From NCBI RefSeq assembly GCF_019039255.1, contig NZ_CP077062.1:992001-1056000 (forward strand): a stretch of 64,000 nt of DNA, given 5' to 3'. Below the pieces are notes generated by a model. That model saw only the letters and a list, made by a program, of their open reading frames with translations, made no database searches and had not been told where the DNA came from. Made by a program: the position numbers and the translations under genes. Numbering within the stretch: the first letter of the stretch is position 1; the number at the start of each line of letters is the position of its first letter. Below are positions 1 to 64,000 of the stretch, piece after piece. This stretch comes from Nocardioides panacis (GTDB lineage Bacteria; Actinomycetota; Actinomycetes; Propionibacteriales; Nocardioidaceae).

Positions 1-33
1 GCGCACTCATGGGCCCAGTCTCCCAGGTCGCGC

Positions 34-77
34 GATGTGACAGGACAACTGCAGAAGTGTGGCGGGAGTGTCACATC
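34..77. promoter_or_regulatory. Operator-like inverted repeat upstream of paaA
   Basis: Perfect 9-bp inverted repeat: GATGTGACA at 34-42 and TGTCACATC at 69-77, with 26 bp between the arms. The right arm ends 7 bp before the -10 hexamer of paaA and the pair flanks the expected -35 position. That placement suits a repressor, for example a TetR-type PaaR sensing phenylacetyl-CoA, or an activator site. The regulator itself is not in this window, so the binding protein is inferred. Confidence 0.55.
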
Positions 78-84
78 GGGCTGG

Positions 85-90
85 TAGCAT
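85..90 (+). promoter_or_regulatory. -10 element of leaderless paaA promoter
   Basis: TAGCAT followed by 6 nt and then the paaA ATG at 97. Transcription would begin at or next to the start codon, so the mRNA is probably leaderless. No Shine-Dalgarno sequence precedes the ATG. Confidence 0.5.
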
Positions 91-96
91 GGCGGC

Positions 97-1107
97 ATGT
101 ACGGCAACGACTTCGTCCCGGCGGACCTCGAGGGTGCGGCCACCACGCCGCCTCCGGCTCCGGTCACCATCGAGCCCGGGATGGAGGAGTTCTGGCGGAT
201 CGTCGGCGAGGACGGCCGGATCGAGCCGCGCGACGTGATGCCGGAGGACTACCGCGCCTCGCTGGTCCGGCAGATCGCCCAGCACGCGCACTCCGAGATC
301 ATCGGCATGCAGCCCGAGGGCGCCTGGATCAGCCGCGCCCCGAGCCTGCGCCGCAAGGCGATCCTGATGGCCAAGGTGCAGGACGAGGCCGGCCACGGCC
401 TCTACCTGTACGCCGCCGCGGAGACCCTGGGCGTGGACCGCGGCGAGCTGCTCGACAAGCTGCACGACGGGCGCCAGAAGTACTCCTCGATCTTCAACTA
501 CCCGACGCTGACCTGGGCCGACATCGGCACCATCGGCTGGCTCGTCGACGGCGCCGCGATCGTCAACCAGGTGCCGCTGTGCCGCTGCTCATACGGCCCC
601 TACGCCCGCGCGATGGTCCGGGTCTGCAAGGAGGAGTCCTTCCACCAGCGGCAGGGCTTCGAGGCGCTGCACACGCTCTCGCACGGCACCCCGGAGCAGC
701 ACGCGATGGCCCAGGACGCGGTCGACCGGTGGTGGTGGCCCAGCCTGATGATGTTCGGCCCGCACGACGCCGAGTCGACGCACTCCGAGAAGTCCATGGC
801 CTGGGGTGTGAAGCGGTTCTCCAACGACGACCTGCGCCAGCGGTTCGTGGACATGACCGTCCCGCAGGCCGAGGCGCTCGGGCTCACGCTGCCCGACCCC
901 GACCTGCGCTGGAACGAGGAGCGCGGGCACTACGACTTCGGCACCATCGACTTCACCGAGCTGTTCGAGGTGATCAAGGGCAACGGCCCCTGCAACGCCG
1001 AGCGGATGGCCACCCGCCGCGGTGCGCACGAGGCCGGCGCGTGGGTGCGTGAGGCCGCGAACGCCTACGCCGACAAGCACGCGCGTCGTACGGCGGGGGC
1101 GGCATGA
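97..1107 (+). CDS. paaA: 1,2-phenylacetyl-CoA epoxidase, catalytic subunit A
   Basis: Catalytic diiron subunit of the multicomponent monooxygenase that epoxidises the aromatic ring of phenylacetyl-CoA, the second step of aerobic phenylacetate degradation in the cytoplasm. The 336-residue product has the expected family length. Diiron ligand candidates are visible as E67, the E97-A-G-H100 motif, and a second E-E-x2-H motif around residues 179-183. It is first in a five-gene operon in the standard order paaABCDE and overlaps paaB by 4 nt (ATGA). The ATG at 97 is chosen because a TAGCAT -10 box lies 6 nt upstream and the N-terminus then matches the family. Later pathway genes (paaG, paaZ, paaJ, paaK) are not in the window and may lie upstream. 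Confidence 0.96.
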
Positions 1108-1394
1108 GCGAGCGCCGGGAGTGGCCGCTGTTCGAGGTGTTCGTCCGGAGCCGCCGCGGGCTCTCGCACGTGCACGTCGGCTCGCTGCACGCGCCGGACG
1201 CCGAGATGGCGCTGCGCAACGCGCGCGACCTCTACACCCGCCGCCAGGAGGGCGTCTCGCTCTGGGTGGTCGCCGCCGCCGACATCACCGCCTCGAGCCC
1301 GGAGGAGAAGGACGCGTTCTTCGACCCGGCCGCGGACAAGATCTACCGGCACCCGACGTTCTACGAGATCCCCGACGGCGTGGAGCACCTGTGA
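1104..1394 (+). CDS. paaB: 1,2-phenylacetyl-CoA epoxidase subunit B
   Basis: Small non-catalytic subunit of the phenylacetyl-CoA epoxidase complex. The 96-residue product has the usual PaaB size and carries recognisable family segments near the N-terminus (W-P-L-F-E-V-F-V-R) and the C-terminus (H-P-T-F-Y-E-I-P). It overlaps paaA by 4 nt and paaC by 4 nt, so translation is probably coupled across all three. In characterised systems PaaB is needed for activity of the PaaAC core, probably in electron transfer or assembly; that role is taken from the family. Confidence 0.95.
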
Positions 1395-2155
1395 GCGCCC
1401 CGCAGGACGCCGCCCGCGTCGACTACGTCCTCGGCCTCGCCGACGACGCGCTGCTCGCGGCCCAGCGGACGGGGGAGTGGATCGCGGCGTCCCCGCAGAT
1501 CGAGGAGGACGTCGCGCTCAGCAACATCGCGCTGGACCTGCTCGGGCAGGCCCGGTCGCTGCTGACCTACGCCGGCTCGCTCCACGACCCGGTCCGCACC
1601 GAGGACGACCTCGCCTACTTCCGCGACGAGGCGGAGTTCCGCAACGTGCACCTCGTCGAGCGGGAGAGGGGCGACTTCGGCGTCGCGATGGCCCGGCTGC
1701 TGATCCTCGCGACCTACCACTGCGAGCTCTACGAACGCCTCCAGGCCTCCACCGACGAGACCCTGGCCGCCGTGGCGGCGAAGGCCGTCAAGGAGGTCGA
1801 CTACCACCGCGACCACGCGACGATGTGGGTGCTCCGCCTCGGCGACGGCACCGACGAGTCGCACCTGCGGATGCAGGCCGGCCTCGACGCCGAGTGGGCC
1901 TACGTCCCGGAGCTCTTCGACCCGGCGTACGTCGACCCGCGGCTCGTCGCGGACGGCGTGGCGGTCGACCCCTCGACGCTGCTCCCGGCGTTCGACGAGC
2001 GCGTCGCGACCGTGCTCGGGCAGGCCACCCTGACCGTGCCCACGACGCCGGCGGCGCCCGGCGGCGGTCGTCGCGGGGAGCACACCGCAGCGATGGCGCC
2101 GCTGCTCGCCGACCTGCAGGGCCTCGCCCGACAGCACCCGGGGGCGACGTGGTGA
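1391..2155 (+). CDS. paaC: 1,2-phenylacetyl-CoA epoxidase, structural subunit C
   Basis: Structural partner that forms the PaaAC heterodimer core with the catalytic PaaA. The 254-residue protein is a helical ferritin-like fold with degenerate metal ligands in this family. Recognisable PaaC segments include L-G-L-A-D-D-A-L near the N-terminus and I-A-L-D-L-L-G-Q-A-R around residue 46. I start at the GTG at 1391, which overlaps the paaB stop as GTGA; a longer open frame upstream is only the shadow of paaB. It overlaps paaD by 4 nt in the same way. The last 45 residues are proline- and glycine-rich, a variable tail common in actinobacterial PaaC. Confidence 0.94.
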   Translation: MSAPQDAARVDYVLGLADDALLAAQRTGEWIAASPQIEEDVALSNIALDLLGQARSLLTYAGSLHDPVRTEDDLAYFRDEAEFRNVHLVERERGDFGVAMARLLILATYHCELYERLQASTDETLAAVAAKAVKEVDYHRDHATMWVLRLGDGTDESHLRMQAGLDAEWAYVPELFDPAYVDPRLVADGVAVDPSTLLPAFDERVATVLGQATLTVPTTPAAPGGGRRGEHTAAMAPLLADLQGLARQHPGATW

Positions 2156-2661
2156 CCGCGGCGACCACCACCCGGACGGCGTGGGAGATCGCCGCCTCGG
2201 TGCTCGACCCGGAGGTCCCGGTCCTCACCATCGAGGACCTCGGCATCCTGCGCACGGTCGAGGAGGACGACGACGGCGTGCGGGTGACGATCACCCCGAC
2301 GTACTCCGGCTGCCCCGCGATGGACTCGATCCGCGACGACGTGCTCACCGCGTTCCACGACGCCGGCCGCGACGACGTACGCGTCGACTTCGTGCTGGCG
2401 CCCGCCTGGACCACGGACTGGATGAGCGAGGCGGGGAAGCGCAAGCTGCGGGCGTACGGCATCGTGCCGCCCCGGCCGCGCGAGCAGCCGCGCGATGAGC
2501 CGCCGGACCCCCGCCGGGTGCTGCTGCAGCTGACGCTGCGCTGCCCGCAGTGCGGGTCGCCGGACACCCGCGAGCTGAGCCGGTTCGGCTCGACGGCCTG
2601 CAAGTCGCTGTGGGTGTGCAACGCCTGCCGGGAGCCCTTCGACCACTTCAAGGCGATCTGA
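2152..2661 (+). CDS. paaD: Phenylacetate degradation Fe-S assembly protein PaaD
   Basis: PaaD of the MIP18/DUF59 family, thought to help mature the iron-sulfur or diiron centres of the epoxidase. The 169-residue product has the DUF59 domain in the first 95 residues (E-V-P-V-L-T-I-E-D-L-G-I-L, then the Y-S-G-C-P motif). A C-terminal zinc-ribbon-like module follows, with C-x2-C (C-P-Q-C) and a second C-x2-C (C-N-A-C) near the end. The GTG at 2152 overlaps the paaC stop. The paaE start codon follows the paaD stop with no gap. The N-terminus begins V-T-A-A-T-T-T, low complexity before the conserved domain. Confidence 0.94.
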   Translation: MTAATTTRTAWEIAASVLDPEVPVLTIEDLGILRTVEEDDDGVRVTITPTYSGCPAMDSIRDDVLTAFHDAGRDDVRVDFVLAPAWTTDWMSEAGKRKLRAYGIVPPRPREQPRDEPPDPRRVLLQLTLRCPQCGSPDTRELSRFGSTACKSLWVCNACREPFDHFKAI

Positions 2662-3751
2662 GTGTCCACCACGCACGCGGTGTTCCACCCGCTGTCCGTC
2701 GCCTCGATCGAGCCGCTCACCGACGACTCCGTGGCGATCACGTTCGCGGTGCCCGACGAGCTGCGCGAGGACTACGCGTTCAGCCACGGCCAGCACCTCA
2801 CCGTGCGCACCGAGCTGGCCGGCGACGACGTACGCCGCAACTACTCGATCTGCTCGGCCGCGTCCTCCGGGGTGCTCCGGGTCGCGGTCAAGCGGCTGCC
2901 GGGCGGGGCGTTCTCCGAGCACGCGCTCGACGTGCTGCGGCCCGGCGACGTGCTCGACGTGATGACCCCGTCCGGCCGGTTCTTCACCGAGCTCGACCCG
3001 GCGCACCGCAAGCACTACGTGTGCGTCGCGGCCGGCTCGGGGATCACCCCGATCCTGAGCATCGTGGCCAGCACGCTGGAGGCCGAGCCGCTGTCGTCGG
3101 TGACGCTGGTGTACGCCAACCGGACGCACAAGACGGTGATGTTCCTCGAGGAGGTCGAGGACCTCAAGGACGCCTACCCCGACCGGTTCCAGCTGCTGCA
3201 CGTGCTGTCCCGCGAGCCGCAGGAGGTGGAGCTGTTCTCCGGGCGGCTGGACGCCGGGCGGATGGGCCGGATCCTGGACGGCCTGCTGCCCCCCCGACAC
3301 CGTCGACGAGTGGTTCCTGTGCGGGCCGTTCGAGATGGTCTCCGACCTGCGCAAGCTGCTGGTCAGCGAGGGCGTGCCCAAGAAGGCGATCCACGCCGAG
3401 GTGTTCCACGTCGAGTCCGCGTCGTCCGGGCCGCCGGTCCGTCGTGCGCCCGTCGAGACCACCGACGCCGCGGGGGCGCACGTCACCATCACCCTGGACG
3501 GGCGGACCTCCACGTTCCGGCTGCCCACCGACGGGCCGGCCGTGCTGGACGCGGCGCTCGAGGTGCGCGCCGACGCGCCGTTCGCCTGCAAGGGCGGCGT
3601 GTGCGGGACCTGCCGCGCCAAGGTGCTGGAGGGCACCGTGGAGATGGACACCAACTGGGCCCTCGAGCCCGAGGAGGTCCAGCGCGGCTACGTGCTGACC
3701 TGCCAGTCGCACCCGACCTCGGAGTCCGTCGTCCTCGACTACGACGCCTGA
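2662..3751 (+). CDS. paaE: Phenylacetyl-CoA epoxidase reductase PaaE (frameshifted in this sequence)
   Basis: NAD(P)H-dependent reductase that passes electrons to PaaAC. Order of domains: an FAD domain of the ferredoxin-reductase type (R-N-Y-S-I-C-S near residue 55), an NAD(P) domain (G-S-G-I-T-P-I), then a plant-type 2Fe-2S ferredoxin (C-K-G-G-V-C-G-T-C and a distal C in L-T-C-Q-S). The frame breaks at a run of seven C at 3289-3295. Removing one C restores [11 protein letters not shown] and a 362-residue protein of normal length. As printed, the first part runs out of frame into thyA and the ferredoxin part appears as a separate frame from about 3335. The interdomain linker holds a V-E-T-T segment (see repeats). 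Most likely a sequence error, less likely a real inactivation. Confidence 0.88.
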
Positions 3752-3995
3752 GCACGCGGCCTAGGCCAGCTCACCCGGCGTTATCCGCACATACCTCGCG
3801 GGGCGTTTTGCAGGGGCCCGGAGCCTGCTTCCATGGGGGTGCGAGCGCATCCGGACCCGGTGCCTTCGACGGGCCCGCGTCGACCTCGTCGGGACCCCCC
3901 ACCCGACCCGGCGCGGACCGACTCCTCGCCCGGTCACCTATGCCCCCCTGGGGCCGGGTGGGGAGTCATTCACGTGTCCCGGGGGTGACCGCGGC

Positions 3996-4001
3996 TAGGG
4001 T
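3996..4001 (+). promoter_or_regulatory. -10 element of leaderless thyA promoter
   Basis: TAGGGT, then 7 nt, then GTG at 4009. This fixes the thyA start and implies a leaderless transcript. The 257-bp gap from 3752 to 4008 also holds GC-rich self-complementary stretches (for example 3810-3828, arms GCAGG/CCTGC) that may end the paa transcript, but no convincing terminator. Confidence 0.55.
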
Positions 4002-4008
4002 GGGCCGC

Positions 4009-4803
4009 GTGCAGCAGTACCTCGATCTCCTCCAGCGGATCCTCGACGACGGGGCGGTGAAGGGCGACCGCACCGGCACCGGCACCCGCAGCGTCTTCGG
4101 CCACCAGATGCGGTTCGACCTCTCCGAGGGGTTCCCGCTCGTGACCACCAAGAAGGTGCACACCCGCTCGGTGTTCGCCGAGCTGCTGTGGTTCCTGCGC
4201 GGCGACACCAACGTCAAGTGGCTGCAGGACCGCGGCGTGTCCATCTGGGACGAGTGGGCCGACGAGAACGGCGACCTCGGGCCCGTCTACGGGCACCAGT
4301 GGCGGTCCTGGCCGACCCCCGACGGCGGTCACGTCGACCAGATCGCCCAGGTCGTCGAGGCGCTCCGTCGCGACCCGGACAGCCGGCGGCACGTCGTCAG
4401 CGCCTGGAACGTCGCGGACCTCCCGCGGATGGCGCTCGCGCCCTGCCACACGATGTTCCAGTTCTACGTCGCGGACGGGAGGCTGTCCTGCCAGCTCTAC
4501 CAGCGCAGCGCCGACGTCTTCCTGGGCGTGCCGTTCAACATCGCGTCGTACGCCCTGCTCACCGAGATGGTCGCCCAGGTCACCGGCCTGGAGGCCGGGG
4601 ACTTCGTGCACACGCTCGGCGACGCGCACCTCTACAGCAACCACCTCGACCAGGCGCGGCTGCAGCTCACCCGCGAGCCGCGGGCGCTGCCGACGCTGCG
4701 GCTCGACCGGTCGGTGACCGAGCTCGACGCGTTCGACCTCGAGCACGTCGCGGTCGACGGCTACGACCCGCACCCCGGGATCAAGGCGCCGATCGCGGTA
4801 TGA
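4009..4803 (+). CDS. thyA: Thymidylate synthase ThyA
   Basis: Methylates dUMP to dTMP using 5,10-methylenetetrahydrofolate, releasing dihydrofolate. With the GTG at 4009 the protein is 264 residues, exactly the classical ThyA size, starting V-Q-Q-Y-L-D-L-L. Recognisable features are the D-R-T-G-T-G-T-R phosphate-binding segment near residue 21, the catalytic cysteine in L-A-P-C-H-T-M-F, and the C-terminal [10 protein letters not shown] that closes the active site. The open frame extends upstream into paaE only because of the paaE frameshift; there is no fusion. The stop overlaps the folA ATG, matching the metabolic link: ThyA makes dihydrofolate and FolA recycles it. Confidence 0.97.
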
Positions 4804-5297
4804 CGAAGCGGGTCGTGATGGTGGCGGCCGTGGCCGAGAACGGCGTCATCGGCAAGGACGGGGACATCCCGTGGAGCATCCCCGAGGACCTCAAGCACTT
4901 CCGGGCGACCACCCGCGACAACACCGTGGTGATGGGCCGGGCGACCTTCGACAGCATCGGCCACCCGCTGCCCTACCGCACCAACGTGGTGGTCACCCGG
5001 GACCGCAGCTGGCGCGGGGAGGGCGTCGTCGTGGCGTCCAGCGTCGAGGACGCGGTCGCGCAGGCGCAGGGCTTCGACGGCGACGTGATGGTGATCGGCG
5101 GCGCGCAGATCTACGCGCTCGCGATGCCGCTGGCCACCCACCAGGTGCTCACCGAGGTGCACGCCGCTCCCGAGGGCGACACGCACTACCCGGACTTCGA
5201 CCGGTCGCAGTGGCGGGAGACCGACCGTGAGCCCCACGACGGGTTCGACTTCGTCTGGTGGGAGCGGGTCGGCGGCGACGGCGGCGCGAACCGATAA
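4800..5297 (+). CDS. folA: Dihydrofolate reductase
   Basis: Reduces dihydrofolate to tetrahydrofolate with NADPH, recycling the product of ThyA. The 165-residue protein shows the family motifs in order: N-G-V-I-G near residue 15, the substrate loop [10 protein letters not shown] with the catalytic acidic residue, the [18 protein letters not shown] segment, and V-I-G-G-A-Q-I-Y near residue 99. The ATG at 4800 overlaps the thyA stop by 4 nt, so the two are one transcript. Chromosomal thyA-folA pairs are widespread in actinobacteria, so this is the housekeeping enzyme and not an acquired trimethoprim-resistance gene. Confidence 0.96.
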
Positions 5298-5300
5298 CCT
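5295..5300 (+). promoter_or_regulatory. -10 element of leaderless dapA promoter
   Basis: TAACCT, 6 nt, then the dapA ATG at 5307. It overlaps the folA stop codon (5295-5297), so dapA has its own start of transcription despite the 9-nt gap to folA. Confidence 0.5.
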
Positions 5301-5306
5301 GGACCC

Positions 5307-6227
5307 ATGACGTCCGGCACCCTTCCTCCCGCCCCGTTCGGGCGGGTGCTGACCGCGATGGTCACCGCCTTCCACGACGACGGCTCGGTCGACCTCGACG
5401 GCACCGCCCGGGTCGCGGAGCACCTCGCCGACCACGGCCACGACGGTGTCGTGGTCTCCGGCACGACGGGGGAGTCGCCGACCACCAGCACCGCGGAGGA
5501 CGGCGCGATCCTGCGCGCCGTCGTCGAGGCCGTGGGCGACCGGCTGCAGGTCGTCGCGGGGGTCGGGACCAACAACACCGCACACTCCGTGGAGCTCGCG
5601 GCGCAGGCCGAGAAGGTCGGCGCCGACGGGGTCCTGCTGGTGACGCCCTACTACAACAAGCCCACGCCGGCCGGGGTGACCGCGCACTTCGAGGCGGTCG
5701 CGAACGCCAGCGGCCTGCCGGTGATGCTCTACGACATCCCCGGCCGCACGGGCATCACCATCAGCGCCGAGACCTACCGCCGGGTCGCGGAGCACGACCG
5801 GATCGTGGCGGTGAAGGACGCGGTGGGCGACCTGTTCCGCGGCGTCCGGATCATGCAGGAGACCGGGCTGAGCTTCTACTCCGGCGACGACGTGCTCAAC
5901 CTGGGCTGGCTGACCCACGGCGCCGCCGGGATCGTCTCGGTCGTCGGGCACGTCGCCGGTGACGCCTACGCCTCGATGGTCGCCGACGTCGACCGCGGCG
6001 ACCTGGCCGGGGCGCTCGCGACGTACCGCTCGCTGGTGCCGGTCGTGGAGGCCGTGATGACCACCGCGCAGGGCGCGATGACCGCCAAGGCCGCCCTGCA
6101 GCTGCTCGGGGTGCTGCCCAACCGGGTGGTCCGGCTGCCGCTGGTCCCCGCCGACGACACCCTGGTCGACGACCTCAGGGTGGTGCTGCAGCGCGCCGGG
6201 CTCCTCGCCGGCCGGGGCGCTGCGTGA
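5307..6227 (+). CDS. dapA: 4-hydroxy-tetrahydrodipicolinate synthase
   Basis: Condenses pyruvate with aspartate semialdehyde, the first committed step of lysine and diaminopimelate synthesis. The 306-residue protein is a standard (beta/alpha)8 aldolase of the DapA family. Visible motifs are G-T-T-G-E-S with the catalytic Thr pair near residue 55, T-P-Y-Y-N-K-P with the catalytic Tyr, Y-D-I-P-G-R-T-G, and the Schiff-base lysine in V-A-V-K-D-A. It overlaps the downstream RNase J gene by 4 nt (GTGA). The dapA-rnj pair is a conserved actinobacterial order. Confidence 0.96.
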   Translation: MTSGTLPPAPFGRVLTAMVTAFHDDGSVDLDGTARVAEHLADHGHDGVVVSGTTGESPTTSTAEDGAILRAVVEAVGDRLQVVAGVGTNNTAHSVELAAQAEKVGADGVLLVTPYYNKPTPAGVTAHFEAVANASGLPVMLYDIPGRTGITISAETYRRVAEHDRIVAVKDAVGDLFRGVRIMQETGLSFYSGDDVLNLGWLTHGAAGIVSVVGHVAGDAYASMVADVDRGDLAGALATYRSLVPVVEAVMTTAQGAMTAKAALQLLGVLPNRVVRLPLVPADDTLVDDLRVVLQRAGLLAGRGAA

Positions 6228-7918
6228 GCCGACCGCACCCCGAGCTGTCGGCGCCCGGACCGCTGCCGGCCGGCGGGCTGCGGGTGATCCCGCTCGGCGG
6301 CCTCGGCGACGTCGGCCGCAACATGACCGTGTTCGAGTACGACGGGCGCCTGCTCCTCGTGGACTGCGGCGTGCTGTTCCCCGAGGACCACCACCCGGGC
6401 GTGGACCTGATCCTGCCGGACTTCGACCACATCCGTGACCGGCTCGACGCGGTCGAGGCGCTGGTCCTCACGCACGGCCACGAGGACCACATCGGCGCCA
6501 CGCCCTACCTCCTGCGCGAGCGCGGCGACATCCCGCTCGTCGGCTCGAAGCTCACGCTGGCGCTGCTCACCTCCAAGCTGCGCGAGCACCGGCTCAAGGA
6601 GACCGTGCAGCACGTCGTGACGGAGGGCGACACGATCGAGCTCGGGCCGTTCCGGCTGGAGTTCGTCGCGGTCAACCACTCGATCCCGGACGCCCTCGCG
6701 GTGGCGATCCGCACCGGTGCCGGCACCGTGCTGCACACCGGCGACTTCAAGATGGACCAGCTGCCGCTCGACGGCCGGATCACCGACCTGCGGGCGTTCG
6801 CCCGGCTCGGCACCGAGGGCGTCGACCTGTTCATGGTCGACTCCACCAACGCCGAGGTCCCCGGCTTCACCACCTCGGAGGTGGAGATCGGCCCGGTCCT
6901 CGACCGGGTGTTCCACCAGTCCCGCGACCAGCGGATCATCGTGGCCTGCTTCGCCAGCCACGTGCACCGCGTCCAGCAGGTGATGGACGCCGCCGTCGCG
7001 CACGGCCGCAAGGTCGCCTACGTCGGCCGCTCGATGGTCCGCAACATGGGCGTCGCCCGCGAGCTCGGCTACCTCACCGTCCCGCCGGACACCCTGGTCG
7101 ACGCCAAGGAGCTCGCGGACCACCCTCCCGAGCGGACCGTGCTGATCTCGACGGGGAGCCAGGGCGAGCCGCTCTCCGCGCTGTCCCGCATCGCCCAGCG
7201 CAACCACAACTTCGTGCACATCGAGGAGGGCGACACGGTCGTCCTCGCGAGCTCGCTGATCCCCGGCAACGAGAACGCGGTCTACCGGGTGGTCAACGGG
7301 CTGTCCCGGTGGGGCGCCAACGTCGTGCACAAGGGCAACGCGCTCGTGCACGTCTCCGGGCACGCGTCGGCCGGCGAGCTGCTCTACTGCTACAACATCG
7401 TCCGGCCCGGCAACGTGATGCCGATCCACGGCGAGGTCCGGCACCTGCGCGCCAACGCCGCGCTGGCCCGGCGCACCGGGGTCCCGGCCGAGCGGGTGGT
7501 GCTCGCCGAGGACGGCGTGGTCGTGGACCTGGTGGACGGCGTCGCGTCGGTCGTGGGCAAGGTCGACTGCGGGTACGTCTTCGTGGACGGCTCCTCCGTG
7601 GGCGACATCACCGAGTCCTCGCTCAAGGACCGCCGGATCCTCGGCGAGGAGGGGTTCATCTCGGTGATCGTGGTCGTCGACTCGGTGACCGGCAAGGTCT
7701 CCGGCGGGCCGGAGATCCACGCCCGTGGCTTCCTCGAGGACGAGCGGACCTTCGAGGAGATCAAGCCGGCGATCGTCGAGGCGCTCGACGCAGCCGCCCG
7801 GGAGGGCGTCGACGACCCCTACCAGCTGCAGCAGACGATCCGCCGGGTCGTCGGGCGGTGGGTCTCCAGCAAGCACCGGCGCCGCCCGATGATCATCCCG
7901 GTCGTCGTCGAGGCCTGA
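6224..7918 (+). CDS. rnj: Ribonuclease J (dapA-linked copy)
   Basis: Metallo-beta-lactamase/beta-CASP ribonuclease with endonuclease and 5'-to-3' exonuclease activity in RNA decay and rRNA maturation. The 564-residue protein has the zinc motif H-G-H-E-D-H at about residues 85-90, the beta-CASP D-S-T-N-A-E segment, the G-R-S-M motif, and H-V-S-G-H-A-S of the second half. The GTG at 6224 overlaps the dapA stop, and this is the copy in the conserved dapA-rnj position. A second full-length RNase J lies 1.6 kb downstream on the opposite strand, and both keep all catalytic residues I can see. It ends 3 nt from the convergent GGDEF gene. Confidence 0.95.
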   Translation: MSRPHPELSAPGPLPAGGLRVIPLGGLGDVGRNMTVFEYDGRLLLVDCGVLFPEDHHPGVDLILPDFDHIRDRLDAVEALVLTHGHEDHIGATPYLLRERGDIPLVGSKLTLALLTSKLREHRLKETVQHVVTEGDTIELGPFRLEFVAVNHSIPDALAVAIRTGAGTVLHTGDFKMDQLPLDGRITDLRAFARLGTEGVDLFMVDSTNAEVPGFTTSEVEIGPVLDRVFHQSRDQRIIVACFASHVHRVQQVMDAAVAHGRKVAYVGRSMVRNMGVARELGYLTVPPDTLVDAKELADHPPERTVLISTGSQGEPLSALSRIAQRNHNFVHIEEGDTVVLASSLIPGNENAVYRVVNGLSRWGANVVHKGNALVHVSGHASAGELLYCYNIVRPGNVMPIHGEVRHLRANAALARRTGVPAERVVLAEDGVVVDLVDGVASVVGKVDCGYVFVDGSSVGDITESSLKDRRILGEEGFISVIVVVDSVTGKVSGGPEIHARGFLEDERTFEEIKPAIVEALDAAAREGVDDPYQLQQTIRRVVGRWVSSKHRRRPMIIPVVVEA

Positions 7919-7921
7919 GCC

Positions 7922-9487
7922 TCAGCGGCCGCGGCCGGCCGCCTTCGCGCCGTACATCGCCGCGTCCGCGGCGGTCATCAGCGTCTGCAGGTCGTGCCCG
8001 GAGCCGGTGGTGGAGACACCGACCGCCGCCTGCAGGGTGATCGCGCCCTGCCGGCTGCCCACCGACAGCCCGGCGACCGCGGCGGTCACCCGCTCGGCCA
8101 GCAGCCGGCCGCTCTCGGCGTCCGCGCCGCGGGCCAGCACCACGAACTCGTCGCCGCCGAGCCGGGCGACCACGTCGTCGGCTCGGGCCACCGCCCGGAT
8201 CGCGGTGGCCACCGCCCGCAGCACCTCGTCGCCGACCACGTGGCCGTAGGTGTCGTTGATCTTCTTGAACTCGTTGAGGTCGATCACCAGCAGGCTCACC
8301 GGTACGTCGCGGCCGCCGGCGAAGGCGTCGGCCTGGACCGCGCGCATCGCGTCGTCGAGGGCCCGCCGGTTGCCGACCCCGGTGAGCGGGTCCTCGTGCG
8401 CGGCCCGGTTGGCGAGGATGTTGTCCTGGTGCAGCCGCTCGACCTGCAGCGCGGCGTGCGCGCCCTGGGAGGTGCTCAGCCGCTGCTGCCAGAGCACCCG
8501 GGACAGCAGCGACGCGTAGGACCGGCCGGCGCCCGCACCGGGCACGCCGGTCTGCGCCTCCATCTCCACCAGCAGCCACTGGGCGGTCGCGGTGACCTGC
8601 CAGTCGCTGGCGGCCTGGGACAGCCGGGCCGCCTCCCGGGCGACGTCGACGGCCTCCTCCCGCTCGCCGAGCGCCCACAGCGCCCGGGCCAGCGCGCCGC
8701 CGACCACCGCGCGGCTGCCGGCGTAGTCCGGGTGGTCCTCGACGCTGAAGGCCTCCCGGAGCTCCTCGACCGACGCGGCCGCCGTACCGCGGGGGCGGGA
8801 GACCAGCTCCATCGCGCGGCAGGTGGCGACGAACTTCGGGTTCCCGGCGGCCAGCGCGAGGGTGAGCGCCTGCTCGGCGTACGCGTGGCCCCGCGCACGG
8901 TGCGTGGCCACCTCGTCGCCGGACTGCACCTGGGAGAAGACCCGTTCGAGCTCGTCGGCCCAGCGCAGGTGCAGCTCGGAGAGGTTCATCAGGTCGATGA
9001 CCGGTGCCTGGGCGAGCGGGATCGGGCTCGCGTCCAGCTGCTGGGCGGTGACCATGTGCGGCTGGCTGAGCTCGTAGAGCCGCAGCTCGAGGTAGGCGTA
9101 GCCGAGACCGGTGTGCGCCCAGCAGCGCAGGCCCTCGTCCTCGCAGGCGGTCAGCTCGACCTCGGCGCGGGCCAGGTCGAGCAGCGCCGGCTCGATCCGG
9201 CCGAGCCGGGCCTGGGCCATCGCCCGCATCGACAGGCCGTTGGACGCCCAGCCCGGGCTGTCCGCCTCGGCGGCCAGGGACACCGTCCGGTCGCAGGCGA
9301 TGTACGCCGCCGCGTTGTCGCCCCGGATGTGCTGCGCGACCGAGATCGTGTACCAGAGCGCCGCCTGCTCCGAGGGGCTCGCTCCGGCCGCCCCGGCCAG
9401 GGCGCGCTCGGACAGCGCGAGGGCGGCGTCGGCGTCGCCGTCCTGCGCCAGGCCCATCACCCGGGCGGCGTCCTCCACGAGGGTCAC
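7922..9487 (-). CDS. TPR-type GGDEF diguanylate cyclase
   Basis: Predicted cytoplasmic diguanylate cyclase making c-di-GMP from two GTP. The 521-residue protein has about 340 N-terminal helical residues rich in alanine and leucine with TPR-like pairs (for example A-Y-A-E-Q-A-L-T-L-A-L-A-A-G-N), then a GGDEF domain from about residue 360. The active-site L-G-G-D-E-F is intact. An R-A-D-D inhibitory site sits five residues before it, so product feedback inhibition is likely. No membrane segment or EAL domain is present. The start is a GTG; a weak CAAGAT -10 lies 6 nt upstream. It sits between two RNase J genes. TPR-GGDEF proteins of this layout are common in Nocardioidaceae; the input signal is unknown. 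Confidence 0.85.
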   Translation of the reverse strand: MTLVEDAARVMGLAQDGDADAALALSERALAGAAGASPSEQAALWYTISVAQHIRGDNAAAYIACDRTVSLAAEADSPGWASNGLSMRAMAQARLGRIEPALLDLARAEVELTACEDEGLRCWAHTGLGYAYLELRLYELSQPHMVTAQQLDASPIPLAQAPVIDLMNLSELHLRWADELERVFSQVQSGDEVATHRARGHAYAEQALTLALAAGNPKFVATCRAMELVSRPRGTAAASVEELREAFSVEDHPDYAGSRAVVGGALARALWALGEREEAVDVAREAARLSQAASDWQVTATAQWLLVEMEAQTGVPGAGAGRSYASLLSRVLWQQRLSTSQGAHAALQVERLHQDNILANRAAHEDPLTGVGNRRALDDAMRAVQADAFAGGRDVPVSLLVIDLNEFKKINDTYGHVVGDEVLRAVATAIRAVARADDVVARLGGDEFVVLARGADAESGRLLAERVTAAVAGLSVGSRQGAITLQAAVGVSTTGSGHDLQTLMTAADAAMYGAKAAGRGR

Positions 9488-9550
9488 AGCCCGATCTTGA
9501 CGGAGCCGCGGCCGCTCAGGGCCGAAGTCGGCGAAAAAGAAACCGTTCGG

Positions 9551-11236
9551 TCAGGCGTCGATGACGATCGGGATGATGAGCGGGGTGCGGCGGAACTTGC
9601 GCTCGGCCCAGCGCCCGATGTCGCGGCCCAGCATCTGCTCGAGCTGGTGCGCGTCCCCGATGCCCTCGGCGGCCGCGTGCGCGAGCGTCTTCTCCACCAC
9701 GGGGACCGCGGCGTCGAAGGTGTGCTCGTCGTGCACGAACCCGCGGACCAAGAAGTCCGGACGGTCCGCGAGCTTGCCGGTGTCGGCGTCGACGATCGCG
9801 AGCACCGTCACGACGCCCTCCTCGGCCAGCGTGCGGCGGTCCTTGAGGGTGGCCTCGGTGGCGCCGCCGACCTGGCTGCCGTCGACGTACACGTTGCCGG
9901 CCGGGACCTTGCCGGTGATCTTGGCGTGCCCGTCGACGAGGTCGACGACGACGCCGTCCTCGGCGATGACCACGTTGGAGGCCGGGACACCGGTCGCGAT
10001 GGCCAGGTCGGCGTTGGCGCGCAGGTGCCGCCACTCGCCGTGCACCGGCATCACGTTGGAGGGCCGGACGATGTTGTAGCAGTAGACGAGCTCGCCGGCG
10101 CTGGCGTGGCCGGAGACGTGCACCTTGGCGTTGCCCTTGTGCACGACGTGCGCGCCCCAGCGGGTCAGGCCGTTGATCACCCCGGAGATGGCGTTCTCGT
10201 TGCCGGGGATGACCGAGCTGGCCATCAGCACGGTGTCGCCCTCGCCGACCCGGATCACGTGCTCGCGGTTGGCCATCCGGGACAGCGCGGCCATCGGCTC
10301 GCCCTGCGACCCGGTGCAGACCAGCGCGACCTTGCTCGGCGCCATCTTCTCGAGCTGCTTGAGCGGCACGATCAGGTTGTCGGGGACCTTGAGGTAGCCG
10401 AGGTCCTGGGCCACGCCCATGTTGCGCACCATCGACCGGCCGACGAAGGCGACCTTGCGGCCGTGCGCCTGGGCGGCGTCGAGGACCTGCTGGATGCGGT
10501 GCACGTGGCTGGCGAAGCTGGAGACGATGATCCGGCGCGGGGCGGTGCGGAACACCGTCTCGATGGCGGGGGAGAGGTCGCGCTCGGCGGTGGTGAAGCC
10601 GGGGACCTCGGCGTTGGTGGAGTCGGTCAGGAACAGGTCGACGCCGGCCTCGCCGAGCCGGGCGAACCCGCGCAGGTCGGTGATCCGGCCGTCGAGCGGG
10701 AACTGGTCCATCTTGAAGTCGCCGGTGTGCAGCACCAGGCCGGCCTCGGTGCGGATCGCGACGGCCAGTCCGTCCGGGATCGAGTGGTTGACCGCGAGGA
10801 ACTCCAGGTCGAACGGGCCGAAGGTGCGGTGGTCGCCCTCGGCGACCTCGACCAGCTTGGGCCGGATCTTGTGCTCCTTGAGCTTGGCGTCGATCAGCGC
10901 CAGCGTCAGCCTCGAGCCGACGACCGGGATGTCCGCCCGCTCGCGCAGCAGGTAGGGGACGCCGCCGATGTGGTCCTCGTGGCCGTGGGTGAGGACCAGG
11001 GCGTCGATCTTGTCCAGCCGGTCCCGGATCCAGGTGAAGTCGGGGAGGATCACGTCGATGCCGGGCTGGTGCTCCTCGGGGAACAGCACGCCGCAGTCGA
11101 CGATCATCAGCCGGCCGTTGTGCTCGAAGACCGTCATGTTGCGGCCGATCTCGCCCAACCCGCCCAGTGCGACGACGCGCAGACCGTTCTTGGCCAGCTT
11201 CTGCGGCGCCGACAGTTCGAGGTGTGGGTGGCTCAT
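9551..11236 (-). CDS. Ribonuclease J (second copy)
   Basis: Second RNase J, 561 residues and collinear with the dapA-linked copy over its whole length. It has the H-G-H-E-D-H zinc motif, D-S-T-N-A-E-V-P-G-F-T-T, G-R-S-M-V-R-N-M-G-V and H-V-S-G-H-A-S. I take the ATG at 11236, which has a TAGCCT -10 element 7 nt upstream; the frame is open further only as a shadow of ftsK. It is divergent from ftsK. In many actinobacteria a single rnj sits between dapA and ftsK, so here the pair brackets the GGDEF gene and probably arose by duplication. Two RNase J proteins can form a complex in Firmicutes; whether these do is not known. Confidence 0.93.
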   Translation of the reverse strand: MSHPHLELSAPQKLAKNGLRVVALGGLGEIGRNMTVFEHNGRLMIVDCGVLFPEEHQPGIDVILPDFTWIRDRLDKIDALVLTHGHEDHIGGVPYLLRERADIPVVGSRLTLALIDAKLKEHKIRPKLVEVAEGDHRTFGPFDLEFLAVNHSIPDGLAVAIRTEAGLVLHTGDFKMDQFPLDGRITDLRGFARLGEAGVDLFLTDSTNAEVPGFTTAERDLSPAIETVFRTAPRRIIVSSFASHVHRIQQVLDAAQAHGRKVAFVGRSMVRNMGVAQDLGYLKVPDNLIVPLKQLEKMAPSKVALVCTGSQGEPMAALSRMANREHVIRVGEGDTVLMASSVIPGNENAISGVINGLTRWGAHVVHKGNAKVHVSGHASAGELVYCYNIVRPSNVMPVHGEWRHLRANADLAIATGVPASNVVIAEDGVVVDLVDGHAKITGKVPAGNVYVDGSQVGGATEATLKDRRTLAEEGVVTVLAIVDADTGKLADRPDFLVRGFVHDEHTFDAAVPVVEKTLAHAAAEGIGDAHQLEQMLGRDIGRWAERKFRRTPLIIPIVIDA

Positions 11237-11243
11237 GGGCTGC

Positions 11244-11249
11244 AGGCTA
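11244..11249 (-). promoter_or_regulatory. -10 element of leaderless second rnj promoter
   Basis: Read on the minus strand: TAGCCT, 7 nt, then ATG at 11236. It decides the start of the second RNase J and implies a leaderless mRNA. Confidence 0.5.
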
Positions 11250-11335
11250 CCGGCGATCGGCCGAGTCCCGTGCACCGCCCAACTTGGGGTGCCCCGACCC
11301 GGCGTGTGAGGCCTGGGACTGGAGTGACACCTGTG

Positions 11336-11341
11336 TAGATT
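11336..11341 (+). promoter_or_regulatory. -10 element of leaderless ftsK promoter
   Basis: TAGATT, 7 nt, then the ftsK ATG at 11349. It faces away from the rnj promoter at 11244-11249, so the 112-bp gap holds two divergent leaderless promoters. Confidence 0.55.
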
Positions 11342-11348
11342 CGCCACC

Positions 11349-13937
11349 ATGGCGACCCGTACGTCTTCCCCACCGGCGTCGCGGAACAAGGGCACCTCCA
11401 AGCCGGCTGCACGCGCCGGCTCGAAGGCGTCCGGATCCTCGGCCCGGTCGTCCGGCAGCCAGTCCCGTAGCAAGCCCGCGCCGAAGGGTCGGTCGACTGC
11501 GAAGTCGAAGCGCCCCGCACCGCGAGCCGTCCGCAACGGCACTGGCCCCATTGCTGCGCTCGGACTCGCCCTCGGGCGCGGTGTCGCCGCGGTCTGGCTC
11601 GGTGTCGCCCACGTCCTGGGTGCCACGGTCCGCAAGGTCGGGCACACCGCCCGGGAGCTCGAGCCCGAGCACCGGCGCGACGGGGCCGGGCTGTTCCTGA
11701 TCGGCGCGGCGGTCGTGGTGGCCGCCGCCGTCTGGTGGCAGCTCCCCGGCGGGGTCGGCGACGCCGTGCGCACCGTCGTGAACGGCTCGGTCGGGCTGCT
11801 CGGCTGGTTCGTCCCGCTGCTGCTCTGCTTCGTGGCCTGGCGCAACCTGCGCAACCCGGAGAGCAACGGGCCCGCCGGCCGCCAGATCATCGGCTGGGCC
11901 GCGCTGCTGTTCGGCGTGCTCGGCCTGGTGCACATCGCCAACGGCATGCCGCGCCCGCTGCGCGGGAACACCGAGGACCTCCAGCAGGCCGGCGGTGCCA
12001 TCGGCTTCGTGATCTCGTCGCTGTTCATGGACCTGCTGCGCAGCACCCTGGTCGTCGTACCCCTGCTGGTGCTGCTCGCGGTCTTCGGCGTCCTGGTGAT
12101 CACCGGCACGCCGGTCTACCAGGTCCCCGTCCGGCTCGCCGAGCTGCGCGACAAGCTCCTCGGGCGTACGCCGCCCGAGCCCGAGCTGCCCGCCGAGGAG
12201 GAGACCGCGCCGCTCAAGCGCTCCCGTCCCCGCCGCCGCGTGGGCTCGATGACCGACGCCGCCACCGACCCGGCGGACGTCGACCCGGACCTGGGCGACC
12301 AGCCCTACGACACCCCGGTGCTCGAGGACCGGGCGTTCAGCCGCCGCAAGGCCAAGACGCCCGTCGAGGTCCCCGAGCAGGCCGAGGCACCCGCGGACGA
12401 GAAGCTCGAGGCCCCGCCGCACACCCCGCTGCCGGCCCGCGTCGAGCAGCTCGCGCTGTCCGGCGACATCACCTACTCGCTCCCCGCCAACGAGACCCTC
12501 AAGTCCGGGTCGGTCCACAAGGCCCGGTCCCAGGCCTCCGACGCGGTCGTCGCCCGGCTCACCGAGGTGCTCGAGCAGTTCGACATCGACGCCCAGGTCA
12601 CCGGCTACACCCGCGGCCCGACGGTCACCCGCTACGAGGTCGAGCTCGGCCCCGCGGTCAAGGTGGAGAAGGTCACCGCGCTCGGCAAGAACATCGCCTA
12701 CGCGGTGGCGTCCGCCGACGTCCGGATCCTGTCCCCGATCCCCGGCAAGTCCGCGATCGGCATCGAGATCCCGAACGTCGACAAGGAGATCGTCTCGCTC
12801 GGCGACGTGCTCCGCTCGGGCAACGCCCGCAACGACCACCACCCGATGATCGTCGGCCTCGGCAAGGACGTCGAGGGCGGCTTCGTGGTCGCGAACATGT
12901 CGAAGATGCCGCACCTGCTGGTCGCCGGCGCGACCGGCTCCGGCAAGTCGTCGTTCGTGAACTCGATGATCACCTCGATCCTGATGCGCTCGACCCCCGA
13001 CGAGGTGCGGATGATCCTGGTCGACCCCAAGCGGGTCGAGCTGAACATCTACGAGGGCGTGCCGCACCTGATCACGCCGATCATCACGAACCCGAAGAAG
13101 GCCGCCGAGGCGCTGAACTGGGTCGTCCGCGAGATGGACATGCGCTACGACGACCTCGCCGCCTTCGGGTTCCGGCACGTCGACGACTTCAACAAGGCCG
13201 TCCGGGCGGGCAAGGTCAAGGTCCCGCCGGGCAGCGAACGGGTGCTGGCGCCGTACCCGTACCTCCTGGTGGTCGTCGACGAGCTCGCCGACCTGATGAT
13301 GGTCGCCCCGCGCGACGTCGAGGACGCGGTCGTCCGGATCACCCAGCTCGCCCGGGCCGCCGGCATCCACCTGATCCTGGCGACCCAGCGGCCCTCGGTC
13401 GACGTCGTCACCGGCCTGATCAAGGCCAACGTGCCCTCACGCCTGGCCTTCGCGACCTCGTCGCTGGCCGACTCGCGGGTCATCCTCGACCAGCCGGGCG
13501 CCGAGAAGCTCGTCGGCCAGGGCGACGGGCTGTTCCTGCCGATGGGCGCCGGCAAGCCGGTCCGCGTGCAGGGCTCGTGGGTCACCGAGGCCGAGATCAA
13601 CCAGGTCGTCGCGCACTGCAAGCAGCAGCTGCAGCCCACCTACCGCGACGACGTGACCGCCCCGGCGGCCGCCAAGCGGGACCTGGACGACGACATCGGC
13701 GACGACCTGGACCTCGTGGTGCAGGCGATCGAGCTGGTCGTCTCCACGCAGTTCGGGTCCACCTCGATGCTGCAGCGCAAGCTCCGGGTCGGCTTCGCCA
13801 AGGCGGGCCGGCTGATGGACATCCTCGAGAGCCGTGGCGTGGTCGGGCCGAGCGAAGGCTCCAAGGCCCGCGACGTGCTCATCAAGCCCGACGACCTCGA
13901 CGCCGTGATCGCCACCTTGCAGGAGGGGGAGCAGTGA
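11349..13937 (+). CDS. ftsK: DNA translocase FtsK
   Basis: Septum-anchored DNA pump that clears and aligns chromosome termini for dimer resolution at division. The 862-residue protein begins with about 75 basic, Ser/Lys/Arg-rich residues. Four membrane segments follow between about residues 115 and 260 (for example L-F-L-I-G-A-A-V-V-V and L-L-V-L-L-A-V-F-G-V), then an acidic and proline-rich linker. The RecA-like motor carries Walker A A-G-A-T-G-S-G-K-S-S near residue 535 and Walker B L-L-V-V-V-D-E-L-A-D. The winged-helix gamma domain is at the C-terminus (Q-F-G-S-T-S-M-L-Q-R-K-L-R-V-G). The stop overlaps the next gene by 4 nt. The linker is shorter than in E. coli, as usual for actinobacteria. 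Confidence 0.96.
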   Translation: MATRTSSPPASRNKGTSKPAARAGSKASGSSARSSGSQSRSKPAPKGRSTAKSKRPAPRAVRNGTGPIAALGLALGRGVAAVWLGVAHVLGATVRKVGHTARELEPEHRRDGAGLFLIGAAVVVAAAVWWQLPGGVGDAVRTVVNGSVGLLGWFVPLLLCFVAWRNLRNPESNGPAGRQIIGWAALLFGVLGLVHIANGMPRPLRGNTEDLQQAGGAIGFVISSLFMDLLRSTLVVVPLLVLLAVFGVLVITGTPVYQVPVRLAELRDKLLGRTPPEPELPAEEETAPLKRSRPRRRVGSMTDAATDPADVDPDLGDQPYDTPVLEDRAFSRRKAKTPVEVPEQAEAPADEKLEAPPHTPLPARVEQLALSGDITYSLPANETLKSGSVHKARSQASDAVVARLTEVLEQFDIDAQVTGYTRGPTVTRYEVELGPAVKVEKVTALGKNIAYAVASADVRILSPIPGKSAIGIEIPNVDKEIVSLGDVLRSGNARNDHHPMIVGLGKDVEGGFVVANMSKMPHLLVAGATGSGKSSFVNSMITSILMRSTPDEVRMILVDPKRVELNIYEGVPHLITPIITNPKKAAEALNWVVREMDMRYDDLAAFGFRHVDDFNKAVRAGKVKVPPGSERVLAPYPYLLVVVDELADLMMVAPRDVEDAVVRITQLARAAGIHLILATQRPSVDVVTGLIKANVPSRLAFATSSLADSRVILDQPGAEKLVGQGDGLFLPMGAGKPVRVQGSWVTEAEINQVVAHCKQQLQPTYRDDVTAPAAAKRDLDDDIGDDLDLVVQAIELVVSTQFGSTSMLQRKLRVGFAKAGRLMDILESRGVVGPSEGSKARDVLIKPDDLDAVIATLQEGEQ

Positions 13938-15949
13938 GCGCAGCCATGCCCCGACCGTCCGACCTCGACCACCGGGACACCGGGACGAACGGCCACGACG
14001 ACACCGTCGTGGCCGGGACCCCGGTCGTCGTACGCCGCAACGCCGGCCTCGCCGCGCTGGTCGGCGCCGGCGCCTCGGCGATCGCCATCGCCTACCTGTG
14101 GCGGGCCACCCAGTCCGCCGCGCCGCTCGACTGGGCACTCTGCCTGGTGATGGCGGCCGTCGCCGGGATGTACCTCGCGCACCTCGTCGACGCCCGCACC
14201 CCGCTGCTGGTCGCCGACGACCTCGGGGTCCGCATCCGGCTGGGCAACCAGTGGCGCGGGCTGCCCTGGGACGCGGTGGACCGCGTCGTCGTGCAGCCCC
14301 GCCGCGGGCTGTTCCGCGACGGGCGGCTGGTGTTCGCGCCGCACAGCCTGTCCCGCGCCCTCGACGGCCTCGAGCCGCGCGGCCGCCGGGCGGCCACCCT
14401 GAACCAGAAGATGTACGGCGCCGCGCTGGCCGTCCCGATGGGCCTGACCACCCGCGTCTCCGCGCACGGCCAGGAGCTCGCCGACGGCCTCGCGGCACTC
14501 GCGCACGGCCGCGCCGACGTGGTCGTCGTGACCCCGACCCCCGAACCGACCCCCGAGCCGACCGCCGACCCGGCGCCTCTGGCGGCCTCCCGGGCGGCCG
14601 AGCCGGCCCCGCGGGTGGCCGAGCCGGCGCCTCTGGCGGCCTCCCCGGTGACCGAGCCCGCCTCCCGGGTGGTCGAGCCTGTCGAGACCACTCCTGACAC
14701 CGACACCGACACCGCCACCGACGCGGACCGTGCCCCGCGGCGCAGCCTGCTCGGCGGGATCGGGACGATCGTGTCCCGGGTCGCCAAGGGCCGAAGCCAC
14801 GACCTGGACGCCGACCACGACGAGGACGCCCCCGACGAGCCGACCGAGGACGGGTCGGCCGAGCAGCCCGAGACCGAGCGGCCGGTCGCCCCGGCGGCCC
14901 GCTCCGCCGTGCCCCTGCGGGACACCCGCCCGGCGCTGCGTGCGCAGGTCACCCGGGACACCCCGGCGACCGTGCTCGGCAACGTGGCGCTGCACCCCGA
15001 CCGGTACGACGCCGACGGCCGTCGCCGCACGCCGCTGCCCGAGGGCCGCCAGCTGCGCCGCCAGGGCAGCGTCGACCTGGAGTTCGAGGCGGCCCCGTCC
15101 GCGTCGGTCTTCGAGTCCGGCCGCGTCCGCCCGATCTCCACGCTCGGCGAGCCCGTCGACGCGCTGGTCATCGACGACTTCGTCACCGAGCCGGCCTACG
15201 ACCCGGTGATCGGCCCCGAGCTGGCCGCCGCGCGCGTCCGGGTCGGGCTGAGCGTCGACGACCTGGCCGACCGGACCCGGATCCGCCCGCACGTGATCGA
15301 GTCCATCGAGGTCGACGACTTCGCGCCGTGCGGCGGGGACTTCTACGCCCGCGGCCACCTGCGCACGCTGGCGCGGGTGCTGGGCAAGGACCCGGCACCG
15401 CTGCTCCAGCAGTTCGACGACCGCTACGCGACCGCACCGATCAACGCCCGCCGGGTGTTCGAGGCCGAGCTGGCGACCGGGATGACCGGCAGCATGCGCA
15501 GCACCGTCGGCGGCCCGAACTGGGCGCTGCTGGTGGGGGTCGTCCTCGCCCTGGTGATGACCTGGGGTGTCGTGCGGCTGTTCGCGGCCGAGCCGGCCGA
15601 GCTGCTGCAGAACCCGACCCCGGTGCTGAACGGGTCGGCCGGCGTCGGCGCCGCCGGCACCGGCCGCGCCGTGGCCCCCGCTCCCGCCGCCCAGCCGATC
15701 CGGCTCACGCTGGTCGGCGCGCAGGCCGGCTCCAAGGGCGTGGTGGTCCGCAACGGCTCGGGCGAGGTCGTCTGGGCCGGCGAGATCGTGCTCGGCGAGA
15801 AGCGCACCGTCGAGGCGGTCCCGCCCGTCAAGGTCACGGCCCGCGACGCCGGCGCCCTCGAGGCCCGGGTCAACGGCAAGGACCGGGGCTCCCTCGGCGA
15901 GCTGGGCCAGCCCGGCCGCCGTACGTTCCACCGGCCCGCCTCCCGCTGA
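13934..15949 (+). CDS. RodZ-like helix-turn-helix membrane protein with extra N-terminal membrane/PH-like region
   Basis: A 671-residue composite protein directly after ftsK. The C-terminal half is RodZ-like: an HTH domain (L-A-A-A-R-V-R-V-G-L-S-V-D-D-L-A-D-R-T-R-I-R), one membrane helix (W-A-L-L-V-G-V-V-L-A-L-V-M-T), then an extracytoplasmic DUF4115-type beta domain. The first 200 residues add two membrane helices and a domain resembling bacterial PH domains (D-D-L-G-V-R-I-R-L-G-N-Q-W-R). A 200-residue linker of A/P/E/T repeats joins them and includes the peptide V-V-E-P-V-E-T-T encoded by a dispersed repeat. GTG at 13934 follows a strong AGGAGG; ATG at 13946 is an alternative. The role is probably cell shape or division, inferred from RodZ and the ftsK linkage. 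Confidence 0.75.
   Translation: MSAAMPRPSDLDHRDTGTNGHDDTVVAGTPVVVRRNAGLAALVGAGASAIAIAYLWRATQSAAPLDWALCLVMAAVAGMYLAHLVDARTPLLVADDLGVRIRLGNQWRGLPWDAVDRVVVQPRRGLFRDGRLVFAPHSLSRALDGLEPRGRRAATLNQKMYGAALAVPMGLTTRVSAHGQELADGLAALAHGRADVVVVTPTPEPTPEPTADPAPLAASRAAEPAPRVAEPAPLAASPVTEPASRVVEPVETTPDTDTDTATDADRAPRRSLLGGIGTIVSRVAKGRSHDLDADHDEDAPDEPTEDGSAEQPETERPVAPAARSAVPLRDTRPALRAQVTRDTPATVLGNVALHPDRYDADGRRRTPLPEGRQLRRQGSVDLEFEAAPSASVFESGRVRPISTLGEPVDALVIDDFVTEPAYDPVIGPELAAARVRVGLSVDDLADRTRIRPHVIESIEVDDFAPCGGDFYARGHLRTLARVLGKDPAPLLQQFDDRYATAPINARRVFEAELATGMTGSMRSTVGGPNWALLVGVVLALVMTWGVVRLFAAEPAELLQNPTPVLNGSAGVGAAGTGRAVAPAPAAQPIRLTLVGAQAGSKGVVVRNGSGEVVWAGEIVLGEKRTVEAVPPVKVTARDAGALEARVNGKDRGSLGELGQPGRRTFHRPASR
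14668..14690. repeat. REP-like repeat inside coding sequence (V-E-P-V-E-T-T element)
   Basis: A 23-bp imperfect palindrome with GTGGTC/GACCAC ends lies in the low-complexity linker of the RodZ-like gene and encodes V-V-E-P-V-E-T-T. A close relative lies at 33063-33083 in lhr (opposite reading) and a half-copy at 3452-3462 in the paaE linker. From memory, this family is frequent in Nocardioides-type genomes between and within genes. Confidence 0.5.
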
Positions 15950-15960
15950 CCCGCCGCCCC

Positions 15961-16006
15961 GCCGACCCGGCGACCCCGGCGCAGGCGCCGGAGTCGCCGG
16001 GTCGGC
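15961..16006. terminator. Bidirectional hairpin terminator between convergent genes
   Basis: Arms 15961-15982 and 15985-16006 form a 22-bp stem with a single mismatch and a 2-nt loop. It fills the 58-bp gap between the RodZ-like gene and the convergent usp gene. There is no T-run on either side, as is usual for actinobacterial terminators. Confidence 0.75.
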
Positions 16007-16007
16007 G

Positions 16008-16391
16008 TCAGGGCTTGACGGCGAGGACCGGGCAGGCGGCGTCCAGCAGGACGCGCTGGGCCGTGGAGCCCATCAGCAGCTTGCCGACGGGGGAGCGCCG
16101 GCGCAGCCCGATCACCACGAGCTCGGCGCGCTGCTCCCTGGCCACCCGGAGGATCTCCTCCGAGGCGTCGAGCCCACGCATCGTGTGCACGACCAGGTGG
16201 TCCAGGCCGGCCAGCCGCTCCTCGAGCGCGGACAGCTGCTCGTCGTCGACGTACCGCTGGTCGACGGTGGCGTCGCCCCGGGAGGTGTTCACCACCACCA
16301 GCAGCGTGCGCCGCGACCGGGCCTCGGCCATCGCGTGCTCGAGGGCGGTCTCGCCCTCCTTCGTCGGGACGTAGCCCACCACGACGCTCAT
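16008..16391 (-). CDS. Universal stress protein family (UspA-like)
   Basis: A single Usp domain of 127 residues. The N-terminal strand [10 protein letters not shown] and the C-terminal [26 protein letters not shown] are typical. The ATP-binding G-x2-G-x9-G-(S/T) motif is altered: R replaces the second glycine, while the final G-S-T is kept. Nucleotide binding is therefore uncertain. The ATG overlaps the tctA stop by 4 nt, making it the last gene of the tctCBA operon. A stress or nucleotide sensor co-translated with a carboxylate transporter suggests a regulatory role for transport; that is inference. Its 3' end faces a strong hairpin terminator. Confidence 0.85.
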
Positions 16392-17935
16392 CGGGTGCTC
16401 ACCTTCTCCTGGTCCTCGGTGCGGTCGGACGGGGCGTCCGGTCCGCCGGGGGTACGGCGCCGGCCGGCGACCCGGCGGGCCAGCGGCCAGACGAGCACGA
16501 GCGCCACGACGACGTACACCACGACCGCGACCGGCTCGGACCACAGCCCGGAGACGTGCCCGTCGGAGAGCTGCAGCGAGGTGCGCAGCTGCTTCTCCAG
16601 GCGCGGGCCGAGGATCACCCCGAGCACCAGCGGCAGCACCGGCAGCCCGAAGCGCCGCATCATGAACCCGAGGACGCCGAGCACCAGCAGGATCGCCAGG
16701 TCGAACGCCTGCAGGTTGACCGAGTAGGCGCCCAGCGTCGCGAAGAACACGATGCCGGCGTAGAGGTAGGGCCGCGGGATCTGCAGCAGCCGCGCCCAGG
16801 CCGGGGCGAGCGGCAGGTTGATCACCAGCAGCAGGGTGTTGCCGATGAACAGGCTGGCGATCAGCGCCCAGACCAGCTGCGGCTCCCGGTCGAAGAGCAG
16901 CGGGCCGGGCTGGATGCCGTACTGGGTGAACGCCGCCAGCATCACGGCCGCGGTGGCGTTCGTGGGCAGGCCCAGGGAGAGCATCGGGACGAGCGTGCCG
17001 GCCGCGGAGGCGTTGTTCGCCGCCTCGGGACCCGCGACGCCCTCGATGGCGCCGTGCCCGAACTCCTCGGGGTGCTTGGAGAGCCGCTTCTCGGTCACGT
17101 AGGACAGGAACGTCGGGATCTCCGCGCCGCCGGCCGGCATCGCGCCGAACGGGAAGCCGAACGCGGTGCCGCGCAGCCAGGGCTTCCAGGACCGCTTCCA
17201 GTCCTCCTTGCCCATCCACGGCTGCCCGACGGGGATCACGTGCGCCGCCGTACGACGCAGGTGCGCGGCCACCCACAGCGCCTCGCCGACGGCGAAGATC
17301 GCCACCGCGACGACGACCACGTCGATGCCGTCCACGAGCAGCGGGAGGCCGAAGGTCAGCCGCTGCTGCCCGGAGAGCGGGTCGGTGCCGACCAGGCCGA
17401 TCGTCAGGCCCAGGCCGAGCGCGCAGAAGCCGCGCAGCCGCGAGGAGCCGAGCACCGCGGTGACCGCGAGCAGCGACAGGATCATGATCGCGAAGTAGCT
17501 CGGGTTGCCGAGGCTGACCGCGAACTTCACCACGAGCGGCGCCAGCACGACGAGCAGCACGGTGCCGATGGTGCCGGCGATGAACGACCCGATGGCGGCC
17601 GTGGCCAGCGCCTGCGCGGCCCGTCCGGCCTTGGCCATCTTGTGCCCCTCGATGGCGGTGACCACCGACGAGGACTCACCGGGCGTGTTCAGCAGGATCG
17701 AGGTGGTCGAGCCGCCGTACATGCCGCCGTAGTAGATGCCGGCGAACATGATGAACGCGCTCTCCGGCGGCAGGGCGAAGGTGACCGGGAGCAGCAGCGC
17801 CACGGTCATCGCGGGGCCGAGGCCCGGCAGCACGCCGACGGCGGTGCCGAGCAGCACCCCGATGAGGGCGTAGAGCAGGTTCTCCGGCGTCAGCGCCGTG
17901 GCGAACCCGCCCATCAGGGAGGACCAGACGTCCAT
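16388..17935 (-). CDS. tctA: Tripartite tricarboxylate transporter, large membrane subunit TctA
   Basis: Large permease of a TTT-family secondary transporter that takes up citrate, tricarballylate or a related carboxylate delivered by the binding protein TctC. The 515-residue protein has about 11-12 membrane segments. It carries the family motif [10 protein letters not shown] near residue 40 and the related A-G-G-A-E-I-P-T-F motif in the second half. The ATG at 17935 shares one base with the tctB stop (TGATG). The C-terminus is a charged cytoplasmic tail after the last helix. The substrate cannot be read from sequence; the linked CitA/DctS-type sensor fits a di- or tricarboxylate. Confidence 0.94.
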
Positions 17936-18450
17936 CAGAGCACCCCTTCCAGCACGCCGGCGGGCAGGTGGATGCCCAGGCCGAGGTAGAAGCCGTAGAA
18001 CGTGACCAGCGAGAGGGCCACCGAGATCAGCGCGTCGCGGACGTAGTGCCGGCTGCCCAGGGACCAGGCGCAGCCGAAGAACAGCATCGCGCCGGAGACC
18101 ACCCAGCCGAGCACGTCGATGAGCAGCACGTTGGCCACGAAGACCCCGAGCAGGGGCAGCACCACCCGCCACTCGGTGGGGGCCGTCAGGTCGACGTCCT
18201 CCCCCTCCTCGGCGACCCCGCGGCCGCCGCGGAGCACGTCGAGGGCCAGCGCCACCGCGCAGACCAGGAGCAGGACGGCGACGGCGAGCGGGAAGGCCTG
18301 GGGGCCGACCCGGTCCGACTCGGTGGTGGGCGCGTCCATCCGGAGCGCGTCGACGAGGACCACCAGGCCGACCACCCCGAGCAGGAGGGCGACCCCCAGC
18401 TCGGGGCGGGCGGCGAGCCGTCCGCGCGAGGGCGAGACGGCCTGGCTCAT
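17935..18450 (-). CDS. tctB: Tripartite tricarboxylate transporter, small membrane subunit TctB
   Basis: Small permease subunit of the TctABC transporter: 171 residues with four membrane helices ([40 protein letters not shown], and a bipartite C-terminal pair). The G-P-Q-A-F-P segment after the first helix is typical of TctB. The ATG at 18450 overlaps the tctC stop by 4 nt; a longer frame is only the shadow of tctC. The order tctC-tctB-tctA is the standard operon order. Confidence 0.92.
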
Positions 18451-19472
18451 GCCAGCCCCAGCTCGCTCAGGGTGTCCGCGACCCGCTTGTCCTGCTCGGT
18501 GAGGAACGCGCCGAACTGGTCGCTGGTCTGGAACGCGTCGGCCCAGCTGTTGGCCTTGAGGGCGTCCTTCCACTCCTGGGTCTCGTGCATCTTCTGGAAG
18601 ATGCCGACCAGGCGCTCCTTCTCGGCGTCGGTGATGCCGGGGGGTGCCACGACGCCGCGCCAGTTGGTGAAGACCAGGTCGATGCCGGCCTCCTTGAAGG
18701 TCGGGGCGTCGATGTCGTCGATCCGCTCGTCGCCGCTGGTGGCCAGCACCCGGATGTCGCCGTTGGCGATCTGGTCCTTGAACTCGCCAGCGCCGGAGGT
18801 GGCGACGTCGACCTTCGAGCCGAGGATCGCCGGGAGCAGGTCGCCGCCGCCGTCGTACTGCACGAAGTTGACCTTCTTGGGGTTGATGCCGACGGCCTGG
18901 GCCAGCTGCATCGGCAGCAGGTGGTCCGGCCCGCCGGGCGAGGAGCCGCCGCCGACGCTGATCGAGCCCGGGTCGGCCTTCCAGGCGGTGACCAGGTCGT
19001 CGATGGTCTTGAACGGGGAGCCCTTCGGCACCATCACGGCGCCGTACTCCTCGATGAGGCGGGCGATCGGGGTGGTCTCCGCGAGCGTGGCCTTGGAGTT
19101 GTTGGTGTAGCTCGCGCCCACCACGCCGAGGCCCATCAGCATCGTCAGGTCGGCGTTGCCCTTCTCGTTGACGGTGCGGGCCAGGCCCACGGTGCCGCCG
19201 GCGCCCTCGAGGTTGAACACCTCGGTGCCGGACGTGATCTCGTCGTCCTCCATCACCTTGGCCGCGGTGCGCGCGGTGATGTCGTAGCCGCCGCCGGGGG
19301 TGTTGGGGACCATGATGCGCAGGTCGCTGAGCGGCTGGCCGGCGTCGGCGGCGCTGTCGCCGCCGCTGCTGTCGGTCACGCCGCAGGCGGAGGCGACGAG
19401 GGCGAGGCCGGCCACGAGGGCGGCGCCGCCCGCCGGGCGCAGCAGTCGGTGGGAGGTTCGGGGCAGACGCAT
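18447..19472 (-). CDS. tctC: Tripartite tricarboxylate transporter substrate-binding lipoprotein TctC
   Basis: Periplasm-side binding protein of the TTT (Bug) family, which captures the carboxylate and hands it to TctAB. It is 341 residues with a lipoprotein signal peptide: R-R-like basic start, hydrophobic A-G-L-A-L-V-A, lipobox A-S-A-C. Family motifs follow: [12 protein letters not shown] near residue 50 and [10 protein letters not shown] in the ligand loop. I choose the ATG at 19472 because a GAGAGGA Shine-Dalgarno lies just upstream and the signal peptide then has normal length; an upstream ATG at 19502 would add 10 residues. First gene of the operon, divergent from its likely two-component regulators. 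Confidence 0.93.
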
Positions 19473-19545
19473 GGTGGATCCTCTCGTGCGTCGGTGGTTC
19501 ACGGGTGTCGTGGTGAACCCTGGCCCGCCGGTGTGAGCGCCGTCA

Positions 19546-19584
19546 CCGTTGCGGACTCAACGGACGTTGTGGTCATTGTGGTCA
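19546..19584. promoter_or_regulatory. Dyad and tandem repeat between tctCBA and its two-component system
   Basis: Two elements lie side by side. CCGTTG-N6-CAACGG (19546-19563) is a perfect 6-6-6 dyad. TTGTGGTCA occurs twice in direct tandem (19567-19575 and 19576-19584). They sit in the 149-bp divergent gap and are good candidates for binding by the response regulator encoded at 21247. Neither was matched to a known consensus. Confidence 0.55.
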
Positions 19585-19621
19585 CGGACACACGGGGCGC
19601 GACGAGTGCCATCCTGGACCC

Positions 19622-21250
19622 GTGCTTCCCCCGGCGAGACGACGCGAGATGACCCTGGCGGGGCAGTACCTCCTGCTCCAGGTGCTCGTGGTGCTCGTGG
19701 TGCTGCTCGCGGTCGGCGCCATCTCGGTGGCCCAGACCGCCCGCACGTTCGAGCGCAGCGAGGTGCGGCCGGCGCTGAGCGCCGCCGAGAACCTCGCGGC
19801 CAACCCGGTGGTGCGCGAGACGATCGCGACCGCGCAGCCCTACGACCGGTCCGGGCTGGCCTCGGTGGCCGAGTCGTCGCGGACCAACTCCGGGTCCACC
19901 TCGGTGCTGCTCGCCAACACCGCGCGGCTGGTGCTGGTCTCCTCCGACCCCACCCAGGTGGGGGACCGGGTCGTGACCGGGCCGAGCCGGGCGCTGGCCG
20001 GTGCCTCCTGGACCGGCACCCGCGACGTGTCCGGGCGGACCGTGGTCGTCGCCCAGGCACCGGTGTACGCCGAGCGGACCGGCGAGGTGGTCGGGATGGC
20101 CGAGATCGGCCGCGAGGTCCCGTCGCTGTGGAGCCGGATCGGTGACGTGGTGCCCAACCTGCTGGTCTACCTCGGGGTGGCCAGCGTCCTCGGCCTCGGC
20201 GGCTCGCTGCTGCTCTCGCGCCGGGTCAAGCGGCAGACCCTGGGGATGGAGCCGACCGAGATCGCCGGGCTGGTGGAGCACCGCGAGGCGCTGGTGCACG
20301 GCGTCAAGGAGGGCGTGATCGCCATCGACGAGCAGCAGCGGGTCACCGTGGTCAACGACTCGGCGCGCCGGCTGCTCGGGCTGCCGCTCGACGGGGTCGG
20401 CCACCGGCTCGACGAGCTCGCGCTCGACCACGAGCTGGTCGAGGCGCTCACCAGCAGCCAGCCCGACCCGGACCGGCTGGTGCTGGTCGGCGACCGGGTG
20501 CTGGCCCTGAACCGCCGCCCGATGCGCTCCCACGGCCAGGTGATCGGCTCCGTGACCACGCTGCGCGACCGCACCGAGCTGTCCGCCCTGGAGCGCGAGC
20601 TGGGCACCAGCCGGGCCACCAGCGACACGCTCCGCGCGCAGACCCACGAGTTCGCCAACCAGCTGCACACGATCAGCGGGCTGCTGCAGCTCGAGGAGTA
20701 CGACGAGGTGATGCGGTTCGTCGACGGGGTCCGGCTGAGCCGCAGCTCGCTGTACGACGAGGTCACCTCCCGGATCGACGACGCGACGGTCGCGGCGCTG
20801 CTGATCGCCAAGGCGAGCCTCGCCGCCGAGCGCGGCGTGGAGCTGCGGCTGGACCCCGCCTCCTGCGTCGGCAAGGTGTACGGCGCCCTGGCGCGCGACC
20901 TCACCACGGTCGTCGGCAACCTGGTCGACAACGCGCTGGACGCCGTGAGCACCTCGGAGCAGCCGCGGGTCGACGTACGCGTGGTGGGTGAGGGGGACGC
21001 GATCACCGTTACCGTCGCGGACACCGGGCCCGGGGTGCCGGACACCGAGGCGGTGTTCCGGCAGGGCTGGACCACCAAGGCCGGCTCGGGCGCCGGCGAC
21101 GGGGGCCGCGGCTTCGGTCTCGCGCTGACCCGGCTGGTCTGCCGGCGCCGCGGCGGCGACGTGCGGGTGCACAACGAGGGCGGCGCGGTCTTCACAGCGA
21201 CCCTGCCGACCGGGACCGACGGGCCCGACGGGGACGAGGAGGACGCGTGA
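19622..21250 (+). CDS. CitA/DctS-family sensor histidine kinase
   Basis: Membrane sensor kinase, 542 residues. TM1 is at about residues 13-38, then an extracytoplasmic Cache/PAS-like sensor of about 140 residues, and TM2 near residues 175-200 (L-L-V-Y-L-G-V-A-S-V-L-G-L). A cytoplasmic PAS domain follows (E-G-V-I-A-I-D-E-Q-Q-R-V). The H-box is T-H-E-F-A-N-Q-L-H-T-I-S-G-L-L, the DcuS/CitA type. The ATPase domain has N-box N-L-V-D-N-A-L-D-A, D-T-G-P-G-V and G-R-G-F-G-L-A-L. It overlaps the response regulator by 4 nt and is divergent from tctCBA, so it probably senses the transported carboxylate. The GTG at 19622 has a poor CATCCT -10 6 nt upstream; ATG at 19649 would remove nine residues. Confidence 0.9.
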   Translation: MLPPARRREMTLAGQYLLLQVLVVLVVLLAVGAISVAQTARTFERSEVRPALSAAENLAANPVVRETIATAQPYDRSGLASVAESSRTNSGSTSVLLANTARLVLVSSDPTQVGDRVVTGPSRALAGASWTGTRDVSGRTVVVAQAPVYAERTGEVVGMAEIGREVPSLWSRIGDVVPNLLVYLGVASVLGLGGSLLLSRRVKRQTLGMEPTEIAGLVEHREALVHGVKEGVIAIDEQQRVTVVNDSARRLLGLPLDGVGHRLDELALDHELVEALTSSQPDPDRLVLVGDRVLALNRRPMRSHGQVIGSVTTLRDRTELSALERELGTSRATSDTLRAQTHEFANQLHTISGLLQLEEYDEVMRFVDGVRLSRSSLYDEVTSRIDDATVAALLIAKASLAAERGVELRLDPASCVGKVYGALARDLTTVVGNLVDNALDAVSTSEQPRVDVRVVGEGDAITVTVADTGPGVPDTEAVFRQGWTTKAGSGAGDGGRGFGLALTRLVCRRRGGDVRVHNEGGAVFTATLPTGTDGPDGDEEDA

Positions 21251-21906
21251 TCGAGGTCCTGGTCGTCGACGACGACTTCATGGTCGCCCGGATCCACACC
21301 GGGTTCGTCGAGCGGACGCCCGGCTTCCGGGTCACCGGCGTCGCGCACACCGGGGCGGACGCGCTGGCCCAGGCCGAACGGCTGCAGCCCGACCTGGTGC
21401 TGCTCGACGTCTACCTGCCGGACGTGTCCGGTCTGGACCTGCTGGGCGCCCTGCGTGAGGCCGCCCCGGAGGTCGACGTGCTGGTGATCTCCGCGGCCCG
21501 GGAGGCCGACACCGTGCGGCGGGCGTTGCGCGGCGGGATCGTGCACTACCTGATGAAGCCGTTCACCTACGACGACCTGCGGGTCCGCCTCGAGCACTAC
21601 GAGCAGGCCTACATCGGGCTGCCCGGCGAGGAGACCGACCAGGCGGCCGTCGACCGGGTGTTCGGGGTGCGCGGCAGCGACAAGCGGCTGCCCAAGGGGT
21701 TCAGCCCGGAGACCCTGCGGCTGGTCGAGGACTCGCTGCGCCAGGAGACCACCGACCTCTCCGCGGCCGAGGCGGCCAACCTGCTCGGGATCTCCCGGGT
21801 CAGCGCCCGGAGGTACCTCGAGCACCTGACCGAGACCGGCAAGGTGGAGGTCAGCCTGCGCTACGGCGAGGTCGGCCGCCCGGAGCGCCGCTACGCCTGG
21901 CGGTGA
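21247..21906 (+). CDS. CitB/DctR-family response regulator
   Basis: Transcription regulator partner of the upstream kinase, 219 residues. The receiver domain has the acidic pocket V-V-D-D-D, the phospho-acceptor D in L-L-D-V-Y-L-P-D near residue 54, and the lysine in L-M-K-P-F. The C-terminal helix-turn-helix is L-S-A-A-E-A-A-N-L-L-G-I-S-R-V-S-A-R-R-Y, the CitB type. The GTG at 21247 overlaps the kinase stop. Likely target: the tctCBA promoter, through the repeats at 19546-19584. No second operon copy of such sites was noticed in the window. Confidence 0.92.
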   Translation: MIEVLVVDDDFMVARIHTGFVERTPGFRVTGVAHTGADALAQAERLQPDLVLLDVYLPDVSGLDLLGALREAAPEVDVLVISAAREADTVRRALRGGIVHYLMKPFTYDDLRVRLEHYEQAYIGLPGEETDQAAVDRVFGVRGSDKRLPKGFSPETLRLVEDSLRQETTDLSAAEAANLLGISRVSARRYLEHLTETGKVEVSLRYGEVGRPERRYAWR

Positions 21907-21952
21907 CCGGTTCGCGGTCTGGGCCGCCGGACCGTCATACTCGGTGACGGTT

Positions 21953-23423
21953 ATGACTGCTACCCCTGACGCCCTGGCCCCCCCTCACCACCGTCGCGCT
22001 GGTGACGCTCGGCTGCGCCCGCAACGAGGTCGACTCCGAGGAGCTGGCCGGACGGCTCGAGGCGGGCGGCTTCCGCCTGGTCGACGATCCCGAGGACGCG
22101 GACACCGTGATGGTGAACACGTGCGGCTTCGTCGAGGCGGCCAAGAAGGACTCCGTCGACACCCTGCTGGCCGCCTCCGACCTCAAGGCCGAGGGGACCA
22201 CCAAGGCGGTCGTCGCGGTCGGCTGCATGGCCGAGCGCTACGGCAAGGACCTCGCCGAGTCGCTGCCGGAGGCCGACGCCGTGCTGGGCTTCGACGACTA
22301 CCCGGACATCGCCGCCAAGCTGCGCTCGATCCTGGCCGGTGAGAAGCACCACCCGCACACCCCGCAGGACCGGCGCCGGCTGCTGCCGATCACGCCGAGC
22401 GAGCGCGGCTCGGCGGCCGACGCGGTCGTCGTACCCGGGCACACGATCTCCGCCCCCGACCTACCCGTCGGTGCGGCCCCGGACTCCGGCCCCCGTGCCG
22501 TACGTCGCCGGCTGGACGGCGGGCCGATGGCGCCGCTGAAGCTGGCCAGCGGCTGCGACCGGCGCTGCTCGTTCTGCGCGATCCCGTCGTTCCGCGGCTC
22601 GTTCGTGTCGCGCCGGCCCAGCGACGTGCTGCACGAGGCCCGGTGGCTCGGCGAGCAGGGCGTCAAGGAGCTGTTCCTGGTCAGCGAGAACTCCACGTCC
22701 TACGGCAAGGACCTCGGCGACCTGCGGCTCCTCGAGACGCTGCTGCCCGAGCTCGCCGCGGTCGAGGGCGTCGAGCGGGTCCGGGTGTCCTACCTGCAGC
22801 CCGCCGAGACCCGGCCCGGCCTGGTCACCGCGATCGCGTCCACCCCCGGCGTCGCCGCCTACTACGACCTGTCCTTCCAGCACGCGTCGAACGCCGTGCT
22901 GCGCCGGATGCGGCGCTTCGGCGACCCGGAGAGCTTCCTCGGGCTGATCGAGCAGATCCGCACGCAGGCGCCGCTGGCGGGCATCCGCTCCAACGTGATC
23001 GTCGGCTTCCCCGGCGAGACCGAGGACGACCTGAACACGCTGTGCGACTTCCTGGTCGACGCCCGGATGGACGTGGTCGGCGTGTTCGGCTACTCCGACG
23101 AGGACGGCACCGAGGCCGCGGCGTACGACGGCAAGCTCGACGAGGACGAGATCCGCGACCGCACCGAGCACGTGACGCGGCTGGTCGAGGAGCTCACCTC
23201 CCAGCGCGCCGAGGACCGGATCGGCGAGCGGGTCGAGGTGCTGCTGGAGTCCCTGGCCGAGGCCGGCGACGAGGCGGAGGGCCGAGCGGTCCACCAGGGC
23301 CCGGAGGTGGACGGTACGACGACCGTGGCCGGCCTGCCCGCGGACGCCAGGGTCGGCGACATCGTCAGCGCGCTGGTCGTCGCCTCGGACGGTGCGGACC
23401 TCGTCGCCGAGGTGACCGCGTGA
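21953..23423 (+). CDS. rimO: Ribosomal protein S12 methylthiotransferase RimO (5' frameshift in this sequence)
   Basis: Radical-SAM enzyme that methylthiolates an aspartate of ribosomal protein S12. An N-terminal UPF0004 domain has three cysteines (L-G-C-A-R-N, N-T-C-G-F, V-G-C-M-A). The radical-SAM motif C-x3-C-x2-C is C-D-R-R-C-S-F-C, and a TRAM domain is at the end. As printed, no start codon gives the full N-terminus: the frame has a stop at 21954, and the first start is a GTG at 22002 that would remove the first beta strand. Deleting one C from the seven-C run at 21978-21984 joins ATG 21953 to the frame and gives [21 protein letters not shown], about 489 residues. CATACT at 21936-21941 is a likely -10. 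It overlaps pgsA by 4 nt. Confidence 0.9.
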
Positions 23424-24040
23424 CCCAGGCGCCCGAGCACAAGCCGACCAACTGGAACCTCCCCAACGCGCTGACCACGCTGCGGATCGTGATGGTGCCG
23501 TTCTTCGGCTGGGCGCTGCTCGTCGACGACGGCTCGTCGGTGCTGTGGCGGTGCATCGCCTGGCTGCTGTTCGCGGTGGCGATGATCACCGACAAGGTCG
23601 ACGGCGACATCGCCCGCAGCCGCAACCTGGTCACGAACTTCGGCAAGATCGCCGACCCGATCGCGGACAAGGCGCTGACCGGGATGGCGTTCGTCGGACT
23701 GTCCGTCATCGGCGACATCTGGTGGTGGGTGACGATCCTGGTGCTGGTCCGCGAGTGGGGGATCACCCTGCTGCGGCTCTGGGTGATCCGGCACGGCGTG
23801 ATGGCCGCCGGCCGCGGCGGCAAGCTCAAGACGGTGCTGCAGACCTTGGCCCTGGGCCTGTTCATCCTGCCGATCCGGATCCTCCAGGACGACTGGGGCG
23901 TGGCCGGCGACGTGCTCTGGGGCCTCGCGGTCGTGCTGATGGTCGCCGCGGTGACGCTGACCGTGGTCACCGGCCTGGACTACGTCGTGAAGGCGCTCGC
24001 CGTCCGTCGCGACGGCCGGTCCTCGGTCGGCACCAGCTGA
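23420..24040 (+). CDS. pgsA: CDP-diacylglycerol-glycerol-3-phosphate 3-phosphatidyltransferase
   Basis: Integral membrane CDP-alcohol phosphatidyltransferase, probably making phosphatidylglycerol phosphate from CDP-diacylglycerol. The 206-residue protein has the catalytic signature D-x2-D-G-x2-A-R-x8-G-x3-D-x3-D, seen as D-K-V-D-G-D-I-A-R through G-K-I-A-D-P-I-A-D near residues 58-82, and several membrane helices. The GTG at 23420 overlaps the rimO stop, so the two are coupled. The rimO-pgsA-cinA order is conserved in actinobacteria; here a repeat array and a GH15 gene separate pgsA from cinA. Other family members (PIS, cardiolipin synthase) share the signature, so the exact acceptor is from synteny. 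Confidence 0.9.
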
Positions 24041-24063
24041 TCCGACCGGACGTGGTCGTCGTC

Positions 24064-24317
24064 GACCCGGGTCCCAGTTCACCCCGACCCGGGTCTGAGT
24101 TCATGTCGACCCGGGTCTGAATGCATGTCGACCCGGGTCTGAGCGCACCCCGACCCGGGTCCCAGTTCATGTCGACCCGGGTCTGAGTGCACGTCGACCC
24201 GGGTCGGGGTGAACCAAGGCCCGGGTCGAGGTCACATAAGGCCCGGGTCGGGGTGAACCAAGGCTCGGGTCGAGATCACATAAGGCCCGGGTCGGCGGGG
24301 GCCCGGAGGCCCGGGTC
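24064..24317. repeat. 22-bp tandem repeat array, two opposed blocks
   Basis: Eleven units lie at an exact 22-bp step (first bases 24064, 24086, 24108 and so on to 24284), and a twelfth follows after 24 bp at 24308. Each begins with GACCCGGGTC or GGCCCGGGTC (one copy GGCTCGGGTC) followed by a 12-bp variable part. Units 1-6 have spacers such as CCAGTTCACCCC and TGAGTTCATGTC. Units 7-10 alternate GGGGTGAACCAA and GAGGTCACATAA. The unit-1 spacer read backwards starts GGGGTGAAC, so left and right blocks are in opposite orientation. The array fills the gap between convergent pgsA and GH15 genes, ending 2 bp before the GH15 stop. Because 22 is not a multiple of 3, the repeated TGA/TAA triplets shift frame from unit to unit. 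Function unknown; terminator or insulator is a guess. Confidence 0.9.
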
Positions 24318-24319
24318 GG

Positions 24320-26137
24320 TCAGTGGTCGGCGCGGGTGGCCCTCGTGCCTCCGCCGTCGCGGCCCTCGGCCCGCTCGAGCTGGTTGGCCGCGCCGACCAG
24401 CGTCAGGTGCGAGAACGCCTGCGGGAAGTTGCCGATGAAGCGCCGTGCCCCGACGTCGTACTCCTCGGAGAGCAGGCCCACGTCGTTGGGGAGCTCCAGC
24501 AGCCGCTGCATCAGCGCGTGCGCGTCGTCGAGCCGGCCCGCGTGCACGTAGGCCTCGACCAGCCAGAACGAGCAGGCCAGGAACGGGTGCTCGTCGCCGG
24601 GGAGCCCGTCGACGCCGGACCCGGTGCGGTAGCGCAGCAGCAGCCCGTCGCGCATCAGGTCCTCCTCGACGGCCTTGATGGTGCCGAGCATCCGCGGGTC
24701 GTCGCCCTCGATGAAGCCGACGTCGGAGAGCACCAGCAGCGAGGCGTCGACCTCGTCGGTGTCGTAGTGCTGGGTGAAGGTGTTGCGACCCGGGTCGTAG
24801 CCGTGGGCGAGCACCTCGTCGCGGACCTTTTCGCGCAGCGTCCGCCACTCCTCGACCGGGCCGTCGAGGCCGTGCCTCTCGACCGCGGCGATGGCCCGGT
24901 CGAAGGCGACCCACACCATCACCCGGGAGTGCGTGAACCTCCGCTGCGGGCCGCGGATCTCCCACAGCCCGTTGTCGGGCTCGTCCCAGTGCCGGGCGAG
25001 CTCCTCGATGAGCACCCGCTGCAGCGACCAGGAGTCCGCGTCCTCCTCGGCGCCGAGGGAGCGGGCCATCTCCAGGGCGATCATCACCTCGCCGAGCACG
25101 TCGGTCTGGCGCTGCCTCACCGCGCCGTTGCCGACGCGTACGGGGGTGGAGCCGGCGTAGCCCGGGAGGTGGTCGAGCGTGCGCTCCTCGAGCTCCCGGC
25201 CGCCGTCCACGGCGTACATGATCTGCAGGTCCTGGGGGTCACCGGCCGCCGCGCGCAGCAGCCAGCTGCGCCACAGCAGCGCCTCCTCGTCGTACCCCGA
25301 CTCCAGCAGCGCCTCGAGCGTCAGCGAGGCGTCGCGCAGCCAGCAGTACCGGTAGTCCCAGTTGCGCTCGCCGCCGAGCTCCTCGGGCAGCGACGTGGAG
25401 ACCGCCGCGACGATGCCGCCGGTGCCGCCGTGGGTGAGCAGCCGCAGGGTCACGAGGGAGCGCACCACGTGGTCACGGTAGGGCCCCTCGTAGGTGCACT
25501 TCGCGACCCAGGCCTCGGACCTGGCGATGGTCTCCTCGATCCGGGACTCGTACGCGACCGGTTCGGGCAGCGGGTGGTGGGAGGGCACCCAGGTGGTGGA
25601 GAACGTCATCTCCTCGCCGGCGTGCACGTCGAACTCGTCCACGTGCCGGCCGTCCTCGGCGACCGGCAGCCGGTGCCCGCGCAGGATCAGCCGGTCCGGG
25701 CCCGCGACCGCGGTGATCACCTCGGCGCCGTGCATGTCCTGACGGCGCACCCAGGGCCGGATCTTCCCGTAGCCGAGCCGGACGATCCACTCGTGCCGCA
25801 TCGTGACCGTGCCCTCCAGGCCGATCACCCGGCGGACGATGTCGGCGCGGTGGTCGCCGATCGGCATCAGGTCCAGGATCGTCACGGCTCCGGTGCCGGT
25901 GCGCCACGTGGTCTCGAGCACCGCGCTGTCCCCGACGTAGCGACGGCTGCACTCCGCCCCGGCGTCCTTCGGGCCGAGCAGCCAGCGCCCGTGCTCCGGG
26001 CCGCCGAGGAGCGCGGCGAAGCAGGCGGGGGAGTCGAAGCGGGGCAGGCACAGCCAGTCGACCGACCCGTCCTTGCCGACCAGCGCGGCCGTGCCCGTGT
26101 CGCCCAGCACCGCGTAGTCCTCGATCGGGAGAGCCAT
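24320..26137 (-). CDS. Glycoside hydrolase family 15 protein (glucoamylase/trehalase-like)
   Basis: Cytoplasmic GH15 enzyme of 605 residues with no signal peptide. The N-terminal beta-sandwich begins I-E-D-Y-A-V-L-G-D-T-G-T-A-A-L-V-G-K-D-G-S-V-D-W-L-C-L-P-R-F-D-S. The (alpha/alpha)6 catalytic barrel carries N-W-D-Y-R-Y-C-W-L-R-D-A and the acidic motif G-L-W-E-I-R-G. GH15 proteins of this form in mycobacteria hydrolyse trehalose; others act on maltose or isomaltose, so the substrate is open. The start at 26137 has TACGGT 6 nt upstream on the minus strand. It interrupts the usual pgsA-cinA adjacency, is divergent from cinA, and its 3' end abuts the repeat array. Confidence 0.88.
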   Translation of the reverse strand: MALPIEDYAVLGDTGTAALVGKDGSVDWLCLPRFDSPACFAALLGGPEHGRWLLGPKDAGAECSRRYVGDSAVLETTWRTGTGAVTILDLMPIGDHRADIVRRVIGLEGTVTMRHEWIVRLGYGKIRPWVRRQDMHGAEVITAVAGPDRLILRGHRLPVAEDGRHVDEFDVHAGEEMTFSTTWVPSHHPLPEPVAYESRIEETIARSEAWVAKCTYEGPYRDHVVRSLVTLRLLTHGGTGGIVAAVSTSLPEELGGERNWDYRYCWLRDASLTLEALLESGYDEEALLWRSWLLRAAAGDPQDLQIMYAVDGGRELEERTLDHLPGYAGSTPVRVGNGAVRQRQTDVLGEVMIALEMARSLGAEEDADSWSLQRVLIEELARHWDEPDNGLWEIRGPQRRFTHSRVMVWVAFDRAIAAVERHGLDGPVEEWRTLREKVRDEVLAHGYDPGRNTFTQHYDTDEVDASLLVLSDVGFIEGDDPRMLGTIKAVEEDLMRDGLLLRYRTGSGVDGLPGDEHPFLACSFWLVEAYVHAGRLDDAHALMQRLLELPNDVGLLSEEYDVGARRFIGNFPQAFSHLTLVGAANQLERAEGRDGGGTRATRADH

Positions 26138-26143
26138 GCCGTC

Positions 26144-26149
26144 ACCGTA
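26144..26149 (-). promoter_or_regulatory. -10 element of leaderless GH15 promoter
   Basis: Minus-strand TACGGT, 6 nt, then ATG at 26137. It lies only 8 bp from the cinA -10 element on the other strand, so the two promoters are back to back. Confidence 0.5.
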
Positions 26150-26157
26150 GCCGTGGC

Positions 26158-26163
26158 TACCAT
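26158..26163 (+). promoter_or_regulatory. -10 element deciding the cinA start
   Basis: TACCAT, 7 nt, then GTG at 26171. The nearby ATG at 26162 lies inside this hexamer and so would not be on the transcript; this favours the leaderless GTG start. Confidence 0.5.
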
Positions 26164-26170
26164 GCACCCT

Positions 26171-26647
26171 GTGGAGGAGACCCTCGCGGCGCAGGTGCAC
26201 GCCGCCCTGCTGGCCCGCGGGGAGACCGTCGCCAGCGCCGAGTCGCTGACCGGTGGGGCGCTCGGGGACCGGCTGTCCTCGACCCCGGGCGCGAGCGCGA
26301 CCTACCGCGGCGGCGTGGTGTCCTACGCCACCGACGTGAAGCAGGCGCTGCTCGGGGTGAGCGACGAGCTGGTGGCGACGTACGGCGTGGTGTCGGCGCA
26401 GTGCGCCCGGCAGATGGCCGAGGGGGTGCGGGCGCTGGTGGGGGCCGACTGGGCGGTCAGCACCACGGGAGTGGCCGGCCCGCAGCTCCAGGAGGGCAAG
26501 CCGGCCGGCACGGTGCACGTCGGCCTGGCCGGCCCGCGCGGGACCACCAGCGTCGAGCTGCACCTGGCCGGCGACCGGCGCGAGATCCGGACCCGGAGCT
26601 GCCACGAGGCACTCGCCGCGCTGCTAGGTTCGCTCACAGCGCAGTGA
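26171..26647 (+). CDS. cinA: CinA-family nicotinamide-nucleotide amidohydrolase
   Basis: C-terminal CinA domain (PncC type), which converts nicotinamide mononucleotide to nicotinic acid mononucleotide in NAD recycling. The 158-residue stand-alone form is usual in actinobacteria. Motifs: A-E-S-L-T-G-G near residue 23, Y-R-G-G-V-V-S-Y-A-T, and S-T-T-G-V-A-G-P. I use the GTG at 26171 because of the TACCAT element upstream; the ATG at 26162 would add three residues. Its last codons overlap a ClgR operator (26628-26641), and clgR follows 90 bp downstream. Confidence 0.92.
   Translation: MEETLAAQVHAALLARGETVASAESLTGGALGDRLSSTPGASATYRGGVVSYATDVKQALLGVSDELVATYGVVSAQCARQMAEGVRALVGADWAVSTTGVAGPQLQEGKPAGTVHVGLAGPRGTTSVELHLAGDRREIRTRSCHEALAALLGSLTAQ
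26628..26641. promoter_or_regulatory. ClgR operator inside the 3' end of cinA
   Basis: GTTCGCTCACAGCG matches the known ClgR site GTTCGC-N5-GCG and the core CGCYNANRGCG. It lies about 100 bp before the clgR start, so it is probably the autoregulatory site, embedded in the last codons of cinA. A smaller dyad, CGGGAA-N3-TTCCCG, lies between the operator and clgR. Confidence 0.75.
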
Positions 26648-26737
26648 GGTTTTGCGGTGTTGGGTGTCGGGAAGTTTTCCCGGACCGGTAGCGTTGGGAC
26701 CCAAGGAACGCAAGCGAGCCTCAGGAAGGAGCAGCCC

Positions 26738-27079
26738 GTGGTGATCTTCCGCCGCCTGCTCGGTGAGGTTCTCCGTGCGCAGCGGATGCGCCAGGGCCGC
26801 ACTCTTCGCCAGGTGTCCGCCGACGCGCGGGTCAGCCTGGGCTACATCTCCGAGATCGAGCGGGGCCAGAAGGAAGCGTCCTCCGAGCTGCTCGCCTCGA
26901 TCTGCTCGGCGCTCGACGTGCCGCTCTCGGAGATCCTCTCCGAGGTCAGCGACGCGGTCGCGCTCGAGGAGGCTGCTCTCGCGATGCAGCTCGACAGCGT
27001 CCGGGTCGACGCCACCAGCCTCCGCCCGGCCCGCACCGAGGCCGGTCGCCCCGGCGACGTGGTGGCCTCCGCCGCCTGA
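26738..27079 (+). CDS. clgR: ClgR-type transcriptional regulator
   Basis: XRE-family regulator that activates the clpP/clpC and lon protease genes in actinobacteria. The 113-residue protein has the [26 protein letters not shown], then [18 protein letters not shown]. The GTG at 26738 is chosen because AGGAAGGA lies 7 nt upstream and the product then starts [12 protein letters not shown], the family N-terminus; GTG at 26741 is one codon later. The C-terminus ends V-V-A-S-A-A, hydrophobic residues like those that make ClgR a Clp substrate elsewhere. A matching operator upstream supports autoregulation. Confidence 0.93.
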
Positions 27080-27093
27080 CCGGCCGCTCCGGC

Positions 27094-27852
27094 TCAGCCG
27101 GGGCTGCTGGCGGTCGCCCACACCCGGCGACGGGCGTCGTGGTGCCGCAGGCTGCGCACGCCCTCGTCGCGGAACGACAGCAGGGCCGGGTCGTCGCCCG
27201 GGTCCAGGGTGACGGCCTCCTCCCACATCGCCCGCTCGTCGAGCCGCCAGTCCGGCCGCTCGACAACCTCGACGCCGGTGAAGCCGGCCGCGACCAGCCC
27301 GCCGCGCAGGTCGACCGCGCGCAGGCCCGCGGGCTGGGTCTCGTCGTCGGGGTCGACGACCTCCCAGCAGGTCAGCACGACCCGTCCTCCGGGGCGCAGG
27401 ACCCGGGCCAGCTCGGCGTACGCCCGCGCCGGGTGCTCGGCGAACTGGATCGAGTCGACGACCATCACCGCGTCGACCGAGGAGTCCTCGATGCGGGTCG
27501 CCTCGAGCGTGCCGACCTCGAAGTCGCCCTCCCGCCCGAGCCCGTGCGCCTGGGTGCGCGCCTGCCGGACCGCCTCGGCGGAGAAGTCCACGCCGACCAG
27601 CCGGGCGCCGGTGCGCTGCGCCACCTCGAGGCCGTAGCCGCCGCGCCCGCAGGCCAGGTCGAGCAGCAGGTCGCCGGGGGAGAGCCGCAGCGCGTCGGTG
27701 ACGTCGGCGAGGCCGTCCCAGGTCAGCAGGCTGGTGGACTGCAGGTGCTGCGGCAGGCCCAGGTGCCGGCGCTCGACCTCGTCCTTGACGGGGCTGTGCC
27801 GCATGTCGGCGTACCACTGGTCGAAGTAGGCCGCGCGCTCCGAGGTGCTCAT
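27094..27852 (-). CDS. Class I SAM-dependent methyltransferase
   Basis: A 252-residue methyltransferase of the Methyltransf_11/25 type. Motif I is D-L-L-L-D-L-A-C-G-R-G-G-Y-G near residues 67-80, motif II ends in V-G-V-D-F-S, and motif III is around V-L-R-P-G-G-R-V-V-L-T. The N-terminal Y-F-D-Q-W-Y-A-D-M-R is typical of small-molecule methyltransferases. The substrate cannot be inferred. The start at 27852 overlaps the stop of the upstream Nei-type gene by 4 nt, placing it last in the operon lhr - pentapeptide - nei - methyltransferase. A short CCGGC/GCCGG hairpin at 27089-27101 overlaps its stop and separates it from convergent clgR. Confidence 0.85.
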   Translation of the reverse strand: MSTSERAAYFDQWYADMRHSPVKDEVERRHLGLPQHLQSTSLLTWDGLADVTDALRLSPGDLLLDLACGRGGYGLEVAQRTGARLVGVDFSAEAVRQARTQAHGLGREGDFEVGTLEATRIEDSSVDAVMVVDSIQFAEHPARAYAELARVLRPGGRVVLTCWEVVDPDDETQPAGLRAVDLRGGLVAAGFTGVEVVERPDWRLDERAMWEEAVTLDPGDDPALLSFRDEGVRSLRHHDARRRVWATASSPG

Positions 27853-28646
27853 CGGGACACCGTAGGGGGCGGCTGGCAGGCCGGGCACCAGTACGTCGCC
27901 CGCTCCTGGCCCTCGGGGCCCTGCAGGTCGACCCGGATGCGGGTGCCGCAGCGCCGGCACGGCTGCTTGTCACGGCGGTAGACCCAGGTCTGCTTGCCGC
28001 GGCGGGTGTCGCCGGTGAGGGTCTGCTCGACGCGGTTCTTGTTCGCCTCCAGCGCCGTGCGGGCCCGCCGCACCAGCCGGGGCAGGTCGGGGACCTCGCA
28101 GACCGGGAGCCGCGGGTGCGCGCCGGCCAGGAAGCACAGCTCGTTCTTGTACAGGTTGCCGATCCCGGCCAGGTTGCGCTGGTCGAGGAGGGCGTCGGCC
28201 ACCGGGCGCGACGGGTCGGACCGCAGCCGGCGCAGTGCCTCGGCCTCGTCCCAGTCGGGGCCGAGCAGGTCGGGACCGAGGTGGCCCACCACGGTGTCCT
28301 CGGCGTCCCGGGCCACCACCTCGACGACGCCCAGGGCGAACCCGACGGCGGTCCACTCCTCGGTGCGCAGCACGACCCGGGCCTCGTGGGCGGGACGGCG
28401 CCACCCGGTGCCGGGCCGGTAGAGGTGCCAGGAGCCCTCCATCTTGAGGTGCGTGTGCAGGCTGTGGTCCGGGCCGATCCGGGTGAGCAGGTGCTTGCCG
28501 CGCGCCACGGTCGCCTGCACGGTCCGCCCGGACAGGTCGAGGGTCGCGTGCGCGGGCACCCGGAAGTCGGTCTCCAGCAGGACCTGCCCGCTCAGCGCCT
28601 TGTCGAGGTGCAGCGCGGTGCGCCAGACGGTGTCGCCCTCGGGCAT
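27849..28646 (-). CDS. nei: Endonuclease VIII-like DNA glycosylase (Nei family)
   Basis: Fpg/Nei-family DNA glycosylase/AP lyase that removes oxidised bases. The 265-residue protein starts [10 protein letters not shown]: after loss of Met, P2 is the catalytic nucleophile and E3 the acid, and the G-D-T-V-W form is typical of actinobacterial Nei2. The helix-two-turn-helix D-Q-R-N-L-A-G-I-G-N-L-Y-K-N-E is near residue 158. A zinc finger C-x2-C-x20-C-x2-C closes the protein. The ATG at 28646 shares a base with the stop of the pentapeptide gene. It lies in one operon with the repair helicase Lhr, which fits a DNA-damage role. Confidence 0.92.
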   Translation of the reverse strand: MPEGDTVWRTALHLDKALSGQVLLETDFRVPAHATLDLSGRTVQATVARGKHLLTRIGPDHSLHTHLKMEGSWHLYRPGTGWRRPAHEARVVLRTEEWTAVGFALGVVEVVARDAEDTVVGHLGPDLLGPDWDEAEALRRLRSDPSRPVADALLDQRNLAGIGNLYKNELCFLAGAHPRLPVCEVPDLPRLVRRARTALEANKNRVEQTLTGDTRRGKQTWVYRRDKQPCRRCGTRIRVDLQGPEGQERATYWCPACQPPPTVSR

Positions 28647-29440
28647 CAGCCGGCCGTCCAGTGCGGCGGCCGGTCCAGCGACCCCGGCAGCCGGGTGGCG
28701 GCGTCCCCCCGGGCGGCGTTCACCTGGAACTGGGTGAGGAACAGCGAGGTGGCCAGGTCCGCTCCGGCGAGGTCGGCGCCCCGCAGGTCGGCGCCGATCA
28801 GGTCGGCCAGCGACAGGTCGGCGTCCCGGAGGTCCGTAGCCACGAGGAGCGCCCCGCGCAGGTCGCAGCGGCGCAGGTCCGCCCCGCGGAGCCGGGCCCC
28901 GGCCAGGTCGGCGCCGTGACGGTCCGGACCGTCGCCGCGGACCAGCCCGCTGACCCGGCGCAGCAGCCCGGCGACCCCGCCGCGGTGGGCGTCCACGTCC
29001 AGCGCCGCGAGGTCGTCGGGGCCGAGCGCGGTGAGGGCCAGCGTGGCGTCGTACGCGGTGCGGAGGTCGGGCGCCAGCGAGGGGGCGAGCGGCCGGGCGA
29101 CGGTGAGGTACCAGAGCATCTCGTGCAGGGCCCGCATGGTGGCGAGGGCGCCGAACATCTGCGGGGCGGTCCCGGGGTGCGTGCGCCAGTCTCGGCCGGC
29201 GTAGGTGACCTGGGAGAGCTGCTGCCCGGCGCCGAAGCAGTCGTAGGTGGTGCAGCCGGGCATGCCGAGGTCCCGGAGCCGGTCGTGCACCGAGCAGCCG
29301 AGGTCGTCGGCGAGGTGCCGGCAGGGCTCCCCGGCGGCCTTGCCGAAGGCGAAGTCGGCGGACCGGGCGAACGACGTGGCGACGCAGCACAGCGCGAAGC
29401 ACCGCGAGCAGTCGGCGCGCAGCTCGGGGGCGGCGGTCAT
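28646..29440 (-). CDS. Cysteine-rich pentapeptide-repeat protein
   Basis: A 264-residue protein in two parts. The first 65 residues hold nine or ten cysteines ([30 protein letters not shown]), similar to YkgJ/zinc- or iron-binding clusters. From about residue 180 there are pentapeptide repeats of the A-(D/N)-L-x-G form ([15 protein letters not shown] and so on), which build a right-handed beta helix. Function is unknown; DNA mimicry, as in MfpA/Qnr proteins, is one possibility for such helices. It overlaps lhr by 4 nt and nei by 1 nt, so it is co-translated with DNA repair genes. Confidence 0.8.
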
Positions 29441-32400
29441 CCGCGCAGCCTCAGGCCGCGCGGGGTGGCCACGAAGCCGGCGTCCTCCAGGGCTCGCCGC
29501 AGCGCGCTGGACCGCTCCCCGGTGCCGAGGATCGTCTCGCCGTCGGCCTTCTCGACCGTCAGCCGCCCCAGCGCCCCCTGGCGTACGGCGGTCGCGAGGG
29601 CCGCCATGGCCGGGGACAGCGCCTCGACGTCGTCGGTGAAGGTCAGCAGCGTCCGGCCGCCGCGCTCGACGTACACGCCGAGGTCGCCGTCGACGAGCAC
29701 CACGAGCGCGCCGGCCTTGCGGCCGGGCCGGTGGCCCGTCCCGGGGGTGGCGTCGTCGGCCACCCGCTCGGGCCAGGGCAGCGCGGCGCCGTAGGGGTTC
29801 GCGGGATCGGTCGCGGCCAGCGCCACCGAGCGGACCTTGGCGTCGTCAGGGGCGTCACCGACCTCGCGCGAGAACGACCGCAGCCGGTCCACGGCGCCGG
29901 GCCCGCCGAACTGGGCCGCGCCGAGGGAGTTCACGAAGTAGCCGCGGCGGCACCGCCCGGAGTCCTCGAACGCGGAGAGCACCTTGTAGACGCCGGCGAA
30001 GCCGCCCGGCACGCGCTCGCTCATCACCGCTCCCCGGGTGACCACGCCGTGCCGCTCGAGGAGTCCCTCGGCGGACGCGTGCGCCCGGCGGGTGGCGTCC
30101 TCCTCGAGCTCGGGCAGCAGCGCCCAGCGGCCGGCCGTCGTCGGGGGGACCGGTGCGGGTCGGCAGGTCGGGGCGGCGCGGGCGGCCACCGGCGCGGGCC
30201 GTGCGGGCCCGCGGCGGGGGCCGGCGGGACCGGTGCGCGGTCCGTCCGCCGGACGTCAGCGCGCGCACCGGCGCGAGCGTGTCGTTGCTCAGCCGGCCGG
30301 CCCAGACCAGGTCCCACAACGCGGCCTCGAGCGCCTTGTCGTCACTGGCCCCGACGGCGTTCGAGAGCTGCCGGAAGAAGTACGCGCCGCCGCCGGCCAG
30401 CGCCTCGACGACCGCCTCGTGCAGCGGGGTGCCGTCGATCTCCTCCATCGGCACCCGGTCGGGCAGGGTCAGGTGCGCGGTGTCGGCGAGGTGCAGCGAG
30501 GCCCAGCCGTCGGTGCCGGGGAGCGTGCCGTGGCCGGCCCAGAGCACCTCGCCGCTGGCGGTCAGCTCGTCGAGCATCGAGGGCTGGTAGTCCACGACCC
30601 GGCTGCCGAGCACCAGTGGCTCCAGCGCGGAGGCGGGCACCGCGCACCCGGCGAGCTGGTCCACCACGGTCAGCACGCCGTCGACCCCGCGCAGGCGGCC
30701 GCCCACGTTCTGCCACACGGGCAGGAACCGGCCGAGCGTCGAGGGCTCGACGGGCTCGACCTCCTTGCGCAGCGCGGCCAGCGACCGGCGGCGCAGGCGG
30801 CGGAGCACCTCGGCGTCGCACCACTCGGCCCCTGCGCCGGCGGGCCGGAACTCGCCCTCCAGCACCCGGCCCTGGGCGGCCAGCCGGGACAGCGTCTGGG
30901 CCGCGACCGCGACGCCGAGGCCGAGGCGGGCGGCCACGTCGGCCGGGGTGAACGGGCCGTGCGTGCGGGCGAAGCGGGCGACCAGGTCGGCCAGCGGGTC
31001 CTCGACCGGCTCGGTGAACACCTCGGGGGTGCCGGGCGGCACGGGCACGCCGAGCGCGTCGCGCAGCCGGGCGACGTCCTCGACGGCGGTCCACCGCTCG
31101 GTCCCGCCCATCCGGACCGCGACGACCCGGCGCGCGTCGGCCAGCAGAGCCAGCCAGCCGGCTGCGTCGGCGCCCTCGACGGACCGCTCGGCGACCTCGG
31201 CGGTGGACAGCGGGCCGAGCAGCCGCAGCAGGTCGGCGACCCCCTCGGCGTCCCGGGCCCGCCGGTCCGGCGTCAGCCGCTGCAGCTCCTGCTCGAGCTC
31301 GGCGAGCACGTCGGGGTCGAGCAGCTCGCGCAGCTCGGCCCGGCCGAGCAGCTCGGCGAGCAGCCCCTGGTCCAGGGACAGCGCGGCGGCCCGGCGCTCG
31401 GCGACCGGGGAGTCGCCCTCGTACATGAACGCCGCGACGTAGCCGAACAGCAGCGACCGCGCGAACGGCGACGGCTGGGTGGTGGAGACCTCGACGACCC
31501 GGATCCTGCGCGAGGACAGGTCGCGCATCATCTGCAGCAGCGCCGGGACGTCGTACACGTCCTGGAGGCACTCGCGGACCGCCTCCAGCACGATCGGGAA
31601 GGACGGGTACTTGACCGCGACCTCGAGCAGCTGGGCGCTGCGCTGGCGCTGCTGCCACAGCGGCGAACGGCGTCCGGGGTCGCGGCGCGGCAGCAGCAGG
31701 GCGCGGGCCGCGCACTCGCGGAACCGGGACGCGAACAGCGCGGAGCCGCCCACCTCGGAGGTGACGATGTCCTCGATCTCGTCGGGCTCGAAGACCACCA
31801 CGTCCGCGCCGGGCGGGTCCTGGTCGGTCTCCGGCACCCGCAGCACGATGCCGTCGTCGCCGGGCAGCGCCTGGGCGTCGATGCCGTAGCGCTCGCGCAG
31901 CCGCACCCCGATCGCCAGCGCCCACGGGGCGTGCACCTGGGCGCCGTAGGGCGAGTGGATCACGATCCGCCAGTCGCCGAGCTCGTCGCGGAACCGCTCG
32001 ACGAGCACCGTCCGGTCGGTCGGCATGGTGCTGGTCGCCTCGCGCTGCTCGTCGAGGAAGGCCACCAGGTTGTCCGCGGCCCAGGTGTCCAGACCGGCGT
32101 CGGTGCAGCGCTTCTTGGCGTCCACCGTCGACATCGCGGTCAGCTCACGGGTGAACGCGCCGATCGCGGCACCGAGCTCGGCGGGCCGACCCAGCTGGTC
32201 GCCCTTCCAGAACGGCAGCCGTCCCGGCTGGCCCGGGGCGGGGGAGACCAGCACCCGGTCGTGGGTGATGTCCTCGATGCGCCACGACGTGGCACCGAGC
32301 GCGAACACGTCGCCGACCCGGGACTCGTAGACCATCTCCTCGTCGAGCTCGCCGACCCGGGAGGCCTTCTCCCCGACCAGGAACACCCCGAACAGGCCGC

Positions 32401-34060
32401 GGTCCGGGATGGTGCCGCCGCTGGTGACGGCCAGCCGCTGGGCCCCCGGGCGCGCGGTGAGCGTGCCGGCGACCCGGTCCCACACGACCCGCGGCCGCAG
32501 CTCGCGGAACTCGTCGGACGGGTAGCGGCCGCTGAGCAGGTCCAGCGTCGCGTCGTACGCCGAGCGCGGCAGCGTCGCGAACGGGGCCGAGCGGCGGACC
32601 AGCGTGAACAGCTGGTCCACGTCCCACTCGTCGACCGCCGTCGCGGCCACGACCTGCTGGGCCAGCACGTCGAGCGGGTTGGTGGGCACGTGCAGCGCCT
32701 CGATGGCACCCGTGCGCATCCGCTCCACGGCGACCGCGGTCTGCACCAGGTCGCCGCGGTGCTTGGGCAGCAGCACGCCGCGCGAGACCTCGCCGACCTG
32801 GTGGCCGGCGCGGCCGACCCGCTGGAGGGCGCTGGCCACCGACGGCGGCGACTCGATCTGCACGACCAGGTCGACCGCGCCCATGTCGATGCCGAGCTCG
32901 AGGCTGGAGGTGGCCACCACGCAGGGCAGCCGGCCGCGCTTGAGGTCGTCCTCGATCAGCGCCCGCTGCTCCTTGGAGACCGACCCGTGGTGCGCCCGCG
33001 CAATCACCGGGTCGGCTCCGGTCGCGGACCCGGCCTGCCCCATGAGCGCCGCCGGCGCCCGCGTGGTCTCGACGGGGTCGACCGGCTCCTCGGTGGCGGC
33101 GCGGTCCGCGGCGATCTCGTTGAAGCGGGCGGTGAGCCGCTCGGCGAGGCGGCGGGAGTTGGCGAACACGATCGTCGAGCGGTGCTGCTCGATGAGGTCG
33201 ACGACCCGCTCCTCGACGTGCGGCCAGATCGACCCGCGGCGCTCGGCGCTGCCGGCGGCGGACCCCTCGGGCACCTCGTCGACCGCCGCGGTCAGCGCGA
33301 GCTCGGTCATGTCCTCCACCGGCACCACGACGGTGAGGTCCCACTCCTTGGTGGAGACCGGCGCGACCACCTCGACGGGCCGGGAGCCACCCAGGAAGCG
33401 GGCCACCTCCTCGATCGGGCGGACGGTCGCGGACAGCCCGATCCGCTGGGCCGGCCGCTCCAGCAGCTCGTCGAGCCGCTCGAGGGAGAGCGCCAGGTGG
33501 GCGCCGCGCTTGGTGCCCGCCACCGCGTGCACCTCGTCGACGATCACGGTCTCGACCCCGCGCAGCGACTCCCGCGCCTGGGAGGTGAGCATCAGGAACA
33601 GCGACTCGGGGGTGGTGATCAAGATGTCCGGGGGCGTCGTCCCGAGGCGGCGCCGGTCGGCGGCGCTGGTGTCGCCCGAGCGCAGCCCGACGGTGAGGTC
33701 GGGCGCCGGCACGCCGAGCCGGTCCGAGGTGTGCCGGATGCCGGTCAGCGGCGCGCGGAGGTTGCGCTCGACGTCGACGGCGAGCGCCTTGAGCGGGGAG
33801 ACGTAGAGCACCCGGCAGCGGTGCCGCTTCTCCTCCGGCGGCGGGGAGGCGGCCAGCCGGTCGATCGACCAGAGGAACGCCGAGAGCGTCTTGCCCGAGC
33901 CGGTGGGGGCGACCACCAGCGCGTTGCGGCCCGCGGAGATCGCCTGCCAGGCACCCACCTGGGCGGGGGTCGGGGCGGCGAAGGCCGCCTCGAACCAGGC
34001 GCGGGTGGGCGCGCTGAAGGACGCGAGGACGTCCTGCGCACCGACCTTCTTCCGAGCCAC
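29437..34060 (-). CDS. lhr: Lhr-type ATP-dependent DNA helicase (frameshifted in this sequence)
   Basis: Large superfamily-2 helicase that translocates 3'-to-5' on single-stranded DNA and unwinds RNA:DNA hybrids; in mycobacteria it belongs to the DNA-damage response. Walker A is A-P-T-G-S-G-K-T near residue 52, the DEVH box is V-I-V-D-E-V-H-A, motif III is L-S-A-T-V-R, and motif VI is Q-R-V-G-R-A-G-H. A long C-terminal Lhr region follows. The frame breaks at G6 (plus strand 30143-30148) near residue 1304. Removing one base joins [12 protein letters not shown] and gives about 1540 residues, normal for Lhr. The GTG at 34060 is used. A V-D-P-V-E-T-T insertion lies in the linker near residue 327. 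First of a four-gene minus-strand operon. Confidence 0.9.
33063..33083. repeat. REP-like repeat inside lhr (V-D-P-V-E-T-T element)
   Basis: GTGGTCTCGACGGGGTCGACC, a near match (one end degraded) to the 14668-14690 element. It lies between the two helicase domains of Lhr and encodes V-D-P-V-E-T-T on the minus strand. Confidence 0.4.
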
Positions 34061-34105
34061 GTCCCCATCCTGCCGGACGGCACCGACACCGGCTCCGCGG
34101 ACCGG

Positions 34106-34901
34106 TCAGACGTGCAGCCCGCCGTCGGAGTACAGCACCTGCCCGTTGACCCAGCCGCCGTCCGGCGAGCACAGGAACGACACCAGCGCCGCGGTGTCGC
34201 GCGGGGTGCCGCCGCGACCCAGCGGCGTCTCGGCGAGGATCCGGGCGCGCAGCTCGTCGGTCATCCACCCGGTGTCGACCGGTCCCGGGTTGACCACGTT
34301 CGCGGTCAGCCGCAGGTGCGCCAGCTCGCGGGCGGCCGCCACCACGAGCCGGTCCAGCGCGCCCTTGCTCGAGCCGTAGGGCAGGTTCTGCACCACGTGG
34401 TCGCTGGTCAGCGCGACGATCCGCCCGGTGCCGATGGCGGACGCGGGGAACCGCTCGGCGTACTCCTTGACCAGCAGCCACGACGCCCGCACGTTGACCT
34501 GGTAGTGCCGGTCGAAGCTCTCCACGGTCGTGTCGAGCAGGCCGGAGTCGACCGACTCGGCGTGGCTGAGCACCAGTGCGGTGACCGGGCCCAGCGCCGC
34601 GGTGACGGCGTCGAGGACCGCGGCCGGGGAGCGTACGTCGGTGAGGTCGGCCGGCACCGCGACGGTGCGGGCGCCCCGCTCGGCGAGCCCGGCCGCGACC
34701 GTCTGCGGGTCCTGCTCGTGACGGCCCCACGGCATCCGGTCGTCGTACGGCGTCCAGTGCGTCGTCGCGACGTCCCAGCCGTCCTCGGCCAGCCGGAGCG
34801 CGATCGCCGCGCCGAGGCCGACGGTGCGGCCCACCCCGGTCACCAGGGCGACGGGACGGGTCGCGGGCGGCTGGGGGGGACTCGGGGGCCGGGGCGGTCA
34901 T
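34106..34901 (-). CDS. SDR-family oxidoreductase (frameshifted near the start)
   Basis: Short-chain dehydrogenase of about 264 residues once the frame is restored. The glycine-rich motif is V-T-G-V-G-R-T-V-G-L-G, the catalytic residues are in the Y-G-S-S-K motif with the serine in A-L-T-S-D-H, and P-G-P-V-D-T-G-W-M follows the active site. The printed frame begins at GTG 34843 inside the Rossmann fold, which would lose the first strand. A run of seven G at 34873-34879 carries one base too many. With six, ATG 34901 reads M-T-A-P-A-P-E-S-P-Q-P-P-A-T-R-P-V-A-L-V-T-G. The glycine motif G-x3-G-x-G is slightly changed (V-G-R-T-V-G-L-G). The substrate is unknown, possibly a 3-oxoacyl reductase-like enzyme. 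Confidence 0.85.
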
Positions 34902-34960
34902 GGACCCATCCTGGCGGACCGGTCCCCGGAAACCGGGATGACCCTGTCGGTGGCCGACCG

Positions 34961-34966
34961 TAGGCT
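34961..34966 (+). promoter_or_regulatory. -10 element of leaderless ABC operon promoter
   Basis: TAGGCT, 6 nt, then GTG at 34973. It starts the three-gene ABC operon and is divergent from the SDR gene. Confidence 0.5.
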
Positions 34967-34972
34967 CGGACC

Positions 34973-35992
34973 GTGCCTTCCACTCCTCGCGCGAGCACCA
35001 CCGTGCACTCCCCGGACCCGGCCGACGGCTACGACGAGCGGCGCGCCGGGTCGATGGTCTGGGCCCGCGGGCTCCGCAAGGCCTACCCGTCCACCGGCCC
35101 GGGGCAGCGCGGCGACGTCGAGGCGGTCCGCGGCATCGACCTCGACGTCCGGCCGGGGGAGTCCTTCGGGTTCCTCGGCCCCAACGGGGCCGGCAAGTCC
35201 TCCACGATGCGGATGATCGCGGCGGTCTCGCCCCCGTCCGGCGGCGAGCTGTCGATCCTCGGCCTGGACCCGGCCACCCACGGACCGGAGATCCGGGCCC
35301 GGCTCGGGGTGTGCCCGCAGGAGGACACCCTCGACCTCGAGCTGAACATCCGCGAGAACCTCCTCGTCTACGCCTCCTACTTCGGGATCCGCAGGACCGA
35401 GGCGGCGTCCCGCGCCGACGAGCTGCTCGAGTTCGTGCAGCTGACCGAGAAGGCCAAGGCCAAGGTCGTCGACCTGTCCGGCGGCATGAAGCGCCGGCTC
35501 ACCATCGCCCGGTCCCTGATCAACAACCCCGACGTGCTGCTGCTCGACGAGCCCACCACCGGGCTGGACCCGCAGGCCCGGCACCTGCTCTGGGACCGGC
35601 TGTTCCGGCTCAAGCAGCGCGGGGTCACGCTGGTGCTCACCACGCACTACATGGACGAGGCCGAGCAGCTGTGCGACCGGCTGGTGGTGATGGACGGCGG
35701 CGCCATCGTGGCGCAGGGGTCCCCGCTGGAGCTGATCCGCGAGCACTCCACCCGCGAGGTCGCCGAGCTGCGCTTCGGGGTCGGCGAGCACGAGGCGCTG
35801 GCCGAGCGGGTCGCCGACCTCGCGGACCGCGTCGAGGTGCTGCCGGACCGGCTGCTGCTCTACACCGCCGACGGCGAGGAGACGCTGGCCCGCGTGCACG
35901 AGCGCGGTCTGGACCCGGTGGCGGTGCTGGTGCGCCGGTCCACCCTCGAGGACGTGTTCCTGCGCCTCACCGGCCGGACGCTGGTGGACTGA
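34973..35992 (+). CDS. ABC transporter ATP-binding protein (DrrA/NodI type)
   Basis: ATPase of an ABC-2 exporter, 339 residues. The nucleotide-binding domain has Walker A G-P-N-G-A-G-K-S-S near residue 70, signature L-S-G-G-M-K-R-R, Walker B V-L-L-L-D-E-P-T-T-G-L-D and the switch histidine in L-T-T-H-Y-M. A C-terminal extension of about 90 residues (R-S-T-L-E-D-V-F-L-R-L-T-G-R) is typical of DrrA/NodI exporters of drugs, lipids or oligosaccharides. It is followed at 1 nt by two permease genes, giving a complete heterodimeric exporter. No biosynthetic gene is adjacent, so the cargo cannot be named. Confidence 0.92.
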   Translation: MPSTPRASTTVHSPDPADGYDERRAGSMVWARGLRKAYPSTGPGQRGDVEAVRGIDLDVRPGESFGFLGPNGAGKSSTMRMIAAVSPPSGGELSILGLDPATHGPEIRARLGVCPQEDTLDLELNIRENLLVYASYFGIRRTEAASRADELLEFVQLTEKAKAKVVDLSGGMKRRLTIARSLINNPDVLLLDEPTTGLDPQARHLLWDRLFRLKQRGVTLVLTTHYMDEAEQLCDRLVVMDGGAIVAQGSPLELIREHSTREVAELRFGVGEHEALAERVADLADRVEVLPDRLLLYTADGEETLARVHERGLDPVAVLVRRSTLEDVFLRLTGRTLVD

Positions 35993-35993
35993 G

Positions 35994-36791
35994 GTGGCGA
36001 TCCTCGACGCCGTCCCGGACTGGGGGATGGTCGCCCGGCAGCGCCTCTACTGGACCACCGTCTACAAGCGGACCTGGAAGGGCTCGGTCGTCACCTCCTT
36101 CGTGATGCCGCTGCTCTACGTGCTGGCGATGGGCGTGCTGCTGGGCGGCTTCGTGAAGACCGGTGCGAACCTCGAGGGCGCGCCGACCTACCTCGCCTTC
36201 GTCGCCCCCGGCCTGGTCGCGGCGCAGGCGATGCAGACCGCGACCGGCGAGACCACCTGGCCGGTGATGGGCAGCCTCAAGTGGCACCGGACGTACTACG
36301 CCATGGTGGCCACCCCGCTGGCGGTCGCCGACGTGGTCGCCGCGCAGCTGGTCTTCGTGATGTTCCGGCTGGCCACGGTCACCGGGGTGTTCCTGCTGGT
36401 GATGGCGCCGTTCGGGGTCTTCGAGTCCGTGCCGGGCACGCTGCTGGCGTGGCCGGTGCTGGTGCTCGTCGGCCTGAGCTTCTCCGGGGTGTTCTTCGCC
36501 TACTCCGCGACCATCAGGAGCGAGTCCGGGTTCGCGATCATCTACCGCCTGCTGGTGATCCCGCTGTTCCTGTTCTCGGGGGCGTTCTTCCCGATCAGCA
36601 ACCTGTCCGCGCCGCTGGAGTGGCTGGCCCGGCTCACGCCGCTGTGGCACGGCGTCGACCTCACCCGGATGCTGGTGCTCGGCGACGTACGCCCGGGGCT
36701 GGCGCTGGTGCACCTCGCCTACCTCGTGGTGCTCAGCCTGGTGGGCTGGTGGCTCGCCGTGTGGCGTCTCGACAAGCGGATGGAGGTCTGA
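35994..36791 (+). CDS. ABC-2 type exporter permease
   Basis: Membrane subunit of 265 residues with six membrane helices of the ABC-2 (DrrB/NodJ) family. The first is after a cytoplasmic start (S-F-V-M-P-L-L-Y-V-L-A-M-G-V-L-L), the last at V-H-L-A-Y-L-V-V-L-S-L-V-G-W-W. The conserved L-F-L-F-S-G-A-F-F-P-I-S-N-L segment marks the ABC-2 family. The GTG at 35994 lies 1 nt after the ATPase stop. It is paired with a second, different permease downstream, so the exporter is probably a heterodimer with one ATPase. Confidence 0.9.
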   Translation: MAILDAVPDWGMVARQRLYWTTVYKRTWKGSVVTSFVMPLLYVLAMGVLLGGFVKTGANLEGAPTYLAFVAPGLVAAQAMQTATGETTWPVMGSLKWHRTYYAMVATPLAVADVVAAQLVFVMFRLATVTGVFLLVMAPFGVFESVPGTLLAWPVLVLVGLSFSGVFFAYSATIRSESGFAIIYRLLVIPLFLFSGAFFPISNLSAPLEWLARLTPLWHGVDLTRMLVLGDVRPGLALVHLAYLVVLSLVGWWLAVWRLDKRMEV

Positions 36792-36792
36792 C

Positions 36793-37596
36793 GTGGCGCT
36801 CGTGACCGCTGCCGCCGCCCGGGCCGTGGCCTCCCCGCACACCACCGGCTGGGAGATCGTCCGGCGCAACTACACCGTCTACAAGTCGAGCTGGCTGGTG
36901 TTCCTGACCGGGTTCCTCGAGCCGGTGCTCTACCTGTTCTCGATCGGCATCGGGGTCGGCCGGCTGGTCACCGGCTTCGAGTTCAACGGCCAGGTCGTGT
37001 CCTACGCCGCGTTCGTGGCGCCGGGGATGCTGGCCGCCTCGGCGATGAACGGCGCGATCCTCGACTCGACGTTCGGGATCTTCTTCAAGCTCCGCTACGA
37101 CAAGGTCTACGAGGGCGTGCTCGCCACCCCGATGCGGACCATCGACATCGCCCGCGGCGAGCTCGCCTGGTCGCTGATGCGCTCCGCGGTCTACAGCGCC
37201 GGGTTCCTGGTGGTGATGGCCGCGATGGGCCTGGTGTCCTCGTGGTGGGCGCTGCTGGCCTGGCCCGCCACCTGGTTGATCGGGTTCGCGTTCGCAGGGG
37301 CGGGGATGGCGCTGACGACGTTCATGAAGTCCTGGCAGGACTTCGAGTACATCCAGCTCGCGATCGTGCCGATGTTCCTGTTCTCGGCGACGTTCTTCCC
37401 GATCACGGCGTTCGGCGGCGTGCTGCGCTGGGTGGTCGAGGCCACCCCGCTCTACCGCGGGGTCACACTGACCCGCGAGCTGACCACCGGTGCGGTCACG
37501 GTCGACTCGCTGGTCTCGGTGGTCTACCTCGTGGCGATGGGACTGGTCGGGCTGACCGTGGCGTCGCGGCGCTTCGACCGGCTGCTGCTCAGCTGA
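36793..37596 (+). CDS. ABC-2 type exporter permease, second subunit
   Basis: A 267-residue ABC-2 permease of the NodJ type with six membrane helices. Family segments are G-F-L-E-P-V-L-Y-L-F-S-I-G-I-G-V-G near residue 40 and M-F-L-F-S-A-T-F-F-P-I near residue 200. The GTG at 36793 follows the first permease by 1 nt. It differs clearly from its neighbour, consistent with a heterodimeric pore. Its last codons overlap the convergent acetyltransferase gene by 8 bp within an 18-bp palindrome. Confidence 0.9.
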   Translation: MALVTAAAARAVASPHTTGWEIVRRNYTVYKSSWLVFLTGFLEPVLYLFSIGIGVGRLVTGFEFNGQVVSYAAFVAPGMLAASAMNGAILDSTFGIFFKLRYDKVYEGVLATPMRTIDIARGELAWSLMRSAVYSAGFLVVMAAMGLVSSWWALLAWPATWLIGFAFAGAGMALTTFMKSWQDFEYIQLAIVPMFLFSATFFPITAFGGVLRWVVEATPLYRGVTLTRELTTGAVTVDSLVSVVYLVAMGLVGLTVASRRFDRLLLS

Positions 37597-37601
37597 GCAG
37601 C
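37584..37601. terminator. 18-bp perfect palindrome at overlapping convergent stops
   Basis: GCTGCTCAGCTGAGCAGC is fully self-complementary and contains the stop codons of both convergent genes (37589-37591 and 37594-37596), so both proteins end L-L-S. It may act as a bidirectional terminator, though without a loop it would fold only imperfectly. Confidence 0.4.
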
Positions 37602-38101
37602 TTCTGGTACCACTCCACGTCGACCCACTGGTCGAACTTCCAGCCCACCTCGCGCATCGTGCCGACGTGCTCGAAGCCGCAGGCCTTGTGCAGCGCGATG
37701 CTGCCCGGGTTGGGCAGCGCGACCAGCGCGACGGCGGTGTGCACGCCGGAGGCGGCCATCGCCTCGAGCAGCGCCGGGTAGAGCACCCGGCCGATGCCGC
37801 GTCCGCGCACCGACGGGTCGAGGTAGATCGAGGTCTCCCGGGTCAGGTCGTAGGCCGGGCGGGGCCGGTAGGACCAGGAGTAGGCGTAGCCCACGACGTC
37901 CTCGTCCTCGTCGACCGCCACCAGCAGGTGGTCGCCCTCGTGCTTGCCCGCGAGACGCTGCTCCCAGTAGGCGTAGGTCGGTGGCTCGAGGTCGAACGTT
38001 GCGGTGCTGTTCGCGATCTCGTGGTTGTAGATCGCGGCGATGTCGGAGAGGTCTTCCTGGACGGCGGGGCGGATGGTCACCACGCCCTGATCACTGGCCA
38101 T
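37589..38101 (-). CDS. GNAT-family N-acetyltransferase (phosphinothricin acetyltransferase-like)
   Basis: Acetyltransferase of 170 residues resembling the Pat/Bar and MnaT group: I-R-P-A-V-Q-E-D-L-S-D-I-A-A-I-Y-N-H-E-I at the start. The acetyl-CoA motif V-R-G-R-G-I-G-R-V-L-Y lies near residue 108 and F-E-H-V-G-T-M-R-E-V-G-W-K near the end. Members acetylate phosphinothricin, methionine sulfoximine or free methionine, so the substrate is open. The ATG at 38101 gives the family N-terminus; a longer upstream frame is not supported. It is divergent from the DinB gene across a 10-bp inverted repeat. Confidence 0.87.
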   Translation of the reverse strand: MASDQGVVTIRPAVQEDLSDIAAIYNHEIANSTATFDLEPPTYAYWEQRLAGKHEGDHLLVAVDEDEDVVGYAYSWSYRPRPAYDLTRETSIYLDPSVRGRGIGRVLYPALLEAMAASGVHTAVALVALPNPGSIALHKACGFEHVGTMREVGWKFDQWVDVEWYQKLLS

Positions 38102-38134
38102 GTGTCCATTCTCGCAGGAACGGGTCCCCCGGTG

Positions 38135-38160
38135 CGTCACCCGTCCAGGGACGGGTGACG
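38135..38160. promoter_or_regulatory. Inverted repeat between GNAT and DinB genes
   Basis: CGTCACCCGT (38135-38144) and ACGGGTGACG (38151-38160) form a perfect 10-bp inverted repeat with a 6-bp centre. It ends 5 bp before the CATACT -10 of the DinB gene, a typical operator position in a divergent promoter region. Confidence 0.5.
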
Positions 38161-38165
38161 GGCGC

Positions 38166-38171
38166 CATACT
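38166..38171 (+). promoter_or_regulatory. -10 element of leaderless DinB promoter
   Basis: CATACT, 6 nt, then ATG at 38178. It decides the start of the DinB-like gene over an upstream in-frame ATG at 38100. Confidence 0.45.
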
Positions 38172-38177
38172 TTGGCC

Positions 38178-38702
38178 ATGAGTGACGACGTCCTGGAGCC
38201 GGACGACAAGGACTGGACCTGGGTGCTGGAACGCGCCTGCCCCGAGTGCGGGTACGACGCCCGGTCGGTGCGGCAGGTCGAGGTGAAGAACCGGGTCTAC
38301 GCCAACGCCAGCGCGTGGGAGCGGGTCCTGGAGCGGCCCGACGTCCGGGACCGGCCGGACCCGACCACCTGGTCCCCGCTGGAGTACGCCTGCCACGTGC
38401 GCGACGTGCACCGGGTCTTCGGGGAGCGGGTCCGGATGATGCTCGCCGTCGACGACCCGCTGTTCGAGAACTGGGCCCAGAACGCGGCCGCGGTGGCCGG
38501 CGCCTACCGCGACCAGGCACCGGCCACGGTGGCCGCCGAGCTGGTGGCGGCGGCCGCGGCCGTCTCCAAGCAGTACGGCGGCATCGAGGGCCCGCAGTGG
38601 GACCGCCCGGGCCGGCGCAGCAACGGGTCCGTGTTCACCGTCGACACCCTGTCGCGCTACCACCTGCACGACGTGGAGCACCATCTCCACGACGTGTCCT
38701 GA
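38178..38702 (+). CDS. DinB-family protein (putative thiol-dependent enzyme)
   Basis: A 174-residue DinB/YfiT-like four-helix protein. A short N-terminal segment holds C-P-E-C-G (C-x2-C). Possible metal ligands of the DinB fold are H in Y-A-C-H-V-R-D-V-H-R near residue 75 and the C-terminal H-D-V-E-H-H-L-H-D. Such proteins are often metal- and mycothiol- or bacillithiol-dependent transferases; that role is inferred. The ATG at 38178 is chosen from the CATACT element 6 nt upstream. It is followed 15 bp later by the DUF3046 gene, which has its own promoter. Confidence 0.82.
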   Translation: MSDDVLEPDDKDWTWVLERACPECGYDARSVRQVEVKNRVYANASAWERVLERPDVRDRPDPTTWSPLEYACHVRDVHRVFGERVRMMLAVDDPLFENWAQNAAAVAGAYRDQAPATVAAELVAAAAAVSKQYGGIEGPQWDRPGRRSNGSVFTVDTLSRYHLHDVEHHLHDVS

Positions 38703-38704
38703 CG

Positions 38705-38710
38705 TACTCT
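38705..38710 (+). promoter_or_regulatory. -10 element of leaderless DUF3046 promoter
   Basis: TACTCT, 7 nt, then ATG at 38718. Confidence 0.45.
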
Positions 38711-38717
38711 CGGCGGC

Positions 38718-38912
38718 ATGCGGCACACGGAGTTCTGGGCCCGGATGGAGGACGCCCTCGGTGCGGGGTACGCCCGTGCCTGGGCCGAGCAGCAGGTGAT
38801 CTCCGACCTCGGGCACCGCACGGTCACCGAGGCGCTCGACGCCGGTGAGTCGCCCAAGCAGGTCTGGCGCGCGGTCTGGGAGCGACTCGGCCTCCCGCCG
38901 TCGGAGAAGTGA
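38718..38912 (+). CDS. DUF3046 family protein
   Basis: Small conserved actinobacterial protein of 64 residues, M-R-H-T-E-F-W-A-R-M-E-D through R-L-G-L-P. The function is unknown. In Mycobacterium the homologue is next to recA-recX; here it is 12 kb upstream of recA, so a block of about 14 genes has entered between them or the order has been rearranged. It overlaps the following MFS gene by 4 nt (GTGA). Confidence 0.88.
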   Translation: MRHTEFWARMEDALGAGYARAWAEQQVISDLGHRTVTEALDAGESPKQVWRAVWERLGLPPSEK

Positions 38913-40264
38913 GCGACGCCGGCCGGCGGGTCGCCGGCTGGGTGGGCGGCGGGGCCGCGGCGGTCGCACGCGGCCTGTACGGCGGGGCGCGCTGGCCGGA
39001 CCACCGGCTGGCGCAGGTGCAGGGCCGCACGGTCCGCACGCTCGTCGGGTCGCAGGCCCTTGGCGGCCTGGGCATGAGCATCGGCATCGCGGTCGCCGCG
39101 CTGCTCGCCGAGGACGTCTCCGGCAGCGAGAAGCTGGCCGGCCTGGCGCAGACCATGCAGGTGCTCGGCGCGGCGGTGGCCTCCTTCCTGCTCGCCCACG
39201 TGATGGGCCGGCGCGGGCGCCGGGTCGGGCTCACGCTGGGCTACCTGCTCGGCGCCGCGGGGGCGGTGCTCTGCGTGGTGGCCGGAGTGGTCCGCTCCTT
39301 CCCGCTGCTGCTGGTCGGCACCACCCTGCTCGGCTCCGCGACGGCCGCCAACAACCAGGCCCGCTACGCCGCGACCGACCTGGCCCGTCCGGCCCAGCGG
39401 GCCCGGGCGCTGTCGCTGGTGGTCTGGGCCACCACGATCGGCGCGGTGGCCGGCCCGAACCTCACCGGCTGGGCCGGCCGCGCCGGCCGCGCGCTGGGCG
39501 TGCCGACCCTGACCGGGCCGTTCGTGTTCGGCGCGGCCGGCCTGCTGGCCGCCGCCCTGGTCGTCTCGGTCTTCCTGCGGCCCGACCCGCTGCTCGTCGC
39601 CCGGGAGGCCGCGGTCGCGCGCGGTGGCGCGGTCCGGCACGGCACCTCGTGGGCCCGGGTCCGCGAGGTGGTCCGGACCAGGCCGGGAGTCGCCGCGGGT
39701 GCCGCGGCCCTCGCCCTCGCGCACGCGGTGATGATCTCGGTGATGGTGATGACCCCGTTGCACATGCACCACGGCGGCGCCGCGCTCGAGGTGATCGGGG
39801 TGGTGATCAGCGTCCACGTGCTCGGGATGTACGCGTTCGCGCCCGTCGTCGGGTGGGCCACCGACCGGTTCGGCCGGCCCGCCGTGCTCGGCGCCGGCGC
39901 CGTGGTGCTGCTGGTGTCGCTGGCCCTCGCCGGTACGTCGCCGGCGGGGGCGTCGTACCGCATCGCCGCGGGGCTGTTCCTGCTCGGGCTCGGCTGGTCG
40001 CTGTGCACGATCGCCGGCTCGACGCTGCTCTCGGAGTCCGCGCCGCTGGACGCCCGCACCGACGTGCAGGGTGCCGCCGACCTCGTGATGGGGCTGACCG
40101 CCGCGGCGGCCGGGGCGGTCGCCGGCGTGGTGGTCGGGACGCTGGGCTACCCGGCCCTCACGGTCTTCGCGGCCGTGCTGGTCACCGGCATCGCGACCGC
40201 CGCGGAGTTCGCCCGCCGGACCGCCGGGCGTCCCGCCGCGGACGACGAGCCCCTCGCCCTCTGA
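38909..40264 (+). CDS. MFS transporter
   Basis: Major facilitator superfamily permease, 451 residues, 12 predicted membrane helices after a 40-residue cytoplasmic start. The loop after helix 2 has the motif A-like G-R-R-G-R-R-V-G-L-T near residue 108, and its repeat G-W-A-T-D-R-F-G-R-P-A-V-L-G lies in the second half. It is of the drug-efflux type by general layout, but no residues identify a substrate. The GTG at 38909 overlaps the DUF3046 stop. After its stop comes a 99-bp gap with a 14-bp GC palindrome. Confidence 0.88.
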   Translation: MSDAGRRVAGWVGGGAAAVARGLYGGARWPDHRLAQVQGRTVRTLVGSQALGGLGMSIGIAVAALLAEDVSGSEKLAGLAQTMQVLGAAVASFLLAHVMGRRGRRVGLTLGYLLGAAGAVLCVVAGVVRSFPLLLVGTTLLGSATAANNQARYAATDLARPAQRARALSLVVWATTIGAVAGPNLTGWAGRAGRALGVPTLTGPFVFGAAGLLAAALVVSVFLRPDPLLVAREAAVARGGAVRHGTSWARVREVVRTRPGVAAGAAALALAHAVMISVMVMTPLHMHHGGAALEVIGVVISVHVLGMYAFAPVVGWATDRFGRPAVLGAGAVVLLVSLALAGTSPAGASYRIAAGLFLLGLGWSLCTIAGSTLLSESAPLDARTDVQGAADLVMGLTAAAAGAVAGVVVGTLGYPALTVFAAVLVTGIATAAEFARRTAGRPAADDEPLAL

Positions 40265-40296
40265 CCCGCCCCGCGACGGGCTGTGGAACGATCCAG

Positions 40297-40310
40297 GCCC
40301 GCCGGCGGGC
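40297..40310. terminator. GC palindrome after the MFS gene
   Basis: GCCCGCCGGCGGGC is self-complementary. It lies inside a wider pair GGAACGA (40285-40291) and TCGTTCC (40325-40331). Probably a terminator between the MFS and M55 genes; no T-run. Confidence 0.45.
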
Positions 40311-40363
40311 TCACGACACCGACGTCGTTCCGCAGCTCGCGCCGGCCGAGCGGAAGGGCCCGG

Positions 40364-41185
40364 ATGAAGATCTTCCTCTCCTCCGACATGGAGGGCACGG
40401 CCGGCGTCGTCGACTGGGCGCAGTGCCGCCCGGGACAGCCGGAGTACGAGCACTACCGGATGCTGCTCCAGGCCGAGGTCAACGCCGCCATCGAGGGGGC
40501 CCAGGCGGCCGGGGCCCAGGAGTTCCTGGTCAACGACTCGCACTCGACGATGCAGAACCTGCGGCCCGAGGGCCTCGCCGGCCACGCGCGGTACCTCTCC
40601 GGCCGGCACAAGCCGCTGTACATGATGCAGGGCCTCGACAGCACCTTCGACGCGGTCTTCCTGGTCTCCTACCACGGGTCGATGGCGACCTCGGCGCCGC
40701 TGTCGCACACCTACAACCCGCGGGCGATCGCGCAGGTGCGGCTGAACGGCACGGAGGTGGGCGAGTCGGGCGTCAACGCCCTGGTCGCGCTCGGGTACGG
40801 CGTCCCGGTCGTCCTGGTCACCGGCGACGACGTCACCGCGGCGGAGGCCGCACGGGTCAGCCCCGGGGTGCGGGCCGCCGTGGTGAAGACGGCGGTCACC
40901 CGGTTCGCCGCCGACAGCCTGCACCCCGAGGTCGCCCGGGAGCTGATCCGCTCCGAGGCGGAGGCGGCGGTCCGCGGGCTCGGGTCCGCCGAACCGCCGG
41001 CGATCAGCCTCCCGGCCACGCTCGACGTGACCTTCCGCAACCCGGACCTCGCGGAGCTGGCCACTTGGGTGACCGGGGTGGAGCGGACCGGGACCAGCAC
41101 CGTCGCGATGACCGACGACGACCCGGTCCGGCTGTTCCGGCGGTTCATCACCACGGTGCTGCTCACGCGCGACCTCGCCGAGTAG
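40364..41185 (+). CDS. M55 family metallopeptidase (DppA-like D-aminopeptidase)
   Basis: Zinc D-aminopeptidase family M55, 273 residues, starting M-K-I-F-L-S-S-D-M-E-G-T-A-G-V, where the S-x-D-x-E-G motif supplies zinc ligands. Other conserved parts are V-N-D-S-H-S-T-M-Q-N near residue 61 and S-Y-H-G-S-M-A-T near residue 104. Characterised DppA cleaves D-Ala-D-Ala and acts in peptide salvage. The ATG at 40364 is preceded by GGAAGGG; an upstream open frame has no family similarity. It lies alone between an MFS gene and a rhomboid gene. Confidence 0.9.
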   Translation: MKIFLSSDMEGTAGVVDWAQCRPGQPEYEHYRMLLQAEVNAAIEGAQAAGAQEFLVNDSHSTMQNLRPEGLAGHARYLSGRHKPLYMMQGLDSTFDAVFLVSYHGSMATSAPLSHTYNPRAIAQVRLNGTEVGESGVNALVALGYGVPVVLVTGDDVTAAEAARVSPGVRAAVVKTAVTRFAADSLHPEVARELIRSEAEAAVRGLGSAEPPAISLPATLDVTFRNPDLAELATWVTGVERTGTSTVAMTDDDPVRLFRRFITTVLLTRDLAE

Positions 41186-41197
41186 CCGACGGCTGGC

Positions 41198-41203
41198 TAC
41201 CGT
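41198..41203 (+). promoter_or_regulatory. -10 element deciding the rhomboid start
   Basis: TACCGT, 7 nt, then GTG at 41211. It overlaps the alternative GTG at 41202, which would therefore not be on the transcript. Confidence 0.5.
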
Positions 41204-41210
41204 GGACGGG

Positions 41211-41816
41211 GTGAGCCTCCCGACCCGCCACCAGCCCCGGCCCCGGTCCCGGCCGCTGGTCGCGGCCCAGGTGATCCTGGCGTTCGTCGCGCTGCTGTAC
41301 GCCGTGGAGCTGGTCGACACGCTGATGGGCCACCGGCTCGACGAGGGCGGCGTCCGGCCCCGCGAGGCGGACGGCCTGGACGGCATCCTGTTCGCGCCGC
41401 TGCTGCACTACGGCTGGGGCCACCTGCTCGCGAACACCCTGCCGCTGCTGGTGTTCGGCTTCCTGATCCTGCTCGCCGGCGTCGCCCGCTGGGCCGCCGT
41501 CACCGCCGTCGTCTGGGTGGTCGGGGGAGTGGGCACCTGGTTCGTCGGGCAGCCGCACTCGGTGCACCTCGGCGCGTCGGTGCTGGCGTTCGGCTGGCTG
41601 GTCTACCTGCTGCTGCGCGGGGTGTTCGCCCGCGACGCCTCCCAGGTGGCGCTCGGCGTGATCCTGCTCCTCGTGTACGGCGGCCTGCTGCTCGGCGTGC
41701 TGCCGGGGCAGCCCGGCATCTCGTGGCAGGGCCACCTGTTCGGGGCGCTCGGCGGGGCGCTCGCGGCGTACTGGTTCGGGGTGCGCGACCGGGAGCGGCG
41801 GACCCGGCGTAGGTAG
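41211..41816 (+). CDS. Rhomboid family intramembrane serine protease
   Basis: Membrane protein of 201 residues with about six helices. Rhomboid signatures are H-Y-G-W-G-H-L-L-A-N-T-L-P in the second segment (oxyanion-side H and N), the catalytic serine in H-L-G-A-S-V-L-A-F-G, and the catalytic histidine in S-W-Q-G-H-L-F-G-A-L-G-G. The Ser/His dyad is therefore present. The substrate is unknown. The GTG at 41211 is chosen for its TACCGT element; GTG at 41202 would add three residues. Confidence 0.87.
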   Translation: MSLPTRHQPRPRSRPLVAAQVILAFVALLYAVELVDTLMGHRLDEGGVRPREADGLDGILFAPLLHYGWGHLLANTLPLLVFGFLILLAGVARWAAVTAVVWVVGGVGTWFVGQPHSVHLGASVLAFGWLVYLLLRGVFARDASQVALGVILLLVYGGLLLGVLPGQPGISWQGHLFGALGGALAAYWFGVRDRERRTRRR

Positions 41817-41835
41817 CCCGTGCCAGGATCGGACG

Positions 41836-43057
41836 ATGTCACGCAACCGGATCCTGGCCATCATCCAAGCCGGCGGCGCCGGCGGCCGGATGGACGTCCT
41901 CACCCGTGAGCGGGCCAAGCCGGCCCTGCCGTTCGCCGGGGTCTACCAGCTCATCGACTTCCCGCTGTCCAACCTGGCGCACAGCGGGATCTCCGAGGTG
42001 TGGCTGTCCCTGCAGTTCCAGGGCGCCAGCATCGAGGAGCCGGTCGCAAACGGTCGGCCCTGGAACCTCGACCGCAACCAGGGCGGGCTGCGGCTGCTGA
42101 TGCCCGAGCAGGGAACCGGGACCGCGGAGGAGGACGGGTTCGCGCAGGGCAACGCCGACGAGCTGTTCCGGATCCGCGACCAGATCCGCGCCGCCGATCC
42201 CGAGGCGGTCGTCGTGCTGAGCGCCGACCACGTCTACCGCTTCGACTACACCGACGCCGTCGAGACGCACCGCCGCCACGACGCCGAGTGCACCGTGGTG
42301 ACCACCCAGGTGCCGATCGAGGAGGCCGGCGACCACGCCACGGTGGAGTCCGACGGCACCGGCACGGTGACCGGGTTCGCCTACAAGCCCGAGGAGCCGT
42401 CCACCACGACGGTCGCCACGGAGATCTTCGTCTACGACCCGCAGGTGCTCATCGAGGTCCTCGAGCAGCTGCACCGCGAGCGGTCGGCCGGCTCCGCCGA
42501 GGGCGACAGCGGCCTCGGCGACTTCGGGGACCACCTGCTGCCCCGGCTGGTCGAGCGGGGCCGCACGGTCGTGCACGCGCTGCCCGGCTACTGGCGCGAC
42601 CTGGGCCAGCCGCACCTCTACGTCGCGGCCCACCAGGACGTGCTCACCGACGACCAGGGCCTGTTCGACGACCCGCGCTGGCCGATCCTGACCCGGCAGC
42701 CGCAGCGCGTTCCCGCGCGGATCCTCGACGGCGCGGACGTCTGCGACAGCATCGTGTCGCCGGGGGCCCGGGTCGCCGGCGTCGTACGCCGCAGCGTGCT
42801 CGGACCGGGGGTGGTCGTCGAGGCGGGTGCCGTGGTCCGCAACAGCGTGCTGTTCGCGGACACCGTCGTCGAGCGGGGCGCCGTGGTGGACTGGGCGGTC
42901 GTCGACGAGGGCTGCGTGGTCGAGGCCGGCGCCGTGGTGGGCCGGCCCGACGCGGACGCCACCGGCGACCCCGACCAGGTCACGATCGTCGGCACGGACA
43001 GCCGGGTCGACGTGGAGCTCCCTGGCCGGTGCCCGGCTCGAGCCCGGCACCACCTAG
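41836..43057 (+). CDS. GlgC-like sugar nucleotidyltransferase (frameshift at the 3' end)
   Basis: Nucleotidyltransferase of the ADP-glucose pyrophosphorylase family, about 406 residues. The N-terminal G-G-A-G-G-R-M-x4-R-E-R-A-K-P-A-L-P-F signature binds the nucleotide, L-S-A-D-H-V-Y-R-F-D-Y is conserved, and the C-terminus is a left-handed beta helix of hexapeptides. Family members make ADP-glucose for glycogen or maltosyl-phosphate; this may be the diverged actinobacterial paralogue. The frame fails in the last dozen codons: past 43021 it runs on opposite a real minus-strand gene. Removing one base near 43021-43025 (CCTGG to CCGG) gives L-P-A-G-A-R-L-E-P-G-T-T and a stop at 43057, sharing a CTAG overlap with the convergent gene. 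Confidence 0.85.
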
Positions 43058-43587
43058 CCGTCGCCGGCCGCCTCGCTGACGCCGAGGCGCTGAGCGACCA
43101 GCCGGCTCAGCGACAGCGCCCGCTCGGGGTCGCCGGCCCAGTCGCGGTCGGACCGGTCGACGGTGACGTGCATGAGGTAGGGCTGCCACCGCACCACGAG
43201 CGTGGTGCGCCCGTGCCCGTCGACGGTCTCCTGGCAGGCGGGCGTGTACTTCTCGGGGGTGCCGGCGTAGACCCAGCCCTCGCTGCACGCCTTGCGGGGC
43301 AGCCGGTAGGGCTCCGGGTGGTACTCCGCGGTGACCGTCACCGAGCGCTCCGGGTGCCCGCGGACGACGGTCCGGCAGGACGTCGTCGTGTGCCGCTCGC
43401 GCAGCGTCCTCAACGAGCCGCGCTGCGTGGTGACGAGGTCGGTGCCGAGCAGGCCGACGAGCCGTCCCGCCGGCACCAGGTCGCAGCCGGCCCCGGGCCC
43501 CGCGCCGGTGTCGCCCGGCGTGGCCCCCGACCCGCTGCACCCGGCCGTGGCCAGCCCGAGCAGCAGCAGGACCGCGGACGTGCGCAC
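43054..43587 (-). CDS. Putative lipoprotein of unknown function
   Basis: A 177-residue secreted protein: signal peptide V-R-T-S-A-V-L-L-L-L-G-L with lipobox A-T-A-G-C at residues 13-17, then a Gly/Ser/Pro tether. A globular part of about 145 residues has four further cysteines, likely two disulfides (G-C-D-L-V, S-C-R-T-V, K-A-C-S-E-G, P-A-C-Q-E-T). The size and pattern resemble DUF3558-like actinobacterial lipoproteins, but I cannot assign a family. The GTG at 43587 is supported by TAGACT 7 nt upstream. It is convergent with the GlgC-like gene (4-bp overlap) and divergent from the phosphorylase gene. Confidence 0.72.
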   Translation of the reverse strand: MRTSAVLLLLGLATAGCSGSGATPGDTGAGPGAGCDLVPAGRLVGLLGTDLVTTQRGSLRTLRERHTTTSCRTVVRGHPERSVTVTAEYHPEPYRLPRKACSEGWVYAGTPEKYTPACQETVDGHGRTTLVVRWQPYLMHVTVDRSDRDWAGDPERALSLSRLVAQRLGVSEAAGDG

Positions 43588-43594
43588 GCCCACG

Positions 43595-43600
43595 AGTCTA
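43595..43600 (-). promoter_or_regulatory. -10 element of leaderless lipoprotein promoter
   Basis: Minus-strand TAGACT, 7 nt, then GTG at 43587. The divergent phosphorylase gene has AAGACT (43618-43623) 7 nt before its ATG at 43631, so this 43-bp gap holds two back-to-back leaderless promoters. Confidence 0.5.
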
Positions 43601-43630
43601 GGCCGGGAGGCGTTTGCAAGACTCCACCTC

Positions 43631-44437
43631 ATGTCCGCACCCCAAGCGTCCGTGGCCGTCATCGGCGGCAGTGGCTTCTACGAGTTCCTCGACGACGCGC
43701 GGGAGGTCGAGGTCGAGACGCCGTACGGCGCGCCGGCGGCCCCGATCGCGGTCGGCGAGGTGGCCGGTACGCCGGTCGCGTTCCTGCCGCGGCACGGCAC
43801 CGGGCACGCGTTCCCGCCGCACCTGATCAACTACCGCGCGAACCTGTGGGCGCTGCGGTCCCTCGGGGTGCGCCAGGTGCTCGCGCCGTGCGCCGTCGGC
43901 GGCCTCCGGGCCGAGGTCGCCCCGGGTGACCTCGTCGTCCCCGACCAGCTGGTCGACCGGACCCTGGGCCGGGTGCAGAGCTACGTCGAGCGGGGCGCGG
44001 TGCACGTGCCGTTCGCGGACCCCTACTGCCCGACGCTGTCGCAGGCCCTGGCCGCGGCCGAGGGTGTCTCGCTCGGCGGCACGATGGTGGTGGTGGAGGG
44101 CCCGCGGTTCTCCACGCGCGCCGAGTCGCAGCACTACGCGGCCCAGGGCTGGACGCTGATCAACATGACCGGGCACCCCGAGGCCGTGCTCGCCCGCGAG
44201 CTGCGGATGTGCTACTCGGCAGTCGCGCTGGTCACCGACATGGACGCCGGCGTCGAGTCCGGCGAGGGCGTCGGCCAGGCGGAGGTGTTCGCGACGTTCG
44301 CGCGCAACATCGACCGCCTCAAGGGCCTGCTGGCCGGCGTGGTCCCCTACCTCCCCGGGCCGGGGGCCGGCTGCGCGTGCGCGTCCTGGGCCGACGGCAT
44401 CGAGCTGCCCTACGAGATCCCGGGCGGCGCGGCGTGA
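43631..44437 (+). CDS. S-methyl-5'-thioadenosine / purine nucleoside phosphorylase
   Basis: Phosphorylase of the MtnP/MTAP family (PNP_MTAP superfamily), 268 residues. It cleaves methylthioadenosine or a purine nucleoside with phosphate. Visible motifs: G-G-S-G-F-Y near residue 11, P-R-H-G-T-G-H-A-F-P-P-H-L-I-N-Y-R-A-N near residue 55, G-P-R-F-S-T-R-A-E-S and N-M-T-G-H-P-E-A-V-L-A-R-E-L. The last motif has the H-P pair seen in actinobacterial enzymes rather than the T-x-x-P-E of human MTAP, so substrate preference is uncertain. It overlaps the following epimerase by 4 nt. Confidence 0.9.
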   Translation: MSAPQASVAVIGGSGFYEFLDDAREVEVETPYGAPAAPIAVGEVAGTPVAFLPRHGTGHAFPPHLINYRANLWALRSLGVRQVLAPCAVGGLRAEVAPGDLVVPDQLVDRTLGRVQSYVERGAVHVPFADPYCPTLSQALAAAEGVSLGGTMVVVEGPRFSTRAESQHYAAQGWTLINMTGHPEAVLARELRMCYSAVALVTDMDAGVESGEGVGQAEVFATFARNIDRLKGLLAGVVPYLPGPGAGCACASWADGIELPYEIPGGAA

Positions 44438-45486
44438 AGGTGCTGCTGACCGGGTCGGCCGGCTTCGTCGGCGGGGCGGTCGCGCAGGCGCTCGAGGCCC
44501 GCGGCGACGACGTCGTGCGGGTGGACCTGCTGATCCCCGAGGCGCACGCACCGGGCACCACCGCCGCGGACACCCACCTGGTCGACGTGCGCGACCTGCG
44601 GGCGCTGCGGCCGCTGCTCGACGGCGTCGACGTCGTGTGCCACCAGTCGGCGATGGTCGGGGCCGGCGTCACGGTGGCCGACCTGCCGTCGTACGCCTCG
44701 CACAACGACCTCGGCACCGCGGTGCTGCTCGCGGCGATGCACGAGGCGGGCGTGCGCCGGGTGGTCGCGGCCTCGTCCATGGTGGTCTACGGCGAGGGTC
44801 GCTACGTGTGCGAGGAGCACGGCGACCAGGCACCACCGCCGCGCAGCGTCGCGGCCCTGGAGGGCGGTGACTTCGAGAACCACTGCGGGGCGTGCGGCCG
44901 TCCGCTGGCCTGGGCGACCGTCGACGAGGACGCCCGCCTCGACCCGCGCAGCAGCTACGCCGCCAGCAAGGTCGCGACCGAGCACTACCTCGCCGCCTGG
45001 GTGCGCCAGGCGCCCGGTGCGGCGGTCGCGCTCCGCTACCACAACGTCTACGGGCCGCGGATGCCGCGCGACACCCCCTACTCCGGGGTGGCGGCGATGT
45101 TCCGCTCCTCGATCGAGCAGGGCAGCCCGCCGAACGTCTACGAGGACGGCGGCCAGATGCGCGACTTCGTGCACGTGCACGACGTGGCGCGCGCCAACCT
45201 GCTGGCGATGGACCAGGTGGTCGCGGCCCCGGACGAGACGTTCACGACCTACAACGTCGCCTCCGGCGAGCCGGTCCCGATCCGGCGGGTGGCCGAGCTC
45301 GTGGCGGCCGGGGTGTCGGCGAGCACCGGACGCGACCTGGCCCCGGAGGTCAGCGGGCGCTACCGGCTCGGCGACGTCCGGCACATCGTGGCGTCGGCGG
45401 AGAAGGCCCGCGACCGGCTGGGCTTCACCGCGCGGATCCGGCCCGAGCAGGGTCTCCAGGCGTTCGCCACCGCACCCCTGCGGTGA
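44434..45486 (+). CDS. NAD-dependent epimerase/dehydratase with inserted zinc-ribbon motif
   Basis: Extended SDR nucleotide-sugar enzyme, 350 residues: G-S-A-G-F-V-G at residues 7-13 binds NAD, the catalytic serines are in V-A-A-S-S-M-V-V-Y-G, and Y-A-A-S-K holds the catalytic Tyr/Lys. Between the Ser and the Tyr is an insertion of about 40 residues containing C-E-E-H and, 24 residues later, C-G-A-C, so C-x2-H and C-x2-C. It looks like a small zinc ribbon, unusual for this family. The GTG at 44434 overlaps the phosphorylase stop, so the two are co-translated. The sugar substrate is unknown. Confidence 0.87.
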   Translation: MKVLLTGSAGFVGGAVAQALEARGDDVVRVDLLIPEAHAPGTTAADTHLVDVRDLRALRPLLDGVDVVCHQSAMVGAGVTVADLPSYASHNDLGTAVLLAAMHEAGVRRVVAASSMVVYGEGRYVCEEHGDQAPPPRSVAALEGGDFENHCGACGRPLAWATVDEDARLDPRSSYAASKVATEHYLAAWVRQAPGAAVALRYHNVYGPRMPRDTPYSGVAAMFRSSIEQGSPPNVYEDGGQMRDFVHVHDVARANLLAMDQVVAAPDETFTTYNVASGEPVPIRRVAELVAAGVSASTGRDLAPEVSGRYRLGDVRHIVASAEKARDRLGFTARIRPEQGLQAFATAPLR

Positions 45487-45510
45487 GGCGGGGGCCGACC
45501 AGCGGGTCGG

Positions 45511-45516
45511 TAGCGT
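45511..45516 (+). promoter_or_regulatory. -10 element of leaderless SDR promoter
   Basis: TAGCGT, 7 nt, then ATG at 45524. Confidence 0.5.
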
Positions 45517-45523
45517 CGGGGCC

Positions 45524-46360
45524 ATGCGTCCCCTCGACCAGCAGACCATCCTGATCACCGGCGCGACGGGCGGGCTCGGCCGCGCCCTGGTGCACCGCGC
45601 CGCCCGTCACGGCATGACCGTCCTCGCGCACGGCCGGGACGAGCAGCGGCTGCGCGCCCTGGCGCTGGAGGTCGAGGAGGCCACCGGCACCAGCATCGAC
45701 ACCGTGGTCGCCGACCTGTCCGACCTCCGTGAGGTGGACCGGCTCGCGGCCGGCGTCGTGGACACCTACGACGAGCTGCACGTGCTGGTCAACAACGCCG
45801 GTGTCGGCTTCGGCGCCCCCGGGTCGGGCCGGGAGGTGAGCGCCGACGGCATCGAGCTGCGCTTCGCCGTCAACCACCTGGCGGCCTACCGGCTGGCCGC
45901 GCGGCTGGCCACCCTGCTCGAGGTCAGCGCGCCGGCCCGGATCGTCCAGGTCGCCTCCGCCGGGCAGCTCGCGCTCGACCCCGAGGACCCGCTGACCGAG
46001 CACGGGTACGACGGGGTGACGGCCTACCGGCGCGCCAAGCTGGCGCAGGTGATGGCCACCTACGACCTCGCCGGCGACCTGGTCGGCACCGGCGTGAGCG
46101 TCACCGCGCTGCACCCGGCGACGTTCATGGACACCACGATGGTCCGCGACGCCGGGCAGGAGCCGGCCACCACGGTCGAGGAGGGCCTGGACGCGACCTG
46201 GCGGCTGGTCGCCGAGGAGGCCCTCGACGGGGTCAGCGGCGTCTACTTCGACGGGCAGCGCGAGGGCGTCACCGACCCGCAGGCCGACGACCCGGCCGCG
46301 CGGGCCTGGGTGCGCGAGCTGTCCGACCGGCTGATCGCGGGGGCGCTCACCAGCCGGTGA
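45524..46360 (+). CDS. SDR family NAD(P)-dependent oxidoreductase
   Basis: Short-chain dehydrogenase of 278 residues, similar to the retinol dehydrogenase/WW-oxidoreductase type. Cofactor motif T-G-A-T-G-G-L-G near residue 12, N-N-A-G-V-G near residue 88, serine in V-A-S-A-G-Q and the Y-R-R-A-K catalytic motif. The R after the first lysine-rich strand suggests NADP(H). It has its own promoter 37 bp after the epimerase. The 3' end overlaps the convergent membrane-protein gene by 14 bp. Confidence 0.88.
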   Translation: MRPLDQQTILITGATGGLGRALVHRAARHGMTVLAHGRDEQRLRALALEVEEATGTSIDTVVADLSDLREVDRLAAGVVDTYDELHVLVNNAGVGFGAPGSGREVSADGIELRFAVNHLAAYRLAARLATLLEVSAPARIVQVASAGQLALDPEDPLTEHGYDGVTAYRRAKLAQVMATYDLAGDLVGTGVSVTALHPATFMDTTMVRDAGQEPATTVEEGLDATWRLVAEEALDGVSGVYFDGQREGVTDPQADDPAARAWVRELSDRLIAGALTSR

Positions 46361-47684
46361 ACAGCAGGTGCTGCACGAGCAGCGCGAACCCGACCTGCCC
46401 CGCCAGCGCCGGTCGCCGCCACCGGTCCGGCAGCAGCGCGCAGGACAGCAGCAGCCACGGCACGAACGGCAGCCAGATCCGTTCCACCTCGGCGCGGCTC
46501 ATCTGCGACAGGTCCGCGAGCAGCACCATCGCGACGCCGGCGCCGGACAGCAGCAGCACCGTGCGGGTGCAGGCGTCGTGCAGCAGCCCGCGGCCGCCGG
46601 CGACGAGCCGGGCCACGCCGGCGCCCGCGAGCGGCCCGGCGCAGAACGCCAGCGCGGCGAGGTCGCCCCACATCCAGTAGGCCCACGGCCGCCGTCCGCC
46701 GACGCCCTCGTAGTAGCGGCTGTGGATCGCGGGCAGCGCCTCGAGGTAGCTGAACCCGGCCAGCGCGAACACCACCACCACGGCCAGCGCGGCGACCACC
46801 GCGAAGGCCAGCGGGAACCACGACCGGGCGGTCAGCAGCACGGCCAGGGCCAGCACCCCGAGCAGCGGGAGGCCGTAGGACAGCATCACCGCGTAGCCCA
46901 GCAGCAGCCCGGCGAGCAGCGACCAGCCGGTGCTGCGCCGGGTCGCGCCGAGCGCGAGGCAGGCGACGCCCCAGGCGCCGGTGGCCGCGAACATCGCGTC
47001 GGCCGAGACCGACTGCCAGACCGCCGCCGGCCCGAGCACCAGGAACGGTGCGGCGCGGCGGGCCAGCTGCTCGGCGCCGAGCACGCGGGCGGTCACCAGC
47101 ACCGCGACGGCGGTGGTCGCGGCGAGGACCGTGACGACCAGGCCCGCGGCGAACCCGCTGCCGAGCTGCAGCCGGTCGAGGACCACGAAGAACGTCAGTG
47201 CCCCGGCCGGGTGCCCGGCGACGTGCACCGGCCAGTTGCGCGGCTCCGCCTCGTAGCGGATCCGGCTGACGTACTCCTGCAGCGTCGCGTGCAGGTCCGT
47301 CGTACGACGGGCGGTGCGGAGGTACTCGTAGGGGTCGCCGAGGATCTGGCTCACGCCGTGCGAGCCGTCGACGAACGCCAGGGCCAGCATCCAGGCCAGC
47401 CCGCCGAGGAACACCACGAGCAGCAGCCGCCGCCAGCTGAGCCGGTCGGCGAGCCGGAAGGCGTGCAGCAGGCCGAGCACCGCGAGCGCCACCGCGGGCA
47501 GGCTGCCCCAGCCCACCCGGGGGTCCCACTCGGCGTGCAGCGGCGGGAACGAGTTCACCCGCACGTTCCAGCCCGTCACGGCCGGCACCGCCATCGCCAG
47601 CGCCATCAGCACCAGGGTGCCCATCAGGCCCCACGCCGCCGCGGTGCCCCGGCGGGTCCGGCGGCCCGGCAGCGTGGTGGTCAC
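46347..47684 (-). CDS. Polytopic membrane protein, possible GT-C type glycosyltransferase
   Basis: A 445-residue membrane protein with about 10-12 helices. After the first helix lies a loop with W-N-V-R-V-N-S-F-P-P-L-H-A-E-W-D-P-R, followed later by a long extracytoplasmic loop with D-P-Y-E-Y-L and H-V-A-G-H-P-A-G. The helix-poor loop after TM1 with acidic residues (E-W-D) resembles GT-C glycosyltransferases that use polyprenyl-phosphate sugars. That would fit the neighbouring DPM1-like transferase, but no family was recognised with certainty. The GTG at 47684 is supported by TATCCT 6 nt upstream. Confidence 0.65.
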   Translation of the reverse strand: MTTTLPGRRTRRGTAAAWGLMGTLVLMALAMAVPAVTGWNVRVNSFPPLHAEWDPRVGWGSLPAVALAVLGLLHAFRLADRLSWRRLLLVVFLGGLAWMLALAFVDGSHGVSQILGDPYEYLRTARRTTDLHATLQEYVSRIRYEAEPRNWPVHVAGHPAGALTFFVVLDRLQLGSGFAAGLVVTVLAATTAVAVLVTARVLGAEQLARRAAPFLVLGPAAVWQSVSADAMFAATGAWGVACLALGATRRSTGWSLLAGLLLGYAVMLSYGLPLLGVLALAVLLTARSWFPLAFAVVAALAVVVVFALAGFSYLEALPAIHSRYYEGVGGRRPWAYWMWGDLAALAFCAGPLAGAGVARLVAGGRGLLHDACTRTVLLLSGAGVAMVLLADLSQMSRAEVERIWLPFVPWLLLSCALLPDRWRRPALAGQVGFALLVQHLLFTGW

Positions 47685-47690
47685 CCGGCG

Positions 47691-47696
47691 AGGATA
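47691..47696 (-). promoter_or_regulatory. -10 element of leaderless membrane-protein promoter
   Basis: Minus-strand TATCCT, 6 nt, then GTG at 47684; near consensus. Divergent from the element at 47742-47747. Confidence 0.5.
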
Positions 47697-47741
47697 GGGG
47701 CAGCGGTCCCCGGCAGGGCGGCCAGGCGTTCGGCGGCGGCC

Positions 47742-47747
47742 TACGCT
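47742..47747 (+). promoter_or_regulatory. -10 element of leaderless GT2 operon promoter
   Basis: TACGCT, 6 nt, then ATG at 47754. It starts the operon GT2 - DUF2064 - molybdopterin oxidoreductase - membrane protein. Confidence 0.5.
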
Positions 47748-47753
47748 CGACCC

Positions 47754-48413
47754 ATGCCCGCCCTCTGTGACCTGGTGCTGCCGTGCCGGGACGAAGGACC
47801 CGCCCTGCGTGGTCTGCTGCCCACCGTCCCCGACACGTTCGCGGTGATCGTCGTCGACAACGGGTCGACCGACGACACCGCCGAGGTGGCCCGCTCCCTC
47901 GGTGCGCGGGTCGTGCGCGAGGACCGGCCCGGGTACGGCGCGGCGGTGCACGCCGGCGTGGAGGCGGCGACGGCGGACTACCTCGCGGTGATGGACGGCG
48001 ACGGCTCCTTCGACCCCGCCGACCTCCTGGTCCTGCTGGAGGAGGTCCGGTCCGGCCGCGCGGACATGGCGACCGGCCGCCGGCGCCCGGTGTCCCGCGG
48101 CGTGTGGCCCTGGCACGCCCGCGCCGGCAACGTGGCGGTGCTCTGGTGGCTGCGTCGCCGGACCGGCCTGCCGGTGCACGACATCGCCCCGATGCGGGTC
48201 TGCCGCCGCGCCGACCTGCTGGCCCTCGGGGTCGAGGACCGGCGCTTCGGCTACCCCGTCGAGCTGCTGCAGAAGGCGATGCTCGCGGGCTGGCGGCTCA
48301 CCGAGCAGGACATCGCCTACCACCCCCGCGCCGCCGGCACCCGCTCCAAGGTGTCCGGCTCGGTGCGCGGCACCGTGCGGGCGGCCCGCGACTTCGCCCG
48401 GGTCCTGTCGTGA
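47754..48413 (+). CDS. Glycosyltransferase family 2 protein
   Basis: GT-A fold transferase of 219 residues resembling dolichol/polyprenyl-phosphate mannosyl or glucosyl transferases but short. V-L-P-C-R-D-E-G is at the start, V-V-D-N-G-S-T-D-D-T-A near residue 33, and the metal-binding D-x-D is in V-M-D-G-D-G-S-F-D-P. The donor and acceptor are unknown. It is the first gene of an operon with overlapping DUF2064 and oxidoreductase genes. A divergent polytopic membrane protein could use its lipid-linked sugar; that is inference. Confidence 0.87.
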   Translation: MPALCDLVLPCRDEGPALRGLLPTVPDTFAVIVVDNGSTDDTAEVARSLGARVVREDRPGYGAAVHAGVEAATADYLAVMDGDGSFDPADLLVLLEEVRSGRADMATGRRRPVSRGVWPWHARAGNVAVLWWLRRRTGLPVHDIAPMRVCRRADLLALGVEDRRFGYPVELLQKAMLAGWRLTEQDIAYHPRAAGTRSKVSGSVRGTVRAARDFARVLS

Positions 48414-49078
48414 GGCCCGCCGTGCTGGTGATGGCCAAGGCACCGGTCGCCGGCCAGGTCAAGACCCGGCTCGGCGCGCACGTCGGCGACGACGTCGCGG
48501 CGCACCTCGCCGCGGCCTGCGTCCTGGACACCCTCGCGGTCTGCCGGGAGGTCTTCGAGGACTGCCACGTCGCGCTCGCCGGCGACCTCGCGGGCGCCGT
48601 GCGGCACGCCGCCCTGGTCGAGGCGCTGGCCGGCTGGACCGTGCACCCGCAGCGCGGCGACGGCTTCGCCGCGCGGCTCGCGCACGCGCACGCCGACGTG
48701 GCCGCGGCGGCCGGCGCGCCCGTCGTACAGATCGGGATGGACACGCCGCACGTCACGGCCGCCGAGCTGGCCGCGGTCGCCGGCCTCGTCGGGGACGGCA
48801 ACGACGCCGTGCTCGGCGCGGCCGAGGACGGCGGCTGGTGGGTGCTGGCCGTCACCGACCCGGCGCTGGCGCGGCCCCTGGCGGGCGTGGAGATGTCGAC
48901 AGCGCGGACGTACGTCGACACGCTGGCCGCCCTGCGGCGGGCGGGCGCGACCGTGGCGGCCACGACCGTGCTGCGCGACGTCGACGAGGCACCGGACGCC
49001 GACCTCGTCGCGGCGGCCGCGCCTGGCACCCGGTTCGCGGCGCTGTGGCGGACCGTGCGGGAGGAGGTGCCGCGGTGA
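48410..49078 (+). CDS. DUF2064 / TIGR04282-type glycosyltransferase
   Basis: A 222-residue GT-A-like nucleotidyl or glycosyl transferase of the DUF2064 family. It opens V-L-V-M-A-K-A-P-V-A-G-Q-V-K-T-R-L near residue 5, the family signature (A-K-x-P-x2-G-x3-T-R-L), and has G-M-D-T-P-H-V and A-E-D-G-G-W-W in the active site. Homologues are annotated as arsenosugar-biosynthesis transferases in some organisms, but no arsenic gene is nearby. The GTG at 48410 overlaps the GT2 stop and its own stop overlaps the oxidoreductase start, so the three are tightly coupled. Confidence 0.82.
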   Translation: MRPAVLVMAKAPVAGQVKTRLGAHVGDDVAAHLAAACVLDTLAVCREVFEDCHVALAGDLAGAVRHAALVEALAGWTVHPQRGDGFAARLAHAHADVAAAAGAPVVQIGMDTPHVTAAELAAVAGLVGDGNDAVLGAAEDGGWWVLAVTDPALARPLAGVEMSTARTYVDTLAALRRAGATVAATTVLRDVDEAPDADLVAAAAPGTRFAALWRTVREEVPR

Positions 49079-50232
49079 GCCGGTGGGGGGACCGTCTGCC
49101 GCGCGCGCCCCGCGAGGCGGACTTCACCTCGTCGCTGCGCGGCCCGGAGGTCGCGGCCCGGGTCGGGCTGTGGCTCGGCCTCTGCTTCACCGTCGCGTTC
49201 CTGACCGGGATCTGGAGCCACCTCTACCAGGACCAGCCGTCCTGGCTGACCATCCCGACCCGGCCGGTGTGGGTCTACCGGGTCACGCAGGGCCTGCACT
49301 ACCTGTCCGGCACGGCGGCCGTGCCGCTGCTGCTGGTGAAGCTCTACGCCGTCTACCCGAAGCTGTTCGCGAAGGTGCCGTTCGGGCGGCTGCGCGAGCT
49401 CGTCCCGCACCTGCTCGAGCGGCTCTCGATCGCGCTCCTGGTGGCGGCGGCGATCTTCGAGCTGACGACCGGCGTGCTCAACACCACCGAGTGGTACGCC
49501 TGGTCCTTCTCGTTCCGCTCGACGCACTACGCCGTGGCCTGGGTGGCGTTCGGGGCGCTGGTGCTGCACGTCGCGGTCAAGCTGCCGGTGATCCGCTCGG
49601 CGCTCGGCCGGCCGGTCGACGACGGCGAGCGGCCCGAGCCGGGACTCACCCGCCGCGGCCTCGTGCGCACCGCGCTCGGTGCCTCGGCGGTCGCGGTGCT
49701 CGCGGTCGCCGGCGGCACCGTCCCGTGGCTGCGGACCGTGTCGCTGTTCGAGACCCACGACGGGTCGGGGCCGCAGGACCTCCCGGTCACCAAGAGCGCC
49801 CGCGCCGCCGGGGTGACCGCGACGGCCCTCGCCCCGTCGTACGCGCTGGAGGTGGTGCACGGCGGCACCCGCCGCACCCTGTCGCTGGACGACCTCCGGG
49901 CGATGACCCAGCACACCGTGACCCTGCCGATCGCCTGCGTCGAGGGCTGGAGCGCCGCGGCAGTGTGGACCGGCGTGCGACTGCGCGACCTGCTCGACCT
50001 CGTCGACGCCCCGGCCGGCGCCACCGTCGTGGTCCGCTCGCTCCAGGAGTCCGGTGCCTTCAAGGCCTCCGAGGTGCGCGGCAACCTCGCCGACGACGAC
50101 CTCACCCTGCTCGCGCTGCTCCTGCACGGCGCGCCGCTGAGCATCGACCACGGCTACCCCTGCCGGCTGATCGCCCCGAACCGGCCCGGCGTGCTGCAGA
50201 CCAAGTGGGTCTCCCGGATCGAGGTGGCGTGA
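49075..50232 (+). CDS. Membrane-anchored molybdopterin-dependent oxidoreductase
   Basis: A 385-residue fusion. The first half has four membrane helices (for example V-G-L-W-L-G-L-C-F-T-V and H-Y-A-V-A-W-V-A-F-G-A-L-V-L-H) with histidines that could bind b-type haem. A fifth hydrophobic stretch after a basic L-T-R-R-G-L motif resembles a Tat-like anchor. A sulfite-oxidase-type molybdopterin domain follows from about residue 245, with the candidate molybdenum-ligand cysteine in P-I-A-C-V-E-G-W-S and the loop H-G-Y-P-C-R-L-I-A-P. The substrate is unknown. It is coupled by 4-nt overlap to DUF2064 and by 1 nt to the next membrane gene. Confidence 0.85.
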   Translation: MSRWGDRLPRAPREADFTSSLRGPEVAARVGLWLGLCFTVAFLTGIWSHLYQDQPSWLTIPTRPVWVYRVTQGLHYLSGTAAVPLLLVKLYAVYPKLFAKVPFGRLRELVPHLLERLSIALLVAAAIFELTTGVLNTTEWYAWSFSFRSTHYAVAWVAFGALVLHVAVKLPVIRSALGRPVDDGERPEPGLTRRGLVRTALGASAVAVLAVAGGTVPWLRTVSLFETHDGSGPQDLPVTKSARAAGVTATALAPSYALEVVHGGTRRTLSLDDLRAMTQHTVTLPIACVEGWSAAAVWTGVRLRDLLDLVDAPAGATVVVRSLQESGAFKASEVRGNLADDDLTLLALLLHGAPLSIDHGYPCRLIAPNRPGVLQTKWVSRIEVA

Positions 50233-50652
50233 TGCGCGGTATGCGGGTGGCCCGCGGCCTGCTCGGCGCCGCCGGCGTCGCGCTGGTGCTCGTCGGCGTC
50301 TACCACCTGCTCGGCACCGACCTGCCCGACCTGGTGGACCTCGCGGTCTGGCTGGCCGGGGGAGTGCTGCTCCACGACGCGGTCCTCGCACCCCTGGTCG
50401 TGCTGCTCGCCGTCCTGGTGCTCCCGCGGCTGCCGGCGTGGAGCAGGGGGGCCCGCGGTCGCCGGTTTCGTGGTGCTCGGCTCGGTGACCCTCCTGGCGA
50501 TCCCCGCGATCGGCCGGTTCGGTGCCCGCGAGGACGTGCCGAGCCTGCTGAACCGTCCGTACGGCGTGCTGTGGCTGGGCTTCGCGGCGCTGGTCGTCGG
50601 TGTGGTGGTGGCCGCCGCCCTGCTCCGTCGCAGGCGTGCCGGGTCGTCCTGA
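50232..50652 (+). CDS. Small membrane protein (frameshifted in this sequence)
   Basis: With one base removed from the G6 run at 50446-50451 this is a 139-residue protein with four hydrophobic helices: G-A-A-G-V-A-L-V-L-V-G-V-Y, V-L-A-P-L-V-V-L-L-A-V-L-V-L, G-F-V-V-L-G-S-V-T-L-L-A and F-A-A-L-V-V-G-V-V-V-A-A-A. It ends in a basic tail (R-R-R-R-A-G-S-S). The segment D-V-P-S-L-L-N-R-P-Y-G lies between helices 3 and 4. Uncorrected, the first frame reads into arginine-rich nonsense. Its ATG overlaps the oxidoreductase stop by 1 nt, so it is probably a partner of that enzyme. Family not recognised. Confidence 0.75.
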
Positions 50653-50714
50653 ACCGGATGGGCCGCGACCGCGGGACCGGGCGCCGGCGGCGTGTCGGCG
50701 TGTCGCCCGCGGCT

Positions 50715-50728
50715 CGAACACCTGTTCG
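50715..50728. promoter_or_regulatory. SOS (LexA) box upstream of recA
   Basis: CGAACACCTGTTCG is a perfect match to the actinobacterial LexA site GAAC-N4-GTTC. A TAGGCT hexamer at 50732-50737, 3 bp downstream, is a likely -10, so LexA would block this promoter directly. The transcript would have a 5' leader of about 140 nt. A 12-bp palindrome, GGGGATATCCCC, lies at 50768-50779. Confidence 0.82.
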
Positions 50729-50804
50729 GGCTAGGCTCGGTGGCGTTGGACATGGTCGCCGGCTGCCGGGGGATATCCCCAGGTCGCGACATCAGGCTCG
50801 CAGA

Positions 50805-50826
50805 CTGTCGGAAGGCCCCTCTAGTG
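50805..50826 (+). promoter_or_regulatory. PafBC-type (RecA-NDp) promoter of recA
   Basis: TGTCGG with two unmatched bases, then 8 nt, then TAGTGT, resembling the mycobacterial LexA-independent recA promoter (TGTCRGTG-N8-TAnnnT). The predicted start is about 55 nt before the recA ATG. recA therefore seems to have both LexA-dependent and PafBC-dependent promoters. Confidence 0.65.
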
Positions 50827-50886
50827 TCAATGGCGATGAAGAAGACAGCAGGTTCCCCCTCGAGGCGGACAGACGGACGGACAACC

Positions 50887-51951
50887 ATGGCTGGTGGAGA
50901 TCGCGACAAGGCGTTGGACGCCGCGCTCGCTAACATCGAGCGGCAGTTCGGCAAGGGCTCGGTCATGCGACTGGGCGAGGAGACCCGAGCAGCGCTCGAG
51001 GTCATCCCGACGGGCGCCATCGCGCTCGACGTGGCACTCGGCATCGGAGGCCTCCCGCGCGGACGCGTGGTGGAGATCTACGGCCCCGAGTCCTCGGGCA
51101 AGACGACGGTGGCGCTGCACGCGGTGGCGAACGCCCAGCGGGCCGGCGGCATCGTGGCGTTCATCGACGCCGAGCACGCGCTCGACCCGGACTACGCCAA
51201 GGCGCTCGGTGTGGACACCGACGCGCTGCTGGTCTCGCAGCCGGACTCCGGCGAGCAGGCCCTGGAGATCGCGGACATGCTGGTCCGCTCCGGCGCGCTG
51301 GACCTGATCGTCATCGACTCCGTCGCGGCGCTCGTGCCCCGCGCCGAGATCGAGGGCGAGATGGGCGACAGCCACGTGGGCCTCCAGGCCCGGCTGATGA
51401 GCCAGGCGCTCCGCAAGATGACCGGTGCGCTCAACGGCGCCGGCACCACGATGATCTTCATCAACCAGCTGCGCGAGAAGATCGGCGTGATGTTCGGCTC
51501 GCCCGAGACCACCACCGGTGGCCGTGCGCTGAAGTTCTACGCCTCGGTGCGGCTCGACGTGCGCCGCATCGAGACGCTCAAGGACGGCCAGGAGATGGTC
51601 GGCAACCGGACCCGCATCAAGGTCGTCAAGAACAAGGTCGCGCCGCCGTTCAAGCAGGCCGAGTTCGACATCATGTACGGCCAGGGCATCAGCCGTGAGG
51701 GTGGGCTGATCGACGTCGGCGTCGAGGCGGGCCTCGTCCGCAAGGCCGGCGCCTGGTACACCTACGAGGGCGACCAGCTCGGGCAGGGCAAGGAGAACTC
51801 CCGCAACTTCCTGCGGGACAACCCGGACCTCGCCAACGAGCTCGAGAAGCGCATCCTGGAGAAGCTCGGGGTCGGCCCCACGGTCGACACCCCCGCGGCG
51901 GCCCCCGCGGCGGCCCCGGTGAACGTCGAGCCGACCGGCATCGACTTCTGA
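50887..51951 (+). CDS. recA: Recombinase RecA
   Basis: DNA strand-exchange protein and SOS coprotease, 354 residues. Walker A is G-P-E-S-S-G-K-T-T at about residues 68-76, Walker [11 protein letters not shown], loop L1 G-E-M-G-D-S-H-V-G, loop L2 [22 protein letters not shown]. The C-terminus is Ala/Pro-rich and ends D-F. The ATG at 50887 gives the conserved [14 protein letters not shown]; a longer frame upstream has no RecA similarity. No intein is present. recX follows 5 bp after the stop. Confidence 0.98.
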
Positions 51952-51956
51952 GCACG

Positions 51957-52652
51957 GTGCCCTCTCCGTCAGACCGCCGCCCGTCTGGTCCTTTCCTCCC
52001 AGGGGACCAGGCGGGCGGCTCTGCGTCCTCGTCGACCGGCGACGTGCACGACGGCGTCCGGGCCTGGCTCGCGAACGCCGGGATCGAGCTCCCCGCGGAC
52101 CCGGCTCCCGAAGGCCCGGCTCCCGAGGACCCAGTCTCCGCGGGACCGGACGCCGACCAGGAGGCCGTCGCCCGCAAGATCCTGCTCGACCAGCTGACCG
52201 GCCAGGCCCGCAGCCGCTCCGAGCTGGCCGGCAAGCTCGCGGCGAAGGGCGTGCCAGCGGAGGTGGCGACCCGGCTGCTCGACCGGTTCGAGGAGGTCGG
52301 CCTCGTCGACGACCAGGCCTTCGCCCGGGCTTGGGTGCAGTCCCGCCAGCCCGGCAAGGGCCTGGCCCGGCGGGCGCTGGCCCAGGAGCTGCGCCGCAAG
52401 GGAGTCGACGACGAGCTCGCCCGGGTCGCGCTCGACGAGGTCGACCCCGACGACGAGGTCGAGGCCGCCCGGGTCCTGGTCCGGCGCAAGCTGCGCACCG
52501 CCGCGCACCTCGAGCGGGACGTCGCGGTGCGCCGGCTGACCGGCATGCTCGCCCGCAAGGGGTATCCCGCCGGCACCTGCTTCCGGGTGGTCCGCGAGGA
52601 GCTCGACCGGCTCGGTCACGACACCGAGGACGTGCACGAGCGCTTCGACTGA
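51957..52652 (+). CDS. recX: Regulatory protein RecX
   Basis: Modulator that binds RecA filaments and limits their activity. The 231-residue product has about 65 variable residues at the start (Pro/Ser/Asp-rich) and then three-helix RecX repeats: A-R-S-R-S-E-L-A-G-K-L, L-A-R-R-A-L-A-Q-E-L-R-R-K-G-V and the C-terminal repeat with M-L-A-R-K-G-Y. The GTG at 51957 lies 5 bp after the recA stop, giving coordinated expression. An internal later start would remove only the non-conserved part, so the exact N-terminus is less sure. Confidence 0.94.
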   Translation: MPSPSDRRPSGPFLPGDQAGGSASSSTGDVHDGVRAWLANAGIELPADPAPEGPAPEDPVSAGPDADQEAVARKILLDQLTGQARSRSELAGKLAAKGVPAEVATRLLDRFEEVGLVDDQAFARAWVQSRQPGKGLARRALAQELRRKGVDDELARVALDEVDPDDEVEAARVLVRRKLRTAAHLERDVAVRRLTGMLARKGYPAGTCFRVVREELDRLGHDTEDVHERFD

Positions 52653-52670
52653 CCCCGGGGGCGGCTCGCC

Positions 52671-52699
52671 TTGACCGGCTCGGGCGGGGCACCTAGATT
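52671..52699 (+). promoter_or_regulatory. Promoter upstream of rny
   Basis: TTGACC (52671-52676), 17 bp, TAGATT (52694-52699): the best housekeeping-type promoter in the window. The leader is about 90 nt and includes a hairpin CCGTGC/GCACGG (52763-52782) just before the GGAG ribosome site. Confidence 0.7.
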
Positions 52700-52796
52700 C
52701 GCGCATACCCCGACCGTGCCCCCGGGTGCGTGCGCGGGGCCCGACGCTGACGACAACTGACCCCGTGCGCGGTCGTGCACGGAACAGGAGCCGGAG

Positions 52797-54320
52797 ATGG
52801 CACAGCAGGTCCCGGATCCCGGCCCCCTGGTGCTGGGCATCGGTCCGGTCGAGCTGCTGCTCGTCGTGCTGCTCGTGGCCGGGGTGGTGGTCGTCGCCGT
52901 GGCCGCCGGGGTGCTGCTGCTGAGCCGCCGGTCCGGGACGCCGGGCCCCCCAACGCCCGCGGCCGAGGACGCCCACCGGGAGGCGCACCGCGACGCGCAG
53001 CGCGACCTGCACGAGCAGCGGATGGACATCGAGCGGCGCGAGCAGCGGATCACCGAGCGCGAGCAGCGCCTCGACCACGAGGTGCGCAGCCTCGACGAGC
53101 GGGCGCACGAGGTGGCGGACGCGCAGGCGGCGCTCGACCGGCACCGCGCCGAGCTCGCCGACCTCGAGGAGGCCCGGCGCCGGGAGCTCGAGCGGGTGGC
53201 GGGGCTGACCGCCGAGGACGCCCGCACCGCCCTGGTGGAGTCCATCGAGCACGAGGCCCGCCGCACCGGTGCCCTGAACGCCCGCGCCATCGAGCGGGCC
53301 GCCGAGCAGGAGGCCGACGTCCGCGCCAAGCGGATCCTGGCCACCGCGATCCAGCGGCTCGCCTCCGACCAGACCGGGGAGAGCGTGGTCTCGGTCGTGC
53401 AGCTGCCCGCCGAGGACATGAAGGGCCGGATCATCGGCCGCGAGGGCCGCAACATCCGCTCCTTCGAGCAGGTCACCGGGGTCAACCTGGTCATCGACGA
53501 CACTCCGGGCGCGGTGATCCTGAGCTGCTTCGACCCGGTCCGTCGCGAGGTGGCCCGGCTCTCGCTCGAGGAGCTGATCAGCGACGGCCGGATCCACCCG
53601 AGCCGGATCGAGGAGGTGCACGCGCGCAGCGTGGTCGAGGTCGACCGGCTCTGCGTGCGGGCCGGCGAGGACGCCGCCCTCGAGATGGGCATCACCGACC
53701 TGCACCCGCACCTGGTCGCCACGCTGGGCCGGCTGCGCTACCGCACCTCCTACGGCCAGAACGTGCTCGCCCACCTCGTGGAGTCCGGGCACGCCGCCGG
53801 GCTGCTCGCCGACGAGCTCGGGGTGGACCGGACCACCTGCGTGCGCGGCGCGTTCCTGCACGACATCGGCAAGGCGCTGACCCACGAGGTGGAGGGCTCG
53901 CACGCGCTGGTCGGCGCCGACCTGGCCCGCAGCTACGGCGAGCACGAGGACGTCGTGCACGCGATCGAGGCGCACCACAACGAGGTCGAGCCGCGCACCG
54001 TCGAGGCGGTGCTCACCCAGGCCGCCGACGCGATCAGCGGTGGCCGTCCCGGCGCCCGGCGCGAGTCGCTCGAGGCCTACGTCGACCGGCTGCACCGGCT
54101 CGAGGAGATCGCGCTCGCCAAGACCGGGGTGGTCAAGGTGTTCGCGATGCAGGCCGGCCGCGACGTCCGGGTGATGGTCGCGCCCGACGTGGTCGACGAC
54201 GTGGAGGCGCAGCTGCTGGCCCGCGACATCGCCAAGCAGTTCGAGGAGGAGCTCACCTACCCCGGGCAGATCAAGGTGACCGTGATCCGCGAGTCCCGCG
54301 CCACCGAGACCGCCCGCTGA
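52797..54320 (+). CDS. rny: Ribonuclease Y
   Basis: Membrane-anchored endoribonuclease that starts mRNA decay, 507 residues. One N-terminal membrane helix (L-L-L-V-V-L-L-V-A-G-V-V-V-V-A-V-A-A-G-V-L-L-L) is followed by a charged coiled coil to about residue 170. A KH domain follows (I-I-G-R-E-G-R-N-I-R-S-F-E), then an HD domain with F-L-H-D-I-G-K-A and A-H-H-N. The ATG follows AGGAGCCGGAG. Its presence with two RNase J genes in one window means this organism probably has RNases Y, J1 and J2 together. A C6 run at 52946-52951 in the linker leaves the frame intact. Confidence 0.95.
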   Translation: MAQQVPDPGPLVLGIGPVELLLVVLLVAGVVVVAVAAGVLLLSRRSGTPGPPTPAAEDAHREAHRDAQRDLHEQRMDIERREQRITEREQRLDHEVRSLDERAHEVADAQAALDRHRAELADLEEARRRELERVAGLTAEDARTALVESIEHEARRTGALNARAIERAAEQEADVRAKRILATAIQRLASDQTGESVVSVVQLPAEDMKGRIIGREGRNIRSFEQVTGVNLVIDDTPGAVILSCFDPVRREVARLSLEELISDGRIHPSRIEEVHARSVVEVDRLCVRAGEDAALEMGITDLHPHLVATLGRLRYRTSYGQNVLAHLVESGHAAGLLADELGVDRTTCVRGAFLHDIGKALTHEVEGSHALVGADLARSYGEHEDVVHAIEAHHNEVEPRTVEAVLTQAADAISGGRPGARRESLEAYVDRLHRLEEIALAKTGVVKVFAMQAGRDVRVMVAPDVVDDVEAQLLARDIAKQFEEELTYPGQIKVTVIRESRATETAR

Positions 54321-54321
54321 C

Positions 54322-54370
54322 CCGTCACCCGTGCAGCCCATCTCCCCGCGTGTCGCGGCACAAGTGACGG
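54322..54370. terminator. Inverted repeat after rny
   Basis: CCGTCAC (54322-54328) pairs with GTGACGG (54364-54370); the loop contains a further CGCG-TGT-CGCG. A candidate terminator between rny and the acetyltransferase gene, which starts 4 bp later. Confidence 0.4.
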
Positions 54371-54374
54371 CTCG

Positions 54375-55214
54375 GTGACCGCCGGGCAGGGTCGGGACGG
54401 CTGCGCGGTCGTGGTGCGCAGCCGGCGGGACGGGTACGCCGTGCTGCGCGAGCGCCGCGAGCCGGGGGAGTCCGTGCAGGGCACTGCGCTGCGTGCGGTG
54501 CAGCGCGCGACCGGGATCGTCGGCGCCGACGTGTGGGCCGTGGACCTGTCGGGTCCGTGGGCGGTGCTCGCGGTCGACGTACCGGACACGGTGCGGGTCG
54601 GGCCGCGTCCCGCCGGGGAACCGCCCGACGACCCGGTCGCTCGGGTGCGGGCGATCCCGTGGGCGACCGTCGCCTTCCGTCCGCTGACCCGGGCCGACCT
54701 CGCGGACGTCGTCACCTGGCAGGCCCAGCCGTACGTCGCCCGCTGGTGGCAGGACGAGGCCCGCGACCTCGCCGCGGCCGAACGACACTACGGCCCGGCG
54801 CTGGACGGCGAGGACCCGACGCGGCTGTGGGTGCTGGAGCTCAACGGCAGGTCGGTGGGGATGCTCCAGGACTACCGGGTCGGCGACCACCCGGAGTACG
54901 CACTGCTGACCGCCAAGCCCGACGCGGTCGGCTTCGACTACCTGATCGGCGACCCGTCGTGGGTGGGCCGGGGGATCGGCACCCGGATGCTCTGGTGCTA
55001 CCTGCGCGACATGGTCTGCCCGCACTACCCGGCGGTCACCGAGCTGTTCGCGGCCCCGGACCACCGCAACGCCGGGTCGCTCCGGGTGCTCGACAAGCTC
55101 GGCTTCGACCGGGGGCTGTGGTTCGACGAGCCGCAGCCCGACGGCCGGGTCGACACCGTGGTCGGGTGCACCCTGGACGTCCCGAGCATCCTGGGTGGAC
55201 CCGGGCCGGGGTGA
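54375..55214 (+). CDS. GNAT acetyltransferase with degenerate NUDIX-like N-terminal domain
   Basis: A 279-residue two-part protein. Residues 1-100 resemble a NUDIX fold (A-V-V-V-R-S-R-R-D-G-Y-A-V-L, R-E-P-G-E-S-V-Q-G-T-A-L-R-A-V) but lack the R-E-x2-E-E catalytic helix. Residues 105-279 are a GNAT domain of the AAC(6')-Ib/RimJ type: F-R-P-L-T-R-A-D-L, W-W-Q-D-E, acetyl-CoA loop V-G-R-G-I-G-T-R-M-L, and N-A-G-S-L-R-V-L-D-K-L-G-F. The substrate is unknown; the similarity to aminoglycoside acetyltransferases does not prove resistance. Its last codons (G-G-P-G-P-G) run into the second 22-bp repeat array. The GTG at 54375 has no clear ribosome site. Confidence 0.78.
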   Translation: MTAGQGRDGCAVVVRSRRDGYAVLRERREPGESVQGTALRAVQRATGIVGADVWAVDLSGPWAVLAVDVPDTVRVGPRPAGEPPDDPVARVRAIPWATVAFRPLTRADLADVVTWQAQPYVARWWQDEARDLAAAERHYGPALDGEDPTRLWVLELNGRSVGMLQDYRVGDHPEYALLTAKPDAVGFDYLIGDPSWVGRGIGTRMLWCYLRDMVCPHYPAVTELFAAPDHRNAGSLRVLDKLGFDRGLWFDEPQPDGRVDTVVGCTLDVPSILGGPGPG

Positions 55215-55282
55215 GCCAAGGCCCGGGTCGGGGTGAACTACTGCCCGGGTCGGGGTGAACTACTGCCCGGGTCGGCGGGGGA
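55198..55282. repeat. 22-bp tandem repeat array, second locus
   Basis: Four units at an exact 22-bp step (55198, 55220, 55242, 55264). The first is GACCCGGGCC, the rest GCCCGGGTC-based, with spacers GGGGTGAGCCAA, GGGGTGAACTAC and GGGGTGAACTAC. The array closes with GGCGGGGG as the 24-kb array does. It has the same family and orientation as the right block of that array. It begins inside the last codons of the acetyltransferase gene and lies before the hotdog gene promoter. Confidence 0.85.
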
Positions 55283-55312
55283 GGGGACCCCCGGGGGGCC
55301 GTCACCGCCTTG

Positions 55313-55332
55313 TTACTGGGGAGTAATACAAT
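55313..55332 (+). promoter_or_regulatory. Operator-like dyad and -10 of the hotdog gene
   Basis: TTACT-GGGG-AGTAA (55313-55326) sits directly against TACAAT (55327-55332), which is 7 nt before ATG 55340. A repressor on the dyad would block the promoter. The dyad resembles TetR-family operators, but no regulator gene is adjacent. Confidence 0.6.
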
Positions 55333-55339
55333 CTCCGGC

Positions 55340-55804
55340 ATGGACGTGCTGACGATGTACCGCCAGGTGACCCGGCTGCCCCAGGGGCACCGGGTGTTCT
55401 CCCGGTTGTTCACGCTCAAGGCGCCGTACTTCGGCACGGTGCGCCCCCGGTTCGTCGAGCTGCGGCCGAACTACGCCGAGCTGACCGTCCGCAAGCGCCG
55501 GGCGGTGCACAACCACCTCGGCACCGTGCACGTGATCGCGATCTGCAACGGGCTCGAGGCGGCGATGGGCGCGCTGGCCGAGGCCTCGGTGCCGCGCACG
55601 AAGCGCTGGATCCCCAAGGGCATGGAGGTCCGCTACACCGCCAAGGCGACCAGCGACATCACCTGCGTCGCCGAGACCGACCCCGGTCAGTGGGCCGGCG
55701 ACGACCCCGACGTACCCGTCCGGGTCCGGGGCGTCCGCGACGACGGCACGGTCGTCGTCGAGGGCGTCATCCGGCTGTGGGTGACCGACAGGCCGGTCCG
55801 CTAG
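55340..55804 (+). CDS. Hotdog-fold DUF4442 protein, putative acyl-CoA thioesterase-like
   Basis: A 154-residue hotdog-fold protein of the DUF4442/YiiD-C type: P-Y-F-G-T-V-R-P-R-F-V-E-L-R-P-N-Y-A-E-L, then R-K-R-R-A-V-H-N-H-L-G-T-V-H-V-I-A-I-C-N. The N-H-L-G-T-V-H segment corresponds to the catalytic region of hotdog thioesterases. ATG 55340 is chosen because TACAAT lies 7 nt upstream; ATG 55310 would add 10 residues. Likely substrates are acyl-CoA thioesters. It shares the CTAG of its stop with the convergent gluD gene. Confidence 0.82.
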   Translation: MDVLTMYRQVTRLPQGHRVFSRLFTLKAPYFGTVRPRFVELRPNYAELTVRKRRAVHNHLGTVHVIAICNGLEAAMGALAEASVPRTKRWIPKGMEVRYTAKATSDITCVAETDPGQWAGDDPDVPVRVRGVRDDGTVVVEGVIRLWVTDRPVR

Positions 55805-56658
55805 ATCTGGAAGCCCGCCGTGCCTGACCGGTCGCCGCCGTCGGTGACCAGGACGGCCTTCTCCCCGACGAACTTGCGCTGCGCCCACGTCGCGATCCAG
55901 GTCAGGGCGAGGTTCACCAGGATGTAGAACGCGGCCAGCACGATCGCGGTCTGCACCTGGTTCTGGAACTCCAGGAAGATCGACTTGCCCACGCGGGTCA
56001 GGCCCGGCGCCAGGATCACGTAGCCCAGGCTGGTGTCCTTGAGCGCCACGATGCACTGGCTGATGATCGAGGGCAGCATGATCTTCACGCCCTGCGGCAT
56101 CAGGATCTGCATCATCACCTGGGACTTGCGCAGGCCGAGCGCGTACGCCGCCTCGCCCTGCCCCGCCGGCACGGCCTGGATGCCGGCCCGGAACACCTCG
56201 GCCAGCACCGCGCCGTTGTACAGCGTCAGGGCGATGACGACCGACCAGTACGACCCGATCCCGCCCTCGCCGGCGCCGAAGGCGAAGAAGATGTAGATCA
56301 TCATCAGCAGCACCGGGACGGCGCGGAAGAACTCCACGACCGCCCAGCACGGCCAGCGCAGCCAGGCGTGGTCCGAGAGCTTGCCGATCCCGAACACCAC
56401 CCCGAACAGGACCGCGGCGACGACCGACGAGAAGGCCATCTGGAGGGTCTTCAGCAGGCCGTCGACCAGCAGGGCCGAGATGTAGCTCGGGGTGACGAAG
56501 GGCTCCCACTTGGCGTAGGCGAGCTGCCCGGTGCTGCTCATCCGCATCAGCACCGCGGCGATCACCGCGACCAGCGCGACCCAGGCCACCACGGTGTAGA
56601 TCCGGTGCCGGGCACGGGTCTTCGGACCCGGTACGTCGAAGAGGACGCTGGTGCTCAT
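55801..56658 (-). CDS. gluD: Glutamate-type ABC transporter permease GluD
   Basis: Second permease of a polar amino-acid ABC importer, 285 residues. One helix near residue 25 is followed by the HisM/GlnP-type domain, with E-F-F-R-A-V-P-V-L-L-M near residue 135 and the E-A-A-x3-G ATPase-contact loop seen as G-E-A-A-Y-A-L-G-L. The ATG at 56658 overlaps the gluC stop by 4 nt. With gluA, gluB and gluC it forms a complete importer in the same order and next to recX/miaB as in Corynebacterium glutamicum, where it imports glutamate. Confidence 0.92.
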   Translation of the reverse strand: MSTSVLFDVPGPKTRARHRIYTVVAWVALVAVIAAVLMRMSSTGQLAYAKWEPFVTPSYISALLVDGLLKTLQMAFSSVVAAVLFGVVFGIGKLSDHAWLRWPCWAVVEFFRAVPVLLMMIYIFFAFGAGEGGIGSYWSVVIALTLYNGAVLAEVFRAGIQAVPAGQGEAAYALGLRKSQVMMQILMPQGVKIMLPSIISQCIVALKDTSLGYVILAPGLTRVGKSIFLEFQNQVQTAIVLAAFYILVNLALTWIATWAQRKFVGEKAVLVTDGGDRSGTAGFQI

Positions 56659-57302
56659 CGGGCCACCTTCCAGCGGCGCTCGAGGCTGCCGGCCCCGGCG
56701 GAGATCAGCTCGACGATGACGATGTAGCCGATCGCGAAGGTGAGGAAGATCCACGTGCGGGCGTCAGCCTGGTCGTTGGTGAAGTAGCGCATCCGGGCGG
56801 TGGCCTCGAGCAGCCCGAAGCCGGCCGCGACCGAGGTGTTCTTGGCCAGCGCGATCAGCACGCTGGCCAGCGGCGGCACCACCGCGCGCAGGGCCTGCGG
56901 CAGGACGACGTACCGCATGGACTGGCCGAAGGTCAGGCCGATCGCCCGGGACGCCTCGGCCTGCCCGACGGAGACCGCGTTGATGCCCGAGCGGATCGCC
57001 TCGCACACGAACGAGGAGGTGTAGAAGGTGAGCGAGACGACGCCCTTGACCAGGAAGGGCAGCTGGATGTCCATCTGGGGGAGACCGAAGAACACGAAGA
57101 TGAAGATGATCAGCAGCGGCGTGCTGCGGACCAGGGTGACGTAGAGCCCCGCCGCCCGGCGCAGGACCGCTACCGGGCCGACGCGGGCGGCCGCGAGCAG
57201 GGTGCCGAAGGCGAGCGACAGCACGCCCGCGAGCAGGAAGAGCTCGAGGGTCAGCAGGAACGCCTTGAGCACCAGGTCGAACTGCGAGAAGACTGCGTCC
57301 AC
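56655..57302 (-). CDS. gluC: Glutamate-type ABC transporter permease GluC
   Basis: First permease of the importer, 215 residues with five helices. The HisQ/GltK-type domain has T-L-V-R-S-T-P-L-L-I-I near residue 60, and the contact loop is Q-A-E-A-S-R-A-I-G-L. Two GTG starts are possible. The one at 57314 overlaps the GGAGG ribosome site itself, so I take the GTG at 57302, which has that GGAGG 11 nt upstream. It is separated from gluB by 78 bp containing a strong hairpin. Confidence 0.9.
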   Translation of the reverse strand: MDAVFSQFDLVLKAFLLTLELFLLAGVLSLAFGTLLAAARVGPVAVLRRAAGLYVTLVRSTPLLIIFIFVFFGLPQMDIQLPFLVKGVVSLTFYTSSFVCEAIRSGINAVSVGQAEASRAIGLTFGQSMRYVVLPQALRAVVPPLASVLIALAKNTSVAAGFGLLEATARMRYFTNDQADARTWIFLTFAIGYIVIVELISAGAGSLERRWKVAR

Positions 57303-57337
57303 TCCGGGGGCCACCTCCGTCGGTCAGGGGGAAGGGA

Positions 57338-57364
57338 CAGGGGCGCTCGAGCCGAGCGCCCCTG
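57338..57364 (-). terminator. Intercistronic hairpin between gluB and gluC
   Basis: CAGGGGCGCTCG and CGAGCGCCCCTG form a perfect 12-bp stem with a 3-nt loop. Placed after the binding-protein gene, it probably gives partial termination or mRNA stabilisation so that gluB is expressed above the permeases. Confidence 0.75.
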
Positions 57365-57380
57365 CCGTGCTGCTAGCGAC

Positions 57381-58274
57381 TCAGGTGCAGGCGTCCATCT
57401 TGGGCGCCTCGGGGGTGTCGACGCCGGACTTGCCGAGGGTGGCCTCAAAGGCCTTGTCGTAGGTGCCGTCGTCCTCGGCCTTCTTGATCGTGTCGGTGAT
57501 CCACTGGCACATCTCCGGGGAGTCCTTGGAGTAGCCGATGCCGTAGCGCTCCTCGGAGAACGGGTCGCCGACGACCTCGAGGTTGTCGGGGTCGAGCGCG
57601 GCGTAGCCGAGCAGGATCGCGCCGTCGGTGGTCATCGAGTCGACCGAGCCGTCGGCGACCTGGTCGCGGCACTCGGAGTAGGTGTCGAAGCCGCGCGGCT
57701 TCGCGCCCTTGGCCTCCACGTTGTCCAGCGAGGTCGAGCCCGTCACCGAGCAGACCTCCTTGCCCTTGATGTCGTCGACGCTCTTGATGTCGCTGCCCTT
57801 CTTGACGAGCAGCTGCTGGCCGGTGACGTAGTACGGGCCGGCCTGGCCGACGACCTTGCGGCGGTCGTCGGTGATGGAGTACGACGCGATGACGAGGTCG
57901 ACCTCACCCTTCTGGAGGAACGGCTCCCGGTTGTCGGAGATCGTCTCCTTCCAGGTGATCTTGTCGGCCGGGATGCCCAGCGACGCGGCGAGGATCTTGC
58001 CCATCTCGGGGTCGAAGCCCTTGGGCGCGTCGTCGGTCGCCCCCTTGAAGCCGATGCCGGGCTGGTCGAACTTCACACCGATGGTGATCTTGCCCGCGTC
58101 CGCGAGCTCCTTCATCCTGGTGCCGTCGTCGAAGCTGGAGGCGGCCTTGTCGTCGACCTTGACGTCGACGCTCTCGGAGTCGCTGCTGCCGGCGTTGCCG
58201 CAGGCCGCGAGCGAGCTCACGGACAGGGCGAGCCCGACTGCGGCGAGCAGGGTCTTGGAGCGGATGTTGCGCAT
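57381..58274 (-). CDS. gluB: Glutamate-type ABC transporter substrate-binding lipoprotein GluB
   Basis: Solute-binding lipoprotein of 297 residues: signal peptide with R-S-K-T-L-L-A-A-V-G-L-A-L-S-V-S-S and lipobox L-A-A-C. An SBP_bac_3 domain begins I-T-I-G-V-K-F-D-Q-P-G-I-G-F-K. Ligand-binding positions include the G-F-D-P-E-M motif and the V-D-L-V-I-A-S-Y-S-I-T-D-D-R segment. A clear AAGGAG lies before the ATG. It is separated from gluA by 52 bp. Likely ligand glutamate, from synteny. Confidence 0.92.
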   Translation of the reverse strand: MRNIRSKTLLAAVGLALSVSSLAACGNAGSSDSESVDVKVDDKAASSFDDGTRMKELADAGKITIGVKFDQPGIGFKGATDDAPKGFDPEMGKILAASLGIPADKITWKETISDNREPFLQKGEVDLVIASYSITDDRRKVVGQAGPYYVTGQQLLVKKGSDIKSVDDIKGKEVCSVTGSTSLDNVEAKGAKPRGFDTYSECRDQVADGSVDSMTTDGAILLGYAALDPDNLEVVGDPFSEERYGIGYSKDSPEMCQWITDTIKKAEDDGTYDKAFEATLGKSGVDTPEAPKMDACT

Positions 58275-58326
58275 GATTTCTCCTTGCTGGGCGGCCAGGT
58301 TTCCCCCGGGCCGGGAACGGGATCGA

Positions 58327-59112
58327 TCAGTGCTTGAGGATCTTGCCGAGGAAGTCCTTGGCGCGGTCCGACGTCGGGCGGGTGAAGAACTCCTCGGGGG
58401 TGTTCTCCTCGACGATCTGGCCGTCGGCCATGAAGATCACGCGGTTCGCCGCGGTCCGCGCGAAGCCCATCTCGTGGGTGACCACGACCATCGTCATGCC
58501 GCCCTGGGCGAGGTCGACCATGACGTCGAGGACCTCCTTGATCATCTCGGGGTCCAGCGCGGAGGTCGGCTCGTCGAAGAGCATCACCTTGGGCTCCATG
58601 GCCAGGGCGCGGGCGATCGCGACGCGCTGCTGCTGGCCGCCGGAGAGCTGGGCGGGGTACTTCGCGGCCTGGTGGCCGACGCCGACCCGCTCGAGGAGCT
58701 CGGTGGCCTTGGCCTCGGCCTGGTCCTTGGGGAGGCCGCGGACCTTGATCGGTCCGAGCGTGACGTTCTCGAGGATCGTCTTGTGCGCGAAGAGGTTGAA
58801 GCTCTGGAAGACCATGCCGACCTCGGCGCGCAGGTGCGCGAGCGCCTTGCCCTCGGCGGGCAGCGGCTGACCGTCCAGGCTGATCGTGCCCTTGTCGATC
58901 GTCTCCAGGCGGTTGATCGCCCGGCACAGCGTGCTCTTGCCGGAGCCGGAGGGCCCGATCACCACGACGACCTCGCCGCGCTTGATCGAGAGGGTGATGT
59001 CCTGGAGGACGTGCAGGTCGCCGAACCACTTGTCGACGTGGTCCAGCACGACCAGGCCGTCGCCGGCGGGCGTGCCGGAGGACGCCGTCGGGGTGTCTGC
59101 GGGGGCACTCAT
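58327..59112 (-). CDS. gluA: Glutamate-type ABC transporter ATP-binding protein GluA
   Basis: ATPase of the polar amino-acid importer, 261 residues: Walker [10 protein letters not shown], signature L-S-G-G-Q-Q-Q-R, Walker [15 protein letters not shown] and V-V-T-H-E-M-G-F-A. The last is typical of HisP/GlnQ proteins. The first 20 residues are a variable Ala/Pro/Thr stretch. The ATG at 59112 is supported by TAGGTT 7 nt upstream; an earlier in-frame start adds 10 residues. First gene of gluABCD. Confidence 0.93.
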
Positions 59113-59119
59113 GCCCGAA

Positions 59120-59125
59120 AACCTA
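59120..59125 (-). promoter_or_regulatory. -10 element of leaderless gluABCD promoter
   Basis: Minus-strand TAGGTT, 7 nt, then ATG 59112. TGGTCA lies 17 bp further upstream as a possible -35. The gap 59113-59296 is the most AT-rich stretch seen in the window and contains the near-repeat TGCAAATGCAA (59192-59202), a possible regulator site. Confidence 0.5.
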
Positions 59126-59296
59126 GCGATCACGGCTCGCAATGACCATTTGAAGGTAGCCCGTTCGTGGTTGCGAAGTGGTTACTCCGTGTGCAAATGC
59201 AACTAACGGAGGTCGAGCACAGCGGCCGAAGGGGCGTGCCAGGGGGTGTGCTTGACTCGCCGGGAACGACGCAGCACCTCGACGGAAGGGATCCAC

Positions 59297-59857
59297 ATGC
59301 CTCGCAGCACGAACCCGATCGGCAGGCTGGTCGACGGCGTGAAGGGGACCGCCGCGATCGGCCGGATGGTCGCCGGGCAGGTCGTCCGCACGGCCGTGGC
59401 CGCGGCCGGCGGCGCGGTCCAGGGTGCCGTCGGTGCCGTCGTCGAGCGCGCCGGCCGGGGCAAGGTCGCGCACACCGACGCGCCGTCGCCGCGGGCCACG
59501 TCACCCGCGCAGCTGCGGCCGGTCCCGTCGCCGGCGCCGACCGTCGCGCCGACCCCGGCCCCCGCCCCGACGAAGAAGGCCCCGACCAAGAAGGCCCCGG
59601 CCAAGAAGGCCCCGGCCGCGAAGAAGACGCCCGCCGTGAAGAAGACGGCGTCCCCGGCCGACGTGGCCAAGACCGCGGCGAAGAAGGCCTCCGCCCCGCA
59701 GCCGCCCGCCAAGAAGACCGCCGCGAAGAAGACCGCCGCGAAGAAGGCGCCGGCCAGGAAGAGCGCGCCGACGACGTCCGCACCGGGCGACCGCCTGCCG
59801 CCCCGCACGGCACCGGGGACCCCGTCGACGCCGGAGCGGAACCCCGACGCCGGCTGA
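59297..59857 (+). CDS. Lysine/alanine-rich histone-like protein
   Basis: A 186-residue low-complexity protein. The first 60 residues are Ala/Val/Gly-rich and amphipathic (I-G-R-L-V-D-G-V-K-G-T-A-A-I-G-R-M). Residues 75-170 are K-K-A-P, A-K-K-A and K-K-T-A repeats like the C-terminal tail of actinobacterial HupB or histone H1-like proteins. No HU core is present. It may bind DNA or RNA through charge alone. The ATG at 59297 has GGAAGGG upstream, unlike the leaderless neighbours. Divergent from gluA. Confidence 0.7.
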   Translation: MPRSTNPIGRLVDGVKGTAAIGRMVAGQVVRTAVAAAGGAVQGAVGAVVERAGRGKVAHTDAPSPRATSPAQLRPVPSPAPTVAPTPAPAPTKKAPTKKAPAKKAPAAKKTPAVKKTASPADVAKTAAKKASAPQPPAKKTAAKKTAAKKAPARKSAPTTSAPGDRLPPRTAPGTPSTPERNPDAG

Positions 59858-59908
59858 GCCCTCCCGGGATTCGGTGCGGGCCCGCGGGCGCCGTACCCTG
59901 GACCGGTC

Positions 59909-61408
59909 ATGAGCACCCTTTCCCACGCCCCCGCGCGCACCTACGAGGTCCGCACCTACGGCTGCCAGATGAACGTCCACGACTCGGAGCGGCTGACCGG
60001 GCTGCTGGAGGACGCGGGGTACGTCGCCGCGCCGGCCGAGCAGCAGGCGGACGTGGTGGTGTTCAACACCTGCGCGGTCCGGGAGAACGCCGACAACAAG
60101 CTCTACGGCAACCTCGGCCACCTCGCGCCGGTGAAGGCCGCCCACCCGGGCATGCAGATCGCCGTCGGCGGCTGCCTGGCGCAGAAGGACCGGGGCGAGA
60201 TCACCCGCCGGGCCCCGTGGGTCGACGTGGTGTTCGGCACCCACAACATCGGCTCGCTGCCGGTGCTGCTCGAGCGGGCCCGGGTCGCCGAGGAGGCGCA
60301 GGTCGAGATCCTCGAGTCGCTCGAGGTCTTCCCCTCCACGCTGCCGACCAAGCGCGAGTCGGCGTACGCCGCCTGGGTGTCGATCTCGGTGGGCTGCAAC
60401 AACACCTGCACGTTCTGCATCGTCCCGGCGCTGCGCGGCAAGGAGAAGGACCGCCGCCCCGGCGAGATCCTCGCCGAGATCGAGGCGCTGGTCGCCGAAG
60501 GCGTCACCGAGGTCACCCTGCTGGGGCAGAACGTCAACGCCTACGGCGTGGAGTTCGGGGACCGGCAGGCGTTCTCCAAGCTGCTGCGGTCCTGCGGCCG
60601 GGTCGAGGGGCTGGAGCGGATCCGGTTCACCAGCCCGCACCCGGCGGAGTTCACCGACGACGTGATCGCCGCGATGGCCGAGACGCCGACCGTGATGCCG
60701 TCGCTGCACATGCCGTTGCAGTCCGGCTCGGACAAGGTGCTCAAGGACATGCGCCGGTCCTACCGGCAGTCGAAGTTCCTCGGCATCATCGACCGGGTCC
60801 GGGCCGCGATCCCCGACGCGGCGATCACCACCGACATCATCGTGGGCTTCCCCGGCGAGACCGAGGAGGACTTCCTCGAGACCATGAAGGTCGTCGAGCA
60901 GGCCCGGTTCGCCGGCGCGTTCACCTTCCAGTACTCCAAGCGCCCCGGCACGCCGGCGGCGGTGCTCGAGGACCAGATCCCCAAGTCCGTCGTCCAGGAG
61001 CGCTACATGCGCCTGGTCGGCCTGGCCGACCAGGTCGCCTGGGACGAGAACAAGCGCGTCGTGGGGCGGACCGTCGAGCTGATGGTCGCCGAGGGCGAGG
61101 GCCGCAAGGACACCGCGACCCACCGGCTGTCCGGTCGGGCGCGCGACAACCGGCTGGTGCACTTCACCCCGGTGGACCGGGACGGCTCCCCGGTCGACGT
61201 ACGCCCGGGGGACATGGTGGAGGTCGAGGTCACCTACGCGGCGCCGCACCACCTGGTCGCCGACTCGCCCGTGCAGACCGTACGCCGCACGCGCGCCGGG
61301 GACGCCTGGGAGAACCGGACCGCGCCGAAGCCGGTCGGCGTCCCGCTCGGCCTGCCGACCGTCGGGGTCCCCGCGCCGCTGCCCGACGCGGACGCCTGCG
61401 CCCGCTGA
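59909..61408 (+). CDS. miaB: tRNA-2-methylthio-N6-isopentenyladenosine synthase MiaB
   Basis: Radical-SAM methylthiotransferase that modifies A37 of tRNAs already prenylated by MiaA, whose gene is at 63176. The 499-residue protein has the UPF0004 domain cysteines (Y-G-C-Q-M-N, N-T-C-A-V-R, G-G-C-L-A-Q), the radical-SAM C-N-N-T-C-T-F-C near residue 170, and a C-terminal TRAM domain. It ends with about 40 proline-rich variable residues. TACCCT at 59894-59899 is 9 nt before the ATG, so the leader is at most a few nucleotides. Confidence 0.96.
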
Positions 61409-61428
61409 CCGCCGGGCGCCGCGGTCAG
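61405..61428. terminator. Bidirectional hairpin between miaB and NUDIX gene
   Basis: CTGACCGC (61405-61412) and GCGGTCAG (61421-61428), perfect 8-bp arms with an 8-nt loop. It includes both stop codons of the convergent genes. Confidence 0.65.
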
Positions 61429-61892
61429 AAGCCGTGGGTGAGGATCGCGGGGGTGCTGCCGGCGCGGATCGTGCCGAGCACCCGCAGCTCGTGGGGTACG
61501 ACGGGCGAGGGCAGCGCGTCCAGGTTGAACCAGCGCAGGTCCGCGCACTTGTCCGGCTCGACGATCCGCGGGGTGCCGGTCCAGGTCGTCGCGGTGAAGA
61601 AGTAGTCGACCCGCTCGTCGATCGGCAGGCCGTCGGCGCCGGTGCGCTGCATGGCGCACCACGGGACCAGCGCGACGTCGGTGATCCCGACCTCCTCGGC
61701 CGCCTCGCGCGCCCCGGCCGCGAACACCGTCTCGCCCCGCTCGACGTGGCCGGCGACCGCGGCCGCCCAGTGCTCGTCCATGTATCCGGTGCCGCGGCGC
61801 AGCTGCAGGAGCACCTCGCGGCCCCCGGGCATCGGGGCGGGGCGGAGCAGGAACACGTAGGCCGCGGGCACGACGACGAAGCGGTCGGTCAT
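61425..61892 (-). CDS. NUDIX hydrolase
   Basis: NUDIX pyrophosphohydrolase of 155 residues with a complete Nudix box: G-H-V-E-R-G-E-T-V then R-E-A-A-E-E-V-G-I, i.e. G-x5-E-x7-R-E-x2-E-E-x-G, at about residues 48-70. The start V-V-V-P-A-A-Y-V-F-L-L and the L-R-R-G-T-G-Y-M-D segment are typical of the actinobacterial group acting on nucleotides. Substrate unknown. The ATG at 61892 is supported by TAGGGT 7 nt upstream. Confidence 0.9.
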   Translation of the reverse strand: MTDRFVVVPAAYVFLLRPAPMPGGREVLLQLRRGTGYMDEHWAAAVAGHVERGETVFAAGAREAAEEVGITDVALVPWCAMQRTGADGLPIDERVDYFFTATTWTGTPRIVEPDKCADLRWFNLDALPSPVVPHELRVLGTIRAGSTPAILTHGF

Positions 61893-61899
61893 GCCCGCG

Positions 61900-61905
61900 A
61901 CCCTA
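61900..61905 (-). promoter_or_regulatory. -10 element of leaderless NUDIX promoter
   Basis: Minus-strand TAGGGT, 7 nt, then ATG 61892. Confidence 0.5.
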
Positions 61906-61915
61906 GTGCGGTGGC

Positions 61916-62275
61916 TCAGTGGCCGGGGTTCCGGTCCGGGTCGAACTCGTGCTTGTGGGCGACCGGGTCGGGCTGCACCTCGCCGACCGTCCGGTCCACG
62001 TGCGTCGCCGGGGACGTCTGGTCCGGCTTGTCCGGGGCCTCGTCGGCGTCGACGGGGTGGTCGGCCGGGTCGGTGTCCGGGGTGTCCCCGGCACTGACGA
62101 GAGCGGACTCGCCGTCGGTGTGCCCCTGGGAGGAGGCCGCGCTGCCGGTGCCCTCCACGCCCTCGAAGCCGTCCCGGCGCTCGCTGCTCAGCCCCATGTC
62201 ACCGGCCAGGCCCTCCGGACCGCCGGCGTTGGGGTGCGACTCGCGGTTGACGGTCTCGCGCTCGTCGCCGCTCAT
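61916..62275 (-). CDS. Acidic low-complexity protein of unknown function
   Basis: A 119-residue hydrophilic, acidic protein rich in Asp, Glu, Gly and Pro (M-S-G-D-E-R-E-T-V-N-R-E-S-H-P-N, ending D-P-D-R-N-P-G-H). No membrane segment, cysteine or recognised domain; probably disordered. Its ATG overlaps the stop of an upstream 50-residue gene by 4 nt, showing it is translated as part of a unit. Similar small acidic proteins next to each other suggest a stress or desiccation-type role, but nothing in the sequence proves it. Confidence 0.6.
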   Translation of the reverse strand: MSGDERETVNRESHPNAGGPEGLAGDMGLSSERRDGFEGVEGTGSAASSQGHTDGESALVSAGDTPDTDPADHPVDADEAPDKPDQTSPATHVDRTVGEVQPDPVAHKHEFDPDRNPGH

Positions 62276-62424
62276 GACTCGTCGCCCGTGTCCGCCGTGC
62301 CGGCCGGGTCCTCGGCCACGGCCGCCGGGTCCGACTGGTCGTTGGACATGAAGTCCCCGGGGTGGGCGTCGCCGGCGGGCGGCTCGCCCACGAAGTCGGC
62401 GGGGTCCAGCGTGTTCTCGCTCAT
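62272..62424 (-). CDS. Small acidic protein, 50 residues
   Basis: Short gene beginning M-S-E-N-T-L-D-P-A-D-F-V-G-E and ending T-G-D-E-S. It is preceded by a clear AGGAG at a good distance and overlaps the next gene by ATGA, which supports real translation. Composition is acidic and Pro/Ala/Asp-rich with no cysteine or membrane part. Unknown function. Confidence 0.6.
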   Translation of the reverse strand: MSENTLDPADFVGEPPAGDAHPGDFMSNDQSDPAAVAEDPAGTADTGDES

Positions 62425-62444
62425 CGTGTCTCCTACGGGTAGGG

Positions 62445-62810
62445 CTACTCGCCGCCGGAGCCGTCCGAGGGCTGGTCGAGCGCCGTCTCGGCGTTCTCCT
62501 CCTGCAGCTCCTCGTTGGCCTGCTCGGTCTGCGTGCGGGCGTGGATCTCGCCGTCCGGAGCAGGGTACGACGCCCCGTCACCGGCCTGCGCCGGGTCCGC
62601 GCCGGAGTCCGGGTCCTCCTCGCCGCTCGGGGCCGGGTCGTCGAGCCAGGGGTCGTCGCCGGACTGCTCGGGACCGCCCGGGCTCGTGGAGCCGGCGGGC
62701 GCGTCGCTGCGCAGCGGGCCGCCGGGCGGGGCCGGCGCGTCGGGCCCGGCCGGTCCGCGCGGGTTCTCGGGACCGGTCGGGGAGTCGCTCTGCTCGGGTG
62801 TGTGGCTCAT
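62445..62810 (-). CDS. Acidic proline-rich protein of unknown function
   Basis: A 121-residue Pro/Gly/Ser/Asp-rich protein starting M-S-H-T-P-E-Q-S-D and ending D-G-S-G-G-E, with a more ordered glutamate-rich stretch near the end (E-Q-A-N-E-E-L-Q-E-E-N-A-E-T-A-L). No family recognised. It lies 20 bp before the 50-residue gene and may be the first of a three-gene unit. A weak TACCTC -10 precedes the ATG by 6 nt. Confidence 0.55.
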   Translation of the reverse strand: MSHTPEQSDSPTGPENPRGPAGPDAPAPPGGPLRSDAPAGSTSPGGPEQSGDDPWLDDPAPSGEEDPDSGADPAQAGDGASYPAPDGEIHARTQTEQANEELQEENAETALDQPSDGSGGE

Positions 62811-62883
62811 CCGGTCGAGGTACCCGCGCCGGGCGTCGCAAAACGACGCGGCGGGAGATTGCCCCGCGCAGGGCGTCCGGGGG

Positions 62884-63099
62884 TCAGGGCCGCGGCTTCC
62901 CGAAGTCGTCGTTCTTGCCGTCGAGGGAGTCCAGGCCCTTCTTGAGCTGCACCTTGCCCTTGGCGATCTTGTCGGCGTGCTTGTTGCCGGTCTTCTGGTT
63001 GAGGGTGTCGCCGAGCTTGTCCGCACCCTGGGCGATCTTGTCGCCGTGCTGGTCGACGGCCTTGGTCAGCTGCTTCTTCGCCTTGTCCAGGAATCCCAC
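62884..63099 (-). CDS. MT0933/Rv0909-like antitoxin family protein
   Basis: A 71-residue lysine- and glycine-rich protein: V-G-F-L-D-K-A-K-K-Q-L-T-K-A-V-D-Q-H-G, then A-D-K-L-G-D-T-L-N-Q-K-T-G-N-K-H-A-D-K-I. This matches the MT0933_antitox pattern. The GTG at 63099 has AAGGAG upstream. No toxin gene is next to it, so it is an orphan; many actinobacterial members may have non-antitoxin roles. Divergent from miaA. Confidence 0.75.
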   Translation of the reverse strand: MGFLDKAKKQLTKAVDQHGDKIAQGADKLGDTLNQKTGNKHADKIAKGKVQLKKGLDSLDGKNDDFGKPRP

Positions 63100-63163
63100 G
63101 ACGTGCTCCTTCGTCTCGACCTACCTGCGACCTACCGACGACGGGGACCCGCGCCGGCTTTGC

Positions 63164-63169
63164 CACACT
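63164..63169 (+). promoter_or_regulatory. -10 element of leaderless miaA promoter
   Basis: CACACT, 6 nt, then ATG 63176. A weak match to TAnnnT, but the spacing fits the other leaderless genes here. Confidence 0.35.
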
Positions 63170-63175
63170 CTCATC

Positions 63176-64000
63176 ATGCCGAACGACCGGGTGGGGCCGA
63201 CAGGTTCCCCGACCGCCCCCGTGCCCGTCGTGGCCGTGGTCGGCGCCACCGCCGCGGGCAAGACCGAGCTGTCCCTGGACCTCGCCGAGGCGCTGGCCGG
63301 GGAGATCGTGAACACCGACGCGATGCAGGTCTACCGGGGCATGGACATCGGCACCGCGAAGCTGCCGGCCGGGGAGCGCCGCGGCATCCCCCACCACCTG
63401 CTCGACCTGCTCGACGTCTCCGAGCCGGCGACGGTAGCGCAGTTCCAGGCCCTGGCCCGCGGGGTGGTCGCCGACTGCCGGGACCGGCGAGCGGTGCCGG
63501 TCCTGGTCGGCGGCTCGGCGCTCTACACCCGGGCCGTCCTGGACCGGTTCGAGTTCCCGGGCACCGACCCCGCGGTGCGGGCCCGCCTCGAGGCCGAGCT
63601 GGACGTGGTCGGGTCCGGGGAGCTGCACCGCCGGCTGGCGGGCGTGGACCCCGAGGCCGCCGCCCGGATCGTCCCCGCCAACGGCCGCCGCGTGGTGCGG
63701 GCGCTGGAGGTCGTGGAGATCACCGGCGCGCCGTTCAGCGCGACGCTGCCCGACCCGACGTACGTCCTGGAGCCCACCGTCCAGGTCGGCGTCCGGATCC
63801 CGCGGCCGGTCCTGGACGAGCGGATCGAGCTGCGGGTGCGACGCATGTGGGACGAGGGCCTGGTCGAGGAGGTACGCCGGCTGGCCGGCGCCGGGCTCCG
63901 GGAGGGCCGCACGGCGCACCGGGCGCTGGGCTACCAGCAGGTGCTGGCGTTCCTCGACGGGGAGTGCTCCGAGCAGGAGGCCTTCGAGCGGACGGTGTTC
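63176..64000 (+). CDS. miaA: tRNA dimethylallyltransferase MiaA (partial, runs off the window)
   Basis: Prenylates A37 of tRNAs reading UNN codons, the substrate for MiaB encoded upstream. The 275 codons seen include the P-loop V-V-G-A-T-A-A-G-K-T-E-L near residue 21, N-T-D-A-M-Q-V-Y-R-G-M-D-I-G-T-A-K, H-H-L-L-D and G-G-S-A-L-Y. They continue to E-R-T-V-F at the last base without a stop. About 30 residues are missing compared with the usual 300-310. The miaB...miaA order is the actinobacterial one. Confidence 0.95.
   Translation, partial: MPNDRVGPTGSPTAPVPVVAVVGATAAGKTELSLDLAEALAGEIVNTDAMQVYRGMDIGTAKLPAGERRGIPHHLLDLLDVSEPATVAQFQALARGVVADCRDRRAVPVLVGGSALYTRAVLDRFEFPGTDPAVRARLEAELDVVGSGELHRRLAGVDPEAAARIVPANGRRVVRALEVVEITGAPFSATLPDPTYVLEPTVQVGVRIPRPVLDERIELRVRRMWDEGLVEEVRRLAGAGLREGRTAHRALGYQQVLAFLDGECSEQEAFERTVF

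What the first reader, a model, noticed from the sequence alone, without database searches (positions are those of the whole stretch)
24064..24317. 22-bp palindrome-centred tandem array with two opposed blocks
Eleven units repeat at exactly 22 bp with a CCCGGG palindrome core, and a twelfth follows after 24 bp. The first six units read in the opposite direction to the later ones (spacer GGGGTGAAC is the reverse complement of the unit-1 spacer). The array fills the whole gap between convergent pgsA and GH15 genes. Units 7-10 alternate two spacer types. It is not a REP, CRISPR or known element that I recognise. TGA/TAA triplets recur in shifting frames, so read-through translation would be stopped; it could also serve as a terminator, insulator or protein-binding array.
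Basis: seen in the sequence. Interest (0 to 1): 0.75.

Follow-up and report, generated by a model that had tools for sequence, protein, structure and literature searches.

The report
Stop-codon-linked 22-bp palindromic repeat blocks
The array is one of about forty dispersed sets of 22-base repeats that mostly sit just behind genes in this bacterium and may act as end-of-gene barriers; it is a real, species-specific relative of known bacterial intergenic palindromes.

Summary
Confirmed: 12 CCCGGG-type cores at 24064-24319, eleven in exact 22-bp register and one after 24 bp, in two opposed blocks. Not unique: the window holds a second array (55200-55275) and 35 examined loci of the 4.9-Mb genome gave 41 arrays. 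Of 341 family genomes only this one and Nocardioides jejuensis exceed three hits. Blocks are linked to gene ends: 45 of 55 have a same-strand gene upstream, 31 of these 45 start within -20..+15 nt of its stop, 9 overlapping it (TGACCCGGG); 14 of 14 two-block arrays point inwards. Opposite blocks of one array are no more alike than blocks of different arrays. Core sites differ in 5%, spacer sites in 30% of adjacent units. Best reading: a species-specific REP/BIME-like variant at gene ends, most likely a two-way 3'-end barrier. The mechanism is inferred: no U-tract, and in 46 of 55 blocks the block-sense RNA is less stable than the antisense. The same core and spacing recur in some Bacteroidales and Hormoscilla; descent, transfer or convergence is open.

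The parts
23438..24040 (+). pgsA-like CDP-alcohol phosphatidyltransferase gene (start approximate); its stop precedes block 1 by 23 nt
   Evidence: Pfam PF01066 5.8e-45; gene call 23420-24040; distance
24041..24319 (.). whole spacer between the two convergent stop codons (279 bp)
24064..24195 (+). block 1: six 22-bp units in pgsA sense (GACCCGGGTC plus spacers such as CCAGTTCACCCC)
24196..24205 (.). central palindromic core GACCCGGGTC where the two blocks meet
24206..24293 (-). block 2: four units in GH15 sense (on the + strand GGGGTGAACCAAGGCCCGGGTC alternating with GAGGTCACATAAGGCCCGGGTC)
24307..24318 (-). last core (AGGCCCGGGTCG), 24 bp after the previous one, directly before the GH15 stop
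24320..26137 (-). GH15 (trehalase/glucoamylase-type) gene, start approximate; its stop lies next to the last core
   Evidence: Pfam PF00723 6.3e-79 and PF19291 on 24320-26110; gene call
55200..55275 (-). second array of the same family in the window: four cores at 22 bp (three units by the weight matrix); by my gene calls it is antisense to both flanking genes, an exception to the orientation rule

Best explanation
A species-specific, dispersed family of tandem palindromic repeats (22-bp unit, gene-sense consensus GACCCGGGCCTAAGTTCACGTC) that occupies the spacer directly behind stop codons. A block usually belongs to the gene it follows; at convergent junctions two separately gained blocks face each other. 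Shown by sequence: dispersal, placement, orientation bias, core constraint. Inferred: the palindromic cores pair with one another in the transcript (or as supercoiled DNA), giving serial stem-loops, or one long hairpin where two blocks face each other, which stop or pause RNA polymerase and insulate converging genes. Blocks probably grow and shrink by slippage; how a first unit reaches a new gene end is unknown.
For: 45 of 55 blocks have a same-strand gene upstream; 31 of these 45 start -20..+15 nt from its stop, 9 at exactly -2 (TGACCCGGG). Because any block in a convergent spacer has a same-strand gene upstream, the independent tests are: 14 of 14 two-block arrays run + then -; 25 of 32 blocks in convergent spacers lie nearer their own stop than the opposite one; 13 blocks agree and 6 disagree in codirectional spacers. 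21 of 41 arrays lie between convergent genes, against 56 of 343 gene pairs in a 384-kb sample, p 2.7e-7. Core positions 1-8 differ in 5.4% and spacer positions 11-22 in 29.7% of 181 adjacent unit pairs. The window array folds as one long hairpin, -186.2 kcal/mol, z -11.1 on +, and z -7.9 on -. Orthologous sites: in G005 only 12 bp, GACCCGGGTGGG, lie between the two stops. At the junction of array L052 the sister species G001 has an unrelated hairpin 4 nt behind the same stop codon, a member of a family with 17+12 hits in G001 (control 3+1) and 0-2 in each of the six others, seen within about 22 nt behind a stop in 6 of 6 inspected copies: different species put different palindromes in the same kind of place.
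Against: No U-tract terminator is predicted. In 46 of 55 blocks the block-sense RNA folds less stably than the antisense RNA, as expected from the A.C mismatch of the commonest core GACCCGGGCC; in N. jejuensis the reverse holds in 14 of 15, in two Bacteroidales genomes it is mixed, 4 of 7 and 6 of 8. 16 of 41 arrays are between codirectional and 4 between divergent genes; divergent spacers are not significantly depleted, p 0.65. 10 of 55 blocks have no same-strand gene upstream, among them the second array of the window and one block in each of 3 two-block arrays between codirectional genes (L032, L041, L150). No expression data were available.
Confidence: 0.45

Rival explanations
1. A selfish or neutral REP/MIRU-like repeat: it spreads by an unknown copying process, survives where insertion is harmless (just behind stop codons), and grows by slippage; it does nothing for the host.
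For: Extreme patchiness: 2 of 341 family genomes with more than three hits and none of the 6 other same-genus genomes; spacers share a consensus among arrays (45% identity between arrays), which implies dispersal from a common unit; sister G001 carries another dispersed palindrome.
Against: Core conserved five to six times better than spacer (the block-finding matrix favours the core somewhat); orientation bias towards gene sense; outside the window 9 of 10 unit hits in 320 kb were intergenic and all 9 in arrays; no Y1/RAYT transposase detected; no match in plasmids, phages or, for the exact three-unit pattern, viral contigs.
Confidence: 0.3
2. A phased DNA-binding array: a protein (a nucleoid protein, gyrase as proposed for E. 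coli REPs, or an unknown factor) binds each core; 22 bp puts successive cores on nearly the same DNA face; arrays absorb supercoiling or block polymerase between converging genes.
For: 140 of 149 core spacings between 17 and 27 bp in the own genome are exactly 22 bp; 8-bp core constrained, spacer freer; the same core and spacing in unrelated phyla, though both were fixed by the query; convergent junctions enriched; RNA stability in gene sense not maximised.
Against: No candidate protein found; slippage alone also keeps the period; gene-sense orientation is not needed for a DNA-bound protein; the core is asymmetric (GACCCGGGCC) in most units.
Confidence: 0.18
3. A post-transcriptional 3'-UTR element: hairpins right behind the stop codon protect the mRNA 3' end or affect the terminating ribosome, as discussed for E. 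coli REPs within 15 nt of an ORF end.
For: 31 of 45 same-strand blocks start within -20..+15 nt of the stop; the 15-nt class is named in the abstract of PMC12306157.
Against: The block-sense RNA is the less stable strand in 46 of 55 blocks.
Confidence: 0.07

Closest known systems
REP / BIME (GTAG- and CGTC-tagged repetitive extragenic palindromes, RAYT-associated)
   Same: Short palindromic core, many copies, intergenic, mostly behind genes and between convergent or codirectional ORFs, sometimes supplying the stop codon, clusters in opposed orientation (abstract and passages of PMC3733652).
   Different: Regular 22-bp head-to-tail units, no fixed tag (CGTC in 20 of 236 units), no Y1 transposase detected in the genome, no solo unit in a 320-kb sample beyond one coding hit at chance level, blocks biased to gene sense.
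BrickBuilt MITE of Porphyromonas gingivalis
   Same: 23-nt tandem repeats at 19 dispersed intergenic loci of one species (section 5 and first part of section 7 of PMC4596501).
   Different: BrickBuilt has leader and tail with IS5-type terminal inverted repeats; I did not search for such ends around the arrays here, and the sequences were not compared directly.
MIRU of Mycobacterium tuberculosis (recalled, not read)
   Same: Tandem direct repeats at gene ends, overlapping stop codons, in an actinobacterium (recalled).
   Different: MIRU units are much longer (recalled); not compared here.
Intrinsic bidirectional terminators between convergent genes
   Same: Inverted repeats behind stop codons on both strands; stable fold.
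   Different: No U-tract; tandem array instead of one hairpin.

Membership tests
REP/BIME | short palindromic unit in high copy number outside genes | tested here: met
   229 units in 55 blocks from 35 loci examined; 22 of 23 hits in the 384-kb sample intergenic, 13 of them in the window itself
REP/BIME | GTAG or CGTC tag at one end of the unit | tested here: not met
   positions 19-22 vary: GGCC 37, CCCC 33, GGTC 28, CGTC 20 of 236 units
REP/BIME | cognate Y1 (RAYT/TnpA_REP) transposase in the genome | tested here: not met
   PF01797 gave no match in G000 or G171; matches over the cut-off in 3 of 15 genomes searched
REP/BIME | location between convergent or codirectional genes, behind coding regions | tested here: met
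   37 of 41 arrays (21 convergent, 16 codirectional), 4 divergent
CRISPR | identical repeats with unrelated unique spacers | tested here: not met
   spacers within a block are 67% identical on average; cas genes were not searched
intrinsic terminator | G+C-rich hairpin | tested here: met
   window array as RNA, z -11.1 and -7.9
intrinsic terminator | U-tract after the hairpin | tested here: not met
   0 found in 23900-24450; only the window array was scanned
intrinsic terminator | terminates transcription | not testable with these tools
   no RNA data
Rfam RNA families | match at the curated gathering score | tested here: not met
   23800-24500 only; highest bit score 30.7 against a gathering score of 94
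BrickBuilt-type MITE | terminal inverted repeats of an IS family around the tandem part | not tested
   no systematic search for terminal repeats was made

The most novel reading that the evidence does not exclude
GACCCGGG at exact 22-bp phasing behind stop codons is a portable 3'-end code read by one conserved factor, gained independently or by transfer in a few actinobacteria, Bacteroidales and cyanobacteria, where it serves as a modular, slippage-tunable transcription barrier.
Probability: 0.12. Interest if true: 0.8.

Novelty: new variant of a known kind. Interest (0 to 1): 0.5.

Why it matters
It is a clear natural case of one short palindrome colonising dozens of gene ends in one species while the sister species examined have none, or an unrelated one at the same junction. 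That makes it testable whether dispersed palindromes are selfish passengers or replaceable transcription barriers. If the cross-phylum recurrence of core and spacing has a common cause, it would point to an unknown 3'-end factor.

Tried and rejected
CRISPR: rejected, spacers are diverged copies of each other; cas genes not searched. RAYT-driven REP: no Y1 transposase detected in either actinobacterial host. Known RNA family: Rfam gave only sub-threshold matches in 23800-24500. Phage or plasmid origin: no match. A gene shared by array neighbourhoods: all-against-all comparison of stop-to-stop ORFs from the array loci fetched up to then (window not included) gave scattered pairs, neighbourhoods shared by two Bacteroidales genomes or by the two actinobacteria, ORFs that probably run through the repeats themselves (27 members, own genome and a Rubrobacter bin), and one 7-member cluster across own genome, N. 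jejuensis, a Lentisphaeraceae and an Opitutus bin that I did not identify; I could tie none to the arrays. One simple RNA-hairpin rule for all hosts: rejected, the strand bias of stability is opposite in G000 and N. jejuensis. Spacing as proof of function: only weak, because tandem duplication also keeps the period and the search patterns fixed 22 bp. The idea that some Bacteroidales cores are IS5 terminal-repeat tips was noted and not tested. Literature: paper searches brought up no paper that I recognised as describing this repeat; of 98 papers holding one of four 10-mers only the 15 listed titles and abstract starts were seen. Papers were seen as: passages (PMC5771137, PMC3119063, PMC3733652), outline and abstract (PMC12306157), outline, section 5 and part 1 of 2 of section 7 (PMC4596501); the rest only as listings.

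Rows dropped or limits before counts: loci L053 and L157 were examined but gave no block of two units over the score threshold; L001-L030, L140, L168 and L200 repeat other places and were not counted. The 55 blocks include weak ones (for instance L036 at 2531, L039 at 2366, L156). One search left out 6 of 181 adjacent pairs with more than 11 differences and so gave 4.1% and 28%; with all pairs it is 5.4% and 29.7%, which is what I report. One search set aside 6 arrays at locus edges, and its gene calls overlap some N. jejuensis arrays, so its context counts are rough. Gene calls come from a simple codon model of my own. The weight matrix that defines blocks was trained on the same repeats and favours the core. 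Note 21 speaks of a strict strand rule and note 60 of 15 of 15 two-block arrays; the final counts have exceptions and 14 of 14.

Full report
Observation. The array is as described: twelve CCCGGG-type cores in 24064-24319, eleven in exact 22-bp register, the twelfth after 24 bp, first six spacers opposite in sense to the later ones, the later ones alternating in a 44-bp higher-order repeat. It fills most of the 279 bp between the stops of a pgsA-like gene and a GH15 gene. A second array of the same family lies at 55200-55275.

Dispersal in the genome. The window lies in G000, one contig of 4,901,775 bases. CCCGGGTC-N14-CCCGGGTC with up to one mismatch hits 119+110 times against 0+2 for the reversed control. 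From the (capped) hit lists I examined 35 loci: the window, L031-L054 and L150-L159. A weight matrix trained on the repeats found 55 blocks of at least two units, 229 units, which I merged into 41 arrays; L053 and L157 gave none over threshold. In sixteen 20-kb stretches chosen before I knew of arrays in them there were 10 unit hits on both strands, 9 intergenic and in arrays, 1 coding; the window adds 13, all intergenic. A mononucleotide shuffle of the whole 384 kb gave an expectation of 4, so the single coding hit is at chance level.

Link to gene ends. In 45 of 55 blocks the gene upstream in the sense of the block is on the same strand; distances from its stop to the first unit run from -83 to 92 nt, 31 of 45 within -20..+15, 40 of 45 within -20..+30, and 9 exactly -2, where the stop TGA runs into the unit (TGACCCGGG). 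In a convergent spacer either orientation has a same-strand gene upstream, so the independent tests are others: all 14 two-block arrays are + then -; 25 of 32 blocks in convergent spacers lie nearer their own stop; in codirectional spacers 13 blocks agree and 6 disagree. Of the 14 two-block arrays 11 are between convergent genes; in the other 3 (L032, L041, L150) the genes are codirectional and one block has no same-strand gene, so the inward arrangement is not fully explained by genes. By flanking genes, arrays are 21 convergent, 16 codirectional, 4 divergent of 41, against 56, 239 and 48 of 343 sampled pairs; the convergent excess has p 2.7e-7, while divergent spacers are not significantly depleted, p 0.65. 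Further exceptions: the second array of the window and L050 are antisense to both neighbours, and L051, L153, L158 and a weak L036 block lie between divergent genes.

Evolution of the blocks. Between adjacent units of a block, core positions 1-8 differ in 5.4% and spacer positions 11-22 in 29.7% of 181 pairs. Spacer identity is 0.67 within a block, 0.41 with the opposite block of the same array and 0.45 with other arrays. The core is therefore under constraint, blocks are homogenised internally, and the two blocks of a junction do not look like copies of each other. Spacing is exactly 22 bp in 140 of 149 cases between 17 and 27 bp; this alone could come from tandem duplication.

Comparison with relatives. 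Six other genomes of the genus have 0 or 1 hit. Of 341 genomes of the family 33 have a hit, but only G000 (73+65) and G171 (9+14) have more than three; G171 is Nocardioides jejuensis, since its fourth contig has the length and hits of the named record NZ_SJZJ01000004.1. The pgsA/GH15 junction could be read in three of the six relatives by alignment: G005 has 12 bp between the two stops, GACCCGGGTGGG, itself a small palindrome of the same letters; in G006 and G004 76 and 124 bp lie between the aligned gene parts, without an array. In G002 the two genes lie next to each other but the aligned ends overlap and the gap was not resolved; in G001 and G003 the genes are apart or on different contigs. 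At the junction of L052, where G000 has about 340 bp between the genes, G001 has a different hairpin 4 nt behind the same stop. Its arm, with up to two mismatches, gives 17+12 hits in G001 (control 3+1) and 0 to 2 in each of the six others, and 6 of 6 inspected copies begin within about 22 nt of a stop codon. So two sister species carry unrelated dispersed palindromes in the same kind of place, once at the very same junction.

Other taxa. An exact three-unit pattern scanned over the collection of 84,980 species gave 69 loci. Of these, 38 fall in 11 genomes with two or more loci: N. jejuensis 4; seven Bacteroidales genomes (Prevotellaceae, Bacteroidaceae, Parabacteroides and an unnamed Bacteroidales) with 2 to 6 each; two Hormoscilla with 3 each; and one uncultured bin (LaPlata_bin-1558) with 6, whose true period is 11 bp. 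The other 31 are one per genome, many looking like ordinary minisatellites. Whole-genome counts in 12 genomes, G171 and eleven behind loci, were 2 to 45 against controls of 0 to 2; in two of them the count was only 2 and 3. In N. jejuensis 10 of 18 sense blocks have a coding-like stop within 150 nt upstream, 7 of 18 have an antisense gene end downstream (3 have both) and 4 have neither; where the stop is near, the start is typically TGA plus 4-8 nt plus GAGACCCGGG. In Bacteroidales the context was 12 codirectional, 6 convergent, 2 divergent; in Hormoscilla 4, 1 and 1, mostly more than 100 nt from genes; both with rough gene calls. Because core and spacing were fixed by the query, this shows recurrence of the pattern, not homology, and I did not test how many other cores would do the same.

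Mechanism. Read as RNA, the window array is one long interrupted hairpin, -186.2 kcal/mol against -124.3 for shuffles, and also stable on the other strand. Palindromic conserved cores with freer spacers suit core-to-core pairing, and the place behind stops and between convergent genes suits a two-way barrier. Against this, no U-tract follows, and single blocks fold better in antisense in 46 of 55 cases here but better in the GACCCGGG sense in 14 of 15 in N. jejuensis, 4 of 7 in RUI210 and 6 of 8 in Horse_feces128 (orientation there set by the core, not by genes). A protein-bound array or a selfish repeat is therefore not excluded.

What is known. REP repeats sit mainly between convergent and codirectional genes, downstream of coding regions, and GTAG REPs often supply a stop codon (abstract and passages of PMC3733652). 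REPs within 15 nt of an ORF end are treated as a class of their own in the abstract of PMC12306157. BrickBuilt in P. gingivalis shows dispersed 23-nt tandem repeats in a MITE (parts of PMC4596501). The present family lacks the tag and, as far as detected, the transposase of REPs; flanking inverted repeats as in BrickBuilt were not searched for. It is best filed as a new variant of the bacterial extragenic palindromic repeats; it looks like a REP cluster at gene ends but is not shown to be a member of the RAYT-linked REP families.

Noticed in passing
G001 (same genus): L212, L216, L218, L220, L222, L223: A different, G001-specific dispersed hairpin of about 58 bp (arms GAGAGGCCACTTTCCCACC) begins within about 22 nt behind a stop codon in 6 of 6 inspected copies.
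   Followed up: partly
L077, L124, L125 (Parabacteroides), L086 (Tannerellaceae): Here the array is bounded by unique inverted arms that continue the palindrome, with A/T tracts at the ends, like a bidirectional terminator with the array inside it (read by eye).
   Followed up: no
L078, L095, L107, L109, L127, L128 (Hormoscilla): Two Hormoscilla genomes have dispersed 22-bp arrays with a GACCCGGGCGGGGAGAC unit, mostly more than 100 nt from genes by rough gene calls.
   Followed up: no
L164:2772-2988 (N. jejuensis): Two opposed blocks flank a tRNA-Leu gene (2825-2900, minus strand) between convergent genes.
   Followed up: partly
L090, L094, L096, L103, L106, L139: An uncultured bin (LaPlata_bin-1558) has arrays of an 11-bp unit CCCGGGTCTTG, half the period.
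   Followed up: no
window 59564-59766 and 14534-14679: Other tandem repeats of the window: 15/45-bp units (AAGACCGCCGCCAAG), which would code for a Lys/Ala-rich stretch if in frame, and 21/54-bp units.
   Followed up: no
L038:4499-4652 and L031:3176-3263: Some blocks contain drifted, non-palindromic cores (GAGCCGGG, GACCCGGCTC) repeated within the block, so a perfect palindrome is not kept everywhere.
   Followed up: no
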